Assembly: GCA_029056055.1 (NCBI GenBank)
Contig: JAIDCC010000048.1
Coordinates: 1-63,453, forward strand
Length of the DNA: 63,453 bases
Source: Duncaniella sp.
GTDB lineage: Bacteria; Bacteroidota; Bacteroidia; Bacteroidales; Muribaculaceae
Reading direction: 5' to 3'
The stretch's first letter is position 1, and each line of letters begins with the position of its first letter. Under the pieces are notes generated by a model, which did not search any database, had not been told where the DNA came from, and saw only the letters and a list, made by a program, of their open reading frames with translations. Position numbers and translations under genes: made by a program. Positions 1 through 63,453 of this stretch are shown piece by piece.

Positions 1-527
1 GTGTCGGGGGTGGTGAGGGCGCTGAGGCATGCGAGGCCGAAGGGGATGGCTGATGAGGGGCCGTTGGCGGTGATGAGGTGTGCGTCGGTGACTACGCGGT
101 CGGAGGTGTGGATGGCTCCGCCGGCGATGAGACCTTGTTCGAAGCCTGGGTAGGCAGTGGCGTGACGGCCGTTGAGGATGCCTAGGGGCGCGAGGAGTAC
201 GGCGGGGGCGGCGCAGATGGCGGCGACGTGGCGTGAGGCGGCGTTCTGGGCTTTGAAGTAGGCGCAGACGCGGGGGTTGTCGGCGAGGTTTTTGGCGCCG
301 GGCATTCCTCCGGGGGCTATGAGCATGTCGGCATCGGGGAGGGTGTCGGGGAGTGATGTGAGGAGGGTGTCGGCGGTGACGGTGATGGAGTGTGCGCCGG
401 TGACGGTGGCGGTGGGGTTGATGGATACTGAAGTGACGTCGACGCCTCCGCGGCGGAGGATGTCGATTGTGGCGAGGGCTTCGATTTCTTCAAAGCCGTC
501 GGCGAGGAAGAGATATGCTTTTTTCAT
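1..527 (-). CDS. DJ-1/PfpI family protein (truncated by window edge)
   Basis: Reading the minus strand from the ATG at 527 gives an open frame that runs off the left edge, so the C-terminus is missing. The start reads MKKAYLFLADGFEEIEA, typical of DJ-1/PfpI proteins; the Glu in GFEEIE matches the conserved acidic residue and the Cys in AAICAAPAVL (about residues 102-111) matches the nucleophile elbow. The family includes protein deglycase/chaperone and amidase-like members in the cytoplasm; the exact substrate cannot be told from sequence. It is divergently placed from the apbE gene. The family call is firm, the specific activity is not. Confidence 0.9.
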   Translation of the reverse strand, partial: MKKAYLFLADGFEEIEALATIDILRRGGVDVTSVSINPTATVTGAHSITVTADTLLTSLPDTLPDADMLIAPGGMPGAKNLADNPRVCAYFKAQNAASRHVAAICAAPAVLLAPLGILNGRHATAYPGFEQGLIAGGAIHTSDRVVTDAHLITANGPSSAIPFGLACLSALTTPD

Positions 528-621
528 AACGGGTGTGTAAGAGGGTTAGATTTTTCCTTCGACCTTTAATAATAAGGGGGAGGGGGTTTGCGTTTGTAAA
601 GATAGTAATTTCTATCGGAAT

Positions 622-1611
622 ATGAAAATCTACAGGTTATTTTTTATAGTGATGGCTGCGGCGGCATTGCTGGCTGTGGCGGGGTGTGGCCGTCCGAAGA
701 GCTATCGCGAGGCGTCGGGACAGACGTGGAATACGTTTTATCATATCAGTTACAGGGCCGACAGGGATTTGCATGATTCGATTCGTGCGGCTATGCGGAG
801 TGTGGAGCTGTCGCTGTCGCCGTTTTGCGACAGTTCGCTTGTGGCGCGTATCAACCGTGGGGAGCGTGTGGCGGCCGACGGGCGGCTGCTGACGGTGTTG
901 AGGGGGTCGCAGGAGGTGAACAGGCGTTCGTTCGGGGCTTTTGACCCGACGGTGTCGCCTCTGATTAATCTCTGGGGATTCGGCTACAAGAGCGGGGCGG
1001 GGGCTCCGACGCAGGAGATGATAGATTCGGCGCTGAGCCGTGTGGGCATCGCGGGGTGCCGCGTGGATGAGGCGGGGTGTCTCGTGGGGCCTCATGCCGA
1101 GACGGAGTATAATTTTTCGGCTATCACGAAGGGCTACGGGTGTGACGCCGTGGGCGAGATGCTGAGGCGGAATGGCGTGGAGGATTACATGGTGGAGATT
1201 GGGGGTGAGATTGCGATGAGCGGTCAGAGTCCGCGGCGCGGGCCGTGGAGCATTATGATAGAGGCTCCGGTGGAGAACGACACGATGCTTGTGAGGGAGC
1301 GTCTGGCTGTGGTGAGGCTGACGGATTGCGGTGTGGCGACGTCGGGCAATTACCGCAATCATCACAAGGATGCGGAGGGACGGAAACGCTGGCACACGAT
1401 TTCGCCGGTGACGGGCTATCCTGCGGAGACGCGTCTGCTGTCGGCAACTGTTGTGGCACCGTCGGCGATGCTTGCGGATGCTTATGCAACGGCGGCGATG
1501 GCGCTGAGCCCGGATTCGGCGCGGATGATGTTTGACGGGCTGGCGGATGTGTCGGCGCTGCTGGTGACGGGCGATACGATTATCGTGACGGAGGGGTTTC
1601 CGGAGTTTTGA
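622..1611 (+). CDS. apbE: FAD:protein FMN transferase (ApbE), lipoprotein
   Basis: 329 residues. A lipoprotein signal is seen at the N-terminus (hydrophobic stretch ending in the lipobox-like LAVAGC, Cys at about 22), so the protein should be anchored facing the periplasm. The body matches ApbE: SAITKGYGCD (about 168-177), EIGGEI, and a C-terminal HTISPVTGYP segment where Mg/FAD-binding residues lie. ApbE attaches FMN from FAD to Thr residues of periplasmic subunits of Na+-NQR, RNF and related redox complexes; none of these targets is in the window. The length is usual for the family. Confidence 0.93.
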   Translation: MKIYRLFFIVMAAAALLAVAGCGRPKSYREASGQTWNTFYHISYRADRDLHDSIRAAMRSVELSLSPFCDSSLVARINRGERVAADGRLLTVLRGSQEVNRRSFGAFDPTVSPLINLWGFGYKSGAGAPTQEMIDSALSRVGIAGCRVDEAGCLVGPHAETEYNFSAITKGYGCDAVGEMLRRNGVEDYMVEIGGEIAMSGQSPRRGPWSIMIEAPVENDTMLVRERLAVVRLTDCGVATSGNYRNHHKDAEGRKRWHTISPVTGYPAETRLLSATVVAPSAMLADAYATAAMALSPDSARMMFDGLADVSALLVTGDTIIVTEGFPEF

Positions 1612-1650
1612 GCAGGGAGAAGGGTGCAGGGAGAAGTGGGAAGGGAATGT

Positions 1651-1682
1651 TTTGCGGGGGTAGAAAAAAATTCGTAACTTTG
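1651..1682 (+). promoter_or_regulatory. Bacteroidetes-type promoter of the LysE-family gene
   Basis: TTTG at 1651-1654, a 20-bp spacer and TAACTTTG at 1675-1682 match the sigma-ABfr -33/-7 pattern. The motif ends 8 bp before the downstream ATG at 1691, so the leader would be very short. Confidence 0.65.
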
Positions 1683-1690
1683 CACTAATT

Positions 1691-2332
1691 ATGAGCCTTC
1701 TTCTGGAAATAGTGTTCAGCGGTCTTGTGATAGGCATTCTGGTTTCGGCGCCGATGGGTCCGATAGGGATGCTGATAATCCGCCGCACGCTTATCAGAGG
1801 AAGATGGCCGGCGTTTTACACGGGCATCGGGGCTGCGCTGAGCGACGTGACTTACTGTCTGCTGGTGGGGCTCGGGCTGTCGTTTGTGACGGATTTCATC
1901 GAGAGCCATCAGCATCTGCTTCAGGTGTTAGGGTCGGTGGTGCTCCTGATTTACGCGGGGTATCTATTCGGGTCGAATCCGTCGAGGTCGATTACGCCGC
2001 GGGCGCTCCGGCCGATGGCACCGTGGCGCGATTTCGCGTCGGGCTTCCTGCTGACTTTCTCCAATCCTCTGATACTGTTCCTGATTATCGGCCTGTTTGC
2101 GCGATTTACGTTTCAGGCCACTTGCTACGAGTGGTGGCACAAGACGGCGGGCTATGTGGCGATAGCCGGCGGCGCGTTGGGCTGGTGGTTTATGGTGACG
2201 TGGTTTGTCAACAAGGTGCGTCATCATTTCAACATGCGTTCGCTATGGCTGATTAACAAAATCATTGCTTCGGTGCTGATGCTGATGGGGGCCGTCGGAC
2301 TGTTCAGCGGGTTGCGCGCGCTACTGTTCTGA
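1691..2332 (+). CDS. LysE/RhtB family transporter
   Basis: 213 residues, strongly hydrophobic with about six membrane segments. The N-terminal PMGPIGMLIIRRTL (about residues 19-32) is the conserved LysE/RhtB glycine-proline motif, and SNPLILFLIIGLFARF (about 129-144) is the second conserved segment. Members export amino acids or small metabolites across the inner membrane by proton exchange; the substrate is unknown here. It follows apbE by 79 bp but has its own promoter-like sequence, so it may be transcribed alone. Confidence 0.85.
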   Translation: MSLLLEIVFSGLVIGILVSAPMGPIGMLIIRRTLIRGRWPAFYTGIGAALSDVTYCLLVGLGLSFVTDFIESHQHLLQVLGSVVLLIYAGYLFGSNPSRSITPRALRPMAPWRDFASGFLLTFSNPLILFLIIGLFARFTFQATCYEWWHKTAGYVAIAGGALGWWFMVTWFVNKVRHHFNMRSLWLINKIIASVLMLMGAVGLFSGLRALLF

Positions 2333-2396
2333 GGGCGTGATGAGCGGCGCGAATTTTTTTAAGCGCTGCGGTGGCGGAAGTTTCGCAAATTTTGTG

Positions 2397-2404
2397 TAAA
2401 TTTG
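2397..2404 (+). promoter_or_regulatory. Probable -7 element of proS
   Basis: TAAATTTG fits the Bacteroidetes -7 consensus and lies 48 bp before the proS ATG. No clean TTTG is found 19-20 bp upstream, so it is less certain. Confidence 0.45.
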
Positions 2405-2452
2405 CAGTTCGTAAAACAATCTTAATCGGAAACCTACATATATTTATATATA

Positions 2453-3931
2453 ATGGCAGAACTCAAAGACCTGACCAAACGAAGCGAAAATTATTCGCAG
2501 TGGTATAACGACCTTGTACTCAAAGCCGATTTGGCCGAGCAGTCGGCTGTGCGCGGCTGTATGGTAATCAAACCCTACGGCTATGCCATCTGGGAAAAGA
2601 TGCAGCAGACGCTCGACCGCATGTTTAAGGAACAGGGCGTGCAAAACGCATATTTCCCCCTGCTCATCCCGAAATCGTTTCTCTCTCGCGAGGCCGACCA
2701 CGTCGAGGGGTTTGCCAAAGAGTGTGCTGTGGTGACCCACTACCGCCTGAAGAACGCACCTGACGGGTCGGGTGTCGTGGTTGACCCCGAGGCACGCCTT
2801 GAAGAAGAGCTCATCATCCGTCCGACCTCGGAGACCATCATCTGGAACACCTACCGCAACTGGATACATTCGTATCGCGACCTGCCCCTGCTCATCAACC
2901 AGTGGGCCAACGTGATGCGTTGGGAGATGCGCACCCGTCTGTTTCTGCGCACCGCCGAATTCCTTTGGCAGGAGGGCCACACGGCTCACGCCACGTCGGA
3001 AGAGGCTTGGGAAATGACGCAGCACATGATTAACGTGTATGCCGACTTTGCCGAAAACTACATGGCAGTGCCCGTCATCAAGGGTAAGAAGAGCGCCAAC
3101 GAGCGATTTGCCGGCGCTGTGGAGACACTGACCATCGAGGCCATGATGCAGGACGGCAAGGCGCTGCAGAGCGGCACGTCGCACTTCCTCGGACAGAACT
3201 TCGCCAAGGCATTCGACGTGACTTACGTGAACCGCGAGAACAAGCCCGAATATGTGTGGGCCACGTCGTGGGGTGTGTCGACCCGTCTGATGGGCGCGCT
3301 CATCATGACCCACTCCGACGACAACGGTCTGGTGCTTCCTCCCCACCTGGCACCCATTCAGGTGGTGATAATCCCCATCTACAAGAACAACGACCAGCGC
3401 GGCGAGATAGCCGCCGTGGTAGAACCCATCGTGAAGCAGATGCGCGCGCTCGGCATCAGCGTGAAGTTTGACGACGCCGACAACAAGCGCCCCGGCTTCA
3501 AGTTTGCCGACTACGAGCTCAAGGGCGTGCCCGTGCGTCTGGCCATCGGCGCGCGCGACATCGCCAAGGGCGAGGTGGAAGTGATGCGCCGCGACACCCT
3601 CGAGAAGCACTATGCACCCCTCGAAGGCATAGCTGAGTATTGCAAGAATCTGCTCGAAGATATTCAGGCCAACATCTTCAAGAAGGCAGTCGACCACCGC
3701 GCCGAAATGACGCGCACCGTCGACACCTACGAAGAGTTTAAGAAAGAAATCGAGAAGGGCGGCTTCATCCTTGCCCACTGGGACGGCACGACCGAAACAG
3801 AGGAGAAAATCAAGGAAGAGACGAAGGCCACGATACGTTGCATCCCGTTTGACGGCGACCCGACGCCCGGAGTGTGCATGGTGACCGGCCGTCCGTCGGA
3901 ACGCCGAGTGCTCTTTGCCCGCAACTATTAA
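2453..3931 (+). CDS. proS: Prolyl-tRNA synthetase, archaeal/eukaryote-like type
   Basis: 492 residues. Charges tRNA-Pro with proline in the cytoplasm. The class II core is clear: [15 protein letters not shown] (about 123-137), motif 2 [15 protein letters not shown] (about 159-173) and the motif 3 region near [13 protein letters not shown] (about 284-296). There is no bacterial YbaK-like insertion domain, and the C-terminus has the extra domain ending in FARNY, so this is the short ProS type 3 common in Bacteroidetes. It is followed 43 bp later by the HU gene, possibly co-transcribed. Confidence 0.97.
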
Positions 3932-3974
3932 TCACGGCCCACAGGCCTAACCCCTCCCCTACCCTCACAGCGAT

Positions 3975-4250
3975 ATGGACCACAAGACCTTTGTCAGCCG
4001 CCTGGCTGAACGCATGGGGTGTCCGGCCGAACAAGCCGCGACACTCGTCGACAGCCTGACGGGCGTGTTGCGCACCATCGGGAGCGAGCTTGACTCGGCC
4101 GCACTTCCCGGATTCGGCACATTCTCGACGGTGAAAACCGACGAGCAGATAGTGACCGACGAAACCACGGGCGCGCGCACCCTCGTGCCCCCGGCCATCA
4201 GAATGAGCTTCGCTCCGAGTGTCGTACTCCGCAAAAAAATCACACGATGA
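3975..4250 (+). CDS. HU-family DNA-binding protein
   Basis: 91 residues, the usual HU size. Two N-terminal helices (about 1-40) are followed by LPGFGTFST, the HU turn before the sheet, and by an arm region carrying TTGARTLVPP with Pro-Pro near where HU/IHF insert a proline into the minor groove; the end FAPSVVLRKKI resembles the HU C-terminal helix. It probably binds and bends DNA. Its last four bases (ATGA) overlap the start of the next gene, which also begins with an HU fold, so the two are translationally coupled and may form a heterodimer (inference). Confidence 0.85.
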   Translation: MDHKTFVSRLAERMGCPAEQAATLVDSLTGVLRTIGSELDSAALPGFGTFSTVKTDEQIVTDETTGARTLVPPAIRMSFAPSVVLRKKITR

Positions 4251-5854
4251 ACGAAAAAATTCCCGTAGGGCAGATAGCCCGACTGCTTTCGCAACAGGCC
4301 GGAGTGTCGCTTGCGTCGGCAGAACTATTCATCAAGGCGTTTTTCGACGTTGCGGCGCAGACACTGATGAGCGGCGAACGGCTGAAAATCAAGGGCCTCG
4401 GCGAGTTTGAGGTGGATGCCTCGAACGCCGACAACCCCGTGACGTTTACGCCCGATGCCGACTTGGCCGCGTGGCTCAACGCTCCGTTTGCCGAGTTTGA
4501 GCCCGAGGTGATAAGCGACGACATCACCGAGGAGGCTCTCGAAGGTGTTGGCACTCATGTAGACGTAGCTGCCCCTGATACAGTTGTCGCCGTAGAGGAA
4601 ACACCGGTTGACGCAGCCGAAAGCACCGAAGAGGTTGTGGAGGTTGCCGCGACACCCGAAACGATTGAGCCTGCCGATGAGGAGACAGTTGCTGAAACTA
4701 CTGTCGGCGCGGCTGAGGTTACAGAGGTGATTGTTGAGACTCCGACAGCTCCCGCTGAGGAGAAACCTGTGGAGACAGAGGCGGTTGAGACCGTTGCCGA
4801 GACGCCGGTAGCACCCGATGAGGTGAAACCGGCGGAGACAGAGGCGGTTGAGACGATTGCCAAGACGCCGGCAGCACCTGCAGAGGTGAAACCTGCGGAG
4901 ACCGAGGCGGTTGAGGCCGTTGCCAAGACGCCGGAAGCGCCCGCAGAGGTGAAACCGGCGGAGGTTGAGAAGGATGAGACGATTGCCGAGACGCCGCAAG
5001 CTCCAGCTGAGGTGAAACCCGCAGAGGCTGAGAAGGTTGAGGCCGTTGCCGAGACGCCGGAAGCTCCTGCAGAGGTGAAACCCGCGGAGGCTGAGAAGGT
5101 TGAAATGCCGACGCCTCCCGCACCCCCGACGTTTACGCCTGCAGCTCCCATCAATCTCGAAAAAGCAAACGATGACGAGGCTGCCGACACCTCCGCTGCC
5201 GTTGCCGCCGTTGCTGCGGTTGAGGAGACTCCCGCGACCACCGACGACTCGCTTGAAGAAGATGAGGAGCTGATGGTCGGCCCGACGGAAAATCGCCGTT
5301 CCGACGGCCCGGGTTTCGGTTTGGGCGTGTTCATTGGTCTTCTCGTAGGTCTGGCGTTAGGCGCCTGCATCACCTACTTTGCCATGGGCATAATTGAAAA
5401 CAAAGAAGTGACGTATGCACCTGTGGTGGAAGAGAATATAGGAATCGAAGATTTGTATAACGTATCCACGCCCGACACGGTGACGGAAGAGCAGCCCGCT
5501 GAAAGTGCCGACTCAACCGAGACCGCGCCTGCGGCTCAGGAAGAAAGCACTCCGCAGCCTGAAGCGCAAGCCGCTCCGGCAGCCGCAGCGACTGATGAGA
5601 AAGCCGTGATAGAAGTGGTGCAACCCAACTACAATCTTGCCAAGATGGCCAAGAAGCACTATGGCGAGAAAAGTTTCTGGGTGTATATCTTCGAGGAAAA
5701 CCGAGACAAGCTCAAGAGTCCCGACGACCTCAAGCAAGGCATGAAACTCGTCATCCCTCCGGCGTCGAAGTATGGCATCGACGCAAAAAATCCGGCAAGC
5801 GTCAACGCAGCCAAAGAAAAAGAAAAGCAACTGTTTGCACAACAGAAACGATAG
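4247..5854 (+). CDS. HU-fold domain fused to repeats, a membrane segment and a LysM-like domain
   Basis: 535 residues. Residues 1-85 form an HU-like fold (helices, then GERLKIKGLGEFEV) in which the DNA-binding beta arm is almost gone. Residues about 162-287 are six 21-residue acidic/Pro repeats (core APAEVKPAE). A glycine-rich membrane helix follows at about 355-382 (VFIGLLVGLALGACITYF). The C-terminal part has a LysM-like module at about 462-510 (LAKMAKKHYGEKSFWVYIFEEN) and a charged tail. There is no N-terminal signal, so the HU part is predicted cytoplasmic and the LysM part periplasmic. Function is unknown; a link between nucleoid and cell wall is an inference. Coupled to the small HU gene upstream. 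Confidence 0.85.
   Translation: MNEKIPVGQIARLLSQQAGVSLASAELFIKAFFDVAAQTLMSGERLKIKGLGEFEVDASNADNPVTFTPDADLAAWLNAPFAEFEPEVISDDITEEALEGVGTHVDVAAPDTVVAVEETPVDAAESTEEVVEVAATPETIEPADEETVAETTVGAAEVTEVIVETPTAPAEEKPVETEAVETVAETPVAPDEVKPAETEAVETIAKTPAAPAEVKPAETEAVEAVAKTPEAPAEVKPAEVEKDETIAETPQAPAEVKPAEAEKVEAVAETPEAPAEVKPAEAEKVEMPTPPAPPTFTPAAPINLEKANDDEAADTSAAVAAVAAVEETPATTDDSLEEDEELMVGPTENRRSDGPGFGLGVFIGLLVGLALGACITYFAMGIIENKEVTYAPVVEENIGIEDLYNVSTPDTVTEEQPAESADSTETAPAAQEESTPQPEAQAAPAAAATDEKAVIEVVQPNYNLAKMAKKHYGEKSFWVYIFEENRDKLKSPDDLKQGMKLVIPPASKYGIDAKNPASVNAAKEKEKQLFAQQKR
4730..5107 (+). repeat. Six tandem 63-bp in-frame repeats
   Basis: Six consecutive units of 63 bp encode 21-residue variants of [IV]AxTPxAPAEVKPAExExVE. 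The units are diverged at the DNA level but remain in frame, so they are a protein linker and not a CRISPR or satellite. Confidence 0.9.
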
Positions 5855-5945
5855 AAACACCGAACCCAACACCGGCCTCTGACCGGCTCACCACGAGCCG
5901 CAGAGGCCGGACACGTTTAAGTACTTAGCCTTCATCTCAAGAAGC

Positions 5946-7835
5946 ATGGAACCTCTCAAGCACGAATGCGGCGTGGCAATGATACGCCTTCTCAAACCGT
6001 TAAGCTACTACAAGGAAAAGTATGGCACGTATGCCTACGGCCTCAACAAGCTCTACCTGCTGATGGAAAAGCAGCACAACCGCGGGCAAGAGGCGGCGGG
6101 CATAGGAGTGGTGAAGATGCACGCGCGTCCCGGCAACGAGTATGTCTACCGCGAGCGCGCCCTCGGCAAGGATGCCATTCAGGAGATTTTCGAGACCGTA
6201 AAGAAGAAGGTAGACGAAGCCGACATCGCCGCGATGACACCGGGAGAAGTGGAACTCTACGCGCCTTTCATCGGCGAAATCTATATGGGCCACCTGCGCT
6301 ACTCTACCACCGGCAAGAGCGGCATTTCATATTGCCACCCCTTCCTGAGACGCAACAACTGGAGGTCACGCAACCTGCTGATGTGCGGCAACTTCAATAT
6401 GACCAACGTCGACACCGTGTTTGAGCGCGTCGTCGGCCACGGACAGCATCCGCGCATCTATTCAGATACCGTCATTTTGCTCGAGCAACTCGGCGAGGCG
6501 CTCGACAAGGAAAACCACCGTATCTACCGCCAGTATCGCGACACAACGGACGACCCGCGGCTCACCTACCTCATCGAAGACAATCTCAACATGAAGCGCG
6601 TGTTGGCACACACGGCGCCTGAATGGGACGGAGGTTTCGTGATATGCGGCGCGACAGGGTCGGGCGACATCTTCGCGCTGCGCGACCGTCACGGCATACG
6701 CCCGGCTTTCTATTATGCCGACGACGAGGTGGTGGTAGTGGCCTCGGAGCGTCCCGTCATCCAGACGGTGATGGACGTGCCGCGGCGTGCCGTCAGCGAA
6801 CTGCGTCCCGGCTCTGCCATCATCGTGACCAAAGGGGGCAACGTCGAAGTGACCGACGTGCTTGGCGAGGCAGAAAACCGGAGGTGCTCGTTTGAACGCA
6901 TCTATTTCTCGCGCGGCAGCGACGCCGACATCTACCGCGAGCGCAAAGCGCTGGGGCGCAACGTCGTGCCGGCCATCATGAAGAGCATCGGTGGCGACCT
7001 CGACCACACGGTGTTCTCGTTTATCCCCAACACGGCCGAAGTGGCGTTTATCGGCATGGTGGGCGGACTCGAAGATGAGCTTTCGCGCATGAAACAGCAA
7101 CGGATACTGCGCGCGCAAGAGCAGGGCGAGCTGACGGCCGAACGTCTTGCAGAAATCATGTCTCACCGCCTGCGGGTGGAGAAAGTGGCCATCAAGGATA
7201 TCAAACTGCGCACGTTCATTGCCGAGGGCGAGGCGCGCAACGACCTCGCCGCCCACGTCTATGACGTCACCTACGGCATCATTGAAAACAATGTCGACAA
7301 ACTGGTGGTGATAGACGACTCGATAGTGCGCGGCACCACGCTCAAACAGTCAATCCTCAAGATGCTCGACCGTCTGCACCCGGCAAAAATCGTCGTTGTG
7401 TCGTCATCGCCGCAGGTGCGCTACCCTGATTACTACGGCATTGACATGTCGCGCATGGGCGAGTTTATCGCATTCCGCGCCGCAGTGGCACTGCTCAAGG
7501 AAAGGGGCATGGACCACGTGTTGCGCGAGACCTACGAGGCGTGTCAGGCGCAGGAGAATGTGCTCGACATCGAGTTGCGCAACTGCGTGAAGGCTGTCTA
7601 CGCACCGTTCACACAGGAAGATATCTCTCGCAAAATCGTGGAAATGCTTACGGCCGACGGTTCGATTAACGCCGAAGTCGACATCATCTATCAGACGCTC
7701 GAAGGCCAACGCGACGCGACGCCCGACACTCCCGGCGACTGGTATTTCTCGGGCGACTACCCCACTCCCGGGGGCACGAGACTCGTCAACCGCGCGTTCA
7801 TCAACTATTACGAGGGCAATTCCGACAAACGCTAA
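5946..7835 (+). CDS. Amidophosphoribosyltransferase-like class II glutamine amidotransferase (long form)
   Basis: 629 residues. Removing the first seven residues would expose Cys8 of HECGVAMI as the N-terminal nucleophile of an Ntn glutaminase; HNRGQEAAGIG (about 39-49) is the conserved motif behind it. The C-terminal half is a phosphoribosyltransferase, with the PRPP loop VVIDDSIVRGTT at about 453-464. PurF makes phosphoribosylamine from PRPP and glutamine, the first step of purine synthesis. At 629 residues it is well above the about 470-500 of ordinary PurF; Bacteroidales carry such a long form, and whether it is the main purine enzyme or a paralogue cannot be seen here. Confidence 0.85.
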   Translation: MEPLKHECGVAMIRLLKPLSYYKEKYGTYAYGLNKLYLLMEKQHNRGQEAAGIGVVKMHARPGNEYVYRERALGKDAIQEIFETVKKKVDEADIAAMTPGEVELYAPFIGEIYMGHLRYSTTGKSGISYCHPFLRRNNWRSRNLLMCGNFNMTNVDTVFERVVGHGQHPRIYSDTVILLEQLGEALDKENHRIYRQYRDTTDDPRLTYLIEDNLNMKRVLAHTAPEWDGGFVICGATGSGDIFALRDRHGIRPAFYYADDEVVVVASERPVIQTVMDVPRRAVSELRPGSAIIVTKGGNVEVTDVLGEAENRRCSFERIYFSRGSDADIYRERKALGRNVVPAIMKSIGGDLDHTVFSFIPNTAEVAFIGMVGGLEDELSRMKQQRILRAQEQGELTAERLAEIMSHRLRVEKVAIKDIKLRTFIAEGEARNDLAAHVYDVTYGIIENNVDKLVVIDDSIVRGTTLKQSILKMLDRLHPAKIVVVSSSPQVRYPDYYGIDMSRMGEFIAFRAAVALLKERGMDHVLRETYEACQAQENVLDIELRNCVKAVYAPFTQEDISRKIVEMLTADGSINAEVDIIYQTLEGQRDATPDTPGDWYFSGDYPTPGGTRLVNRAFINYYEGNSDKR

Positions 7836-7861
7836 CCGAAACGTCCCGACCCGTCACCAAA

Positions 7862-8866
7862 ATGCGACACATCCGAAACATCATGGCCGGCATCGCGCTT
7901 GTGGCCGCGCAGCAGATTGCAGGGCATGGCATAGGCGAGACGACCGTCTACTACCCCACTCTGCCCGCGCCCCTGGCCGCTGCCGACACGCTTACCCTCG
8001 CACTGCCCGGTGCGCAGGGTGGCCGCTGCCTCGTGCAGGCTCGCGTGTGGCTGACGAAAGTGTCGCCCATGGTAGGCGAGTCGCGGCAATGGTGGCGAGT
8101 CGTTCTGACCGACTCCGCAGGGCGAGAGCTGAGCGTCACGCCACGGCTCCTGCTCGACGACTTTGACTCGACCGACCGCCGCATGGCCGTAGAAATCGAG
8201 GCCGACGGCACGACTTTGAGCCGGACTGTCAGCGGGGCATTCAGCTCCGACCCGAAGGGCTTCAACCTCATCTCCGTGGTCTGCGAGACATCTTCCGGGC
8301 GCGTGAGCGTGTCGGGAGGCTGCGAAGAAAATCAGGAGATAGCCTCCGTGGAATTGGGCGGTGCATTCTCACCTGTGGCGGCGCATGTCACGGCCAACAC
8401 CCGCGCCGAGGCCACTATGATAGCGGGGCGCGTCTCACCCCTGCCGCAAAAAGCTCTCGCCTCGGGATGGAATAAAGAAACACTTGAAGAACGTCTCGCT
8501 TCGCCGACAGCATCCATCGAGGGGAAATGGACCTATCTCGACCGCACGAACGAGCCTGACTATGCACGACCGGGAGGTCGCTATACTTTGGCGGTGGTGC
8601 GCAACAGCAATGACGCTTCCCGCTTCGATATCGTCTATCTCGGAGGCGCTGAAATCAATCCTGACGGATGGGAGCCTTACATGTTGAAAGGCACGCTGAC
8701 TCCTACACCGGGATTGGAAAATTCGTACACACTGACGTGGTATGACGCGACATTCAACGTGCAGGCCGACGAGAATTTCGCCACTCTGTCTGAGTCGCCG
8801 CGATTGCTCACCCTCGATTTCCCTCTGCTCAAAGCCACTTTCCGATTTACGCCGCTGACGCGGTGA
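7862..8866 (+). CDS. Secreted protein of unknown function
   Basis: 334 residues. I do not recognise a family. A hydrophobic N-terminus (about residues 7-22) ending near AGHG suggests a signal peptide. The rest is rich in beta-type segments, and the C-terminal third (from about 210) reads like a lipocalin-like or small sheet domain with SIEGKWTYLDR and repeated Tyr/Trp. It starts 26 bp after the PurF-like gene and ends 8 bp before the convergent gldH, so it may share the PurF transcript. Exported to the periplasm or outer membrane by inference. Confidence 0.7.
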   Translation: MRHIRNIMAGIALVAAQQIAGHGIGETTVYYPTLPAPLAAADTLTLALPGAQGGRCLVQARVWLTKVSPMVGESRQWWRVVLTDSAGRELSVTPRLLLDDFDSTDRRMAVEIEADGTTLSRTVSGAFSSDPKGFNLISVVCETSSGRVSVSGGCEENQEIASVELGGAFSPVAAHVTANTRAEATMIAGRVSPLPQKALASGWNKETLEERLASPTASIEGKWTYLDRTNEPDYARPGGRYTLAVVRNSNDASRFDIVYLGGAEINPDGWEPYMLKGTLTPTPGLENSYTLTWYDATFNVQADENFATLSESPRLLTLDFPLLKATFRFTPLTR

Positions 8867-8874
8867 ACAATTCG

Positions 8875-9354
8875 TCAGCGCACCTCGATGCCTATGTCGA
8901 TGAGACCACGGAGTGTGTCGACACGCATGATGTGACGCACCGACACCTCTCGCGTGAGGTCGACGCGGGTATTTGTCGCAAGGGGCACTTCAGTCTGATA
9001 GTTGGCCCCGAAACCTTTTCCGAGCCAGCGCCCGTAGATGTCGGCCAGGCGAATGTTGACAGTGTCGCGCATGTAGTGGAGCGAGTCGGTGTGAAACGAC
9101 ACTTCAAGCCAGATGTTTGAGTAGGGATAATCGTAGCCGTGGCGCAATCCCAGAAGCAGCGTCGAGCCGTCGAGAGTGGAATCGTTGTCGGTGAGCTTCG
9201 GGTTGAGCACGTTGAGTTTCACCGTATCGCCGTAGGCCCAGCCACGCTCCGGGAGGGTTTCCCACCCGCTGTAGCTGCGACGGCCGCGGCCGCACGAGGC
9301 AAGGAGAGTCAGCACGAGGGCAGCTATAGCTATAACTTTAGCAAGGAATTTCAT
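8875..9354 (-). CDS. gldH: Gliding motility lipoprotein GldH
   Basis: 159 residues from the ATG at 9354. This start is chosen because the promoter's -7 element lies at 9382-9389, so the upstream in-frame ATG at 9384 would not be transcribed, and because it gives a good lipoprotein signal (VLTLLASCGRG, Cys about 20). The body matches GldH (GLRHGYDYPYSNIWLEV, then DIYGRWLGKGFG). In gliding Bacteroidetes GldH is required for motility; in non-gliding gut species it is kept near ricT with unknown role, probably envelope-related. Convergent with the gene before it. Confidence 0.88.
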   Translation of the reverse strand: MKFLAKVIAIAALVLTLLASCGRGRRSYSGWETLPERGWAYGDTVKLNVLNPKLTDNDSTLDGSTLLLGLRHGYDYPYSNIWLEVSFHTDSLHYMRDTVNIRLADIYGRWLGKGFGANYQTEVPLATNTRVDLTREVSVRHIMRVDTLRGLIDIGIEVR

Positions 9355-9381
9355 TCGTGTGTAGTTTGTTTTTCGACTGTG

Positions 9382-9413
9382 CAAAGGTAGTCATTAACCG
9401 CCACGTGGCCAAA
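9382..9413 (-). promoter_or_regulatory. Promoter of gldH
   Basis: On the minus strand TTTG (9410-9413), a 20-bp spacer and TACCTTTG (9382-9389) match the Bacteroidetes consensus. This separates gldH transcription from ricT and fixes the gldH start at 9354. Confidence 0.7.
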
Positions 9414-9533
9414 CCGCGGGGTGTTAAACTTGCCTAAGCGGGTGATGAGAAATGGCAAACCGCGCGGAAGCCTCGGCAAGTGATGCTTGCGGGCGTTCCA
9501 CGCGGTAGAGTGTTACAGTGGTGAGAAGCAAGT

Positions 9534-10946
9534 CTACTCCTCGCCTCTGAAAGCCTTCGGCAGACGCGCCGGAGCGGGCTGCGGCTGCGACGGCTGTTGA
9601 GGCTGCTGCGGAGTCTTGGGCTTGTCGGCTGACGGCTGGCGCTTCTTTTGGCGCTGACGGTCGGGACGGTCGCCCTTCGGCTGACGGTTGCCTTGAGGCT
9701 CGCCGGCGGTCTTCGGGGCTTTCTGATTGCCCTCGCCGCCCTGCGCTTTCTCCTTACGGTCGCGCTGCTTGCGCTGCTGCTGACGGTCAGGGGCATCGGC
9801 CTTCTGCTCGGCTGCCTTCTGCTCGGGAGCGGAGGCGTTTGTCGCGTCGGCTCCGGCGGGAGCGCCCTGAGCTTTCGACTTCTTCTTTTTCTTCTTCTTG
9901 CTCTTGTCGAAGCGGGTGAGGTCGTCTTGCGCGGCGAGATCAATCGGTTTGGCCTTGGCCGTGGCGTTCGCCTTGGCTTCGACGTCGCTGTCGCGCAACA
10001 GTTGCAGCGGACGTTCGCCGCGGCGGTTCATCTCGATGATTTCAAAGACGCGGGCAGCGTCGATGGTGACGAGGTTGGCCGCCATGTTCTTTTCCGACGA
10101 ATAGGTGATTTCCTTCTTGAAAATGTCGGTCTTGAAGTGAAACCACGTGGCGTCGGCCGTCTCGAGTCTCACCTCGCGCGGGGGGAGTTGCTTGACGCTC
10201 TCCATGTAGGCGTCCACCTCGAAATTGAGGCAGCACTTGAGCTTGGCACACTGCCCGGCGAGCTTCTGTGGATTGAGCGAAATGTCCTGATAACGGGCGG
10301 CGGCGGTGCCTACCGACACGAAGTTGGTCATCCACAACGCGCAACAGAGCGGACGGCCGCACGAGCCGATGCCGCCGATGCGTCCCGCTTCCTGACGGGC
10401 TCCAATCTGCTTCATCTCGATGCGCACCTTGAATGTGTCGGCGAGCACCTTGATGAGCTGGCGGAAGTCGACGCGCTCGTCGGCAATGTAGTAGAAGATG
10501 GCCTTGTTGCCGTCTCCCTGATACTCCACATCGCCAATCTTCATGTTGAGATGAAGCGAGTCGGCTATCTTGCGGGCACGAATCATCGTGTCGTTCTCGC
10601 GAGCTTTGGCCTCTTCATACTTTTCGAGGTCGGCGGGGCGGGCGAGGCGGAACACCTTGCGGATTTCGGCCTCGTTCTTGATGCCCGCACGCTTCATCTG
10701 CAGCTGCACAAGCTTGCCGGTCATGGTGATTTGACCGATGTCGTGACCCGGCTGAGCCTCGACGGCCACCATGTCGCCCTTAGCCACTTCCAGCTCCGGA
10801 GGGCAGCGGTAGTAGCCCTTGCGGGTGTTCTTGAACTGCACCTCGACGATGTCAAAGTCGGCATATCCGCCGGGGATGTCTTCCAGGTAGTTGAAACACT
10901 GGAGATTGCCTCGGGGACAGCCTTTCTTGTCTTTACAGCATCCCAT
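9534..10946 (-). CDS. ricT: PSP1/RicT-family regulatory protein
   Basis: 470 residues. The first 330 or so match PSP1/RicT (YaaT): a Cys-rich start (CCKDKKGC), the conserved GRIGGIGSCGRPLCCALW (about 203-220) and CAKLKCCLNFE (about 243-253). In Bacillus, RicT with RicA and RicF forms an iron-sulfur complex that directs RNase Y; these Cys motifs fit such a cluster. The last 115 residues or so are a low-complexity Lys/Gln/Pro tail with a poly-Lys run, probably disordered and possibly RNA-binding. The gene begins 11 bp after rny, so the two are almost certainly co-transcribed. Confidence 0.9.
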   Translation of the reverse strand: MGCCKDKKGCPRGNLQCFNYLEDIPGGYADFDIVEVQFKNTRKGYYRCPPELEVAKGDMVAVEAQPGHDIGQITMTGKLVQLQMKRAGIKNEAEIRKVFRLARPADLEKYEEAKARENDTMIRARKIADSLHLNMKIGDVEYQGDGNKAIFYYIADERVDFRQLIKVLADTFKVRIEMKQIGARQEAGRIGGIGSCGRPLCCALWMTNFVSVGTAAARYQDISLNPQKLAGQCAKLKCCLNFEVDAYMESVKQLPPREVRLETADATWFHFKTDIFKKEITYSSEKNMAANLVTIDAARVFEIIEMNRRGERPLQLLRDSDVEAKANATAKAKPIDLAAQDDLTRFDKSKKKKKKKSKAQGAPAGADATNASAPEQKAAEQKADAPDRQQQRKQRDRKEKAQGGEGNQKAPKTAGEPQGNRQPKGDRPDRQRQKKRQPSADKPKTPQQPQQPSQPQPAPARLPKAFRGEE

Positions 10947-10957
10947 GGGCGGCGCGA

Positions 10958-12514
10958 TTATTTGGCGTAGCTTACGGAGCGAGTCTCACGGATGACGGTG
11001 ATTTTCACCTGACCGGGATAGGTCAGTTCATCCTGAATGCGGCGTGCTATCTCGTTGGAGAGTTTTTCGGTTTCGTTGTCGTCAATCTTGTCGGCACCTA
11101 CGATGACGCGCAGTTCGCGGCCGGCCTGAATGGCATAGGTCTTGACCACACCGGGATAGGAGAGGGCGAGCTGCTCGAGGTCGTTGAGACGCTTGATGTA
11201 GGCCTCGACAATCTCGCGGCGGGCGCCGGGACGGGCACCGGAAATGGCGTCGCACACCTGCACGATGGGGGCGAGGAGCGAGGTCATCTCTATTTCATCG
11301 TGGTGGGCACCGATGGCGTTGCACACATCGGGCTTCTCCTTATACTTTTCGGCGAGCTTCATGCCGAGCAGTGCGTGGGGCAGTTCGGGCTCTTCGTCGG
11401 GCACCTTGCCGATGTCGTGGAGCAGACCTGCACGGCGTGCCTTCTTGGCGTTGAGACCGAGTTCCGAGGCCATGATGGCGCAGAGGTTGGCCGTCTCGCG
11501 GGCGTGCTGCAGAAGGTTCTGTCCGTAAGACGAGCGGTATTTCATCTTGCCTACCATGCGGATGAGGTCGGGGTGCAGACCGTGGATGCCGAGGTCGATG
11601 GCAGTGCGTTTGCCGGTCTCGACGATTTCTTCCTCAATCTGCTTGCGCACCTTGGCCACCACTTCCTCGATGCGTGCGGGGTGGATGCGGCCGTCGCTGA
11701 CGAGCTGATGGAGAGCCAGGCGGGCAATCTCGCGGCGCACGGGGTCGAAGCCCGAGAGGACGATAGCCTCGGGGGTGTCGTCGACGATGATTTCGATGCC
11801 TGTGGCGGCTTCGAGGGCACGGATGTTGCGACCCTCGCGACCGATGATGCGGCCCTTGATTTCGTCGGAGTCTATGTGGAAGACGGTGACGGAGTTTTCG
11901 ATGGCGGTCTCCGTGGCAAGACGCTGGATGCTCTGCACCACGATGCGCTTGGCCTCCTTGTTGGCTGTCAGCTTGGCCTCGTCCATGATGTCGTGGATGT
12001 AGGCTGCGGCTGCGGTCTTGGCTTCGTCGCGCAGGCTGTCGATGAGCTTCTCGCGAGCCTCGTCAGACGACATGCCCGAGATGTGTTCGAGCGTCTCGCG
12101 GGCAGTGCGTTCGAGGCTTTCGAGCTGACGGCGGTCTTCTTCGAGTTTGGCCGCGTCGTTGTCGAGGTTGCGGCGCTGCTGCTCAATCTCATTGCGGGCG
12201 CGGGCGTTCTCGCTCTGCTGCTGGTTGAGCTGATTCTGGCGCTGCTTGAGCTTCTGCTCGTCGCCCTGGATGCGCTGCATGCGCTGGGCGGCTTCGCGCT
12301 CTGCCTTTGAAGTGATGCGCAACTCCTGCTCACGTGCTTCGAGGATTTTATTTTTCATTATCACCTCGGCCTCTTTGTTGGCTTCGTCGACGATGGTCTT
12401 GGCACGCGAACGCCCCGTGGAGCGCTGCACAGCCAGCAGGATACCGACGGCTCCACAGGCGCCGATGACGAGGGCGCCGATGACGAGGGCGATGATTGCG
12501 GGTGTAGATAACAT
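10958..12514 (-). CDS. rny: Ribonuclease Y
   Basis: 518 residues, normal length. An N-terminal membrane helix (about 5-28) is followed by a long coiled coil (about 30-160), a KH RNA-binding domain with [14 protein letters not shown] (about 214-227), and an HD domain with LLHDIGKV (about 364-371) giving metal-dependent endonuclease activity. It starts mRNA decay at the inner membrane. It heads the rny-ricT pair; upstream is a 256-bp noncoding stretch and zapA on the same strand. Confidence 0.97.
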
Positions 12515-12770
12515 AAGGTGTATTTAGATATATATGTGGGAGTTAAATTGTGCTTTCTATTGCGATACGGGTATAAAAAAAGTCACACACGACCTGCGGG
12601 CGGTAGAGCCGGAGCTTTCCGCCTGGGGGCATGCGTGAAATGATTTCGCTGAGTGAGAAAATATGAACTTTCCGCCTGACTGAGCAGACGGGGGCGGCGT
12701 AGGGAGGTGGGGCGAGGCCGGGAAACCGTAATCGGGGGAAACGCGTCGCGACGATGAGTCACGGCGGAGT
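12515..12770 (-). other. Noncoding stretch between zapA and rny, possible structured RNA
   Basis: 256 bp without a credible gene. On the minus strand it contains two near-identical direct copies of AGGCGGAAAG[TC]TC, a short stem GGCGG/CCGCC around the second copy, a self-complementary CGTCGCGACG near the zapA end, and a T7 run at about 12576-12582. Gammaproteobacteria carry 6S RNA just downstream of zapA, so a 6S-like RNA is possible, but I could not find the long closing stem 6S RNA should have. Confidence 0.3.
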
Positions 12771-13148
12771 TCAGTCGGCAACCGGCTCGGCTGAAGGGGC
12801 GGCGGCAGCTGACGCATCGTCGCGGGTCTCGCGCGCCTCCTGCGAGGTGCGGAGGTCGGCGTGCAGAATGTCGTCAAACGAGGCTTCGACTTCTTCGAGC
12901 ACCGTGTCGAGGTTCTGCGAGGCTTCGAGAGTGCTGTAGTAAAGGTTGGCAAACCTGAAGGTCACCATTGCGAGCACTTCGGCCGACGATTTGTCGCTGA
13001 ATTCGTCCAGACGCGTCCACTTGTTCCAGAGTTCGTTGATGGCATTCTCGGCCTTGCGGATGGTTTCGATCTGCGACTGCGCGGCTCTGTAGGGCATACG
13101 CGGCAGGTCGGCCAGACGAATTGTTATGTTTGTGATATTGTCAGACAT
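12771..13148 (-). CDS. zapA: Cell division protein ZapA
   Basis: 125 residues. The N-terminus NITIRLADLPRMPYRA and the following helices match ZapA, a small coiled-coil protein that bundles FtsZ filaments at the division site. The C-terminal 25 residues are Ala/Glu rich and probably disordered. It follows a small coiled-coil gene by 22 bp on the same strand, an arrangement in which the upstream partner acts like ZapB (inference). Confidence 0.85.
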   Translation of the reverse strand: MSDNITNITIRLADLPRMPYRAAQSQIETIRKAENAINELWNKWTRLDEFSDKSSAEVLAMVTFRFANLYYSTLEASQNLDTVLEEVEASFDDILHADLRTSQEARETRDDASAAAAPSAEPVAD

Positions 13149-13170
13149 CAGAGAGCGGAGAGATAGAATG

Positions 13171-13464
13171 TCAAATGCTTAATTGCTTAATGCACTTGTC
13201 GATTTCACGCACTAATTCGGTGAGCAGATTGCGGGCTTCCTCTACATTGTGGTGGTCGGGCGCGAGAGCCGAGGCGATGCGCATCTCTTCGAGCTGTGCG
13301 TCGCGGTTAGCCACTTCCTGCCAGAGCTCGCGGTTTTCGCGTTCGAGGTCGGCTATGCGCCGGTCGGCCTCGGCCTTGGCCTTGACCATAAGCGCGTAGC
13401 GTTCAGCTATTATCGCGGCTTTCGACGTGATTCTGTCAATGCGTTGCTGAAGATTGCCAGCCAT
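13171..13464 (-). CDS. Small coiled-coil protein, ZapB-like
   Basis: 97 residues from the ATG at 13464 (MAGNLQQR); an in-frame ATG at 13488 lies inside the promoter's -7 element at 13486-13493, so it is rejected. Residues about 5-60 form a heptad-like coiled coil (RIADLERENRELWQEV). No enzyme motif. Placed directly before zapA, it is probably a division-related partner, by position only. Confidence 0.7.
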   Translation of the reverse strand: MAGNLQQRIDRITSKAAIIAERYALMVKAKAEADRRIADLERENRELWQEVANRDAQLEEMRIASALAPDHHNVEEARNLLTELVREIDKCIKQLSI

Positions 13465-13485
13465 TCTTTTTACCAAATTTGTTGT

Positions 13486-13493
13486 CAAAGTTA
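13486..13493 (-). promoter_or_regulatory. -7 element upstream of the zapA block
   Basis: TAACTTTG on the minus strand, 22 bp before the chosen start at 13464; a T-rich segment sits where the -33 TTTG is expected. Probably drives the coiled-coil gene and zapA and perhaps rny-ricT. Confidence 0.55.
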
Positions 13494-13733
13494 CAACTTC
13501 TCGCGCTATTTTCCTAAAAATTCAGCTGTTTTTTCATACTGCTAAAGGAAATTTAACTAAACTAATCGTTATGGCGGGAAGCGGCAGTTTGACGTATGGA
13601 GTGAAATCTGTTGATTGTCAACACGCCGCCGCAACGGCCGGGGCTACCGGGCCTTGATGCGACAGCGTGTATGTGGATGTTTTGGGGTGAAGCCTCAGCG
13701 CCCATGCCCGTCGGGCCTGAGCGGGGGGCCACG

Positions 13734-15422
13734 CTACTTGCGTTTCTTCTCGGCTATGCGGGCGTAGTCGCGCGTGGCGTCGGCTATCTCGGCGTGGACG
13801 CGCTTGCCCACGAATTCCGCGCCGGTCAGCGCGCCCACCACTTTGCGGGCGTCGGCCTTCTTGACGTCGAAAAGCGAGTAGCCGGGCATGAGGTCGATGC
13901 GGCCTACGTCTACCCTCTTGCCCTGCACGAGTTTGTTGAGCATGTCAATGAGGTTTCCGGCATAGAAGCCGTCACGTTTGCCGAGGTTGATGTAGATGCG
14001 CTCCATGCCGGGCTCGGCCACGCGGCGGTCTTTGTCGCCGTCGCTCTCGAAACGCTTGCCCTTGCCGCCCTTGCGCTCTTTTTCGGGCTTGGCGTCGATG
14101 AAGTCGATTTTGGGGGCATCCTTGTAGTAGTTGAGCAAGCGGTTGAATTCGAGCGAGATGACGCGTTTGAGCAGGTCGTCCTCGCTGAGCCATTCGAGCT
14201 TGCGCGAGATGCCGGGCAGGTAGCGGGCTATCTCGTCTTCGTTGACCTTGACGCGCTCCAGACGGTCGGCCAGATTGTAGAGCTGTTTCTCGATGATGTG
14301 CTCGGGGGTAGGCACGTCCTTGCGCTCGAATTTCTTGCCGATGATGCGTTCGATTTCGCGCAGACGGCCGCGCTCGCGCGAGTGGATGATGGCTATCGAG
14401 ACGCCGCTCTTGCCGGCGCGGCCCGTACGTCCCGAGCGGTGGGTGTAGACGGCGGTGTCCTCGGGCAGACCGAAGTTGATGACGTGGGTGAGCGAGTCGA
14501 CGTCGAGACCGCGGGCGGCTACGTCGGTGGCCACGAGAAGCGACACCACGCGGTCGCGGAATTTCTTCATCACGATGTCGCGCTGCTGCTGCGAGAGGTC
14601 GCCGTGGAGCGCCTCGGCGTTGTAGCCGTCCTTGATGAGGGCGTCGGCCACTTCCTGAGTGTCGCGGCGCGTGCGGCAGAACACGATGCCGTAGATGTTG
14701 GGCGAGTTGTCTACAACGCGTTTGAGCGCCAGATATTTGTCGCGCGCGTTGACCATATAATAGATGTGGCGCACGTTTTCGGCACCCTCGTTGCGCGAGC
14801 CTACAACGATTTCCTCGTAATCTTTCATGTAGCGTTTGGCTATCTTGAGGATATCGTTGGGCATGGTGGCCGAGAAGAGCAGGGTCTTATGGTCTTCAGG
14901 CACATGCTTGAGGATTTCTTCGATGGAGTCGAGGAAACCCATGTTGAGCATTTCGTCGGCCTCGTCGAGCACCACGGTCTTGACGTCGTCGAGTTTCACC
15001 ACGCCGCGCTTGATGAGGTCGATAAGTCGGCCCGGGGTGGCCACGATGACCTGCACGCCCGCTTTGAGCGAACGAATCTGACTCTCGATGCTCGACCCGC
15101 CGTAGACGGGAAGCACCTTGACGCCGGGGATGTATTTCGAGAAGTCTACGAGGTCGGAGCCGATTTGCAGACAAAGCTCGCGCGTCGGGGCGAGCACGAG
15201 CGCCTGCGGACGTTTTTCGTCAGGGTCGACACGTTGCAGAAGAGGCAATCCGAAAGCCGCTGTCTTGCCTGTGCCTGTCTGGGCAAGGGCCACTATGTCT
15301 TTTGCATCGCCGAGCAGGCGGGGGATTACTCGTTCCTGTATGGGCATGGGGGCCTCGAATCCGAGCTCCTCTACCGCGCGGCGCAGCGGTTCGCTTACGC
15401 CAATTTCTTCAAATGTCTTCAT
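13734..15422 (-). CDS. DEAD-box ATP-dependent RNA helicase
   Basis: 562 residues from the ATG at 15422 (MKTFEEIGVSEPL). All helicase motifs are visible: the Q motif (PMPIQERVIP), AQTGTGKT (about 44-51), DEAD as VLDEADEML (about 146-154), SAT (about 177-179), and HRSGRTGRAG (about 320-329). The C-terminal part holds a DbpA-like RNA-binding domain (about 450-525) after a basic linker, as in CsdA/DeaD. It probably unwinds structured RNA in ribosome assembly or mRNA decay. A perfect stem (GGCAAC/GTTGCC) lies about 25 bp before the start and could affect translation. Confidence 0.93.
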   Translation of the reverse strand: MKTFEEIGVSEPLRRAVEELGFEAPMPIQERVIPRLLGDAKDIVALAQTGTGKTAAFGLPLLQRVDPDEKRPQALVLAPTRELCLQIGSDLVDFSKYIPGVKVLPVYGGSSIESQIRSLKAGVQVIVATPGRLIDLIKRGVVKLDDVKTVVLDEADEMLNMGFLDSIEEILKHVPEDHKTLLFSATMPNDILKIAKRYMKDYEEIVVGSRNEGAENVRHIYYMVNARDKYLALKRVVDNSPNIYGIVFCRTRRDTQEVADALIKDGYNAEALHGDLSQQQRDIVMKKFRDRVVSLLVATDVAARGLDVDSLTHVINFGLPEDTAVYTHRSGRTGRAGKSGVSIAIIHSRERGRLREIERIIGKKFERKDVPTPEHIIEKQLYNLADRLERVKVNEDEIARYLPGISRKLEWLSEDDLLKRVISLEFNRLLNYYKDAPKIDFIDAKPEKERKGGKGKRFESDGDKDRRVAEPGMERIYINLGKRDGFYAGNLIDMLNKLVQGKRVDVGRIDLMPGYSLFDVKKADARKVVGALTGAEFVGKRVHAEIADATRDYARIAEKKRK

Positions 15423-15498
15423 AAAAATTTCAGTTTTGGGTGGGCGCGGCAACCTTGTTGCCTGACTGTGATGATAACGCTTTCGCGAGGGTGATGGT

Positions 15499-16620
15499 TC
15501 AACCGAGCACCTTGCGGTAGAACTCATCCATGCGGGCCGAAAGGGTGTCGGCCGAGAAACGTGCTATGTGGGCGCGCCCCTGCTCGACGAGTTGCTCGCG
15601 CAGCTCGGTAGAATCGGCCAGACTGTCTATGGCGGCGGCGATGGCGGCAATGTCGTCGGGAGCGCAGTAGATGGCTCCGGGACCTCCGGCCTCCTCGAGA
15701 CAGGAGCCTGTGGCGGCCACGACAGGGATGCCTGAGGCGAGCGCTTCGATGACGGGAATGCCGAAGCCTTCGTAACGCGAAACGTAGAGCGCGGCCGTGG
15801 CCATCTGATAGAGTGCCGGAAGGTGGCCGAGGGGAACTGAGTTGAGAAATTTCACGCGGTCGGTAAGCCCCAGGCAGGCAATGCGCTCCTCAAGGCGGCT
15901 TTGCAGCGGGGTGGATTTGCTCACGATGACGAGCGGCAACTGCGACGTGGTCTTGGCCAGCGCTTCGATGATGGCGGCATGGTTCTTGCGCTCTTCGACG
16001 GTGCCGACACTTATCAGATACCGGGGCGGAAGGTCGTAGTGGGCGGCCACTTCCTCGCGCATCGCCTCGGGCGCCACCTGATGGAAAAGCGCGTGACACC
16101 CTTGATAGATTACTTCGATTTTGTTTTCGTCGATGCCGTAGAGTTCGACAATGTCTCTGCGCGTGCGCTCCGAGATGGCAATGATGCGCGAGGCCACGCG
16201 GCAGGCATGGAGTGTCTTACGTTTCAGGATGGCGCGCTGGAGGGCAGGATAGGTGTGGGGCAGGCGCAGGAATATCAAATCGTGGATGGTCACGACACTG
16301 CGCACTCCGGTTTTCTCTATGCCGAAAGGCAGTTCGTTGCTCAGACCGTGGAAAATGTCGGGACGGTCGGCGGCTATGACGCGGCACACTCCGGCGTTGC
16401 GCCACCATTCGCGCGTCATGGCGTTGCGGCAATCGCTGATGCGGTAAGTGATGAGGGGCGAATCAGAAAGCCCCGCGCGACACCTCTCGGTGCCTTCGGT
16501 GGGAGCGTAGACGAGTGCCTCATTGCCCGCCAGAGCGGTGAGGTTGATGATGCCGCGGCTGTAGTTGCCTATGCCGGTGAGGTTTGACACGGCTTTCTTG
16601 CCGTCGAAGCCTATTCGCAT
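15499..16620 (-). CDS. Glycosyltransferase family 4 protein
   Basis: 373 residues starting at MRIGFDGKKAVSNLTGIGNYS, the usual beginning for this group (glycine-rich G-IGNYS loop). The C-terminal GT-B half has SVGTVEERKNH (about 201-211) and the conserved SRYEGFGIPVIEALASGIPV (about 278-297), the sugar-nucleotide binding region. It probably adds a hexose in cell-surface polysaccharide synthesis; donor and acceptor are unknown. It starts only a few bases after the terminator of gdhA, which therefore may sit in its mRNA leader. The helicase follows 76 bp downstream. Confidence 0.88.
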   Translation of the reverse strand: MRIGFDGKKAVSNLTGIGNYSRGIINLTALAGNEALVYAPTEGTERCRAGLSDSPLITYRISDCRNAMTREWWRNAGVCRVIAADRPDIFHGLSNELPFGIEKTGVRSVVTIHDLIFLRLPHTYPALQRAILKRKTLHACRVASRIIAISERTRRDIVELYGIDENKIEVIYQGCHALFHQVAPEAMREEVAAHYDLPPRYLISVGTVEERKNHAAIIEALAKTTSQLPLVIVSKSTPLQSRLEERIACLGLTDRVKFLNSVPLGHLPALYQMATAALYVSRYEGFGIPVIEALASGIPVVAATGSCLEEAGGPGAIYCAPDDIAAIAAAIDSLADSTELREQLVEQGRAHIARFSADTLSARMDEFYRKVLG

Positions 16621-16626
16621 GCGTGG

Positions 16627-16686
16627 GAAAAATAAAAAGAGGGAGCACTCCCCTGCTGCCGTCGAGGTCGGGCAAGGCAGTGCTCC
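16627..16686 (-). terminator. Intrinsic terminator after gdhA
   Basis: On the minus strand GGAGCACT (16679-16686) pairs with AGTGCTCC (16642-16649), with partly paired interior, followed by the T-rich TCTTTTTATTTTT at about 16628-16640. It ends 7 bp before the glycosyltransferase ATG. Confidence 0.75.
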
Positions 16687-16742
16687 TTTAGTGAGTAAGA
16701 TGTCAGAGTTGATTAGTGGTTGCCACTGCGAGCGGGGGGCTA

Positions 16743-18083
16743 TCAGATGATGCCCTGGCCCATCATGGCCTCGGCCACTTTCATGAAGCCGGCGATGTTG
16801 GCGCCCTTCATGTAGTTGATAAATCCGTCGGGCTCGGTGCCGTGCTCTACACACTGGGTGTGGATGTTGCGCATGATTTCGTGCAGACGGGCGTCTACCT
16901 CCTCGGCGCTCCACTGGAGATGTTCAGCGTTCTGGCTCATTTCGAGACCTGAAGTGGCCACGCCGCCGGCGTTGACAGCTTTGCCGGGGGCATAGGTGGT
17001 GCGACTGTTGATGAAGGTGTCGATGGCCTCGGGGGTGCAACCCATGTTTGACACTTCGGCCACGAGGAGCACTCCGTTGTCGACGAGACGGCGGGCGTCT
17101 TCGCCGTCGACTTCGTTCTGCGTAGCGCAGGGAAGGGCGATGTCAACCTTCTGACCCCACGGTTTTTCGTTGGGATAGAATGTAGCCTCGGGGAACTGTT
17201 CGGCATAGGGAGCCACGACGTCGTCGCCGGTGGCGCGCAGATAGAGCATGTAGTCGATTTTCTCCTTGGTCGAGATGCCTTCGGGGTCATAGATGTAGCC
17301 GTCGGGTCCGGAAATGGTCACCACTTTCGCGCCGAGTTCGGTTGCCTTGAGCGTAGCGCCCCAGGCCACGTTGCCGAAGCCGCTGACTGCGATGGTCTTG
17401 CCTTCGATGGAGTCGTTTTTGGCTGCAAGCATGCTCTGCACGAAGTAGAGCGCGCCAAATCCTGTGGCCTCGGGACGTATGCGCGAACCGCCGAAGCTGA
17501 GGCCTTTTCCGGTGAACGTGCCGGTGCATTCGTTGACGAGTTTCTTATACATGCCATACATGTAGCCCACTTCGCGGCCGCCTACGCCGATGTCGCCGGC
17601 GGGCACGTCGCGGTCAGGACCGAGGTTTTTCCACAGACCGAGGATGAAGGCCTGACAGAAGCGCATGATTTCGGCTTCGCTCTTACCGCGGGGCGAGAAG
17701 TCCGAGCCACCCTTGGCGCCGCCCATGGGCAGCGTGGTGAGGGCGTTCTTGAACGTCTGCTCGAAGCCGAGGAATTTGAGGATGCTCAGGTTGACCGAGG
17801 CATGGAAACGGATGCCCCCCTTGTAGGGACCGATGGCGTTGTTAAACTGCACGCGGTAGCCGATGTTGTTCTGCACTTCGCCGCGGTCGTCAATCCATGT
17901 GACGCGGAACGTGACGATGCGGTCGGGCTCGACCATGCGCTCGATGATTTTGGCTTTTTCAAATTCGGGGTGCTGATTGTAGACATCCTCTACGCACATC
18001 AGAACCTCTTTGACGGCCTGGAGATATTCCTTTTCGCCGGGGTGCTTGGCCTCAAGGCCGTTGAGAATGGCATTTATATCCAT
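16743..18083 (-). CDS. gdhA: NADP-type glutamate dehydrogenase
   Basis: 446 residues from the ATG at 18083 (MDINAILNGLE), the standard hexameric GdhA length; the longer open frame upstream has no family match and lies across the promoter. Motifs: NNAIGPYKGGIRFH (about 84-97), LPMGGAKGGSDFSPRGKS (about 119-136) with the catalytic Lys, and FGNVAWG in the NAD(P) fold. It converts 2-oxoglutarate and ammonia to glutamate and is the main ammonium-assimilation enzyme in many Bacteroidales. It is a single-gene transcript with its own promoter and terminator. Confidence 0.96.
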   Translation of the reverse strand: MDINAILNGLEAKHPGEKEYLQAVKEVLMCVEDVYNQHPEFEKAKIIERMVEPDRIVTFRVTWIDDRGEVQNNIGYRVQFNNAIGPYKGGIRFHASVNLSILKFLGFEQTFKNALTTLPMGGAKGGSDFSPRGKSEAEIMRFCQAFILGLWKNLGPDRDVPAGDIGVGGREVGYMYGMYKKLVNECTGTFTGKGLSFGGSRIRPEATGFGALYFVQSMLAAKNDSIEGKTIAVSGFGNVAWGATLKATELGAKVVTISGPDGYIYDPEGISTKEKIDYMLYLRATGDDVVAPYAEQFPEATFYPNEKPWGQKVDIALPCATQNEVDGEDARRLVDNGVLLVAEVSNMGCTPEAIDTFINSRTTYAPGKAVNAGGVATSGLEMSQNAEHLQWSAEEVDARLHEIMRNIHTQCVEHGTEPDGFINYMKGANIAGFMKVAEAMMGQGII

Positions 18084-18145
18084 AGTGTGACAGACTTTTT
18101 GATGATTTGCACTGACGCGGCAACCGCCGCGTCGCTTTGATGATG

Positions 18146-18153
18146 CAAATGTA
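18146..18153 (-). promoter_or_regulatory. -7 element of gdhA
   Basis: TACATTTG on the minus strand about 63 bp before the gdhA ATG; a T-rich but not exact TTTG lies at the -33 position. Confidence 0.5.
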
Positions 18154-18241
18154 GGAAAGATTTTGCTAAAAAACGAATTTCGGCATATGTTAGAAAACAC
18201 GTTTTGACAACATCTTTCGGCCGAACGGGGATGCTTGAGGA

Positions 18242-18328
18242 TGTATCATAATTGACTCTTTGACGATTTCGCCCCTCTTACACATAGGTGTAGTGGGGGC
18301 GAAATCTCGATTTTGTGAATATGATACA
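18242..18328 (-). terminator. Nested inverted repeat after the lytic transglycosylase gene
   Basis: Outer arms TGTATCAT (18242-18249) and ATGATACA (18321-18328) enclose inner arms GATTTCGCCCC (18265-18275) and GGGGCGAAATC (18296-18306), with TACAC/GTGTA inside. It lies just after the MltD-like stop and is a likely 3' end structure, though no T run follows. Confidence 0.5.
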
Positions 18329-18342
18329 CCGGCGCCCGTGTG

Positions 18343-20127
18343 TCAGCGGCGGCGACGCGAGGCTTTCTTGGCCTTCGAGCCGGAAGAAGTCTTTGCCTTG
18401 GAGGTTGACGTCGAGCCTCCCTTGGCAGGGATTTTCAGAGTTTCGCCGGCACGGATGGCGGTGTTGTTTTTCTTCATGCCGTTGGCTGTCTGGATGGCTT
18501 CGACGGTGGTGCCATACTTGCGCGCGATAGCTGCGAGAGTGTCGCCCTGCTTGATTTTGTGCGTGGTGGTCTTGGCTGCGGTGGTGCGCTGGGTGTTTGT
18601 GGCGGGTTTCGTGGTCTTTGCAGGAGCCGGTTTCTCAGGCTGTGAGGCCGATGCCTGCTGCGCTTGCTGCTGCTGACGGCCTTGTGCAGCCACGTTGTCG
18701 AGCACGGCGGTCACCGTCGGCGCCGAGACTATGCGCACTTCCTCGGGTGTGGTGCGCTCCACTTTTTCAATCACAAGCTCGTCGCCCTCCTTCACTTTGC
18801 CGGCACGCAGCGAGTTCCAGCGTTTGATGTCGGTGGCCGAAACTCCATACTGACGTGCGATGTCGCGCAGACTCTCTCCGCGGCCTACGGTGTGGGTGAG
18901 GCGCACCACTTTGTCGGAGGCCTGCGTCGTGGCGAGTTCCTGATTGGCCTCGGCGTTGACGCTTTGTCCGGAGGCGAGCGAGAGGTTGGCGTCGCCCGTC
19001 GACGAATAGGCTATCGCCTTTGCAGCGGTGTTGTCGCCCGGCTCGACGTTTGAGCGGCGTGCATAGAGTTCGCGGTCATAGTCGAGGATGTTTTTCTCGC
19101 TCATGATGTAGCTCAGACACTGCTGCGTGGGGAGCGTGAGGGCGTAGGGATGATAGTCGCCGGGGATTACGTCGGAGCGAAACTGGGGGTTGAGCATTCG
19201 GATTTCCTCAACGGGGAGGTTGAGCACCGAGGCAATCTGATTGAAATGCACGTATTTGTCTACCATCACGGTGTCGGTGGTGAGCTGGCGTTTCACCACC
19301 GTCGGCGTGATGCCGTGGTGACGGTAGTAGTTCATCACATAGTTGGCGGCGATGAAGGCGGGCACGTAGCCGCGGGTCTCGGCGGGGAGGTAGTCGTAAA
19401 TCTGCCAGAAATCTTTCTTCACATCGGCGCCTTCGTTGTCTACGCCGGCGCGACGGAGTGCTTTGTTGACGTTGCCGGGGCCGCAGTTGTAGGCGGCGAT
19501 GGCGAGCGACCAGTCGTGATAGATTTCATACAACTGTTTGAGATAGCGGGCGGCGTTGCGCGACGATGAGCGCGGGTCGCGACGTTCGTCGACGAGCGAG
19601 TTGATTTCCATGCCCAGACCTTTGGCCGTGGCGGGCATGAACTGCCATAGGCCTACGGCACCGGCGCGCGAGACGGCGTTGGGATTGATGGCGCTCTCGA
19701 TGACGGGCAGGTATTCGAGCTCGAGAGGCATGCCGAGCTTGAGCAACTCCTCCTCGAAGATGCGGCCGTAGTAGTTGTGGAGCGCGAGCATGTCGGCCAC
19801 GAGACCGCGGCGCTTGGTGATATACATATTAATATAGTTGCCGACGACGCTGTTGTAGGGCAGCTCGATTTCCGAAGGGAGGCGTTTGAGGCGCTCTTCG
19901 TAGACGGCACCGGAAGCCGGCTCGTCGTTGCCTGTGTCCTGACCGGGCACAACGAAGTTTTTGATATAGAAGTTTTCTTCGAGCTGACGGGTCTGTGTCT
20001 CGAAGCTTTCGGGGGCTATGATGTGGTCGTCGGTGAGCGAGTGTTTCAGGTCGAGTATCGACGGAGCGGCACTCATTGCGAAAGCCGATACGCCGAAGGT
20101 GAGGAGAGCGAATATGTAGCGTTTCAT
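18343..20127 (-). CDS. Membrane-bound lytic transglycosylase with LysM domains (MltD-like)
   Basis: 594 residues. A Sec signal peptide (about 1-20, ending AMSAA) sends it to the periplasm. The SLT domain lies at about 130-245, with the catalytic Glu in YLPVIESAINP, then GLWQFMPATAKGLG and AIAAYNCGPGNVNKAL. Two LysM modules follow (about 407-454 and 517-563), plus a degenerate one near 310. The end is a Ser/Lys/Arg-rich tail. It cleaves peptidoglycan glycan strands to anhydromuropeptides. It is the last gene of the parA-parB-DUF5683 operon, 49 bp behind its neighbour. Confidence 0.93.
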   Translation of the reverse strand: MKRYIFALLTFGVSAFAMSAAPSILDLKHSLTDDHIIAPESFETQTRQLEENFYIKNFVVPGQDTGNDEPASGAVYEERLKRLPSEIELPYNSVVGNYINMYITKRRGLVADMLALHNYYGRIFEEELLKLGMPLELEYLPVIESAINPNAVSRAGAVGLWQFMPATAKGLGMEINSLVDERRDPRSSSRNAARYLKQLYEIYHDWSLAIAAYNCGPGNVNKALRRAGVDNEGADVKKDFWQIYDYLPAETRGYVPAFIAANYVMNYYRHHGITPTVVKRQLTTDTVMVDKYVHFNQIASVLNLPVEEIRMLNPQFRSDVIPGDYHPYALTLPTQQCLSYIMSEKNILDYDRELYARRSNVEPGDNTAAKAIAYSSTGDANLSLASGQSVNAEANQELATTQASDKVVRLTHTVGRGESLRDIARQYGVSATDIKRWNSLRAGKVKEGDELVIEKVERTTPEEVRIVSAPTVTAVLDNVAAQGRQQQQAQQASASQPEKPAPAKTTKPATNTQRTTAAKTTTHKIKQGDTLAAIARKYGTTVEAIQTANGMKKNNTAIRAGETLKIPAKGGSTSTSKAKTSSGSKAKKASRRRR

Positions 20128-20176
20128 TTTTTTACGTGGTGTCAGGACGGGATTAAGGTTCGTGTTGGAGAGGAGG

Positions 20177-20980
20177 TCAGAAATTCAGAGCCCAGTAGAC
20201 TCCTATGCCGGGGCGCGATTTGAGCGAGCGGCAGTCGGGACCGAGCAACGTCGGGGCCACATCCATCGAAAGGTCGGGCGATATGTCGAAATGAGCCAGC
20301 GAGGCATCGACATAGGCGTCGACCATGGCGAGGAGATATACTCCGACCATACATATTATGCAGAGGTCGCGGTTGCGACGATAATAGTTCTTGCGTGTGC
20401 GCAGCAGGTTTGTGAGCCACGTCTTGTCGAGGTCTGACTCATTGACCGTCGGGGCGAAGAAGTCCATGTAGCTCTTCGTGTTGGGGTCATTGTCCATGAT
20501 GTCGGCATAGGCGTTGGTGTAGTCGCGCATCATGGTGTTGTTCCACGACATGGCGTAGCCCAGACCCATGTAGGCTCCCACGACGATCGGCAGTTTCCAG
20601 TAGCGGCGGTTGTAGAGCTGTCCCAGGCCGGGGCAGAGTGCGCTCAGCCACACGGCCCGGTTGGGGTCGGGGTTGAACGTGAATTTCGGTTCGTCGAGAC
20701 CGGCGACGGGCACTTCAACGCCTGAGGTGATGACGAGCGAGTCGCCCTCTACCCTGAACGCCTCTTCGGCCACGGCTGTCGGAGCGTCAGACGAGAAGCC
20801 GGGCGCTTCGACGTCGATGGTCGGCGGCAGCTGCGCGGCTATGCTGTCGGCCTCAAGGGTCGGGGCGTCGTCAGGACTCTGCGCAAATGCGGCCGACGAG
20901 ACGCACAGACAGAGCGCGCCCGCCAAAAGCCCGCGCAGCGACTTGCGACGCAACAGAGTGGTGATGGAAGTTTTACTCAT
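20177..20980 (-). CDS. DUF5683 domain membrane protein
   Basis: 267 residues from the ATG at 20980, which lies inside the end of parB (8-bp overlap), so translation is coupled. A signal-like N-terminus (about 10-33, ending SSAAFA) is followed by an acidic linker and then the conserved block NRAVWLSALCPGLGQLYNRR (about 108-127), typical of DUF5683. Hydrophobic segments at about 130-150 and 215-235 suggest membrane association. Function unknown; its fixed place between parB and a lytic transglycosylase in Bacteroidales hints at a role joining segregation and envelope growth. Confidence 0.85.
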   Translation of the reverse strand: MSKTSITTLLRRKSLRGLLAGALCLCVSSAAFAQSPDDAPTLEADSIAAQLPPTIDVEAPGFSSDAPTAVAEEAFRVEGDSLVITSGVEVPVAGLDEPKFTFNPDPNRAVWLSALCPGLGQLYNRRYWKLPIVVGAYMGLGYAMSWNNTMMRDYTNAYADIMDNDPNTKSYMDFFAPTVNESDLDKTWLTNLLRTRKNYYRRNRDLCIICMVGVYLLAMVDAYVDASLAHFDISPDLSMDVAPTLLGPDCRSLKSRPGIGVYWALNF

Positions 20981-21878
20981 GGGTGCGCGCGGTGTCGAAA
21001 ATTGCAATGAGGCGTTCGAGTTCCTCTTCGGTGGTAAACGGGAAGGAGATGCGACCCTTGCCGCTCTTGTCGCAGTCCACCTTGACCGAGGTGGAAAACC
21101 TCGTCGAAAGGTGCTTGCGGAGAATGTCGAAGTCTTCCGACGTAAAGCGACGCGAATTGTCACCCTGCGGGTCGTCGGCCTCTTTCGACTCCTTGGCGGC
21201 GGCTTCCTGAATTTTGCGGGCGAGTTCCTCGACTTTTCTCACCGAAAGTCCGTCACGCAGGATGGCCGCGTAGAGTCGCAGCTGCTCTGTAGGGTCGGTC
21301 ACTGAAAGTAGGGCGCGGGCGTGGCCCATGTCGATTTTGCGGTCGCGCAGACCGAGTTGCACCTGCGCGGGCAGACGCAACAGGCGCAGGAAGTTGGCTA
21401 TCGTGGCGCGTTTCTTTCCGAGGCGTTCGGCCAGACGCTCCTGCGTCAGCTCGTATCGGTCCATGAGCTTGCGCAGCGTCAGGGCTATTTCTATGGCGTT
21501 GAGGTCTTCGCGCTGAATGTTTTCGATGAGCGCCATCTCGGTCAGCTCGGCTTCGGAGACGGTGCGGATGTAGGCGGGGACGGCTGTCAGTCCGGCCAGA
21601 CGGGCGGCGCGGTAGCGACGTTCGCCGGCTATGATTTGATATGTGTCAAGCCCGGTCTTGCGCAGCGAGAGGGGCTGGATTATGCCATGCTCGCGGATGG
21701 AGCGCGAGAGTTCCTCGATGGCCTCTTCGTCAAAGTCGGTGCGCGGCTGGTCGGGATTGGGCGAAATTTTATCGAGAGCGATGTCGCTGATAGCCGACGA
21801 GCCGGGTGCCGGCGTGCTGTCCATGTCAATGAGCGAGTCGAGACCTCTACCGAGTGCGGGGCGTTTGTTTGGAGCCAT
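20973..21878 (-). CDS. parB: Chromosome partitioning protein ParB
   Basis: 301 residues. The N-terminal ParB/Srx CTPase domain has QPRTDFDEEAIEELSRSI and GERRYRAARLAGL (about 88-100), ALIENIQREDLNAIE follows (about 116-130), and a helix-turn-helix (ERLAERLGKKRATIANFLRLL, about 144-163) recognises parS. The C-terminal dimerisation segment ends near IAIFDTARTHE. With ParA it places and separates chromosome origins. The gene starts 5 bp after parA. I did not find a clear parS palindrome in the window. Confidence 0.96.
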   Translation of the reverse strand: MAPNKRPALGRGLDSLIDMDSTPAPGSSAISDIALDKISPNPDQPRTDFDEEAIEELSRSIREHGIIQPLSLRKTGLDTYQIIAGERRYRAARLAGLTAVPAYIRTVSEAELTEMALIENIQREDLNAIEIALTLRKLMDRYELTQERLAERLGKKRATIANFLRLLRLPAQVQLGLRDRKIDMGHARALLSVTDPTEQLRLYAAILRDGLSVRKVEELARKIQEAAAKESKEADDPQGDNSRRFTSEDFDILRKHLSTRFSTSVKVDCDKSGKGRISFPFTTEEELERLIAIFDTARTHE

Positions 21879-21883
21879 GATTG

Positions 21884-22648
21884 TCAGGAGTTTTTAGCTA
21901 TCAGCTCTTTGGCCAAAGCGATGTGTGACGTTGCGCCGCGCGAGTCGGCGTCGTAAAGCAGGGCGGGAAGTCCGTGGCTCGGCGCCTCGCTGAGACGTAT
22001 GTTGCGGGGGATGACTGAGTCAAACACCATCGGTCCGAAATGCGCCTTGAGCTCTTCGTAAATCTGATTGGCCAGGCGCAGACGGGCGTCATACATGGTC
22101 AGCAGGAAGCCTTCGATTTCGAGAGCCGGATTGAGCTTCGATTTGATGATGCGGATTGTATTGAGGAGCTTGGTGATGCCTTCGAGGGCGAAGTATTCTG
22201 CCTGCACGGGGATTATCACCGAGTCGGCGGCCGTCAGGGCGTTGACCGTGATGAGCCCCAGCGAGGGCGAGCAGTCTATGAGGATGAAGTCGTATTTGTC
22301 TTTGACTGGGGCAAGGGCGCGCTTGAGCACGTTCTCGCGCCCCGGTTTGTTGATGAGTTCGATTTCGGCACCGGCAAGGTCGATGCGCGACCCCACCAGT
22401 TCGAGACCCTCGCAACAGGTGGCCACCTGCGACCCTTCTACGGGATAGTCGTCGACAAGACATTCGTAAATCGACGAGGGCATACTCTTGGGGTCGATGC
22501 CGTAGCCCGACGTTGCGTTGGCTTGCGGATCGGCATCAACTATGAGCGTGCGTTTCCCCTCAGAGGCGAGCGACGCGGCAAGATTGATGGTGGTGGTGGT
22601 CTTACCAACTCCACCCTTCTGATTGGCTATAGCGATGATTTTACCCAT
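21884..22648 (-). CDS. parA: Chromosome partitioning ATPase ParA
   Basis: 254 residues, the short chromosomal (Soj-type) form. The deviant Walker A motif KGGVGKTTTTIN is at about 10-21, Walker A' near DADPQANAT (about 40-48) and Walker B near DFILIDCSPSLG. It binds DNA nonspecifically in the ATP state and moves ParB-bound origins. It is the first gene of the parA-parB-DUF5683-MltD-like operon. The 573 bp upstream are noncoding and full of hairpins. Confidence 0.97.
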   Translation of the reverse strand: MGKIIAIANQKGGVGKTTTTINLAASLASEGKRTLIVDADPQANATSGYGIDPKSMPSSIYECLVDDYPVEGSQVATCCEGLELVGSRIDLAGAEIELINKPGRENVLKRALAPVKDKYDFILIDCSPSLGLITVNALTAADSVIIPVQAEYFALEGITKLLNTIRIIKSKLNPALEIEGFLLTMYDARLRLANQIYEELKAHFGPMVFDSVIPRNIRLSEAPSHGLPALLYDADSRGATSHIALAKELIAKNS

Positions 22649-22734
22649 TAACTGTAGTGTGTGTCAATTGATTTGCAAAGTAAACAAAAATTCTTCAAAA
22701 TTCACGTTTGCAAACCTTTAAATCATTTTAAAAT

Positions 22735-22778
22735 GTTGAAAACTTTTTCTAACATCAGTTAAAAGTGTTGTTTTCAAC
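22735..22778. repeat. 9-bp inverted repeat upstream of parA
   Basis: GTTGAAAAC (22735-22743) and GTTTTCAAC (22770-22778) are perfect inverted copies 26 bp apart, about 90-130 bp before the parA ATG; a possible operator. Confidence 0.5.
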
Positions 22779-22913
22779 CCCTTCTGACGTCGTCACTACG
22801 TGCGACGACACTGCTTTGTCGAGCGAAAGCACTCGCTCACTCTTTGCGGTGATGGTGTTGCCGCGCCATGCCGACGCGCTCTCGTCAGCAAGCACGCCCA
22901 CACAGCGACGGAT

Positions 22914-22943
22914 GTTCCTCCGGCAACGCTTTGCCGCAGGAAC
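22914..22943. repeat. Strong stem-loop
   Basis: GTTCCT and CGGCAA (22914-22926) pair with TTGCCG and AGGAAC (22931-22943) around a short loop. It follows the T10 run of the adjacent terminator on the minus strand. Confidence 0.7.
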
Positions 22944-22976
22944 AAAAAAAAAATTACTCGTCGTCGCGACGAATAA
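22944..22976 (-). terminator. Intrinsic terminator upstream of parA
   Basis: On the minus strand a 10-bp stem with one mismatch (22967-22976 with 22954-22963, loop of 3) is followed by ten T (22953-22944), a textbook intrinsic terminator. It lies about 65 bp downstream of a promoter-like sequence on the same strand. Confidence 0.75.
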
Positions 22977-23010
22977 CTTTCTTACCTTAAATCTAATACC
23001 ATGAAAAACT
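22944..23010 (-). ncRNA. Candidate short transcript or attenuated parA leader
   Basis: A transcript from the promoter at 23016-23047 would begin near 23010 and stop at the terminator ending at 22944, about 67 nt. It has no ATG-initiated ORF. It may be an independent small RNA or the terminated leader of parA. Inferred from promoter and terminator spacing alone. Confidence 0.4.
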
Positions 23011-23015
23011 TGTTG

Positions 23016-23047
23016 CAAAGTTACTGCTTCGCAGAGACACCTCCAAA
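23016..23047 (-). promoter_or_regulatory. Minus-strand promoter upstream of parA
   Basis: TTTG (23044-23047), 20-bp spacer, TAACTTTG (23016-23023), an exact Bacteroidetes promoter pattern reading toward parA. Confidence 0.6.
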
Positions 23048-23221
23048 TTTTTTCGCAAGAAAATTCATTCTTTCAACATTATTTAACCCTACAAAACACA
23101 TATTCACAACAATCTCTCCACCAACCCCCTACCCCACCCCTTGCGTCAAAATGCCTCACCACCTGCGCAATGAGACTTGACACAAGGATAGAAGCCGGGA
23201 GATGATAAGACGTTAGGCCGT

Positions 23222-24802
23222 TCAATGGTCTCTCCCGACAATTTGATATTCAAGCCTCCTTACGTCCTTATTCTCAATGAAGTTGGCTCCGATAAGGAAA
23301 ACCTTGCGTTTATCCTTATCATACCTCCCTGCATAGTCGCGCTCGTATAGCTGCTCAATAGCCTCCGCAAGGCTCTTGTTGTATTTAAATTCAAAGACAT
23401 AGACGTAATCCGGGGTCAGCACCTCCAAATCGCTCCTTCCTTTATAGGAATGTCGCTCCGAGATAGCATCCGTACCCGATAACAGACACAGGAGATATGT
23501 GATGGCTCTATATGTCGATTCCTTATGGTCCTCTCCAGGCAAATCTTTAAAGAAAGCTTTCAGTCGCTCCATAAAAGCATCGGGGTCGCCGTGGTAAAGG
23601 TCGTCCTTGAATGATGTAAGATTGAACCGGCCGTTTATGTCGTTAATAGATGGCACATAGAGCGGCAAGAGATTTTGCGCGAAGGCTGCCTCAACTTCAC
23701 GGTTGGGAAACCGCAGCGTGTAGAGTTGTCGGCGTGCGTCATACGAATCAATGGTCAGATAGCCTGTCTGGAACATAAGGGCGATTACATTGACCGTCCC
23801 GAGTCCCACAGCTATGAGTTCGCTGTAGCTTTGCGTCACCCCGTTCAGAGATTCAGGTTCTATTCCTTCCTTTTTTATTCGGTTTGCAAGAAATGTCGGC
23901 GTCCCTGACTCAAACCAATAAGGCTTAATCGTCTGACTGTGGAGGGCTTTCATCACGCTGTAAGGATTGTAAAGCCGGTTGCCTCCTTCACTGAAAAGAT
24001 ATCCGTCATAGTAGTTGCGCAACTCCTTGACTGTCTGCTCCGGAGTTTCGTTTCGTTTGCTTGCAAGCTCCTCTATGCCGTCTCGGAAATTCGATGTGAG
24101 TTCGTCTTCAGTCCATCCGCAGATTTCCTGAAATTGTTCATACATAGAAATGTCGTCGAGGTTGTTGAGGTCGCTGAATATACTCACCTTGCTGAACCGG
24201 GCCACACCCGTCAGCATTCCGAACTCGATGCAGTCATCCATCGATTTCAGATTTGAGAAAAACTCTTTGAGGAGCGCCTGATTGTCTTCAAACAGTTGCG
24301 GATTATCATCGAGCTCGAGAAGGGGTTTGTCATACTCGTCCACAAGGATGACGACCCTTTTTTCGGTTTTGTCATAGATTCCGCCGATGAGTGCTTCAAA
24401 CCTCAGGACAACGTCATCTTCCATCTGCGGCTCGATGCCATAGAGTCTCTCATATCTGGAGATAAAACTTCGCAGCCGCCTTTCCAAACCTCCCGGTTGC
24501 TTATACATGCCGGAATTGAGATTAAGATGCAGCACAGGCATCGGTGTCCAGTCCATATCCAGACAGTCGATGGCGAGCCCTTTGAACAGTTCGCGGCGTC
24601 CTTCGAAGTAGGCCTGAATTGTAGAGAGCAGCAGGCTTTTCCCAAACCGGCGAGGGCGGCTCAGGAATACATACTTGCTTTCCTTCACAAGTTTGGCGAC
24701 AAAAAAGGTCTTGTCTACATATCTATAACCCTTCTCGATGATTTCCGAGAATGATTGGATTCCGATAGGGTAAATACGCCCCTCAATAGTCTGCTCTGCC
24801 AT
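23222..24802 (-). CDS. AAA-ATPase-like protein with DUF1703 (PD-(D/E)XK) domain
   Basis: 526 residues. The ATG at 24802 (MAEQTIEGRIYPIG) is used because the promoter's -7 element at 24822-24829 lies between it and the further in-frame ATG at 24844. The N-terminal AAA-like half has the degenerate P-loop region RPRRFGKSLLLST (about 45-57) and VILVDEYDKPL (about 146-156). The C-terminal half ends in a nuclease-like core with YVYVFEFKYNKS (about 459-470). This family is greatly expanded in Bacteroidales and its function is unresolved; defence or DNA processing are suggestions only. Its G+C is clearly lower than that of its neighbours, which suggests transfer. Confidence 0.88.
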   Translation of the reverse strand: MAEQTIEGRIYPIGIQSFSEIIEKGYRYVDKTFFVAKLVKESKYVFLSRPRRFGKSLLLSTIQAYFEGRRELFKGLAIDCLDMDWTPMPVLHLNLNSGMYKQPGGLERRLRSFISRYERLYGIEPQMEDDVVLRFEALIGGIYDKTEKRVVILVDEYDKPLLELDDNPQLFEDNQALLKEFFSNLKSMDDCIEFGMLTGVARFSKVSIFSDLNNLDDISMYEQFQEICGWTEDELTSNFRDGIEELASKRNETPEQTVKELRNYYDGYLFSEGGNRLYNPYSVMKALHSQTIKPYWFESGTPTFLANRIKKEGIEPESLNGVTQSYSELIAVGLGTVNVIALMFQTGYLTIDSYDARRQLYTLRFPNREVEAAFAQNLLPLYVPSINDINGRFNLTSFKDDLYHGDPDAFMERLKAFFKDLPGEDHKESTYRAITYLLCLLSGTDAISERHSYKGRSDLEVLTPDYVYVFEFKYNKSLAEAIEQLYERDYAGRYDKDKRKVFLIGANFIENKDVRRLEYQIVGRDH

Positions 24803-24821
24803 ACTCTTCGCTTTTATTTCA

Positions 24822-24853
24822 CAAATATAACGCTTTTCCTCCAATCATCCAAA
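24822..24853 (-). promoter_or_regulatory. Promoter of the AAA-ATPase gene
   Basis: TTTG (24850-24853), 20-bp spacer and TATATTTG (24822-24829) on the minus strand; it decides the start codon at 24802. Confidence 0.7.
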
Positions 24854-24940
24854 TTATCAAAACACGATGCTTACGAGGGAAAAATGGAGCTTGCGCATTC
24901 TTCCCTTTCTGATGTCGTTGAGGGGCTTTGGGAAATGAGG

Positions 24941-24983
24941 ATGCAGGGGCATGGCGTGCCATGTCCCTGCATGTGATTTTTTT
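24941..24983 (+). terminator. Terminator-like hairpin in the plus direction, after aqpZ
   Basis: ATGCAGGG...CATGGC (24941 on) pairs with TGCCATG...CCCTGCAT (to 24972), and on the plus strand T7 follows at about 24977-24983. The adjacent gene aqpZ reads the other way, and there the hairpin is not followed by T. It may act on both strands, or end an unseen plus-strand antisense transcript. Confidence 0.55.
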
Positions 24984-25033
24984 CGATAGACCCTGTCGGG
25001 GGTGTATCCTGATTCTTATCTATCGCGCGGGGG

Positions 25034-25744
25034 TCAGTCTTTCTTCAGACAGTTCCAGACAGCCGAGCTGCAAAGGGCGCCGAGCATGGGAGCCACGATG
25101 AAGAGCCAGAGCTGGCCGAGGGGAACGACGTTGCCTTCGATGGCAGCGAAGATGGCCGGACCGATAGAACGGGCGGGGTTGACCGAGGTGCCGGTGATGG
25201 GAATACATGCGATGTGAACGAGCACGAGGGTCAGACCGATAGCGAGACCGGCGAATGCGCCTGCACCTTTCTTTTCGTCGGTGGTGCCGAGCACTACGAG
25301 CACGAAGATGAAGGTGAAGATGAATTCGGCGATGAACGCGGGCACGAGGTTGCCTTCAAGGAATGAGTTGGCACCGGTAGTGGTGGTGTCGTTGAAGATG
25401 GCGAGCACGCCCTTTTCGTTGCCGGTGTGGACGAGGAGGAAAAGTATGGCCGAGGCAATGATGGCGCCGATGACCTGCGAAACCATGTAGCCGGCGGCTT
25501 CGCTCGATTTCATGCGGCCGTTGGCCCAGACTCCGAGGGTGATGGCGGGATTGATGTGGCAGCCGGAGATGTTGCCGATGGTGTAGGCCATGGCGATGAC
25601 CGAGAGGCCGAATGCAAACGCAACGCCGAGGGTTGAGATGCCGTAGCCGGTGGTGCCTACTCCGATTCCGGCAAAGATTGCGCTGCCGCAACCCATGAGT
25701 GTGAGCACGAAGGTGCCGATGCACTCAGCAAGATACTTCTTCAT
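25034..25744 (-). CDS. aqpZ: Aquaporin Z-type water channel
   Basis: 236 residues with six membrane helices and the two half-helix NPA motifs HINPAI (about 63-68) and SVNPARS (about 186-192), the latter with the selectivity Arg. The sequence from MKKYLAECIGTFVLTL resembles water-selective AqpZ and not the longer glycerol facilitators. It passes water across the inner membrane. It has its own promoter in the gap after the cca stop, so it is probably a single-gene unit. Confidence 0.93.
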   Translation of the reverse strand: MKKYLAECIGTFVLTLMGCGSAIFAGIGVGTTGYGISTLGVAFAFGLSVIAMAYTIGNISGCHINPAITLGVWANGRMKSSEAAGYMVSQVIGAIIASAILFLLVHTGNEKGVLAIFNDTTTTGANSFLEGNLVPAFIAEFIFTFIFVLVVLGTTDEKKGAGAFAGLAIGLTLVLVHIACIPITGTSVNPARSIGPAIFAAIEGNVVPLGQLWLFIVAPMLGALCSSAVWNCLKKD

Positions 25745-25812
25745 AAAGGAAAATAGTTGAAATAATGAATAATTAGTAAAGTAAGTCTTGAAAATTTTTC
25801 ATGGCTCGTGTG

Positions 25813-25843
25813 CAAAGGTAGTAAATTTTCTCTTAAAAGCAAA
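25813..25843 (-). promoter_or_regulatory. Promoter of aqpZ
   Basis: TTTG (25840-25843), 19-bp spacer, TACCTTTG (25813-25820) on the minus strand, giving a leader of about 60 nt. Confidence 0.7.
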
Positions 25844-25851
25844 CTGAAACG

Positions 25852-27201
25852 TCACTTTTTTCGCTGCTGGCCATGTCTTTGTCTGCGTGCCCCCGACCGG
25901 CGCTGCCCTCGCGGGCGGCGACGGCGTCGCTGGGGCTGCTTCTCGTTTTCGGGAGCAGCCTCGACTCCCTCTTCGGTTTCGAAGAGGTGACGTTCTTCGG
26001 CCGACAGACGGCGGATGGCCTCTACCTGCTCCGTACGCGGATTGGGGCGCGAGATGTTGTCGGCGTGGATGAGCGAAAGCAGATGGTCGAAACGCTTCTC
26101 GGAGATGCACGCTTTGAGCAGGCGCGAGATTGCCTTGGGCTTGATGTTCTGGCCATGGTCGCCCCACCGCTCAGCCACGGTGTGGTTGGCGCAGAGAAAC
26201 GACACCTCGCGCAGCGTAGGCGAATGATATTTCAGACGGCGAAGTATCTTCTTGGCGAGCTGGGCCGAATGTTGCTCGTGCTGCACGAAAGAGGGATTTC
26301 CCTCCTTGTCGGCCACAGGAAGCACGCGCGTCTTGCCGGCATCGTGGAGCAGCGCGCCGAGCCGCACTTCGAGCACAGGGGGCGTAGCCGCGACGGTCTT
26401 CACCGTGTGGTCCCACACCGAGGTCTTGCGCGAGGGGTCGGTAGGCTCCTTCATCCGGAATGTCTTGGTGAGTTCAGGGAAAATAAGCGAGATTGCTCCT
26501 ATCTGACGCATGCGGCGCAACGCCTCGTCGACACGCGGCGAGACAAGAATTTTGTTGATTTCGGCCTGGATGCGTTCCGGCTTGATGTCTTTGAGGCCGT
26601 CGATGTGGGCCTTCATAGCGGCCATGGTCGGGCGGTCGATGCTCCAACCGTAGCGCGAGGCGAAGCGGATGAGGCGCAGGGCGCGCAGAGGGTCGTCGGT
26701 CATGGTGACGTCGGGGTCGGAGGGGGTGCGCAGCCGGTGGTGGCGTATGTCGTCGAGGCCGTGACCGGTGGGGTCGATGAGGCGGTCGGCCGAAATGTCG
26801 TGATAGAGAGCGTTGATGGTGAGGTCGCGCAGCAGGCAGTCTTCTTCGACCGAGCCGAAGAGCACTTCGGGGTGGTCGAACGTCTCGGCCACGTATTTGC
26901 CCTTGCGCGTCTGCACGAGTTCGAGCTCGTCGTCGGGAAATTCGCGCAGCGTGAGCATCACTGTGGCATATCGGGCAAAGATGGTAGGGGGAGCGGCGAG
27001 GAGGTGACGCTCTTCGAGCCAGCGGGCAAACTTGACGCTTCCGAGCGGCAGATTGACGGCTATGTCGACATCCTTGATTTCCGTGCCCATCACTTCGTCG
27101 CGGCAACAGCCGCCGACGGCAAACAGGCGTCCCTCCCATTGCGTGCCGGCAACGAGATTTCTGAGGTAGTCGAGTATCTGATGATAACGTGAGTCAGTCA
27201 T
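25852..27201 (-). CDS. cca: CCA-adding tRNA nucleotidyltransferase with HD domain
   Basis: 449 residues. The class II head domain has FAVGGCCRDEVMG (about 27-39) followed by KDVDIAV with the catalytic carboxylates (about 43-49); the RNA-binding helices follow, then an HD domain with GALLHDAGKT (about 278-287). It adds or repairs the CCA end of tRNAs. The last 25 residues or so are almost all Arg/Lys/Gln/Gly, a basic tail not part of the catalytic fold that could aid RNA binding. No gene overlaps it. Confidence 0.93.
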   Translation of the reverse strand: MTDSRYHQILDYLRNLVAGTQWEGRLFAVGGCCRDEVMGTEIKDVDIAVNLPLGSVKFARWLEERHLLAAPPTIFARYATVMLTLREFPDDELELVQTRKGKYVAETFDHPEVLFGSVEEDCLLRDLTINALYHDISADRLIDPTGHGLDDIRHHRLRTPSDPDVTMTDDPLRALRLIRFASRYGWSIDRPTMAAMKAHIDGLKDIKPERIQAEINKILVSPRVDEALRRMRQIGAISLIFPELTKTFRMKEPTDPSRKTSVWDHTVKTVAATPPVLEVRLGALLHDAGKTRVLPVADKEGNPSFVQHEQHSAQLAKKILRRLKYHSPTLREVSFLCANHTVAERWGDHGQNIKPKAISRLLKACISEKRFDHLLSLIHADNISRPNPRTEQVEAIRRLSAEERHLFETEEGVEAAPENEKQPQRRRRRPRGQRRSGARRQRHGQQRKK

Positions 27202-27537
27202 TTGGAGATGCTGAGGGTGCGCGGCGCAGGTTACGAAAGCCTACCTACGCCGACGAGCCGGACACATCAGGGCATCTGCGGGCGATGCGGCTGACAAGTC
27301 CGACCGAGGGAATTGTGAAGACTTCGGGCAAGCTGTCTTGAGGAGAGAGGAGAATGAGTAAAAAAGACACACGAGAGAGAGCGAGTGTGTTGTGGATGTT
27401 GAGTAGAGAGAGTGTGTGTCTTTTCTTAAGCCCGACCCGAAGTCTTTGGGTTGAGGATAATTTCTTTAACGATTGGTGCTGAATCGGCCGGCTTGGCCGT
27501 CGGCACGCCGCGGGGAGAGGGAAGAGACGAGACGTGA
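27202..27537. other. Noncoding stretch between cca and the small acidic ORF
   Basis: 336 bp. It contains the terminator at 27356-27424 and no convincing gene. A short minus-strand reading frame ending at 27426, immediately before the terminator, looks partly coding-like but lacks a good start. Confidence 0.6.
27356..27424 (-). terminator. Terminator after engB and the small ORF
   Basis: On the minus strand AAAAGACACAC (27424-27414) pairs with GTGTGTCTTTT (27372-27362) across a loop of about 41 nt rich in CT, and the right arm runs into T6. The arms are symmetric, so it may also act on the plus strand. Confidence 0.6.
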
Positions 27538-27681
27538 TTATTCGTCGTCTTCAGCGTCGTTGCGGGGATTGTTGTTGAGGGTTTCGGTCTCTTCCTTGAC
27601 GAGTTCGGCATCAACCTTGCAATCGTCGGCAGCGTCGATATCCACGCCGCGGAGCTGGGGGTCTTTAATATCTTTATTCAT
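27538..27681 (-). CDS. Small acidic protein of unknown function
   Basis: 47 residues from the ATG at 27681, beginning MNKDIKDPQLRGVDIDA and ending in DAEDDE. It is very acidic, with no membrane segment or signal and a single Cys. It lies 53 bp after engB on the same strand and before a terminator, so it is probably the last gene of that transcript. I do not recognise a family; the even codon-like composition and the position support a real gene. Confidence 0.55.
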   Translation of the reverse strand: MNKDIKDPQLRGVDIDAADDCKVDAELVKEETETLNNNPRNDAEDDE

Positions 27682-27734
27682 AGCTTTTAACGTTTTTGGT
27701 TTTGTCTTTATAACGTTCGGCGGGGCGGGATGGT

Positions 27735-28427
27735 TCACTCGTCGGCATCCGATTCTTCTTCAAACTCGGCGGCCTCGGCGATGGCGGCGTCGTCGGAGGC
27801 TTCTTCGGCTGCGGGGTCCGCCTGATAGCCCACGGGCAGACGGTTGAGTTCCTCGATGTAGGAGAGCAGTTCGTCGCGCCCGCGCTTGTCTTCGCTCGAG
27901 GTGAGAAACACCGGGGGGAGTTCCTCCCAACGCTGCAAGAGGGCGTTGCAATAGCGCTGCACGTTGCGGCGCCCGGCGTCGTTGCCGAGCTTGTCGAGCT
28001 TGGTGAACACTATCGCGAAGGGCACGCCGTTTTCGCCGAGCCAGTCGAAGAAGTCGAGGTCTACCTTCATCGGGTCGTGACGCGAGTCGATGAGCACGAA
28101 AAGACACGTCATCTGCTCGCGGGTCAGAATGTAGCCCTCTATCATTTTCTTCAGTTCGTCGCGCTGTTCCTTTCCGCGGCGTGCGAAGCCGTAGCCGGGG
28201 AGGTCGACGATATACCAGTCGTCGTTGATAAGGAAATGATTGATGAGCAGCGTCTTGCCGGGTGTGGCCGAGGTCTTGGCGAGCTTGGCGTTGCCGGTGA
28301 GCATATTGATGAGCGACGACTTGCCCACATTGCTTCGGCCTATGAAGGCATATTCGTGGCGCATCTCGGGCGGACACTTCGAGGGCTTGGCGTTTGAGAT
28401 GGCAAATCTTGCGGAATTGATAATCAT
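27735..28427 (-). CDS. engB: Ribosome biogenesis GTP-binding protein EngB/YsxC
   Basis: 230 residues. G1 is GRSNVGKSS (about 30-38), G3 is DLPGYG (about 75-80), G4 is FTKLDK (about 141-146) and G5 is near TSSEDK (about 175-180). It is a GTPase for late 50S ribosome assembly. The family core is about 200 residues; the extra 30 at the C-terminus are an acidic Glu/Asp/Ala tail. The GNAT gene lies 22 bp upstream on the same strand, so the two may be co-transcribed. Confidence 0.94.
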
Positions 28428-28449
28428 AATTCTTGTCTGGGAAAAGGGG

Positions 28450-29547
28450 TTAGTCGAGCATGAGGCTCAGCATCGGGCGGCACGCCGGAAATCCGAGCAT
28501 CTCGCCCGTGGCGGGTGCCGAGAAGGCCATGGCGGCGAGCACTTCTATGCTCACGTCGAAGTCGAGACGACCGTCGTAGGTGTCGTCGATGTCAACCGCG
28601 CCGCGCGAGATGATGTAGGTGTGCGAATTGATGTCGGGCAACTCAGGGTCGCTGACGCGGATGCGGCATTTGAAGTCGGGATAGGCGGCGGCTACGGCTT
28701 CGAGGAGCATCCGGGCGTTGACCACGCGCCCCATGCCTCGCGGCATCAGACGGCCGCCGAGCGTGTCGGTGGGGCGCCCGTAGAGCAGAAACGGGGTGTC
28801 GGGGTGCAGACGGCGCAACTCGCGCAGAGCTGCCATTCGGGCCGGCTCGCTGTCGCCCATCACGTCGTTGACGAGCAGCAGGTCGTCGGCTTGCTTGTAG
28901 ACTGCCCAGGCCATCGCGGCTATGCGGCGTCCGTCGGGAGCCTCGGGGTCGGGGGTATCGACCACCACGAAGTCGCCGCCATCCATGCGCAGGTCGGCGA
29001 TGATGTTGCTGAAGTCGCGCTGCGAATGACGGATGTAGCACGAGCGGGCGCGTTGCAGTCGGTCGAAGGCTTCGCGCACGCGCTCCGAAAGGGGGTCGAC
29101 ATCGCGCACGGCTTCGAAATCTCCCTCGAAGGGGAAAGTGTGGGCCGACGTGAAGCGTTGCTCTTTGGTGTAGAACACGGTCGAAAAGCCGAATTTGTCA
29201 TAGAAAAAGTAGAGGGCGGAGCGCGCCGGGATGAGCGCCACCATCATGTCGCCCCGTTCGGCGGCATGGCGCAGCGCGTCGCGCATCAGCTCCGACATGT
29301 AGCCCTTGCCACGGTCGCGGCGACGTGTGGCGGCCCCGCAGAGGTAGCTCACGGGGAGCAACGAGCCGTGGAAACTCATCTCGAACTCCTGAAGCAGGAG
29401 CGAGCTGACCGTGCGCCCCTCGGCGTCCTGAAGGATGAGTGCTTCTTCGTCGAGGTAGACCTGACGGAAAAACATATCGACATACTCGGGCGAGTCGGCG
29501 AAACTCTCCTTCCAGATTTTGATGATATCTTCTTTTTTTGATGACAT
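28450..29547 (-). CDS. GNAT family N-acetyltransferase (Eis-like layout)
   Basis: 365 residues from the ATG at 29547; a GTG three codons upstream is also possible. The N-terminal GNAT domain has the acetyl-CoA loop [16 protein letters not shown] (about 73-88). A second, degenerate acetyltransferase-like region and a C-terminal sheet domain follow, giving the three-part layout of Eis-type N-acetyltransferases (about 400 residues). The substrate is unknown. It precedes engB by 22 bp. Confidence 0.8.
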
Positions 29548-29619
29548 AGTTGACACGTTTCTTCACCAATTATAACGCCGGGGCGCGACGAAAGGTTTAG
29601 AGTTCTGCCCATTATGCAA

Positions 29620-29635
29620 ATGGCGCGTCCCTACC
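29620..29635. repeat. Half copy of palindromic repeat family A
   Basis: ATGGCGCGTCCCTACC matches one arm and flank of the repeats at 62895 and 63297. It lies in the gap between the GNAT and alcohol dehydrogenase genes. Confidence 0.55.
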
Positions 29636-29671
29636 TTCGTCATTGCCCTACCCTTCGACGCGCCCGGCGAT

Positions 29672-30847
29672 TCAATGGCCGAAACAGAGGCGGTAGATGG
29701 CTTCGGTGTCGGCGGGATAGAGGGGCGAGTAGCCGCCGAAGGGGGTGCCTTTGAGGGCGTGGACTTTGCGCACCATCGTGGCGATGTCGGGGTCAGGCAC
29801 GCCGAGCGAGGCGAAATCGGTGGGCAGACCGAGCGACGCGAAGAATTCGCGCAGAGCCGAGGCGGCGGCGAGCGCACACTCGCGGTCGTCGGCTATGTCG
29901 AGACCAAACACGCGGCGGCCGAGCTGGGCGGGTTTCGAGGGTTTGCGCGAGGCCATGAAGGTGACGAACGAGGGCACCACTACGGCCAGACCCGCTCCGT
30001 GAGCCACGTCGTAGAGAGCCGAGATTTCGTGTTCGAGGAAGTGCGAGCACCAGTCTTCTACGCGTCCGCAGCCGCAGATGCCGTTGTGGGCCAGCGTGCC
30101 GCTCCAGAGGATGTTGGCGCGTGCCTGATAGTCGGTGGGGGCGGCCATCACTTTCGGAGCTTCGGTGATGATGGCTTGCAGAAGACCTTCGCACAGACGG
30201 TCTGACACTTCGACATCGTCGGTGGGCGAGAAATAGCGTTCGAGGATGTGGGCCATCATGTCGCACACTCCGCACGCGGTCTGAAACGGCGGGAGTGTGA
30301 AGGTGAGTTCAGGATTGAGGCAGGCAAATTTCGGGCGAAGCCAGAAATCGGTGCGCAGCGAGTTCTTTATGAGTCCGTCGGTCTTGGTGATGACGGAGTT
30401 GCCCGACCCTTCCGAGCCGGCGGCGGGAATGGTGAGCACCACGCCTATGGGCAACGCGCGCTCAATCACGCTCTTACCCGAATAGAAGTCCCAGAAATCG
30501 CCGTCGTAGAGAGTGCCGGCGGCTATGGCTTTGGCGCAGTCGATGGCCGAACCGCCGCCCACGGCTATCACCATGTCGACGCCCTCCTTGCGGGCCACTT
30601 CGATGCCTTCGTAGACCTTCGTGTCGGTTGGGTTGGGTGTCACGCCGCCGAGTCGCGACGTGGCGATGCCGGCCCCGCGCAGGAGGTTGTCGACACGGTC
30701 GATTAGCCCCGAACGGAGCGCCGACCCCATGCCGAACACTATCAGCGCCGAGCGTGCGCCCAGCGCCGCGGCCTGCTCGGCCACCTTCTCCTCGGCTCCG
30801 CGCCCGAAGATGTAGCGCGTCGGCGAGCAATATGAAAAATCAGTCAT
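29672..30847 (-). CDS. Iron-containing alcohol dehydrogenase
   Basis: 391 residues. The NAD(P) region has GGGSAIDCAKAIAAG (about 97-111), and the metal ligands appear in CGVCDMMAHILERYF (about 192-206) and HFLEHEISALYDVAHGAGLAVV (about 258-279). It resembles the YqhD/butanol dehydrogenase group, which reduces aldehydes with NADPH. It is about 110 bp downstream of the mutB operon's end on the same strand but separated by a terminator. The physiological substrate is unknown. Confidence 0.9.
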   Translation of the reverse strand: MTDFSYCSPTRYIFGRGAEEKVAEQAAALGARSALIVFGMGSALRSGLIDRVDNLLRGAGIATSRLGGVTPNPTDTKVYEGIEVARKEGVDMVIAVGGGSAIDCAKAIAAGTLYDGDFWDFYSGKSVIERALPIGVVLTIPAAGSEGSGNSVITKTDGLIKNSLRTDFWLRPKFACLNPELTFTLPPFQTACGVCDMMAHILERYFSPTDDVEVSDRLCEGLLQAIITEAPKVMAAPTDYQARANILWSGTLAHNGICGCGRVEDWCSHFLEHEISALYDVAHGAGLAVVVPSFVTFMASRKPSKPAQLGRRVFGLDIADDRECALAAASALREFFASLGLPTDFASLGVPDPDIATMVRKVHALKGTPFGGYSPLYPADTEAIYRLCFGH

Positions 30848-30859
30848 AAGTGTGTGTAT

Positions 30860-30906
30860 GTGTTAAAGAGATTTCCCTCCCGCACCGCGGGGGCACAGGA
30901 GGGAAA
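30860..30906 (-). terminator. Terminator after mutB
   Basis: On the minus strand GTTTCCCTCC-type arm (30906-30898) pairs with GGAGGGAAA (30880-30872), with a G+C-rich inner loop, and is followed by TCTCTTTAAC. Confidence 0.65.
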
Positions 30907-30963
30907 CCGGAGTCTTTGTCAGAGTGTGTGTCTGATATTTGTCGTCCTTACGGACGCGCGGGC

Positions 30964-33099
30964 TTAGTCCTCGGGGGTGAGGAGCTCAAGCATCTTGATG
31001 GCCGACACGGGGATGCGTGTGCCGGGGCCGAAGATGGCGGCCACGCCTACCTTGTAGAGGAAGTCGTAATCCTGCGCGGGGATTACGCCGCCGGCTGTCA
31101 CGAGGATATCCTCGCGGCCCAGCTTGCGGAGCTCTTCGATGACCTGCGGGATGAGGGTCTTGTGGCCTGCGGCGAGCGACGATACGCCCAGGATGTGGAC
31201 GTCGTTCTCAACGGCCATGCGGGCAGCCTCGGCGGGCGTCTGGAAGAGCGGGCCCATGTCGACGTCGAAGCCGCAGTCGGCATAACCGGTGGCCACAACT
31301 TTGGCGCCGCGGTCATGGCCGTCCTGGCCCATCTTGGCAATCATGATGCGGGGCTGACGGCCCTCGCGTTTTGCGAATTCCTCGGTCATCTGCTGAGCGC
31401 GGAGGAAGTCGGGGTCTTGTTTGGTTTCTGAAGAATACACGCCTGAGATAGTACGGATGACAGCTTTGTAACGGCCCACGACTTCTTCGCAGGCATCGGA
31501 GATTTCGCCGAGGGTGGCACGCACGCCGGCGGCTTTCACGGCGAGGTCGAGGAGGTTGCCTTCGCCGGTGCGCACGCATTCGGTGATGGCTGCGAGGGCC
31601 TTCTTGACGGCTTCTTCGTCGCGATGAGCCTTGAGGTCGTCGAGACGGGCCACCTGGTCCTTGCGCACCTCGGTGTTGTCGATTTCGAGGATGTCGATGG
31701 GGTCTTCGTGGTCGAGACGATACTTGTTGATGCCGACGATGGTCTGACGGCCTGAGTCGATGCGGGCCTGGGTGCGTGCCGAAGCTTCTTCGATGCGCAT
31801 CTTGGGCAGACCGCTCTCGATGGCCTTGGCCATGCCGCCGAGGGCTTCGATTTCCTGGATATGCTCCCAGGCGCGGTGGGCTATCTCGTTGGTGAGGGCC
31901 TCGACGTAGTAGCTGCCGCCCCACGGGTCGATTTCCTTGGTCACCATCGTCTCTTCCTGGATGTAAATCTGGGTGTTGCGGGCGATGCGGGCCGAGAAGT
32001 CGGTGGGCAGTGCGATGGCTTCGTCAAGGGCGTTGGTGTGGAGGCTCTGGGTGTGGCCGAGGGCGGCGCCCATGGCCTCGATGCAGGTGCGGCCTACGTT
32101 GTTGAAGGGGTCCTGCTCGGTGAGGCTCCAGCCCGAGGTCTGCGAGTGGGTGCGCAGGGCGAGCGATTTGGGGTTCTTGGGGTTGAACTGCTTGACAATC
32201 TTGGCCCAGAGGAGACGGGCGGCGCGCATCTTGGCCACTTCCATGAAGTAGTTCATGCCGATGGCCCAGAAGAACGAGAGGCGGGGTGCGAAGGCGTCGA
32301 TGTCGATGCCGGCGTTGATGCCCGCGCGGAGGTATTCGAGACCGTCGGCCAGGGTGTAGGCCAGCTCGATGTCGGCTGTAGCGCCGGCTTCCTGCATGTG
32401 GTAGCCCGAAATCGAAATCGAGTTAAACTTCGGCATGTTCTGCGAAGTAAATTCGAAGATGTCGGCGATGATGCGCATCGAGAACTCCGGGGGATAGATG
32501 TAGGTGTTGCGCACCATGAATTCCTTGAGGATGTCGTTCTGGATTGTGCCGGCCATCTCTTCGAGCTTGGCGCCCTGCTCCAGACCTGCGTTGATGTAGA
32601 AGGCGAGCACGGGGAGCACGGCGCCGTTCATGGTCATCGACACTGACATCTTGTTCAAGGGTATACCCTCGAAGAGCACCTTCATGTCTTCTACCGAGCA
32701 GATTGACACACCGGCTTTGCCGACGTCGCCGACGACGCGCTCGTGGTCGGCGTCATAGCCGCGGTGTGTGGCGAGGTCGAAGGCCACCGACAGACCCTTC
32801 TGGCCCGACGCGAGGTTGCGGCGGTAGAAGGCGTTCGACTCGGCTGCCGTCGAGAAGCCGGCATACTGGCGGATGGTCCAGGGACGCAGCGGATACATGG
32901 CGCTGTACGGGCCGCGCAGGAAGGGGGGTATGCCCGACACGTAGTCGAGGTGTTCGAGGTCTTCAAGGTCGGCCTTGGTGTAGACCGGCTTGACGGGGAT
33001 GAGTTCGGGGGTGAGCCATTCTTCCCCGTGTGCTGCGGGAGCGTGCTGCTCGCCGAAAGCATCTTTTACGATGTCTATAGATTTAAAATCAGGTTTCAT
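30964..33099 (-). CDS. mutB: Methylmalonyl-CoA mutase, large (catalytic) subunit
   Basis: 711 residues. The N-terminal barrel contains [23 protein letters not shown] (about 72 on), the CoA-side signature, and the C-terminal B12 domain (about 575-711) has [24 protein letters not shown], where DGHDRG holds the lower-ligand His. It interconverts succinyl-CoA and methylmalonyl-CoA with adenosylcobalamin, a key step in propionate production by Bacteroidales. It follows mutA by 36 bp. No epimerase, decarboxylase or MeaB chaperone gene is in the window. Confidence 0.97.
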
Positions 33100-33135
33100 T
33101 TGTTTCAGACTATAGTTGAGGGATGAATGGGCGGA

Positions 33136-35001
33136 TTACTTGCCGAGCAGACGGGCGTTGAAGTCGCGGAGCACGTCGAGCACGTTGCAGCGCACGTGGA
33201 TGAAGTCGTTGATGCCTGCTGCCTTGAGCTCGTCCATGCAGGCGGGTGCGCCGGCCACTACAAACTCAGCGCGCCCGTCGAGGGCCTTGAAGGCTTCGGG
33301 GGCGAGGGCGGCATATTCGTCGTCTGACGAGCAGAGCACCACTACGTCGGCTTCCTTGTCGAGGGCGGCCTTCACGCCTTCCTCTACGGTGTCAAATCCG
33401 AGGTTGTCGATGATTTCATATCCGGCGCAACCGAAGAAGTTGCCCGAGAACTGTGCGCGTGCCAGACGCATGGCGAGGTTGCCTATGGTCAGCATGAACA
33501 CTTTCGGACGCTTGGGAGCGGCCTCGGTGGCCAGGCGCAGGGCTTCGAAGTCGGAAGCGGCGCGCTTCGAGGGGAGTCCGGCCTCGGTGTCGCAGGTGTC
33601 GGCCTCGTGGCCTTTGCAGCCGCAGGGCAGCGAGCCTTTGAGGGCCACAATTTTGTCGGTGGCCATCTCGTTGATGTTGGGATACTGGTTTGTGCCGAGC
33701 AGGATTTCCTTGCGGCGTGCCACGTCGGTGTGGCGCTTTTCGGCGCTTTCACGCACGGCTTTGGCTATCGTGCCGTCGTTGCAGAGCGCAAGGAAGCCAC
33801 CCTTCTCCTCTACGTCGAGGAAGAGTGTCCAGGCCTGCTGTGCGAGGGCCACGGTGAGGGTCTCCACGTAGTAGCTGCCTCCGGCGGGGTCGACCACCTT
33901 GTCGAGGTGGCTCTCTTCCTTGAGCAGGAACTGCTGGTTGCGCGCGATGCGCTCCGAGAATTCGTCGGGGGTCTTGTAGCAGACGTCAAACGGGGTCACG
34001 GTGATTGAGTCTACGCCGGCGAGTGCGGCCGACATGGCCTCGGTCTGCGAGCGGAGCAGGTTGACGTGTGCGTCATAGAGGGTCTGGTTGAAGCGCGAGG
34101 TGATGGCGTGTGCCTCCATCTTGCAGTCGTCGTGTGCCACACCGTACTGAGCTGCAATCTGAGCCCAGAGCATGCGGGCGGCGCGGAATTTGGCGAGCTC
34201 CATGAAGAAGTTCGAGCCTACGCCCATGTTGAATTTGATGCGGCGTGCCACTTCTCCGGCCTCTACACCGGCATCGGTGAGCAGGGTCATCCACGATGCG
34301 CCCCAGGCCAGTGCATAGCCGAGTTCCTGATAGATGTAGGCGCCGGCGTCGGAGAGCATGAACGAGTTGACGGCGAGCACGCGAAGCGCGGGCACCTCCT
34401 TCACGGTGGCGAGCAGGGTCTTGGCCATCTCTACGAGGGAGGCGGCTTCGAAGGCCACTCCCTTGCGCAGCGGGCGACGGAACGGATTGAAGTCTATCGA
34501 ACCGCGGAATTGCTTCTCGGCTCCTTCTGCCTTGAGGATTGCCACGAGGTTTTCGGCGAGGGTCTGCGCTTTCTTCACGCAGCAGGTGAAGTTGATTTCA
34601 ACCTTCTTGAGGTCGATGCCCTTGAGCAGGGCGCGGAGGTTTTCTTCCGAGGGGTCGTCAATCTTGAAACCGAGCGACGTCACGCCCTTGGTGAGCACGT
34701 CGAGAGCCGTGGCGTTGGCCTCGGCGGTCTCTGTGGCTACAATTTCCTGACGGGTGAGCCAGTCGTTGGAGTCCTTGGTGCCGCGGACGTAGGGGTATTC
34801 GCCCGGAAGTGAATTTGTGGTGTTGAAGTCGGCTATGTCCTCGCGACGGTAGAGAGGCTGGACGTTGAAGCCTTCGTTGGTGCGCCACACGAGCTTTTTG
34901 TCGAAGGGAGCACCCTTGAGGTCGGCTTCCACCTTGGCCTTCCACTCTTCGGCGGAGACGGGGGGAAACTGCTCAAACAATTTTTCTTTCTTTTCTGCCA
35001 T
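33136..35001 (-). CDS. mutA: Methylmalonyl-CoA mutase, small subunit
   Basis: 621 residues from the ATG at 35001 (MAEKKEKLFEQFPPVSAEEWK); the open frame upstream crosses the promoter. The fold mirrors MutB: an N-terminal barrel (RREDIADFNTTNSLPGEYPYVRG, about 56 on) and a C-terminal B12-like domain, here without the DxHxxG His motif, as expected for the noncatalytic subunit. It pairs with MutB. The mutA-mutB operon has its own promoter upstream and terminator downstream. Confidence 0.95.
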   Translation of the reverse strand: MAEKKEKLFEQFPPVSAEEWKAKVEADLKGAPFDKKLVWRTNEGFNVQPLYRREDIADFNTTNSLPGEYPYVRGTKDSNDWLTRQEIVATETAEANATALDVLTKGVTSLGFKIDDPSEENLRALLKGIDLKKVEINFTCCVKKAQTLAENLVAILKAEGAEKQFRGSIDFNPFRRPLRKGVAFEAASLVEMAKTLLATVKEVPALRVLAVNSFMLSDAGAYIYQELGYALAWGASWMTLLTDAGVEAGEVARRIKFNMGVGSNFFMELAKFRAARMLWAQIAAQYGVAHDDCKMEAHAITSRFNQTLYDAHVNLLRSQTEAMSAALAGVDSITVTPFDVCYKTPDEFSERIARNQQFLLKEESHLDKVVDPAGGSYYVETLTVALAQQAWTLFLDVEEKGGFLALCNDGTIAKAVRESAEKRHTDVARRKEILLGTNQYPNINEMATDKIVALKGSLPCGCKGHEADTCDTEAGLPSKRAASDFEALRLATEAAPKRPKVFMLTIGNLAMRLARAQFSGNFFGCAGYEIIDNLGFDTVEEGVKAALDKEADVVVLCSSDDEYAALAPEAFKALDGRAEFVVAGAPACMDELKAAGINDFIHVRCNVLDVLRDFNARLLGK

Positions 35002-35074
35002 GATTCCGGTATTAGGAATATATGTTTTATGGTGATTTTTAGGCCGGTTTGCCGCATTGTGCGGTCCTACCGTG

Positions 35075-35105
35075 CAAAAGTAACAAAATTTTTCGAAAAA
35101 ACAAA
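35075..35105 (-). promoter_or_regulatory. Promoter of mutA-mutB
   Basis: TTTG (35102-35105), 19-bp spacer and TACTTTTG (35075-35082) on the minus strand. No room for, or sign of, a cobalamin riboswitch in the roughly 70-nt leader. Confidence 0.65.
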
Positions 35106-35200
35106 AAAAACGTCTCCGCACGCGCTATTTTGAGCCGTGTCAGAGACGAAAGTCTTTAGGTTTGAGCCGCGAAGGCCGCCGCAGCGGTGTCTTCGGCCCG

Positions 35201-35300
35201 AAAACAAAATCGGCTTGCTGTCGGGCGGGAGGATGAAAGGGAGCTTAGTAACAAGGGTGAATGCCGAGACTTCCTCTCGCCCGCTTTTCAGCAAGCCGAT
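35201..35300 (-). terminator. Terminator of the susC-susD operon
   Basis: A perfect 12-bp pair ATCGGCTTGCTG (35209-35220) with CAGCAAGCCGAT (35289-35300) and an inner CGGGCGGGAGGA / TCCTCTCGCCCG pairing form a long stem; on the minus strand TTTTGTTTT follows. Confidence 0.8.
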
Positions 35301-35367
35301 GTGTTTTATGTCAGTGTCCGTGGCGCGGGGAGCCGTAATGCCGACTCCCTACGCTCGGGCTGGGCTA

Positions 35368-37524
35368 TCAATAGCCGGGGTTCTGCCAGGCTGCCTGCTG
35401 CTCTTCGGTGAGGTTTTCGCCGCTGGGCTGGAGCAGACCGTCGATGAAGGTCTGGGGAATAGGACGGAGATAGTGCTTCTTGGCGTCGAACGACACAACG
35501 TCGGGATTGAGCTTCTTGGCGCGGTTCTCAATCTGCATGGTGCGAGAGAGAGTTTCCCAGCGGACGAATTCGCCGCAGAGCTCGCGAGAGTGCTCGTTGA
35601 GGATGAAGTGGAGGGCACGGTCATACTGGCTCGATGCGCCGAGTTTGGTCATGATTGCCTCGTCTTCTGCGGGAAGGTTGTTCCAATCCCAGTTGGTCAT
35701 TTCGTTTTCGGTAGAAGCGGTGGTGGGAGCGAGGTCGTGGTTCGACAGATAGTAGGTGTTGATGCCGAGGTTCCAGCCTTCGTTAGCAGCAACGTTCTTG
35801 GGGTCATTGGTGACGTAAGATGATACCTTAGCGGCTTCGTTACCGTCGATGTAGTAACCGCGGTTTTCACCGGCATGCCATGCGGCGCGGCGGCGGACAG
35901 CGTTGATGTCTTCCTTGGCACCTGCATAGTCGTTGAGGCGAACCTTGATTTCGGCACGGATGAGGTAGGTCTCGGCCAGACGGGCGAGGATTACGTCACG
36001 CGAACCGTTGTCGCCGGCAAATGCGTTGAGGTAGCCGCAAGCGTGCTTGTTGATACCTGCCCACATGTTGTTGCCCTTAGCACCGTAAGCGGCGTCGAGG
36101 GTAGCACCGAAGGTGTGACCTACGAACTGGCCGTTCTTATACATAATCCACGAGTCGAGGATGGGGGTAGAAACGCCCGACAGACGGGTGTTCTCTTCGC
36201 GGGTAGGACGCTGGCCGGGAGTCCAGACGGGGAGACGGCCTTCTTCGTCGACGAAGTTTGCGTCGGTCTGCATGGCCTTTTCTACGGCGCCGAAGTTGAA
36301 CTTGTCATACTTGTGGTCATCCTTCTTGTTGAAGATGAAGACAACGGCGGGGTCGCCAACTTCGAAGGTGTGCTTGGTGCCGTCGGCATATTCATGCTCG
36401 TAGGCCTCAGCAGCGCCGTAGACAGTGCGGAAGCCCTTGAAGAGACGGGCGTCGTTCTTGATGTCATAGGCCGAGTAGAGGTACTCGGTAGGACGATAAC
36501 GCTGGAAGTCCTTACCGCCGGTGATACAACCACGCATCTTTTTAAGGATGGTGGTAGCGGCCCAGTTTGAGAACTGCGGGTTGAAGTGCGCGCCGAAGTT
36601 GCGGATGTTGGTACGAGCCGAGGGGAAGTCAGCGCTCTGGGGAGCCACCATGAGGAGCTCGTTGCTCTTCTCGATGTCGCAGTCAGGCTTGGTCCATGCT
36701 CCGTAGAGGTCGGTTACGTTAGGCTCGAGCGAACGTGCCGAGATGGCGTAGTTGGCTGCTTCGAGACCTTTCTTGAGGTAGTCGTTCTTCACGTCTGCGT
36801 TCCATGAGCTGTTGCGTTCGGAAGCTGCGAAGAGGTAAGCCTTGGCGAGGAAGTGAGCGGCAGATGCCTTGGTCCAGGTGACGCCGGGACCCATGAACGA
36901 CTGGTCTTCACCGTTGAAGAGGTCGTAGGCGGTCTGGAAGTCGGAGATTACCTGCTCCCAGCATTCTTTCGGGGTCTTAACGTCGAAGGTGCGGATAACG
37001 CCTGCAGCGGGCTCGGTCTGGAGCACGCAGCGGCCATACTGAGCGGTGAGCTGATAGTAGTTGAAGCCGCGGAGGAAGTAGGCCTGTGCGAGACATGCTT
37101 TGCGGATAGCTTCGTCTTCCACGAGGTCGGCCGACGCGATGATGGTGTTGGCCGATGCGATGCCGTAGTAGAGTTCGTCCCAGATTGAGTTGTTTGTGCC
37201 TGTGTTGTTGTTGACCTTACTGAAGACGGGAGCCATACGCACGTCGTAGGTGAGCCACATTTCGTTGCAGGCGTCGGTGCCGATGCCGAATTCGTCGGTG
37301 CCGAGCATGGTCTGCACGTCGCCGTTGCCTTCGTAGCCTGCCCACCAGCGGATGTGACCGTAGAGGGTCTTGGTGAGGGCCTGGATACCTTCGGCAGTCT
37401 GGAAGTATGATGTGTCATACTGTGCAGGAAGAGTCTCATCGAGGAAGTCGTCGGAGCAGGCGGTGAAACCGGCCACTGCTGTAGAAGCGACGAGACCTAC
37501 TGCAAGATATTTGAAGAAATTCAT
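35368..37524 (-). CDS. SusD/RagB-family outer-membrane nutrient-binding lipoprotein
   Basis: 718 residues from the ATG at 37524 (MNFFKYLAVGLVAST). The lipobox AGFTACSDD puts the lipidated Cys at about 23, so it should sit on the cell surface. TPR-like helices and the SusD layout follow (FLRGFNYYQLTAQYG at about 148-162, and the late LAETYLIRAEIKVRLNDY). SusD proteins close over the SusC barrel and hand over glycans or peptides. It follows susC by 29 bp. The length is larger than classic SusD (about 550); the substrate is unknown. Confidence 0.93.
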   Translation of the reverse strand: MNFFKYLAVGLVASTAVAGFTACSDDFLDETLPAQYDTSYFQTAEGIQALTKTLYGHIRWWAGYEGNGDVQTMLGTDEFGIGTDACNEMWLTYDVRMAPVFSKVNNNTGTNNSIWDELYYGIASANTIIASADLVEDEAIRKACLAQAYFLRGFNYYQLTAQYGRCVLQTEPAAGVIRTFDVKTPKECWEQVISDFQTAYDLFNGEDQSFMGPGVTWTKASAAHFLAKAYLFAASERNSSWNADVKNDYLKKGLEAANYAISARSLEPNVTDLYGAWTKPDCDIEKSNELLMVAPQSADFPSARTNIRNFGAHFNPQFSNWAATTILKKMRGCITGGKDFQRYRPTEYLYSAYDIKNDARLFKGFRTVYGAAEAYEHEYADGTKHTFEVGDPAVVFIFNKKDDHKYDKFNFGAVEKAMQTDANFVDEEGRLPVWTPGQRPTREENTRLSGVSTPILDSWIMYKNGQFVGHTFGATLDAAYGAKGNNMWAGINKHACGYLNAFAGDNGSRDVILARLAETYLIRAEIKVRLNDYAGAKEDINAVRRRAAWHAGENRGYYIDGNEAAKVSSYVTNDPKNVAANEGWNLGINTYYLSNHDLAPTTASTENEMTNWDWNNLPAEDEAIMTKLGASSQYDRALHFILNEHSRELCGEFVRWETLSRTMQIENRAKKLNPDVVSFDAKKHYLRPIPQTFIDGLLQPSGENLTEEQQAAWQNPGY

Positions 37525-37553
37525 TGTTTTCTTAGGTTTAGATAGATTGAGGA

Positions 37554-40500
37554 TTAGAAGCCGATTTCGAGACCCACTACCCATGAGCGGTTGTAGTAGG
37601 AGTTGCCGGTGTCGAGGTCGATGCCGTCAACGCTCTGGTGGATGTCGAAGGGATTGATTACCTGGCCATAGATTTTGAGGTTCTGGATGGTGAGGCGGTT
37701 TACGAGGCTGCGGGGGAAGTTGTAGCCGAGAGAGATGTTGCGCACACGCACGAGGTTGCCTTTCTTATAGGAGAGTGCATCCTTGTAGGCGTCGTTGTCA
37801 CCGGTATCAACCGAGGTGAGGTAAGGCATCTGGCGGTCTGCGCCGGTGTTGTCGGGAGTCCAGTAGTCGGTGGCCGAGCCGAGCTGACCGAAGCCGCTGA
37901 GGGCAACCTTCTTCTGAATCCAGTAGTTGAACTTGCCGTAAATCATGAACGAGAGGTCGATGCCCTTCCAGGTGAAGGTGTTGGTCCAACCGGCGGTGAC
38001 GCGGGGGCGCTTCGAGCCTACGATGACGCGGTCTTCGTCGTCCATCTTGTAGTCGCCGTTGACGTCGTGGGGACGTACGCGGCCGGGCTGGAATTTCTCA
38101 CCGTTTTCGTTCCACTTGGCCATCTCGGCGAGGTCTTCGGGAGTGTTCTGCCAGATACCGTCGGCGGTGTAGCCGTAGTAGACGCTGAGTGCTTCGCCGA
38201 TGAACCAGCTGTTCGAAACGTCGTCGTTCTTACCGTATGCGAGCTCGTCGATGCGGTCTTTCTGCCATGCGAGGTTGAACGATGTGGTCCAGTCGAAGTC
38301 GCGGGTCTGAACGGGGATTGCGTTAAGAGTGAATTCGACACCCTTGTTAGAGGTCTTGCCGACGTTAGCCTTGGTCTTTTCGTAACCGGTGACGGTGGGC
38401 ACGTTCATGTCGAGGAGGAGGTCTTTGGTCTTCGACCAGTAAACTTCGACGCTACCGTTGATGCGGTTGTTGAGGAAGCCGTAGTCGATACCGATGTTCC
38501 ACTGGGTGGTCTTCTCCCAACCCACTGAGAGGTTGGCCATGACGAGGGTGTTCTTGACAGCAGAGGGTTCGTTGGTGGTGTAACCCTTGTCCATCGAGCC
38601 GTTGCCGGTGGGGATGTAGAGGCTCTGGATTGCACCGAGAGTTGCATAGGGGTCGATGGCCGAGTTACCGGTAGTACCGACACCTGCGCGGAGCTTAAGG
38701 TTGGTGAGCCAGTCTACGTCGTTGAGGAAGTTTTCCTGCTGGATGCGCCAGCCGAGTGACATCGAGGGGAAGAATGCCCATTTGCGACCCTTGGAGAGCT
38801 GCGAGGCACCGTCCCAACGGGCTGATGCGGTGAGGAGGTAGCGGTCGTTGAAGCCATAGTTCACACGAATCATGTAAGATTCGAGCTGACGCTTGTTGAG
38901 ACCGGTGCCCATGCTTGCGCTGTTGTCCTTGTCGGTGATGTCTTTCGAGCCCATAGCGTTCCAAAGCCAGCGGTCCTGCTCGATGTTATTAATAGACATA
39001 TTACCGGTTTGGTAGTCATACTTGGTGGCCGACTGGAGAAGGGTAAGACCTACGTTGTGCTTCTTGTCGAAGGTGCGGTTGTAGGTAATCATGTTGTCGA
39101 GAGTCCACGAGAAGTCGCGGCGGGTCTGCCAGCGTGCGGTGTTCGAACCTTTTTTATAATAGATGTAGGCAGATTCAGTGTCGATGTAGTCGCCCTGACG
39201 CCAGTTGCGGTAGTCGGGACCGAAAGAAATCTTGTATTCAAGACCCTTGAGGGGTGACCAGATTTCGCCGAAGTGGAGCTGTGCCGAGAAGGCGCCGAGG
39301 AAACGCCAGGTCTCGCGGTTTGAGATATTGTGCTCCCATTCGTTGATGGGGTCATACTGCTCCTTGTCGCCACCGGGGTTGAAGATGCGCTCGCCGTCTT
39401 CGGTGGTGGGATAAGAGTAGCGGAGGTTCTTCTTGTAGAGTTCGTAGATGCCCGCAGCCGAGTTGGTCGACGAGGGAGCGTACGACGATGACATACCGTA
39501 GTCCTGCTCTTCGCGCGAACCGTTGATGCTCATCTGGATGGTCATCCACTTCACGGGAGTGATGCTGGCACCGAGACGGAAGGTGTAACGGTTGTACTCC
39601 TGACCGTACTGTGTGCCCTTGTTGTTGAGGTAGCCGAACGAACCGAAAGCGTTCATCTTTTCAGTACCGCCCGAAGCCGATACGGTGTGCTCGTTGACAA
39701 CACCGGTGCGGGTGGCCATACCGGTCCAGTCTACGTCTTCAACGGCGTTGCGGTTCCACGAGCCGGTGGCCCAACCGTTCATCACGTTGTTGTAAGAACG
39801 TTCGTCGAGGGTAGCGAAGAGGATTTCGTCGCTTGCCTTGGTGGGCTTGCGGGGGTCGGCATACTTTTCGGGGTCGGCGTTGTAAGCAGCCCAACGACGA
39901 TAGTCGATGTAGTCGGCGGCAGATGCGGCTTTGTCGCGGTCTACGAGGTTCTGCCAGGTGACAGAGCCCGAGTAGTTGAGCGAGAACTGGCCGGCCTTAC
40001 CCTGCTTGGTGGTAACGATAACAACACCGTTGGCACCACGCGAACCGTAGATTGCGGTAGCCGATGCGTCCTTGAGGATGTCGATGCTCTCGATGTCGCG
40101 GGGGTTGATGGTCTCGATGCCGGAAGCCGACATGAGGGGCACACCGTCGACAACGTAGAGGGGCGAGTTGGAAGCGCCGAGCGAACGTTCACCGCGGATG
40201 CGGATAGAAGCTACGGTACCGGGACGCTCCGAAGTGCCGATATCGACACCTGCGGCCTTACCCTGAAGACCTTCGAGTGCGTTAGATACGGGGCGCGAGG
40301 TGAGCTCGTCGGCACCAACGTGGGTGAGGGCGCCGGTCACGTCTGATTTCTTGGCTGAGCCGTAACCTACGACAACGACTTCGTCGAGGAGTTCGGCGTC
40401 GGGACGGAGCTGCACGTTGAAGTGAGTCTGGCCCTTGACATCGATGTTCTGAGCGGCGTAACCTACATAAGTGATTACGAGGGTGCCGTTAGAGGGAACG

Positions 40501-40727
40501 TTCTTGAGCGAGAAGTTACCGTCGATGTCGGTCACTGTGACGTTCTGTGTACCTTTGAGGGTGACTGTGGCACCGATGACGGGATCCTGGTTCTCGTCGA
40601 GCACATTACCCGTGACATTGAGGTTCTGTGCCTGCGCCACAATAGCAAGGAGGAAGCAAGCTGTAAACAGCCACATTCTCCGCAGGAAGCCGCCTGAAGC
40701 AGTCCTTTGTGTTTTGCAGTTTTCCAT
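37554..40727 (-). CDS. SusC/RagA-family TonB-linked outer-membrane transporter
   Basis: 1057 residues. A signal peptide ends near AIVAQAQ (about 33; the inner ATG at residue 18 may be the true start). Then come a carboxypeptidase-regulatory-like domain (VTGNVLDENQDPVIGATVTLKG, about 38 on), the DEVVVVGYGSAKKSDVTGA box (about 115-133), the TonB plug with LYVVDGVPL and YGSRGANGVV, and a 22-strand barrel ending in ...GLEIGF. It imports bulky nutrients with energy from TonB-ExbBD. Operon with susD; no enzymes or sensor genes adjoin, so the substrate cannot be named. Confidence 0.96.
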   Translation of the reverse strand: MENCKTQRTASGGFLRRMWLFTACFLLAIVAQAQNLNVTGNVLDENQDPVIGATVTLKGTQNVTVTDIDGNFSLKNVPSNGTLVITYVGYAAQNIDVKGQTHFNVQLRPDAELLDEVVVVGYGSAKKSDVTGALTHVGADELTSRPVSNALEGLQGKAAGVDIGTSERPGTVASIRIRGERSLGASNSPLYVVDGVPLMSASGIETINPRDIESIDILKDASATAIYGSRGANGVVIVTTKQGKAGQFSLNYSGSVTWQNLVDRDKAASAADYIDYRRWAAYNADPEKYADPRKPTKASDEILFATLDERSYNNVMNGWATGSWNRNAVEDVDWTGMATRTGVVNEHTVSASGGTEKMNAFGSFGYLNNKGTQYGQEYNRYTFRLGASITPVKWMTIQMSINGSREEQDYGMSSSYAPSSTNSAAGIYELYKKNLRYSYPTTEDGERIFNPGGDKEQYDPINEWEHNISNRETWRFLGAFSAQLHFGEIWSPLKGLEYKISFGPDYRNWRQGDYIDTESAYIYYKKGSNTARWQTRRDFSWTLDNMITYNRTFDKKHNVGLTLLQSATKYDYQTGNMSINNIEQDRWLWNAMGSKDITDKDNSASMGTGLNKRQLESYMIRVNYGFNDRYLLTASARWDGASQLSKGRKWAFFPSMSLGWRIQQENFLNDVDWLTNLKLRAGVGTTGNSAIDPYATLGAIQSLYIPTGNGSMDKGYTTNEPSAVKNTLVMANLSVGWEKTTQWNIGIDYGFLNNRINGSVEVYWSKTKDLLLDMNVPTVTGYEKTKANVGKTSNKGVEFTLNAIPVQTRDFDWTTSFNLAWQKDRIDELAYGKNDDVSNSWFIGEALSVYYGYTADGIWQNTPEDLAEMAKWNENGEKFQPGRVRPHDVNGDYKMDDEDRVIVGSKRPRVTAGWTNTFTWKGIDLSFMIYGKFNYWIQKKVALSGFGQLGSATDYWTPDNTGADRQMPYLTSVDTGDNDAYKDALSYKKGNLVRVRNISLGYNFPRSLVNRLTIQNLKIYGQVINPFDIHQSVDGIDLDTGNSYYNRSWVVGLEIGF

Positions 40728-40849
40728 TAAAGGATAGATTTTGGGTTAAAATTTATAGAAACGAAATTATGTGTTCTAAGATGTAACGCTGACGGACGTT
40801 TGCATGGTATTTTGTCGCAAAATCGGACGTCTAAGGTTTGTATCGGCTG

Positions 40850-40881
40850 CAAAATTAATGTAATTTTAGTTATCAGCCAAA
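40850..40881 (-). promoter_or_regulatory. Promoter of susC-susD
   Basis: TTTG (40878-40881), 20-bp spacer, TAATTTTG (40850-40857) on the minus strand. It leaves a leader of about 115 nt before the susC ATG, longer than for most genes here and so a place for post-transcriptional control. Confidence 0.7.
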
Positions 40882-40959
40882 TTTTTTTACATATTTTTTC
40901 AAAAAATCAGTAAACGGGTTATTGTCGGGTTTACATTAACGCGACCGCTCGCTCCCCAC

Positions 40960-41035
40960 ATGAAAGAAGGCCTCCCGAGACACGCAGCATCTTTTGTATC
41001 AGCTTAGTAGCCGATGCCGCGCGCTTCGGGAGACC
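40960..41035 (-). terminator. Terminator-like hairpin after the KDG kinase gene
   Basis: On the minus strand GGTCTCCCGA (41035-41026) pairs with TCGGGAGGCC (40978-40969), with one mismatch, and is followed by TTCTTTC. Likely the 3' end of the kdu/kdg transcript. Confidence 0.5.
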
Positions 41036-41167
41036 GAAAAGTATTATGTAATGAAAACGTGCTTTTGAGGAGTCATGCACCTCGACGGGGGTAATTCGCG
41101 ATTCTGCAACGCTCGCATCACCGGTGTGGATGCGGGGGTTGTCTCGGTGAGGCGCCCGGCCTGTCAC

Positions 41168-41210
41168 ACGTGCCAAAGGCACGCCAAAGGCACGTCCGTA
41201 CATAGTCGCG
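41168..41210. repeat. Copy of palindromic repeat family B
   Basis: ACGTGCC..GGCAC with a partial internal duplication (GCCAAAGGCAC twice), followed by GTCCGTACATAGTCGCGA. It matches the copy at 63100-63132 apart from the duplication. Confidence 0.65.
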
Positions 41211-41226
41211 ATGGGTGGCGCAATGC

Positions 41227-42246
41227 TTAGCGCTGCACGCGGCCGTTGGCCGAACCGCCGGCGAGAGCCTTCACTTCGTCAACGGTGACAAGGTTGAAGT
41301 CGCCGGGGATGGTCTGCTTCAGAGCCGACGCAGCCACGGCAAACTCGAGAGCTTCACCCTGCGAAGGCATGGTGAGGAGACCGTAGATGAGGCCGCCCGA
41401 GAACGAGTCGCCGCCGCCTACGCGGTCGATGATGGGGTTGATGTCGTAGCGCTTGCTTTCGTAGAACTCGGTGCCGTTGTAAATCATGGCCTTCCAGCCG
41501 TTGTGGGTAGCCGAGAACGATTCGCGGAGGGTAGAAGCTACATACTTGAAGCCGAATTCCTTAGCCATGGCTTCGAAGATGCCCTTGTAGCCTTCGGCAT
41601 TGGTCTCGCCGCCTTCAACGTCGGCGTCGGGTTTGAAGCCGAGGCAGAGTTCGGCGTCTTCCTCGTTGCCGATGCAGACGTCGACATACTTCATGAGGGG
41701 GCGCATGATTGACTGAGCCTTTTCCTTGGTCCAGAGTTTCTTGCGGAAGTTGAGGTCGACCGAAACGGTGACGCCGTGACGCTTGGCAGCTTCGCAGGCG
41801 AGGCGGGTCAGCTCGGCGGCTTTGTCGGAGATGGCGGGGGTGATGCCGCTCCAGTGGAACCAGTCGGCACCTTCCATGATGGCGTCGAAGTCGAAGTCGG
41901 TGGGGTCGGCTTCAGCGATAGCGCTGTGGGCGCGGTCGTAGATAACCTTCGAGGGACGCATCGAGGCACCGGTCTCGCAGTAGTAGATGCCTACACGGTC
42001 GCCGCCGCGGGCGATGTGGTCGGTCTTGACGCCATAGCGACGGAGTGCGTTGACAGCGGCCTGGCCGATTTCGTGCTTGGGGAGCTTCGACACGAAGTAA
42101 GCGTCGAGGCCGTAGTTGGCGCACGACACAGCCACGTTGGCTTCGCCGCCGCCCCAGATTACGTTGAAATTGTCTACTTCAAGGAAGCGCGAGCATCCTT
42201 CGGGTGAGAGGCGAAGCATGATTTCGCCTAATGTAACGACTTTCAT
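41227..42246 (-). CDS. PfkB-family sugar kinase, probable 2-keto-3-deoxygluconate kinase
   Basis: 339 residues. The ribokinase fold is clear: GGGEANVAVSCANYG near the N-terminus (about 32-46) and the catalytic DRVGGGDSFSGG (about 272-283) with the general-base Asp. The start MKVVTLGEIMLRLSPEG resembles KDG kinases. With kduI and kduD on the same strand, phosphorylation of 2-keto-3-deoxygluconate to KDPG is the likely reaction; the aldolase that would follow is not in the window. It is 64 bp behind the NfnB-like gene. Confidence 0.85.
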   Translation of the reverse strand: MKVVTLGEIMLRLSPEGCSRFLEVDNFNVIWGGGEANVAVSCANYGLDAYFVSKLPKHEIGQAAVNALRRYGVKTDHIARGGDRVGIYYCETGASMRPSKVIYDRAHSAIAEADPTDFDFDAIMEGADWFHWSGITPAISDKAAELTRLACEAAKRHGVTVSVDLNFRKKLWTKEKAQSIMRPLMKYVDVCIGNEEDAELCLGFKPDADVEGGETNAEGYKGIFEAMAKEFGFKYVASTLRESFSATHNGWKAMIYNGTEFYESKRYDINPIIDRVGGGDSFSGGLIYGLLTMPSQGEALEFAVAASALKQTIPGDFNLVTVDEVKALAGGSANGRVQR

Positions 42247-42310
42247 TGATATTATCGGTTAATGTTTGATTATAGAATTCAGTTTTTTAGTGAGGAAGGA
42301 GTAGTGAGGG

Positions 42311-43840
42311 TCAGGAGAGCGAGGCGCGCTCGATGATGCGGGCGAAAGCGTCGCTCATGGCTGCGGCGGCGCGTCGGCCGTCGCCCATGGCGAGAATCAC
42401 CGTGGCGGCGCCGCGCACGATGTCGCCGCCGGCATAGATGGAGGGGCGCGACGAACGGCCCGATTCGGTGTCGACCGAAATCAGTCCGTGACGCATGTGC
42501 AGACGTTCGTCGAGTTCGCCGGGAGGATTGGGCAGGTAGCCCACGCAGACCACCACGAGGTCGACGTCAAGCGTCTCAATCGCTCCGGGGATGGCCACGG
42601 GCGAGCGTCGGCCCGATTCGTCAGGCTCGCCAAGCTCCATGCGTTGCAGACGCATCGCGCAGAGCGACCCGTTTTCGTCGGCGAGGTATTCCACAGGGTT
42701 GTGGAGGGTGAGGAATTCCACTCCCTCCTCGCGTGCGTGGCGCACCTCCTCCTCACGGGCAGGCATCTCGGACGCTGAACGGCGGTAGACAATCATGGCC
42801 TTCTCGGCCCCGAGCCTGCGCGCGGCGCGCACGGCATCCATGGCCGTGTTGCCCGCTCCGATTACCGCTACCCTCTTGCGTTGGAGGGTCATGACGTTCT
42901 GGCCGTAGATGTCTTCCTTGGCCTTGGCGTTGTAGCGCAGCAGGTATTCGTTGGCGGTCATCACGCCGGGAAGGTTTTCGCCGGGTATGCCCATGAAGCG
43001 GGGTTTGCCGGCGCCGGTGGCCACGAAGACACCTTTGAAACCCCGGGCCTGGAGTTCGTCAAACGAGAGCGTGGTGCCCACGCAGGTGTTCTTGACAAAT
43101 TTCACTCCGAGTTCGGCCACGCGGGCTATCTCGGCGTTGACCACATCTTTGGGCAGACAGAATTCGGGGATACCGTATTTGAGCACGCCTCCCAGACGGT
43201 CGAGCGCCTCGAAGACGGTGACGTCGTAGCCGCGCTTGGCCATGTCGCCGGCGAAGGCGAGTCCCGAGGGGCCGGAGCCGATGACGGCGATGCGGATGCC
43301 TCCGAAGAAGGGCGAGGCGATTTTGGCCACGGTGGGCACCGAGGGGGCGTAGCCTTCCTGACGCGACACTTCGCGGTTGAAGTCGGCCACGAATCGCTCC
43401 AGATTGCCAATCGCCACCGGGGGCTTCTTCATCTTGTTGTAGATGCAGCCTGCCTCACACTGTTTTTCCTGCGGGCAGACGCGGCCGCACACGGCTGGGA
43501 GCACCGTGGTGAGCGAGAGCACTTCGAGCGCCTCGGCAAAGTTGCGCCGTTCGACGTTTTTGATGAACGCCGGGATGTGGTTGGCCACGGGACACCCCTT
43601 CATGCATCCGGGGTCGGGGCAGTCGAGGCAACGGCGCGCTTCGAGCACGGCCTGTTCTATCGAAAGGCCCTGATTGACTTCGTCGTTACACTTGATGCGG
43701 TAGTCGGTGGCGATTTCGGGCATCTCGACGCGCGGCAGCGTGGTGCGCTCCTTCGTCGAAAGGCGGCGGCGCAACTCCTCGCGCCACGGGGCGTCGCGGT
43801 TGACGAGTTCCTCTGAGCCTGAGTAGAGATTTTGGTTCAT
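42311..43840 (-). CDS. NfnB/SudA-type NADPH oxidoreductase (glutamate synthase small-subunit family)
   Basis: 509 residues. The N-terminus has the two 4Fe-4S Cys clusters (CLDCPDPGCMKGCP at about 72-85 and CGRVCPQEKQCEAGC at about 118-132). Two Rossmann folds follow, AVIGSGPSGLAFAGDMAKRG (about 184-203) for FAD and VAVIGAGNTAMDAVRAA (about 328-344) for NADPH. The family includes GltD, but with the partner gene overlapping by 4 bp (43837-43840) it fits NfnB of the bifurcating NADH-ferredoxin:NADP+ transhydrogenase or SudA of sulfide dehydrogenase. Confidence 0.85.
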   Translation of the reverse strand: MNQNLYSGSEELVNRDAPWREELRRRLSTKERTTLPRVEMPEIATDYRIKCNDEVNQGLSIEQAVLEARRCLDCPDPGCMKGCPVANHIPAFIKNVERRNFAEALEVLSLTTVLPAVCGRVCPQEKQCEAGCIYNKMKKPPVAIGNLERFVADFNREVSRQEGYAPSVPTVAKIASPFFGGIRIAVIGSGPSGLAFAGDMAKRGYDVTVFEALDRLGGVLKYGIPEFCLPKDVVNAEIARVAELGVKFVKNTCVGTTLSFDELQARGFKGVFVATGAGKPRFMGIPGENLPGVMTANEYLLRYNAKAKEDIYGQNVMTLQRKRVAVIGAGNTAMDAVRAARRLGAEKAMIVYRRSASEMPAREEEVRHAREEGVEFLTLHNPVEYLADENGSLCAMRLQRMELGEPDESGRRSPVAIPGAIETLDVDLVVVCVGYLPNPPGELDERLHMRHGLISVDTESGRSSRPSIYAGGDIVRGAATVILAMGDGRRAAAAMSDAFARIIERASLS

Positions 43841-44604
43841 ACGTAGTTGCGCTGTCGGTTAAGAAGTTGGGTGAAGTCTACTTCGTAGGCGTCGAACGTC
43901 GGGCCGTCGATACACGTCAGCTTGCGTTCGCCTCCCACCATGACGCGGCAGATGCCACAGATGCCCACGCCGTCGAGCATAATCATGTTGAGAATGCAGC
44001 GGGCGGGGATGCCGAGCGAGCGGGCGGTCTCGGTGAGGAGTCGCAGCAGGTCGGAGGGGCCGGTCATCACGATGAGGTCCACCTTCTCGCGGGCGGCGAT
44101 TTCGGTGATGAGTGCGGCGGCGCGCTCTTTGTTGGCCGAGTGGAAGAGCTCGTCGCTCCAGCGGCGGGCGTTAGGCACGAGGCAGGTGTTCTGCTCCGAA
44201 AATTCCGACAGGATGGTGAGCACCCGGCAGCCGGCATCCTTGAGGGCGTGCATCACGGGCAACACTGGCACGAAACCCTCGCCGTCGCCGATGCAGAGCA
44301 CGGTGCCGTAGTCGGCCACCTCGAACGCCTGACCCAGCGGGCCGAGCAGATTGGGCAACTCGCGCCCGGGATGGAGCGAATTGATGAGGTGGGTGAGGCG
44401 GGCTCCCTTGTGAATGATTATCGTGAACGTGCCCTCTTCGGGCGACGCGTCGACTATCGAGAAAGGTATGCGCGGCTGGTCTTCGCTGAAACGTATCATC
44501 ACGAAGTGGCCGGCACGCGCCGAGCGGGCGATAGCCTCGTCGGCTATCACCACTTCGGCCGTGTTTTCCGAATGTCTGTGTATTTCCTTTATGGTTGCTA
44601 CCAT
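43837..44604 (-). CDS. NfnA/SudB-type FAD/NAD-binding subunit with 2Fe-2S site
   Basis: 255 residues. A ferredoxin-reductase-like fold: the FAD part has RIPFSIVDASPEEGTF (about 45-60), the NAD part GDGEGFVPVLPVMHALKDAG, and the C-terminus carries GVGICGICRVMVGGERKLTC (about 213-232) for a 2Fe-2S cluster, as in PyrK and NfnA. Together with the downstream gene it should move electrons between NAD(H), ferredoxin and NADP(H) in the cytoplasm. It starts 24 bp after kduI, so it probably belongs to the uronate transcript. Confidence 0.86.
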   Translation of the reverse strand: MVATIKEIHRHSENTAEVVIADEAIARSARAGHFVMIRFSEDQPRIPFSIVDASPEEGTFTIIIHKGARLTHLINSLHPGRELPNLLGPLGQAFEVADYGTVLCIGDGEGFVPVLPVMHALKDAGCRVLTILSEFSEQNTCLVPNARRWSDELFHSANKERAAALITEIAAREKVDLIVMTGPSDLLRLLTETARSLGIPARCILNMIMLDGVGICGICRVMVGGERKLTCIDGPTFDAYEVDFTQLLNRQRNYV

Positions 44605-44628
44605 AGAAATCTTTGGGTGAGACTGTGC

Positions 44629-45549
44629 TTATCGCATCTGGAGGTAAGTAATCTTGTCCATGTCGCCATAGTCAAGATTTTCGCCGCCCATGCCCCAGAT
44701 AAACATGTAGTTCGATGTGCCGGCAGCTGCGTGAATCGACCATTCGGGCGAGATGACAGCCTGCTCGTTGTGGAGCCAGATGATGCGGTTTTCCTGGGGT
44801 TCGCCCATGAAGTGGCACACGGCGTTGCCTTCGGGCACGTTGAAGTAGAAGTAGGCTTCGACGCGGCGGTCGTGGGTGTGGGCGGGCATGGTGTTCCACA
44901 CCGAACCGGGCTTAAGCTCGGTCAGACCCATCTGAAGCTGGCAGGGGCCTTCTTCGAGCACGTTGTTGACGATGAGCTGATTGATGACGCGGTCGTTGCT
45001 CTCTTCCATCGAGCCTGCTGCAAACGAGTTGGCCTTGATTGAACCCTTGCGGCCGTCGATGGTGATGAGCTGGGTCTTGTAGGCGGTGTGGGCGGGCGTC
45101 GAGTTGATGTAGAATTTCGCGGGGTTGGCGTTGTCCTTGCTGCGGAAGGTGACGTTCTTGTTGCCGCGGCCCACGTAGAGGGCGTCCTTGAAGTGGAGTT
45201 CATACTCTTTGCCGTCGACGGTGACGATGCCGTCGCCGCCGATGTTGATTACGCCGAGCTCACGACGTTCGAGGAAGTATTCGCTCTTGAGGGGGTCGAT
45301 GGTTTCGAGCACCATTTCCTTGCCTACGGGCACGACGCCGCCATAGACGAGACGGTCGTAGAGGGTGTAGGTGAGGTTGAATTTGTTCTCCTCCATGACT
45401 TTGGGCATCATGAAGTGCGAACGGAGCTGGGTGGTGTCGTAGTGCTTCACGTCGTCGGGATGACAGGCGCGCAGGATGGTATAGTCAGTCTGAGCCATTG
45501 CTGAGATTGAGGCGAGAGCCAGTGAGATGGTGAGAAATATTTTTTTCAT
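44629..45549 (-). CDS. kduI: 4-deoxy-L-threo-5-hexosulose-uronate ketol-isomerase with signal peptide
   Basis: 306 residues from the ATG at 45549. The first 20 residues ([20 protein letters not shown]) are a classical Sec signal; the family domain begins only after it, at about [18 protein letters not shown]. Zn ligands are seen in [13 protein letters not shown] and IHAAAG. KduI turns 5-keto-4-deoxyuronate into 2,5-diketo-3-deoxygluconate. The E. coli enzyme (278 residues) is cytoplasmic, so this one is predicted periplasmic, which is unusual. It lies between a permease gene (53 bp upstream) and nfnA. Confidence 0.92.
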
Positions 45550-45602
45550 ATCGTGGTGGTGATACCTTTTTAATGTGACAGAACAGAGAGAGGTCGTTAA
45601 AA

Positions 45603-47021
45603 TCAATGCTTTGCGAGATACTCCTTCTCGGCACGGGCTATGCGGCGTGCGTTCCACCACACGAGGGCGCAGGTGGCAAACGTCAGGAGGGCGGCGCCAA
45701 TCCACTTGAAGGTGTGGATGCTCCAGAAAATCACAAACGAGAAGGGCGAACCGGCGAAGTCGAGCGAACCGGCCTCGAAACCTGCGGGCACGGCCACGGC
45801 GGCATCGTCGGGACGCTGGGCATGGACGTCGGCTGCCGCCAGGGTGAAGTAGGGCGCGAGATAGGTCACGAGGTAGAGGGCCATGATGATGACCGCCAGA
45901 CCTACGATGAACGTCTTGAGCACGTTACCCTTGGTGTAGGGCAGCACGAGGGGGAACACGTAGAACATACCGGCAAGCGATGCGAGGGGCAGGAAGTTGT
46001 TTCCGGGCAGCACCACGGCCAGAAGCAGCGTGCAGGGGATGAGCAGAAGCGAGACAACGAGTGTGGTGGGGTGACCGATGACGAGGGCGGGGCTCATGCC
46101 GATGCTCAGACCCTCGGCGCCCTTGAACTTGCGGGCGATGAGCTGGCGCGTGGCGTCGGAGATAGGTTTCAGACCCTCGATGAAGAGCACCGTCACGCGG
46201 GGGATGAGTTCCATGACGGCTCCCATCTTGATGCCGAGGCCGAGGATGTAGGGGATGCCGTCGACAATCTCCTTGACGCTCTCGCAGGTGAGGCAACCGA
46301 TGGCCACGCCGACGAGCACGCCCAGGAAGAGCGGTTCGCCGAGGATACCGAATTTCTGCTTGAGACCTTCGGCGTCGATTTCGAGACGTTCGATGCCGGG
46401 GATTTTGTCGAGCACTTTATTAATAATGTAGGCGAAGGGCATGAAGCCGGCGCAGAAAGGCTGCGGAATCGAGATGCCCTCCATGTCCTTATAGAAATGC
46501 TGGAAGCGCGAGGCGGTCACGTCGGCTATGACGAGCGTGATGATGTAGCAGACGATGGCTGCGAAGAAGCCCCAGAGAAGGGGGTAGTCCCATCCGAGGG
46601 TCATCGTGGCAAAGTAGACCACGGCGCCGATGAATGCGAAATGCCAGTAGTTCCAGAGGTCGATGTTGACGGTGCGGGTGCCGCGGATGAGCAGCAGAAG
46701 CAGGTTGACACCCAGACAGACGGGGATGATGAAGGCGCCGACCGCCGTGTTGTAGGCCACCGACGCTGCCGCCGGCCAACCCATGTCGAACACCTGAAGC
46801 TGGAGGTCGTAGATGGCCACGACTTTTTCAAGCGCGGGACCGAGCGACGAGGTGAGAAGCGCGGTGACTATCGAAAGACCGATGAAACCTACGCCCACCT
46901 TGAGACCGCACATCAGCGCTTTGCTGAATTTCACGCCGATGCACACGCCGAGCACAGTGAAGATGATAGGCATCATCACTGCGGCGCCGAGGCCTATGAT
47001 GTAGCTGAATACTTGTTCCAA
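45603..47021 (-). CDS. PTS galactitol IIC (GatC/SgcC)-like permease
   Basis: 472 residues with about 11 membrane helices. The N-terminus [20 protein letters not shown] and the segment [18 protein letters not shown] (about 308-325) match GatC-type PTS IIC components. No IIA, IIB, EI or HPr gene is near, and Bacteroidales generally use no sugar PTS, so it probably works as a secondary transporter. Placed between kduD and kduI, it may bring uronate-derived diketo acids into the cytoplasm (inference). Confidence 0.88.
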
Positions 47022-47127
47022 TGTGGAGAAAGAATAGGAGGTTTGTTGAGATAGGATTGCGGGGAGAGCGAGGGGAGAGCCGGAGCAGGGGGCGCCGCGG
47101 GCTGTCGTGCCCGACGGAGACGCTGCG

Positions 47128-47193
47128 GCCGGATGTGATGTCCGGCGGGACAGAGCCGCGGGCGGTTTGCGCCGTCGCGCCCTGTCCTGCCGG
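47128..47193 (-). other. Competing hairpins between kduD and the permease gene
   Basis: CTGTCCTGCCGG (47182-47193) can pair with CCGGCGGGACAG (47142-47153), while a shorter stem GCCGGA/TCCGGC (47128-47146) uses part of the same sequence. There is no T run, so it is not a plain terminator; it may protect or process the mRNA. Confidence 0.45.
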
Positions 47194-47207
47194 AAATGGA
47201 GGTGTCT

Positions 47208-48002
47208 TTACTTGGGCTGCTTGCCGATGTAGGCGAGGATGCCGCCGTCGACGTAGAGGATGTGGCCGTTGACGAAGTCGGAGGCGTCAGAGGCCAGGAA
47301 CACAGCCGGACCCATGAGGTCTTCGGGCTTGCCCCAGCGTGCGGCGGGTGTCTTCGAGATGATGAACTGGTCGAAGGGGTGACGCGAGCCGTCGGGCTGG
47401 ATTTCGCGCAGGGGTGCGGTCTGGTCGGTGGCGATGTAGCCCGGACCGATGCCGTTACACTGGATGTTGTATTCGCCATACTCCGAGCAGATGTTCTTGG
47501 TGAGCATCTTGAGGCCGCCCTTGGCTGCGGCGTAGGCCGAGACGGTCTCGCGGCCCAGCTCGCTCATCATCGAGCAGATGTTGATGATTTTGCCGTGGCC
47601 CTTCTTAATCATGCCGGGGATTACGGCCTTGGCGCAGATGTAGGGGGCGATGAGGTCGACGTCTACCACGCGGCGGAAGTCTTCGACCGATGTCTCGGTC
47701 ATGGGGATGCGCTTGATGATGCCGGCGTTGTTGACGAGGATGTCGATGGTGCCGACCGTGGCCTCGATGTCGGCCACCATAGCCTTCACGGCTTCTTCGT
47801 CGGTCACGTCGCAAAGATAGCCTTTGGCGTCGATGCCAAGCTCCTTGTATGCCTTGAGGCCGCGGTCTACGGTCTCCTGACGAGAGCAGTTGAACACAAT
47901 GCGGGCGCCTGCCTCGGCAAATGCCTGTGCGATGGCGAGTCCTATTCCGTAGGCAGCTCCGGTGACGAGCGCCACCTTGCCTTCAAGTGAAAAATTGACC
48001 AT
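47208..48002 (-). CDS. kduD: SDR-family 2-dehydro-3-deoxy-D-gluconate 5-dehydrogenase
   Basis: 264 residues. The SDR features are TGAAYGIG (about 15-22) for NAD(H), NNAG (about 91-94), the catalytic Ser near ICSMMSELG and YAAAKGG (about 157-163) with Tyr and Lys. With kduI nearby, it likely reduces 2,5-diketo-3-deoxygluconate to KDG with NADH; similar proteins are often named gluconate 5-dehydrogenase, which remains an alternative. It is the first gene of the minus-strand uronate run and has its own promoter. Confidence 0.88.
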   Translation of the reverse strand: MVNFSLEGKVALVTGAAYGIGLAIAQAFAEAGARIVFNCSRQETVDRGLKAYKELGIDAKGYLCDVTDEEAVKAMVADIEATVGTIDILVNNAGIIKRIPMTETSVEDFRRVVDVDLIAPYICAKAVIPGMIKKGHGKIINICSMMSELGRETVSAYAAAKGGLKMLTKNICSEYGEYNIQCNGIGPGYIATDQTAPLREIQPDGSRHPFDQFIISKTPAARWGKPEDLMGPAVFLASDASDFVNGHILYVDGGILAYIGKQPK

Positions 48003-48103
48003 GTCTATTGTTTTGATTTTAAGTTGTTTCAGTGCATTGCATTAAGGTATTGACCGGCCGACGCTGCCCTCGGCCGAGGCTCCGGACATAGTCGTTGTCG
48101 CTA

Positions 48104-48135
48104 CAAAATTACTACCTTTAGCGCAAACAATCAAA
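48104..48135 (-). promoter_or_regulatory. Promoter of kduD and the uronate operon
   Basis: TTTG (48132-48135), 20-bp spacer, TAATTTTG (48104-48111) on the minus strand, about 100 bp before kduD; this leader contains a CGGCCG-type stem (48055-48077) between promoter and gene. Confidence 0.7.
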
Positions 48136-48185
48136 TTTTTACTTAAAATAATGTAATTTTTTCACGCGGAGCGAAAAAATTTCCC

Positions 48186-48193
48186 TATCTTTG
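48186..48193 (+). promoter_or_regulatory. -7 element of fbp
   Basis: TATCTTTG on the plus strand 34 bp before the fbp ATG, with a T-rich stretch at the -33 position. Divergent from the kduD promoter. Confidence 0.55.
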
Positions 48194-48227
48194 TGCTGTC
48201 GGAGCCACCCAAATCCGACCTCCTGTT

Positions 48228-50273
48228 ATGACCGACTCACTCGCTACAATACCTTCAACCGAGCCGACCACTCCCCCGGTGGCCGAGCTTGTCCGCCCCG
48301 ACACCGACCGGCGCATCCTCGAACTCCTCGCCCAGAGTTTCCCTACGATAAGCGCCGCCTCTACCGAAATCATCAATCTCGAGGCCATCCTCAATCTTCC
48401 CAAGGGCACCGAGCACTTCGTGGCCGACCTCCACGGCGAGCACGAAGCCTTCCGCCACATCCTCAAAAACGCATCAGGCAACATCAAGCGCAAGGTGACC
48501 GACCTCTACGGCACCTCGATGCGCGAGACCGAGATTCGTCAGCTCTGCGCCCTCATCTATTATCCCGAAGAGAAGCTCCAGGACATCCGCCAGACCGAGA
48601 CCGACATCGAGAATTTCTACAATATCACCCTCCATCAGCTGGTGCGCGTCTGCCAGACCGTCTCGTCGAAGTACACCCGCTCGAAGGTGCGCAAGGCTCT
48701 CCCCAAAGAGTTTTCATACATCATCGAGGAATTGCTCCACGAGTCGCCCTCCGACTACGACAAGCAGGCCTACTTCAACCGCATCATCGAGAGCATCATC
48801 TCGACGGGGCAGGCCGACGCTTTCATCGTGGCCCTCTGCAACGTAATCCAGAAACTCTCCATCGACCAGCTCCACATTCTCGGCGACATCTACGACCGCG
48901 GGCCGGGTGCCCACCACATTATGGAGACCCTCGCCGACTACGGCAAATGGGACATCCAGTGGGGCAACCATGACATGCTTTGGATGGGAGCCGCCGCCGG
49001 CAACGACGCCTGCATCGCCAACGTGATACGAGTGTCGCTGCGCTACGGCAACCTCGCCACTCTCGAAGACGGCTACGGCATCAATCTGCTCCCCCTCGCC
49101 ACCTTCGCCATGGAGACCTATGCCGACGACGATTGCGAAGTCTTTGCCTGCCGCGCCAACAACGCCGACAATCCCCATTCCGAAAAGACCCTGCGCCTCA
49201 TCTCGAAAATGCACAAGGCCATTTCGGTGATTCAATTCAAACTCGAAGGTCAGCTCATCGCCGCCCACCCCGAATGGGGCATGGACGACCGCCGTCTGCT
49301 CCACCGCATTGATTTCGACGCCAAGACCATCACCCTGCCCGACGGAAAGACCTATCCCCTCACCGACCCGTCGCTGCCGACGGTCGACCCCGCAGACCCC
49401 TACCGCCTGACGCCCGAGGAGCTCCACTTGGTCCACAAGCTCAACCATTCGTTCCGGGTCAGCACCCTGCTCAAACGCCACATCGGTCTGCTCTTCTCAC
49501 ACGGCGCGATGTATGGCGTCTACAACGGCAACCTCCTCTTCCACGCCTCGATGCCCCTCAACGAAGACGGCTCGCTGCGCGAGGTCGAGGTCAACGGCCG
49601 GAAATACAAAGGTCGCGAGCTGATGAGACAAATCGGCATTCTCCTCCGCTCGGCCTTCAACGACGAAGCCTCCGACACCGACCGCAACTACGCGCGCGAT
49701 TACTATTGGTATCTCTGGTGCGGCCCCGACTCTCCGCTCTTCGACAAAGACCGCATGACCACCTTCGAACGCTATTTCATAGCCGACAAGGAGGCCGCTC
49801 ACGAGGAAAAAGGCTGGTATTACAAACTGCGCGACCGCGAGGAGGTGTGCGACATGATTCTCGACGAATTCGGCGTCACCGGCCAGCAGCGCCACATCAT
49901 CAACGGCCACGTGCCCGTGCGCACCGGAAGCGGCGAAAGTCCTATCCGCGCCGGAGGCCGACTGATGGTAATCGACGGCGGTTTCGCCAAAGCCTATCAC
50001 AAGACCACCGGCATAGCCGGCTACACGCTAATCTATCACTCCACCAACTTCGAGCTCGTCGAACACCAGCCCTTCACGTCCGAAGAAGATGCAATCCGCG
50101 AGGGCACCGACATCGTGCGCTCAAACAAGATGGTCGAGCAGGCCTCCCACCGCCAGCGTGTGCGCGACACCGACAAAGGGCGCGAGCTCCAAGGCCAGAT
50201 TGACGAACTCCGCGCCCTGCTCCACGCCTTCCGTTCAGGCACAATCAAGGAGCGCACCGGCTCTTCAAAGTAA
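48228..50273 (+). CDS. fbp: Fructose-1,6-bisphosphatase, class III
   Basis: 681 residues, the large class III type. Metallophosphatase motifs are HFVADLHGEHEAF (about 64-76), ILGDIYDRGPGAHH (about 217-230) and GNHDMLWMG (about 246-254), and the C-terminal half includes NGHVPVRTGSGESPI (about 559-573). It hydrolyses fructose-1,6-bisphosphate to fructose-6-phosphate for gluconeogenesis, with Mn2+ in characterised members. It heads the fbp-glycosyltransferase-ispE run; the next gene begins 30 bp on. Confidence 0.96.
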   Translation: MTDSLATIPSTEPTTPPVAELVRPDTDRRILELLAQSFPTISAASTEIINLEAILNLPKGTEHFVADLHGEHEAFRHILKNASGNIKRKVTDLYGTSMRETEIRQLCALIYYPEEKLQDIRQTETDIENFYNITLHQLVRVCQTVSSKYTRSKVRKALPKEFSYIIEELLHESPSDYDKQAYFNRIIESIISTGQADAFIVALCNVIQKLSIDQLHILGDIYDRGPGAHHIMETLADYGKWDIQWGNHDMLWMGAAAGNDACIANVIRVSLRYGNLATLEDGYGINLLPLATFAMETYADDDCEVFACRANNADNPHSEKTLRLISKMHKAISVIQFKLEGQLIAAHPEWGMDDRRLLHRIDFDAKTITLPDGKTYPLTDPSLPTVDPADPYRLTPEELHLVHKLNHSFRVSTLLKRHIGLLFSHGAMYGVYNGNLLFHASMPLNEDGSLREVEVNGRKYKGRELMRQIGILLRSAFNDEASDTDRNYARDYYWYLWCGPDSPLFDKDRMTTFERYFIADKEAAHEEKGWYYKLRDREEVCDMILDEFGVTGQQRHIINGHVPVRTGSGESPIRAGGRLMVIDGGFAKAYHKTTGIAGYTLIYHSTNFELVEHQPFTSEEDAIREGTDIVRSNKMVEQASHRQRVRDTDKGRELQGQIDELRALLHAFRSGTIKERTGSSK

Positions 50274-50303
50274 CCACACACCACTCCCCTCCCCTGCCGC
50301 AAA

Positions 50304-51482
50304 GTGAAAATCCTCTTCTGCACAAATTCGTTGGGCGCCTTCGGTGGCATCGAGCGCGTCACTATCGTCAAAGCCAACGCCCTCGCTGCCATTCCGGGCA
50401 ATGAGGTGATGGTGGCTTTCACCGACCGCGGCACGTTCCCAGAGCGCACCATCCACCCCCTCTCGCCGGCGGTCAGGACAGCCGACCTTGCCACTCCCTA
50501 CTGGCAATTCACAGGTTTGAAGTCTCTCATCAGAGGGTTTCTGCCTCAAGTGCTTCGGACGCGAAAGGCCCTGCGCAAAGTCATCGACGAGTTCAAGCCC
50601 GACGTAGTGGTGACCACCGGTGCCTACGAACGCTTCGCCGTCGCCTCCCTCCCCTCGCGCGGCAGATTTGCCAAAATCCGTGAGTATCATTTCAGCTCCG
50701 ACTTCCGTCGCTCCCTCGGCAACTCGGTGCCCATGCGGCTCAGAGCTTCGTTCATGGAATGGTTGGAGCGTGCAGTCATGTCGCGCTTCTTCGACAAATC
50801 CTATCTGCTGACGGCCGCCGACTTCTCGCGCAACTATGCCTCCCGAAGCTGCGCAAGGCGATTCGGATGGATGTGGAACCCCACTTCGTTCTCACCCGTC
50901 GAAAAGCCGTCACCCGGCCCACTCAAACGTATTCTGGCCATCGGCAGACTATCGATAGAGAAAAACTATGCCGAATTGCTCGAAATCTGGGCCAAAGTTT
51001 CACCCCATGCCCCCGGTTGGACGCTTCGAATCATCGGCAGCGGACCACAGGAACAGACACTTCGCGACAAAGCCAACCGACTCGACTTAACCGACTCGGT
51101 AGAATTTGCAGGATATTCGTCAGACGTGGCCTCCGAAATGGACAACGCCTCACTCCTCGCCGTTACGTCGTTCTACGAGGGCTTCAGTCTCGTCATCACA
51201 GAGGCATTGAGTCGAGCGCTCCCCGTCTTAGCCTACGACCTGCCCTATGGCCCGGCCGAACTAATCCGTGAAGGTCGCGACGGTTTCGTTGTGCCCCACC
51301 GCGACACATATGCTTTTGCCCGACGTCTGCTCCAACTGATTTCCAACCCCTCGCTCCTCGATGCGATGCGCCCCTCCGCGCTCGAACGCAGCCGCCTCCT
51401 TTCTCCCGAAGCTATCGCCGCCGGATGGATGCGCGAATACCAAAACCTAATTAAAAAGCAAGCACCCTCGAATAAGTCATGA
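50304..51482 (+). CDS. Glycosyltransferase family 4 protein
   Basis: 392 residues with a GTG start (KILFCTNSLGAFGGIERVT). The GGIERV loop is the acceptor-side motif; the donor half has ILAIGRLSIEKNYAELLEIW (about 211-230) and SFYEGFSLVITEALSRALPV (about 296-315), a GT-B signature with the EX7E pair. It probably acts in surface glycan or capsule assembly at the inner face of the membrane. Its last four bases overlap the ispE start, so the two genes are translationally coupled although their roles differ. Confidence 0.87.
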   Translation: MKILFCTNSLGAFGGIERVTIVKANALAAIPGNEVMVAFTDRGTFPERTIHPLSPAVRTADLATPYWQFTGLKSLIRGFLPQVLRTRKALRKVIDEFKPDVVVTTGAYERFAVASLPSRGRFAKIREYHFSSDFRRSLGNSVPMRLRASFMEWLERAVMSRFFDKSYLLTAADFSRNYASRSCARRFGWMWNPTSFSPVEKPSPGPLKRILAIGRLSIEKNYAELLEIWAKVSPHAPGWTLRIIGSGPQEQTLRDKANRLDLTDSVEFAGYSSDVASEMDNASLLAVTSFYEGFSLVITEALSRALPVLAYDLPYGPAELIREGRDGFVVPHRDTYAFARRLLQLISNPSLLDAMRPSALERSRLLSPEAIAAGWMREYQNLIKKQAPSNKS

Positions 51483-52315
51483 TTCTCTTCCCAAACGCCA
51501 AAATCAACCTCGGTCTCGACATTCTCTCGCGCCGCCCCGACGGCTACCACGACATTGCCACCGTGATGGTGCCGACCCGATGGCGCGACATCCTTGAAAT
51601 CGTACCCGCGCGAGGGAGCGAAACCACCCTCACCGTCACAGGCCGCGACCTCGGCGACTGTCCGCCTGAACGCAACCTCGTGATGCGCGCCTACCGGGCT
51701 CTTGCCGAAAAGACCGACGGACTACCCCCCGTCGACATCTACCTGCGCAAGGTCATCCCCGACGGTGCCGGGCTGGGGGGCGGCTCGGCTGATGCCGCAT
51801 TCACTCTCAAAGGCCTCAACTCACTCTTCAACCTCGGTTTTTCCGACGCCGACTTGGCCGACTTGGCCGCCACACTCGGCGCCGACTGCCCCTTCTTCGT
51901 TTACAACCGTCCCATGCTCTGCACAGGCACAGGCACCGAGCTTTTGCCCATCGAGCTGCCCGCGCTCCCGGGTCACGCGCTCCTCATCGTCAAGCCTCCG
52001 GTCTCTGTCCCCACCGCCGCGGCCTATCGCGGCGTGCGCCCGGCCCTCCCCGCCGAACCTATCCCCTCAATCCTCGCGAGCGGCGACATAGCCTCATGGC
52101 AGGGACGTCTCAAAAACGACTTCGAGCCCTCAGTCTTCGCCGCTTTCCCCGAAGTTGAGCGCGTCTACCGCGCCATGCTTGACCTCGCGCCTCTCTACGC
52201 CTCGATGTCGGGCTCCGGCTCGGCCGTCTATGGAATTTTCGAGGGTGACATTCTGTCACGCCTCTCTCCGGCCGAGACGTTTGCCGGTTGCGTGGTCAAC
52301 GCCTCGCGCCTCTGA
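51479..52315 (+). CDS. ispE: 4-diphosphocytidyl-2-C-methyl-D-erythritol kinase
   Basis: 278 residues. GHMP-kinase motifs: FPNAKINLGLDILSRRPDGYH (about 4 on), the ATP loop PDGAGLGGGSADAA (about 97-110) and the C-terminal SMSGSGSAVYGIF (about 241-253). It phosphorylates CDP-methylerythritol, the fourth step of the MEP isoprenoid pathway. The length fits the family. A strong terminator follows 23 bp after the stop. Confidence 0.96.
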   Translation: MILFPNAKINLGLDILSRRPDGYHDIATVMVPTRWRDILEIVPARGSETTLTVTGRDLGDCPPERNLVMRAYRALAEKTDGLPPVDIYLRKVIPDGAGLGGGSADAAFTLKGLNSLFNLGFSDADLADLAATLGADCPFFVYNRPMLCTGTGTELLPIELPALPGHALLIVKPPVSVPTAAAYRGVRPALPAEPIPSILASGDIASWQGRLKNDFEPSVFAAFPEVERVYRAMLDLAPLYASMSGSGSAVYGIFEGDILSRLSPAETFAGCVVNASRL

Positions 52316-52338
52316 AGCCGCTCCTCACCTCTCAATCT

Positions 52339-52371
52339 GTGTCCCGAATGAACGTTTGGGGCACTTTTTTT
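52339..52371 (+). terminator. Terminator after ispE
   Basis: GTGTCCC (52339-52345) pairs with GGGGCAC (52358-52364, one G-T wobble), followed by T7. Confidence 0.85.
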
Positions 52372-52442
52372 GTTGTAATGATAGATTTGCCGCTGTTTTG
52401 GCAAGGTTTTTGCATAGCTTAACTAAAAAATTACGATATACT

Positions 52443-53063
52443 ATGGGTAACAATAATACAAACGCCCCTCTCGACGAGGAGCGTCTCCACCGTGAAGCCG
52501 AAGGCGTCGAGAGCCTCGACGATGTGCAGGCAGCTTATGACGAAGAAAATTCGCAGCTCGACGAAGCTAACGACATGCTCAATCAGCAGGAAGCCGACAT
52601 CGACGCGCTCAACAAGCAGCTCGCCGACGCGCAGGCTCAGGTAGAGAAAGAAAAGAAAGAATACCTTTTCCTAATGGCCGAGTTTGACAACTTCCGCAAA
52701 CGCTCCGTCAAGGAAAAGGCCGAAATCATCAAGAACGCATCCGAAAGCACCCTCAAAGGTCTGCTTCCCATTGTCGACGACTTCGAGCGCGCGCTCGACG
52801 CCACAGCCAAGTCTGACGACCCCGCCGGCATTCGCGAGGGCATGGAGCTTATCTATCAGAAGCTTGTCAAATACCTCGCTCAGAATGGTGTCAAAGCCAT
52901 CGAATCGACCGGCAAACCCTTCGACCCCGAACTCCACGAAGCTATCGCGATGGTTCCCGCTGCCGACGACTCTCAGAAAGGCGTCGTAATCGACACCCCC
53001 TCAAAGGGCTACATGATTAACGACAAAGTGCTCCGCCATGCCAAAGTGGCCGTGGGCCAGTAA
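52443..53063 (+). CDS. grpE: Nucleotide exchange factor GrpE
   Basis: 206 residues from the ATG at 52443. A Glu/Asp/Gln-rich N-terminal coiled coil (about 12-70) leads into YLFLMAEFDNFRKRSVKEKAE (about 73 on), and the C-terminal beta domain ends with GYMINDKVLRHAKVAVG. It makes DnaK release ADP and is part of the heat-shock chaperone system. dnaJ follows 26 bp later; dnaK is not in the window. Confidence 0.96.
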   Translation: MGNNNTNAPLDEERLHREAEGVESLDDVQAAYDEENSQLDEANDMLNQQEADIDALNKQLADAQAQVEKEKKEYLFLMAEFDNFRKRSVKEKAEIIKNASESTLKGLLPIVDDFERALDATAKSDDPAGIREGMELIYQKLVKYLAQNGVKAIESTGKPFDPELHEAIAMVPAADDSQKGVVIDTPSKGYMINDKVLRHAKVAVGQ

Positions 53064-53089
53064 AACAACCCTAAATTCCCGTTTCCACT

Positions 53090-54259
53090 ATGGCAGCTAA
53101 AAGAGATTATTACGAAGTGCTTGGTGTCGACCGCAACGCCGACGAAAAAGCCATCAAAAGCGCCTATCGAAAGAAGGCCATACAATATCACCCCGACAAG
53201 AACCCCGGCGACAAGGAAGCCGAGGAAAAATTCAAGGAGGCCGCCGAGGCCTACGACGTGCTGTCTAATCCCGAAAAGCGCGCCAAGTACGACCAGTTCG
53301 GCCACGACATGGGCCCGCAAGGTTTCCCGGGCGGCGGTGCCGGCGGTTTCCACGCCGGTGGCTTCTCGATGGAAGACATCTTCAGCCAGTTCGGCGACAT
53401 CTTCGGAGGTGGTTTCGGCGGAATGGGTGGCTTCGAGAGTGCCGGTGGCCGTGCGCGCCGTCCTCGCCGACGCAAGGGCAGCGACCTGCGCATCAAGGTG
53501 AAACTCACCCTCGAAGACATTGCCAACGGCGTCACCAAGACTCTCAAGATTCCTACCCTCGTCAAAGACGACCATTGCAACGGCACCGGCGCTAAAGACG
53601 GCACCGCAATGGCCACCTGTCCCACCTGCGGCGGCGCAGGCTCGGTCATCGAGCAGCAGCAGACCATGTTTGGCGTGCGTCAGGCCCACGTGGAGTGTCC
53701 CCAGTGTCACGGTTCGGGTCAGGTCATCACCGAAAAATGCTCTTTCTGCAAGGGTGAAGGCGTTGTCCGTCAGGATGTCACCGTCAGCTTCACCATCCCC
53801 GCAGGCGTGCAGGACGGTCAGACGCTCACTCTCCGCGGCAAAGGCAACGCTGCCCTCAACGGCGGCGACAACGGCGACCTCCTCATCGTGGTCGAAGAGG
53901 TGAAACATCCCGAACTCATCCGCGACGGTAACGACGTGGTCTACAACCTCATGCTCGACATCCCCACAGCCGTCCTCGGCGGCTCCGTCGAAGTGCCCAC
54001 CATCTCTGGCCGTGCCCGCCTCAAAATCCCCGCAGGCACTCAGCCCGGCAAGGTGCTGCGTCTCCGCGGAAAAGGCCTCCCCTCGACCGACGGCTACGGC
54101 ACGGGCGACGAACTCATCAACGTGATGGTCTACATCCCCGAAAACCTCACCGACGACGAGAAGAAGTCATTCGAAGAGCTCCGCGACAAACCGGGTCTCA
54201 AGCCCGACGATGCCACCAAACACCGCATCTTCTCGAAGCTCCGACACATTTTCGAATAA
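53090..54259 (+). CDS. dnaJ: Chaperone DnaJ
   Basis: 389 residues. J domain 1-70 with HPD in [10 protein letters not shown], a Gly/Phe-rich linker (about 75-125), the cysteine domain (about 155-225), and C-terminal substrate-binding domains. It delivers clients to DnaK and stimulates its ATPase. Oddity: the first of the four CxxCxGxG repeats reads DDHCNGTG, with Asp160 where a zinc-ligand Cys is expected; the other three are intact ([24 protein letters not shown]). Zinc site I therefore has three Cys and perhaps one Asp. Confidence 0.96.
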
Positions 54260-54468
54260 GTAAGTGAGAAAAATAAATGAATAAATAAAAGGAAGTTATT
54301 TTTGTGATGATTTGTGCGCGGAACGAATGAGTGTAGCCGCGCTACACGATTGAGAGACAAGCATAAAGCATCCAAAAAGAACGAGTTTTATTATTCAAGA
54401 ATTTTTCTTCACATATCGTTTTATTTTTAGAACTTACTTAACCACATCCAACATTCGTTTTTTACGCC

Positions 54469-54510
54469 AAGCGCCCCAGCCTCATCATCGAGGCCCGGGC
54501 GCTTTAATAT
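54469..54510 (+). terminator. Terminator of grpE-dnaJ
   Basis: AAGCGCCC (54469-54476) pairs with GGGCGCTT (54497-54504), with an inner GCCTC/GAGGC stem; TTTAATAT follows. It lies about 210 bp after the dnaJ stop. Confidence 0.6.
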
Positions 54511-54544
54511 ATCTCACACGTAGAATTAAGAGTAATAGCTATGC

Positions 54545-54600
54545 AATAAAAAAACTAAACCCCGAGGTTTGTCTTGCGACAGGGACACTCGGGGGATTCC
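54545..54600 (-). ncRNA. Candidate small RNA made almost only of a terminator hairpin
   Basis: Directly after a good minus-strand promoter (54606-54637) comes a hairpin with CCCCGAG-type arms (54588-54594 with 54560-54566) and an inner TGTC/GACA stem, followed by TTTAGT7 (to 54548). The transcript would be about 55 nt. A 15-codon frame (MESPECPCRKTNLGV, 54555-54602) ends exactly before the T run, but its ATG sits at or before the expected transcription start. Confidence 0.45.
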
Positions 54601-54640
54601 ATTTGCAAAATTAGCTAATTATTTGTTCTTTTGCAAATGG
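54599..54640. repeat. 12-bp inverted repeat overlapping the small-RNA promoter
   Basis: CCATTTGCAAAA (54599-54610) and TTTTGCAAATGG (54629-54640) are perfect inverted copies 18 bp apart; the arms supply parts of both promoter elements. Confidence 0.65.
54606..54637 (-). promoter_or_regulatory. Promoter of the candidate small RNA
   Basis: TTTG (54634-54637), 20-bp spacer, TAATTTTG (54606-54613) on the minus strand. Confidence 0.55.
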
Positions 54641-54683
54641 CGTTCTTGCATTCTCTCATCTATATACGAACAAGATTATTAAA

Positions 54684-54715
54684 TTTGCACTTTCTACAAA
54701 TAATTCCTACCTTTG
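54684..54715 (+). promoter_or_regulatory. Promoter of the lipoprotein gene
   Basis: TTTG (54684-54687), 20-bp spacer, TACCTTTG (54708-54715), 69 bp before the ATG at 54785. Confidence 0.75.
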
Positions 54716-54784
54716 CAAGCGAAAAGATTAAAAAAATCTCCGAAACAGTTACGTTTCTCATAAATCACTCAACAATCACATAAA

Positions 54785-55615
54785 ATGAACAAGTTTGCAA
54801 TCAAAGCCACGGCGCTCATGCTCAGCGCGCTCGGCTGCCTCGGCACAATGACTGCCTGCGGAGGCGACGATGATGATGACAACCCCGACCTGCCGGGCAC
54901 GACAAACGGCGTAGCGGGCCCCACTTCTATCACTGCTATGGGTCAGACCTTCTTCTCGTTTACCTACGACTCGTCAAACCGCCTCACCTCGGTCAAATCG
55001 GAAGATTTCAAAATGACCGTCAGCTATTCCCCCTTCAAAGTCACCATGACTGATGAAGACGACTACTCTACCACCACCCTCTCTGATGTCTCGGTCAACT
55101 CTCAGGGCTACGTCACCCGCGCCAAAGTCACCGATAAGTATGATGGCGAAACCGACGTCTACACCACCACCTTCGAGTATGACAGCGAGGGCCACCTCAT
55201 CAAAGTAAATACAGACGGCGATGTGACCACCTACTCGTGGAGCAACGGCAACCTCACCACCGTTTCGTCAGAAGGTTACCCCGTGGCGTCATTCACCTAT
55301 TCCGACACTCCCAACACAGCCCAAGTCAGCTCTCCCTTCTGGGGCGACGCTTTCCTCCTGACCATGACGAACGCATTCGGCAAGACTGTTGCCAACTTAC
55401 CCGCCACTATGCTTGACTACAGCAAGAAAATCACACTCGCCTACGAACTCAACCCTAACGGCACCATCAAGACCGAGACCCTCGGCTACGACGACATATC
55501 GCTGAAGCTCACCTACAACTACGCAGGACGCGCACTCTCTGCCGACGAAGCAAATCCCTTCGCCGCAGCCCGCGCCCCCAAAGTCCCCGCCCTCTTCCGT
55601 AAAGCCCGCCGCTAA
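54785..55615 (+). CDS. Lipoprotein of YD-repeat/DUF4595-like type
   Basis: 276 residues. A lipoprotein signal ends at TMTACGGDDDDD (Cys about 25); the acidic run after the Cys resembles the surface-export signal of Bacteroidetes lipoproteins. The rest has repeated short beta motifs such as FTYDSSNRLTSVKS and FEYDSEGHLIKVNTDG, like YD/RHS or DUF4595 proteins. It is probably displayed on the cell surface; the function is unknown. It is a single gene with its own promoter and a shared terminator. Confidence 0.8.
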   Translation: MNKFAIKATALMLSALGCLGTMTACGGDDDDDNPDLPGTTNGVAGPTSITAMGQTFFSFTYDSSNRLTSVKSEDFKMTVSYSPFKVTMTDEDDYSTTTLSDVSVNSQGYVTRAKVTDKYDGETDVYTTTFEYDSEGHLIKVNTDGDVTTYSWSNGNLTTVSSEGYPVASFTYSDTPNTAQVSSPFWGDAFLLTMTNAFGKTVANLPATMLDYSKKITLAYELNPNGTIKTETLGYDDISLKLTYNYAGRALSADEANPFAAARAPKVPALFRKARR

Positions 55616-55647
55616 CACTCCCTCCTTCCCACTCAACCATAACACAC

Positions 55648-55679
55648 AAGACAGCGAGCCCCTCAGAGCTCGCTGTCTT
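55648..55679. terminator. Bidirectional terminator
   Basis: AAGACAGCGAGC (55648-55659) and GCTCGCTGTCTT (55668-55679) form a perfect 12-bp stem with an 8-nt loop between the convergent lipoprotein and AlbA_2 genes. T runs are weak on both sides. Confidence 0.75.
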
Positions 55680-55723
55680 AGTATCTTAGCGTTCCCCATT
55701 TCTCAGTGAGCAGAAAATATGTG

Positions 55724-57097
55724 TTAATGCAGAATTATCCAAAAGCCCGCATTATCCTTTCCTTCATGCCTCAATAATCCTATCCTCTGCATGGTAGCTA
55801 AGTCTCGCTCAATGGTGCGCTGGCTTACCGACAAAGTCTCCGACATTCGACGTCCGGTAATTGTCGGAGACATTTGTATGAGTTTAAGAATTTTCTTCTG
55901 ACGTTCAGTGAGTTTTATCTCCGACATATCTCCGACATTGTCTCCGACACACGCATTGCCTGAGGACGCGAAAATGATGGTTTGAAATTGAGATGGGGTA
56001 GACTTGAACACAGGTTGCAATTCATCTCTGTACCCATCCAAAGCCTTTGTCTCTTTACGGATACGCAAAAGCCCGCTACCTCGTTTTTCCATATAGTCTA
56101 TCTGAGCCATCACATTGGCAAGTATTGGATTACGTCTTTCAGAGGAAACATCAGCAATATCCAAATCTTGAATAAATGAGCCATTATACATTCCACCCGG
56201 TGAGGTCACGGTAAGGCGATTATCATAAATATCAAGATGAACCTCGCTCCCCATCACTGTATAGTCTCGGTGGATGAGATGATTGACCATCGTTTCAAGT
56301 ATAGCGCGTTCAGCATATTCGGGTCTATTTCTACGACCATTCGGTAGTTTTTCCCAGCTTTTCTTCGTATTTGACTTCACAAAGTTCATCGCTTCACGCA
56401 GCAATAGAAGTATATTGCCAGAGAACTCTGCATCATTTATTGCATCACCTTTTTCCAGACCATCCCACCGCGTACAGTATAAACGAGATTGTGTTAGCAG
56501 GCAGTCATCGGAAAATAGTACCCCTGCGTTAGTAAGACATCCGTTGTTTGCAAGTAATCCGAATGAAAGAAGATATTTCTTATTCCACTCCTGATTAGTG
56601 CGCGTTTTGAATGTGTTAGCTAATATAGTAAATGAGGAATCTTCTGATTTATGGTTCGTATTCAAAGAATCAAACGTCCGATTTGAGCCCTTCAATACCA
56701 GCCTGACCATTTGCTCGGGAGATGCAGGTACACTTTCATCGCCAACACGAATGAATGCGAGGTGTTGTCCATCTCCAACATAATAGTACGGTGTATAATG
56801 ACCGGCACAAACTTTTAATTGAAGAATATCAAGGTCGTTTATTCGTTGTGGAATCATCTCAACATCGGGCACGGGATCCATATAGTCACGAATCTTCTTG
56901 CTGATGGTTTCGCAAACACCTTGCACATCATCAAGCCCTTTGACGTCTCCCTCATCGTCTATACCAAAGAAAAGAGAACCTCCCAAGCCATTAGCAAAGG
57001 CACTTACGCTTTTAAGCCAACTTTTGGGTTTTCTTTCCTCAAGCATCAATTTAAAATCATACGCCGTGCATTCCGCTATCAAGGTCTCTAATTTCAT
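55724..57097 (-). CDS. AlbA_2/Schlafen-type ATP-binding transcriptional regulator
   Basis: 457 residues. The N-terminal AlbA_2 domain has KSVSAFANGLGGSLFFGIDDEG (about 28 on), then a GHKL-like region with MVNHLIHRDYTVMGSEVHLDIYDNRLTV, and a C-terminal winged helix (SPTITGRRMSETLSVSQRTIERDL, about 415 on). Such proteins are usually called ATP-binding or putative DNA-binding regulators; their targets are unknown and some act in phage defence. The G+C is much lower than that of the neighbours, which suggests recent acquisition. Confidence 0.88.
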   Translation of the reverse strand: MKLETLIAECTAYDFKLMLEERKPKSWLKSVSAFANGLGGSLFFGIDDEGDVKGLDDVQGVCETISKKIRDYMDPVPDVEMIPQRINDLDILQLKVCAGHYTPYYYVGDGQHLAFIRVGDESVPASPEQMVRLVLKGSNRTFDSLNTNHKSEDSSFTILANTFKTRTNQEWNKKYLLSFGLLANNGCLTNAGVLFSDDCLLTQSRLYCTRWDGLEKGDAINDAEFSGNILLLLREAMNFVKSNTKKSWEKLPNGRRNRPEYAERAILETMVNHLIHRDYTVMGSEVHLDIYDNRLTVTSPGGMYNGSFIQDLDIADVSSERRNPILANVMAQIDYMEKRGSGLLRIRKETKALDGYRDELQPVFKSTPSQFQTIIFASSGNACVGDNVGDMSEIKLTERQKKILKLIQMSPTITGRRMSETLSVSQRTIERDLATMQRIGLLRHEGKDNAGFWIILH

Positions 57098-57150
57098 TCT
57101 TATGATGGAATTTACTATTTATTATAAAATATTTCACGCTATATCGACTG

Positions 57151-57158
57151 CAAAATTA
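57151..57158 (-). promoter_or_regulatory. -7 element of the AlbA_2 gene
   Basis: TAATTTTG on the minus strand about 54 bp before the ATG at 57097; the -33 position reads TTTCG and is imperfect. Confidence 0.45.
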
Positions 57159-57310
57159 CTAAAAACCCGTGAGAGACGAAAGTGTTACCCGTCAATTAAC
57201 AATAACCTGATAAAACAGAGAAAATGAAAAGGCACTGAAACTACATAATTCTAAACGCAGACATTTTCTCAAAGTCAGCGTCGGTCATGAGTCTGACTTT
57301 TATCTGCGAC

Positions 57311-57502
57311 CTAACATCCGAGCAGTGGGTTCTTGCCGCCACAATTTGAGATGATTTGGTTAGCATTTGCCTCCGAACGGATTTTCCGCTCACTGCTGCG
57401 AGACGATTCTTCGTCGTCTCCCCGGAGATGCTTTTCCAGTTGGTTTCTGAAGCGGGCGACATCCTCTTTATCCATCGGAGGATCGGGAATAGAACGTATC
57501 AT
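57311..57502 (-). CDS. Small charged protein of unknown function
   Basis: 63 residues, MIRSIPDPPMDKEDVARF at the start, then a Glu/Ser/Arg-rich part. No recognised family, signal or membrane segment. A -7 element at 57530-57537 supports transcription. A second minus-strand frame (57241-57462) overlaps it and ends in MTDADFEKMSAFRIM; the two could be parts of one gene broken by a frameshift, in which case the product would be about 87 residues. Confidence 0.45.
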   Translation of the reverse strand: MIRSIPDPPMDKEDVARFRNQLEKHLRGDDEESSRSSERKIRSEANANQIISNCGGKNPLLGC

Positions 57503-57529
57503 AGTAGGAATGGTATAATGGCTAAATCA

Positions 57530-57537
57530 CAAAAGTA
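57530..57537 (-). promoter_or_regulatory. -7 element of the small ORF
   Basis: TACTTTTG on the minus strand, 28 bp before the ATG at 57502; no exact TTTG at -33. Confidence 0.4.
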
Positions 57538-57641
57538 CAATAAATTTCCTAATATGTAAACTCTTACTCTGAATTTTCGCGCTAGTCTCGCACAAAAACC
57601 TACAAAGGGCGCGGGAATTTTCGGGTTAGAGATTTTTTTTG

Positions 57642-57649
57642 TAATTTTG
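57642..57649 (+). promoter_or_regulatory. -7 element of the DUF1460 gene
   Basis: TAATTTTG ends 8 bp before an in-frame ATG at 57658, so transcription would begin at about that codon; this favours the next ATG at 57712. Confidence 0.5.
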
Positions 57650-57711
57650 AGGGCGAAATGCGTGGATATTATCGCAAAGCATTTAAAATAAGAAAAGTCT
57701 TAGTTATCGCC

Positions 57712-58587
57712 ATGACAATTTTACGTCTGTTTGCCATAATCGCAGCTATGTGTGCCGCTCTGCTCTGCCGCGCCGTGTCGCCGGCCGAGGTGAGATGGGC
57801 CGACGAGGCTGCCGACACCACTCTCATAACCCGACTGCTCGTTGAGGGCGCCGCCGCTCATCTCTCGACTCCCAACGAGCGTGTGGCCTACTTCGGGCGC
57901 AAGCTCATCGACACTCCCTACGTGGCCTCGACTCTCGAAGGCACTCCCGAGCAACTGACCGTAGACATGCAACACCTCGACTGCACGACGTTTGTCGAGA
58001 CCGTGGCCGCGCTGGCCATGACCACCGGCGAGGGGCGCAGCAGCTATCTCGACTTTCTGCACAACCTCGAACAGCTGCGCTATCGTCAGGGGCGCGTCAA
58101 CGGCTATGCCTCGCGTCTGCACTATGCGTCAGACTGGGTGATGGACAACGTGCATCAGGGTTTGCTCGTCGACTACACCGACCGCTGCGGCGCCGCGACG
58201 ACCCCGCTCGTCAAGAGCATCGACTTCATGACGCGCAACCGCGACAAGTATCCCGCGCTGGCCGACTCAGCCGAATTTGCGGCTATGAAAAACGTCGAGA
58301 GCGCCTACCGCAACCACCGCGTCAACTTCGTGCGCAGTGCCACCCTGTCGTCGAAAAACGCCGCCCGCTTCCTGCGCGAGGGCGACATCCTGCTTTTCAC
58401 CACCAAAACGCCCAACCTCGACGTGAGCCACGAGGGAATAGTGGTGATGGAGGCCGACGGCCCTCACCTGCTCCATGCCTCGTCGAAAGCAGGGCGCGTG
58501 GTGCTCGACCCTCTGCCGCTCAAAGACTACCTCAAGAAGAACCCCTCAATCACAGGCGCACGCATCATCCGCGTGGCCTCGCACTGA
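57712..58587 (+). CDS. DUF1460 (N-acetylmuramoyl-L-alanine amidase-like) exported protein
   Basis: 291 residues from the ATG at 57712, chosen because it starts a clean signal peptide (MTILRLFAIIAAMCAALLC) and leaves room after the promoter. The NlpC/P60-like core has the catalytic Cys in MQHLDCTTFVETVAALA (about 85-101) and His in DVSHEGIVV (about 242-250). Members cleave peptidoglycan peptides or act as amidases in the periplasm. It is a single gene; the pheA operon follows with its own promoter. Confidence 0.85.
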   Translation: MTILRLFAIIAAMCAALLCRAVSPAEVRWADEAADTTLITRLLVEGAAAHLSTPNERVAYFGRKLIDTPYVASTLEGTPEQLTVDMQHLDCTTFVETVAALAMTTGEGRSSYLDFLHNLEQLRYRQGRVNGYASRLHYASDWVMDNVHQGLLVDYTDRCGAATTPLVKSIDFMTRNRDKYPALADSAEFAAMKNVESAYRNHRVNFVRSATLSSKNAARFLREGDILLFTTKTPNLDVSHEGIVVMEADGPHLLHASSKAGRVVLDPLPLKDYLKKNPSITGARIIRVASH

Positions 58588-58683
58588 CCGGGAAATCTAA
58601 GCGCGACGACGCTTCCTATCGCCACGCCTGCGAAAACATACTCTAAAAATTTGGCACAAAATCTAAAATAGATTTAAATTGTT

Positions 58684-58714
58684 TTTGCAGTTTTGCTTAA
58701 AATTGTTACCTTTG
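58684..58714 (+). promoter_or_regulatory. Promoter of the aromatic amino acid operon
   Basis: TTTG (58684-58687), 19-bp spacer, TACCTTTG (58707-58714), about 78 bp before pheA. The leader contains a GGCC-rich stem near 58730-58742 but no leader peptide rich in Phe or Tyr. Confidence 0.75.
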
Positions 58715-58792
58715 CAGTCATTTAGGTCGGCCAGGGCCGGCCAAAGGTCATCACCGCCGCGGCCCGAGGCCGCACGCACCAAATCAAGCTGC

Positions 58793-59638
58793 ATGAAGAA
58801 AGTGACAATCCAGGGTATAGCAGGCTGTTTCCATGATGCCGCCGCCCACCTCTATTTCGAAGGCGATAATGTTGAGACTATCGAATGTGTGTCGTTTCCG
58901 GCCATGTTTGACAAGCTCTCCACCGATGCGTCGCTCATCGGAGTGGTGGCCATCGAAAACACCATCGCAGGCCCGTTGCTGCAAAACCATGAGTTGCTGC
59001 GACAAAGCAACCTCCGCATCGTGGGCGAACTGAAGATGAGGATTTCCCACGTGCTCTGCGCGCTGCCGGGAAGCGACATCGACAGCCTTGTCGAGGTCAA
59101 CTCCCACCCCATGGCGCTCATGCAGTGCGAGCAGTTTCTGAGCCGTCACCCCAACATGAAAGTCGTGGAGACCTACGACACCGCGGGAGCTGCCGCCGAC
59201 ATCGCCCGCAAGCGTCTCGAAGGCCATGCAGCCGTCTGCGGCGAGTATGCCGCCGGGCTCTACGGACTCGAAGTGCTCCGCCGCGGCATCGAGACCAACA
59301 AGCGCAATTTCACCCGTTTCCTCATCGTGGCCGACCCTCTCGCAGTGCCCGAAATCGGTCCGTCGGAGAAGAGTGTCGACAAGGCCTCGATTGTGTTCAC
59401 TCTGCCCCACGAGCAGGGAGCGCTCTCGAAGATTCTTACCATTCTGTCGTTCTACGGCATCAATCTGGTGAAAATTCAGTCAACCCCGGTGGTGGGGCGC
59501 GAATGGGAATACCGATTTTACGTCGACGTCACTTTCGACAGCCTCGTGCGCTATCATCAGGCCATCGACGCCTGCCGCCCCCTGATGCGCGACCTCAGCA
59601 TCCTGGGCGAGTATCAGGAAGCAAAAATCACCCATTGA
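58793..59638 (+). CDS. pheA: Prephenate dehydratase
   Basis: 281 residues from the ATG at 58793 (MKKVTIQGIAGCFHDAAA). The catalytic NFTRFLIV motif is at about 170-177, and a C-terminal ACT domain (about 200-281) begins IVFTLPHEQGALSKIL, where phenylalanine should bind for feedback control. It makes phenylpyruvate from prephenate. There is no chorismate mutase part; that activity lies in the third gene of the operon. The next gene starts 35 bp downstream. Confidence 0.95.
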   Translation: MKKVTIQGIAGCFHDAAAHLYFEGDNVETIECVSFPAMFDKLSTDASLIGVVAIENTIAGPLLQNHELLRQSNLRIVGELKMRISHVLCALPGSDIDSLVEVNSHPMALMQCEQFLSRHPNMKVVETYDTAGAAADIARKRLEGHAAVCGEYAAGLYGLEVLRRGIETNKRNFTRFLIVADPLAVPEIGPSEKSVDKASIVFTLPHEQGALSKILTILSFYGINLVKIQSTPVVGREWEYRFYVDVTFDSLVRYHQAIDACRPLMRDLSILGEYQEAKITH

Positions 59639-59673
59639 CCCTCTCCACTCCCCCATCCTCCCTCTTACCAGCT

Positions 59674-60855
59674 ATGAAAGAAATCATCCCGGCCCGACGC
59701 GTGGCCGACATAAAGGAATACTATTTTTCGACGAAGCTCAAGGAAGTGGCCGCCATGCGCGCCGCCGGCACAGATGTCATCTCGCTCGGCGTTGGCGGCC
59801 CCGACCGTGCTCCCGCCGCTGAGGTCATCGAGACCCTCCGCAGTCAGGTGCTCCGCCCCGAGGCCCACGGCTATCAGTCATACACAGGTTTGCCCGAACT
59901 GCGCCGCGCATGGGCCGACTGGTATCGCAGATGGTATGGTGTCATGCTCAATCCCGACACCGAGGTACTTCCTCTCATCGGGTCGAAAGAGGGTGTGCTA
60001 CACATCTCGATGGCGTTTCTCAACGAAGGCGACGGCGTGCTGGTGCCCAATCCGGGCTACCCCACCTATTCGTCGGCCTCGCGGCTCGTCGGGGCGCGCA
60101 TTCTCAACTACGACCTCACCGAGGAAAACGGTTGGCAGCCCGACTGGGACGCCCTCGAAGCCACCGACCTGACCGGCGTCAAACTGATGTGGATGAACTA
60201 TCCCCATATGCCCACCGGCGCCCGTGCGCGCCGCGAGACGTTTGAGCGCGCCGTAGCTTTCGGACGCCGCCACGGCATCGTGATTGTCAACGACAATCCC
60301 TATTCGTTTATCCTCAACTCTCGCCCAGAGAGCATACTCGAAGTAGAGGGAGCCATAGACATCTGCATCGAGATGAATTCGCTCAGCAAGAGCCACAACA
60401 TGCCCGGCTGGCGCGTGGGCGTGGCCGTCAGCAACCCGACGTTCATCTCATGGATTCTCAAAGTGAAGAGCAACGTCGACTCCGGACAGTTCCGCCCCCT
60501 CATGCAAGCGGCCGCACAAGCTCTCGCTGCCGGTCCCGAATGGTATGAGGAAGTCAATCGCGTCTATGCCGACCGCCGCAAAGTGGCCGAGCAAATCATG
60601 GAAGCCCTCGGATGCACCTGGGACCCCTCGCAATCGGGTCTCTTCCTCTGGGGACGCATCTCCGACCCCGCCGTGACCTCCGAAGCGCTCGCCGACCGTC
60701 TGCTCCACGAAGCCGCCGTGTTTCTCACCCCCGGATTTATTTTCGGCTCAAATGGCGACCGCTACATCCGCATCTCGCTCTGCGCCCCCGAAGAGCGCAT
60801 GACCGAAGCTCTCAACCGAATAACGAACCTAAAACCGACCTCCCACAATGGATAA
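59674..60855 (+). CDS. PLP-dependent aminotransferase, class I/II
   Basis: 393 residues from the ATG at 59674. Fold type I features: GVGGPDRAPA near the N-terminus, VPNPGYPTYSSASRLVGA (about 125-142), NDNPYS, and the PLP Lys in SLSKSHNMPGWRVG (about 234-247). It resembles the aspartate/LL-diaminopimelate aminotransferase group; within the phe/tyr operon it most likely makes phenylalanine and tyrosine from their keto acids. Its end overlaps the next gene by 8 bp. Confidence 0.92.
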   Translation: MKEIIPARRVADIKEYYFSTKLKEVAAMRAAGTDVISLGVGGPDRAPAAEVIETLRSQVLRPEAHGYQSYTGLPELRRAWADWYRRWYGVMLNPDTEVLPLIGSKEGVLHISMAFLNEGDGVLVPNPGYPTYSSASRLVGARILNYDLTEENGWQPDWDALEATDLTGVKLMWMNYPHMPTGARARRETFERAVAFGRRHGIVIVNDNPYSFILNSRPESILEVEGAIDICIEMNSLSKSHNMPGWRVGVAVSNPTFISWILKVKSNVDSGQFRPLMQAAAQALAAGPEWYEEVNRVYADRRKVAEQIMEALGCTWDPSQSGLFLWGRISDPAVTSEALADRLLHEAAVFLTPGFIFGSNGDRYIRISLCAPEERMTEALNRITNLKPTSHNG

Positions 60856-61921
60856 CATACTGCCCCTCGCCATCGACGGCGTAGAACTCACCAAACCCCT
60901 CGTCATCTCAGGCCCCTGTAGCGCAGAAACCGAAGAGCAGGTGCTCAGCACGGCACGTCGGCTCGCACGCGCGGGCGTCAAGGTCTACCGCGCAGGCATC
61001 TGGAAACCGCGCACCAAACCGGGCGGCTTCGAAGGCGTGGGCGTCCCGGGGCTGGCATGGCTCAATAAGGTCAAGGAAGAGACCGGCATGAAGACCTCGA
61101 CCGAGGTGGCCAACCGCGGCCACGTCGAAGCCGCCCTCGAATATGGCGTTGACCTTCTCTGGATAGGCGCACGCACCACCGCCAACCCCTTCGCGATGCA
61201 GGAGATAGCCGATGCGCTGCGCGAGAGCGGCCGAGACATCCCCGTGCTCGTCAAAAACCCCGTCAACCCCGACCTTGAGCTTTGGATTGGTGCGCTCGAG
61301 CGCCTCTACAACGCCGGCATCAAGCGCCTCGGCGTGATACACCGCGGCTTCTCTACCTATGGCGAGAAAATCTACCGCAATTCGCCCGTGTGGCGCATTC
61401 CGCTCGAATTGAGGGTGCGTCATCCGCAAATCCCCATCATCTGCGACCCCTCGCACATCGGCGGCAAGCGCGAACTCATTGCCTCGCTCTCGCAGCAGGC
61501 GCTCGACATGGGCTTCGACGGCCTCATCATCGAAAGCCATTGCGACCCTGACTGCGCCTGGAGCGACAAAGCGCAGCAGATTACCCCCGAAGTGCTCGGC
61601 GTGATACTTGACAATCTCATCTACCGCGACGCCCCCGTGCCGACAGAAAGCCTTCAGACCCTCCGCCGCCAGATTGACCAACTCGACAACGAGCTGCTCG
61701 AAATCCTATCGAAGCGCATGAACGTCTCGCGCGAAATCGGCACCTACAAGATGGCCCACAACATGCCCGTCGTTCAGCCCGCGCGCTACGGCGACATTAT
61801 GACCACGCGCGTGCTCGCCGCCCGTCAGGCAGGTCTCTCCGAAGAATTCATGCGTCAGATTCTCTCGGCCATCCACGAGGAATCGGTGCGCATTCAGGTG
61901 GAAATCTCCGAAAAGAAGTAA
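60848..61921 (+). CDS. Bifunctional DAHP synthase / chorismate mutase
   Basis: 357 residues. The N-terminal domain (about 1-260) is a type I beta DAHP synthase: SGPCSAETEEQ (about 18-28), RAGIWKPRTKPGGFEG (about 48-63) and the metal-binding CDPSHIGGKRE (about 198-208). The C-terminal domain (about 268-357) is an AroQ chorismate mutase starting LRRQIDQLDNELLEILSKR. So one protein holds the entry step of aromatic synthesis and the branch-point step to prephenate. The fusion allows mutase-mediated feedback on the synthase. Confidence 0.95.
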   Translation: MDNILPLAIDGVELTKPLVISGPCSAETEEQVLSTARRLARAGVKVYRAGIWKPRTKPGGFEGVGVPGLAWLNKVKEETGMKTSTEVANRGHVEAALEYGVDLLWIGARTTANPFAMQEIADALRESGRDIPVLVKNPVNPDLELWIGALERLYNAGIKRLGVIHRGFSTYGEKIYRNSPVWRIPLELRVRHPQIPIICDPSHIGGKRELIASLSQQALDMGFDGLIIESHCDPDCAWSDKAQQITPEVLGVILDNLIYRDAPVPTESLQTLRRQIDQLDNELLEILSKRMNVSREIGTYKMAHNMPVVQPARYGDIMTTRVLAARQAGLSEEFMRQILSAIHEESVRIQVEISEKK

Positions 61922-61949
61922 CGCCCCTCTCATCCAAATCCGTAGAGAA

Positions 61950-62723
61950 ATGAAAATTCTGATACTTGGAGCCGGGAAGATGGGCACATTCTTCTGCGAC
62001 CTCCTCTCGTTCGACCACGAAGTGGCCGTCTACGACCCCGACCCGAAACGACTGCGCTTCACCTACAACGCCGAACGCTTCACCGGCCTTGACGAAATCG
62101 ACGCCTTCGCCCCGCAACTCGTCATCAACGCGGCTACGGTGAAATACACCCTCGATGCCTTCAAGGCGGTGCTTCCCCACCTGCCCGAAACGTGCATCCT
62201 CTCCGACATTGCCTCTGTGAAGACGGGGCTGCCGGAATGGTACACCTCCTGCGGCCACCCCTATGTCAGCACCCACCCGATGTTCGGCCCTACGTTTGCC
62301 TCGCTCTCCAACCTCAGCAACGAAAACGCCATAATCATCACCGAGGGCGACCACCTTGGACGCATCTTCTTCCGCGACCTCTACCAGAGGCTCAGCCTCA
62401 ACATCGTGGAATACACGTTTGAGGAGCACGACCGCACGATAGCCTACTCGCTGTCGATACCCTTCGTGGCCACGCTCGCCTTCGCCGGTGTAATGAAGCA
62501 TCAGGAGGCTCCCGGTACCACGTTCAAACGCCACATGCAGATAGCCCGCGGACTCGCTGCCGAAGACGACTACCTCGTGAGCGAAATCCTCTTCAACCCC
62601 AACACGCCCGAGCAAATCGAACTCATCGAAGCGCGCATGGCCGAGTTGCTCGACATCATCCGTCGCCGCGACTCCCAAGCCATGAAAGCCTACCTCGCCC
62701 GCGCCCGCGCCAACATCAGCTAA
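61950..62723 (+). CDS. tyrA: Prephenate dehydrogenase
   Basis: 257 residues, short for the family. The NAD(P) loop is ILGAGKMGTFFCDLL (about 4-18), and the conserved STHPMFGPTF (about 108-117) supplies the substrate-binding His. It oxidises prephenate to 4-hydroxyphenylpyruvate. No ACT or chorismate mutase domain is attached. It is the last gene of the operon, 28 bp after the bifunctional enzyme; a G+C-rich stem 117 bp downstream (62841-62867) may mark the transcript end. Confidence 0.93.
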   Translation: MKILILGAGKMGTFFCDLLSFDHEVAVYDPDPKRLRFTYNAERFTGLDEIDAFAPQLVINAATVKYTLDAFKAVLPHLPETCILSDIASVKTGLPEWYTSCGHPYVSTHPMFGPTFASLSNLSNENAIIITEGDHLGRIFFRDLYQRLSLNIVEYTFEEHDRTIAYSLSIPFVATLAFAGVMKHQEAPGTTFKRHMQIARGLAAEDDYLVSEILFNPNTPEQIELIEARMAELLDIIRRRDSQAMKAYLARARANIS

Positions 62724-62790
62724 CCCCTTCCGGACGCGATTTCCCGCGCCCTCAGCAAATTGCAAGGCGACACGGGCAGGTTGACCTCGG

Positions 62791-62824
62791 GGTCTCCGCG
62801 GACGCGAAGAATCACGTCCCTACC
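62791..62824 (-). repeat. Palindromic repeat family A, variant copy
   Basis: On the minus strand GGTAGGGACG, a diverged centre, then GCGTCCGCGGAGACC; the flanks equal those of the copy at 62895-62927 in opposite orientation. Confidence 0.65.
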
Positions 62825-62840
62825 TGAAACCATTACCACA

Positions 62841-62867
62841 CGCCCCATCCCCTCCGGGGATGGGGCG
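62841..62867. repeat. Palindromic repeat family C
   Basis: CGCCCCATCCCC, loop TCC, GGGGATGGGGCG: a perfect 12-bp stem with a 3-nt loop. It could also end the tyrA transcript, but no T run follows. Confidence 0.8.
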
Positions 62868-62894
62868 CTATGTTAGATAAACGATTGATTTATA

Positions 62895-62927
62895 GTAGGG
62901 ACGCGCCATGGCGCGTCCGCGGAGACC
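62895..62927 (+). repeat. Palindromic repeat family A
   Basis: Contains the perfect 20-bp palindrome GGACGCGCCATGGCGCGTCC (62899-62918) flanked by GTAG and GCGGAGACC. Confidence 0.8.
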
Positions 62928-63012
62928 CTCGATGGCTAATTTCACCCATTCGACTTCATGCGCCCAAGATGGCGGTCAAATTCCATCTGTGTATCAATCG
63001 TTTACGCATCAA

Positions 63013-63036
63013 TGTACGGACGTGCCTTCGGCACGT
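63013..63036 (-). repeat. Palindromic repeat family B
   Basis: TGTACGGACGTGCC followed by TTCGGCACGT; the reverse of the copy at 63100. Confidence 0.75.
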
Positions 63037-63099
63037 AGCACAGGCCGGGCGACAACTAATCACAACGTAAAATATCACCTAACGTGCTGTGCATGAGAA

Positions 63100-63132
63100 A
63101 CGTGCCGAAGGCACGTCCGTACATGGTCGCGA
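63100..63132 (+). repeat. Palindromic repeat family B
   Basis: ACGTGCCGAAGGCACGT then CCGTACATGGTCGCGA; the last part recurs at 41191-41210. Confidence 0.75.
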
Positions 63133-63296
63133 ATTTTTGCGCCCTTTTTCATATTCCGACGTTTTGAATGGCGTCCACGCAGACCCACGAGGGCGAATTT
63201 TCTCCCCGACGCGATGCCAATTCCTCATTCAACATTTTCGCATAAAAATTTCCGCAGATTTTTGCGTTTTTGTGTGCCACGGTGCCAATTCGCCGT

Positions 63297-63321
63297 GGAC
63301 GCGCCATGGCGCGTCCCTACC
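63297..63321 (-). repeat. Palindromic repeat family A
   Basis: The same 20-bp palindrome as at 62899 (63297-63316) with the CTACC flank on the opposite side, so it is inverted relative to that copy. Confidence 0.8.
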
Positions 63322-63349
63322 TGCTAATCAGACGATTACAGCGTAATGC

Positions 63350-63364
63350 ATCCCCGGTGGGGAT
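63350..63364. repeat. Palindromic repeat family C, short copy
   Basis: ATCCCC, loop GGT, GGGGAT, then GGGG; a short form of the copy at 62841. Confidence 0.6.
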
Positions 63365-63413
63365 GGGGTCAATCCTCTATTTGAACCGCATTGAGGGACG
63401 GTCGGATAAATGA

Positions 63414-63441
63414 CGCCCCTCTCAGCGGGGCTGAGGGGGGC
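63414..63441. repeat. Palindromic repeat family D
   Basis: GCCCCTCTCAGC pairs imperfectly with GCTGAGGGGGGC; a strong G+C-rich hairpin at the right edge. Confidence 0.6.
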
Positions 63442-63453
63442 GGGGGATGCGGG

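Follow-up and report, generated by a model that had tools for sequence, protein, structure and literature searches.

A pair of overlapping genes in Duncaniella sp. most likely encodes an asymmetric HU heterodimer that is anchored through the membrane to peptidoglycan. The pair lies in the window, the 63,453-nt stretch of DNA analyzed here, which belongs to a genome of 2.88 Mb. A long protein in which an HU domain is followed by an acidic linker, a transmembrane helix (TM), and a LysM domain, and which has a small HU protein as its partner, constitutes a conserved family. The best single explanation for this family, to which we give about an even chance, is a nucleoid-envelope link, in which the anchored, asymmetric HU pair holds DNA near the membrane and the wall. 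To our knowledge, chromosome positioning and segregation in gut Bacteroidota are poorly known, and a direct link from DNA to peptidoglycan would be unusual, if true.

In the window, the locus consists, in order, of a proS-like open reading frame (ORF; 492 aa, named by eye), the small HU gene (+ strand, positions 3975 to 4250), the long HU gene (+ strand, 4247 to 5854), and a gene for a glutamine-amidotransferase-type protein (629 aa). The HU genes share a 4-bp ATGA start/stop overlap (4247 to 4250). The small protein, a putative dimer partner of 91 aa, matches PF00216 at 41.3 bits and keeps both the arm and P72, the equivalent of HU Pro63. The long protein has 535 aa. Its HU domain (4247 to 4501; residues 5 to 78, or 7 to 81 in the AlphaFold2 model) scores above the curated PF00216 cutoff, matches HU in fold, has an arm of only 12 residues, and runs into the motif NAPFAEFE (residues 78 to 85), of which N78, P80, F81, and F84 are invariant in a 28-row alignment. 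Part of the linker, whose net charge is -52, is encoded by a 63-bp tandem repeat (4736 to 5103). A single TM follows at residues 357 to 375 by hydropathy (5315 to 5371; the model has a helix at 358 to 383), and the C-terminal domain (about residues 446 to 507; 5582 to 5767) is predicted to adopt the beta-alpha-alpha-beta fold of LysM. No N-terminal signal is visible. The overall pTM of the model is low (0.34), and the predicted architecture is well supported module by module, by profiles and by the AlphaFold2 models. A first-pass annotation of this DNA had proposed each of these features, namely, an N-terminal HU-like domain without a signal peptide, a nearly absent HU beta arm, an acidic repeat linker, one membrane helix, a LysM-like C terminus, and the 4-bp overlap, and all of them have held up. 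It had also named two outcomes that would speak against it. The first, a non-HU fold for residues 1 to 85, is ruled out by PF00216, the model, and the fold match; the second, both ends on one side of the membrane through a signal peptide or a second TM, is ruled out by hydropathy, topology being judged here from sequence. A promoter and terminator scan of the window returned nothing useful. Elsewhere in the window, positions 22944 to 23011 of the - strand match Rfam RF04319 (BTncRNA_FopS), a small RNA family of Bacteroidetes, at 57.3 bits (cutoff, 56).

The arrangement recurs across genomes, which rules out a one-off or an assembly accident. Among 61 genomes around the window, 41 match: the window's own genome, 25 of 26 in its genus, all 10 from further genera of its family (Muribaculaceae, f1 in our numbering), and 5 of 24 others in its order, Bacteroidales. 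Full-length relatives were found in families f26 and f48 in a phylum sample of 296 genomes, and the full architecture is present in at least 26 of the 148 sampled genomes of the order, the window's genome included, a patchy distribution. The comparison covers 79 distinct long proteins: the first passes contributed 57 (including two plasmid-labeled Bacteroidaceae records), and the order sample added 22. They come from the window's order and from one family of another class (class by tool labels), f48, which we guess to be Balneolaceae; f48 counts refer to the f48 genomes taken in, which are part of those with matches. Left out of the counts were L009, L010, and L023, which are cut by contig ends; L005, L044, L074, L080, L082, and L091, which are repeat loci; L073, which is a LysM fragment only; and the truncated L006 (uncultured Muribaculaceae) and L147 (from the genus with fused HU domains described below). 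The HU-family records L036 (NZ_OY725888.1) and L037 (OY726008.1) are labeled as plasmids and may be mislabeled chromosome pieces, since the HU pair sits among housekeeping genes (in L036, tsaD, rpmB, ftsY, and rimO, as annotated).

All 79 long proteins have an N-terminal HU domain, which is double in one of them (G413), and in all 79 the best LysM stretch, located with models built from family members, falls in the C-terminal half. The linker is net negative in 78. The first-pass annotation had placed the HU domain inside and the LysM domain outside, and the sequence signals agree with this topology: none of the 79 has an N-terminal hydrophobic stretch, 78 have one TM (the remaining protein peaks at a hydropathy of 1.53 versus the threshold of 1.6), and the N side of the TM carries more K/R than the C side in 58, equal numbers in 15, and fewer in 6.

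Selection of the loci used only the long protein, not the small HU. Immediately upstream, and in the same orientation, 78 of the 79 have a separate small HU (21/22 in the order sample and 57/57 in the first passes, of which 55 were found by script and two, L013 and L018, by reading the loci). Relative to the long ORF start as called, the end of the small HU gene ranges from 31 bases ahead to 23 bases past, a 4-bp overlap being commonest (n = 57). In the 79th homologue, G413, both HU domains lie in one ORF. The same HU-HU fusion, still attached to TM and LysM, is found in 19 of 19 complete loci of this genus, which rules out a sequencing error. The survey of co-occurrence therefore bears out the pairing that the first-pass annotation had suggested: the two genes are conserved together, adjacent in 78 homologues and fused in the other one and its genus. 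We regard the pairing of the small HU with the long protein as well supported, and in the unfused species the two would form a heterodimer.

Outer neighbors of the pair vary: the window's genus has a proS-like gene, several Bacteroidales have ftsY-rimO ahead of the pair and MoxR-Bat genes behind it, and three f48 genomes have an aconitase-like gene (by eye) ahead of it, so the conserved unit is the pair and not the neighborhood. In L036, L110 to L113, L121, and L122, all Bacteroidales, the pair lies just before a cluster of the MoxR-DUF58-BatD-VWA type, with one gene in between in L122; in the window, the glutamine-amidotransferase-type gene occupies the place of this cluster. In a tree of 68 HU domains that took in 31 of the pairs, the 31 long rows and the 31 small rows each formed one group (support of 99/99 and 97/87, respectively), each spanning both classes. 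On this tree, the long and small HUs have been separate partners since before the lineages split or exchanged the pair.

A small HU that is encoded with, and probably dimerizes with, a membrane protein bearing a domain of wall-binding type could also be part of a regulatory device, in which the membrane-bound subunit would keep the small HU in place until proteolysis or a wall signal frees it to act as an ordinary nucleoid protein or regulator. We consider this improbable, because fusion of both HU domains to TM and LysM throughout the complete loci of the G413 genus leaves no free small subunit unless the chain is cut.

P72 of the small HU is invariant in a 57-row alignment and aligns with the proline of canonical HUs of the same genome; overall, the DNA-kinking proline at the tip of the arm is kept in 97 of 97 small or first HU subunits (57/57 and 21/21 separate proteins and 19/19 fused ones). 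Among long subunits, every one of the 26 from f48 retains this proline, as do 14 of the 21 in the order sample. Another residue takes its place in the whole set of four Bacteroidaceae/f26 proteins, in L032 (window's family), and in L087, L095, L096, and L098; within f20, L093 keeps the proline and L035 replaces it. The arm is deleted altogether in 25 of the 26 long subunits that the first set has from the window's family, as well as in L085 and L088 of the same family and in L099, while the second HU domain of the 19 fused proteins has 7 to 16 residues in its place. The window's own long subunit, with its 12 residues, has no beta arm with an intercalating proline. Because every small subunit examined keeps its proline and the long subunit often loses the arm or the proline, it is the tethered side that bears the loss in several families. 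Net charge averages -3.9 for the 28 HU pairs of the window's family, -6.3 for the 19 of the fused genus, and -1.6 for the 26 of f48; it is +7 in other Bacteroidales pairs and +4 to +12 in six canonical homodimers. As a proxy, charge is unfavorable to DNA binding by the pair in the window's family and favorable in the other Bacteroidales pairs. The nucleoid end is the weak step of the proposed link, since in the window species the HU pair carries a net negative charge and a full arm is confined to the small partner.

The AlphaFold2 model of the natural fusion, with an overall pTM that is again low (0.47), shows an IHF-like pseudo-dimer resembling the IHF heterodimer. Structurally, the fused HU pair is matched best by chains from doublet microtubules and from a Mycoplasma gliding machine, which come ahead of or level with IHF; Foldseek alone ranks single-chain IHF low (E values of 0.014 and 0.069; rmsd of 9.6 and 7.8 Å). 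These matches, together with the net acidic charge that three of five groups show for the pair and the loss of the long-subunit arm or proline in several families, suggest the main rival explanation, which we find distinctly less probable and still serious: the tethered HU pair would be a protein-binding scaffold rather than a DNA binder, an envelope platform that recruits a cytoplasmic partner to the wall and for which the HU-type CCDC81 proteins of doublet microtubules would be a precedent. Homologues of CCDC81 sit at microtubule inner junctions (PMC11961760 and PMC10105768). A scaffold would, however, account poorly for the kinking proline preserved in every small or first HU subunit, or for the long-subunit proline and positive charge that many other pairs in the order retain. 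When the same model is aligned with VIA-align, moreover, DNA-bound single-chain IHF has a lower rmsd (2.6 to 2.7 Å) than the microtubule rows (4.2 to 4.8 Å).

At the wall end, the window protein has no match to Pfam PF01476 at an E value of 1, and Pfam LysM matches 4 of 55 homologues at an E value of 0.01, with L036 scoring 20.1 bits versus a cutoff of 20.9. The best PDB profile matches of the domain are Kbp and the LysM domains of phage and injection-system baseplates. Peptidoglycan binding stays presumptive, since Kbp, whose LysM is the nearest among solved structures, binds potassium and is not a wall binder. On this evidence, the domain might instead be an ion-binding or oligomerization module like that of Kbp, which we think very improbable: it follows a TM with a positive-inside bias in 58 of 79 proteins, the LysM domains of NlpC/P60, Ecp6, and MltD are matched as well, and relatives in family f38 hold a SPOR domain, also of wall-binding type, at the same place. 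The position of the domain fits a wall-binding role, and the LysM domain may grip peptidoglycan.

Taken as a nucleoid-envelope link, the two genes would make an obligate, asymmetric heterodimer of the HU/IHF type, held at the cell envelope. In the window's lineage, the small subunit would bring the only complete arm with a kinking proline. To this the large subunit would add the other HU body, an extended acidic tether in the cytoplasm, a single TM, and, in the periplasm, a LysM domain holding on to peptidoglycan. The complex would keep DNA of the chromosome, either by itself or together with the proteins bound to it, near the membrane and the wall. Contact with DNA, contact with peptidoglycan, and tethering are all putative roles of the pair. 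A broader proposal, for which our confidence falls somewhat short of even, is that this is an ancient paired nucleoid-to-wall tether of Bacteroidota, in which a dedicated asymmetric HU heterodimer, present as one chain in one genus, couples DNA to peptidoglycan by way of one membrane helix and the LysM domain and helps to place or segregate the chromosome with respect to the growing wall. The pair is a small, testable two-gene system that is present in tractable Bacteroides, and the fusion in one genus offers a natural single-chain HU heterodimer. That the fused pair resembles chains from cilia is relevant to the question of how a fold for packing DNA came to serve as a structural element of other machines. 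Searches of the open-license PMC literature, several of them with narrow combined terms, found no description of an HU-TM-LysM protein or pair, including in passages of PMC10434189; such searches do not establish absence from print.

Several known systems share parts of this design. IHF and HU heterodimers, and the engineered single-chain IHF (2iie), likewise combine two different HU-fold subunits, and the fused model aligns with them over residues 1 to 168; the window-type pair differs in being membrane and wall anchored, in that one subunit may lose its arm, and in its often net acidic charge. By fold and profile score, the window protein belongs to the HU superfamily. A 2017 analysis of this superfamily by Burroughs and colleagues reportedly covered HU-CCDC81_bac_1/2 and SPOR proteins of Bacteroidota. 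These proteins (PF18174/PF18175) resemble the window protein in having one or more cytoplasmic HU domains, one TM, and a domain of wall-binding type outside. In contrast, the window protein has LysM, with no SPOR match at an E value of 1; the second HU of its family comes from the upstream gene, either as a separate product or fused to the N terminus; and its HU scores as PF00216, with PF18175 reaching only 16.6 bits versus a cutoff of 35. Neither its scores nor its domains place it in the HU-CCDC81/SPOR group. The same genome does encode an HU-CCDC81 protein (L041, G000:C12; 308 aa) with tandem domains scoring 65.8 bits for PF18174 and 51.1 bits for PF18175; by eye it has a TM and a SPOR-like end, which Pfam did not call as SPOR. 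Three f38 proteins (L124, L125, and L126) combine an HU domain with a short arm, an acidic stretch, a hydrophobic segment (by eye), and SPOR at 38 to 43 bits (cutoff, 21), and none has a small HU in the approximately 300 bases upstream. They may be cousins and not true domain swaps, since their HU scores better as HU-CCDC81_bac_2 (42, 32.8, and 33.8 bits versus a cutoff of 35).

HubP/FimV of gammaproteobacteria is not known to have an HU domain. HubP has a periplasmic LysM, one TM, a large acidic cytoplasmic repeat region, a link to the origin via ParA1, and a TPR end (PMC8789113). HubP/FimV and the window protein are alike in that a single chain unites LysM, TM, and acidic repeats and differ in that the parts run in inverse order; a TPR or FimV C-terminal region had no Pfam match at an E value of 1 in the window protein. 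HubP, which links the origin region to the pole by way of a periplasmic LysM, would offer the parallel for tethering, and by analogy the pair may work most like HubP and the HU-TM-SPOR proteins.
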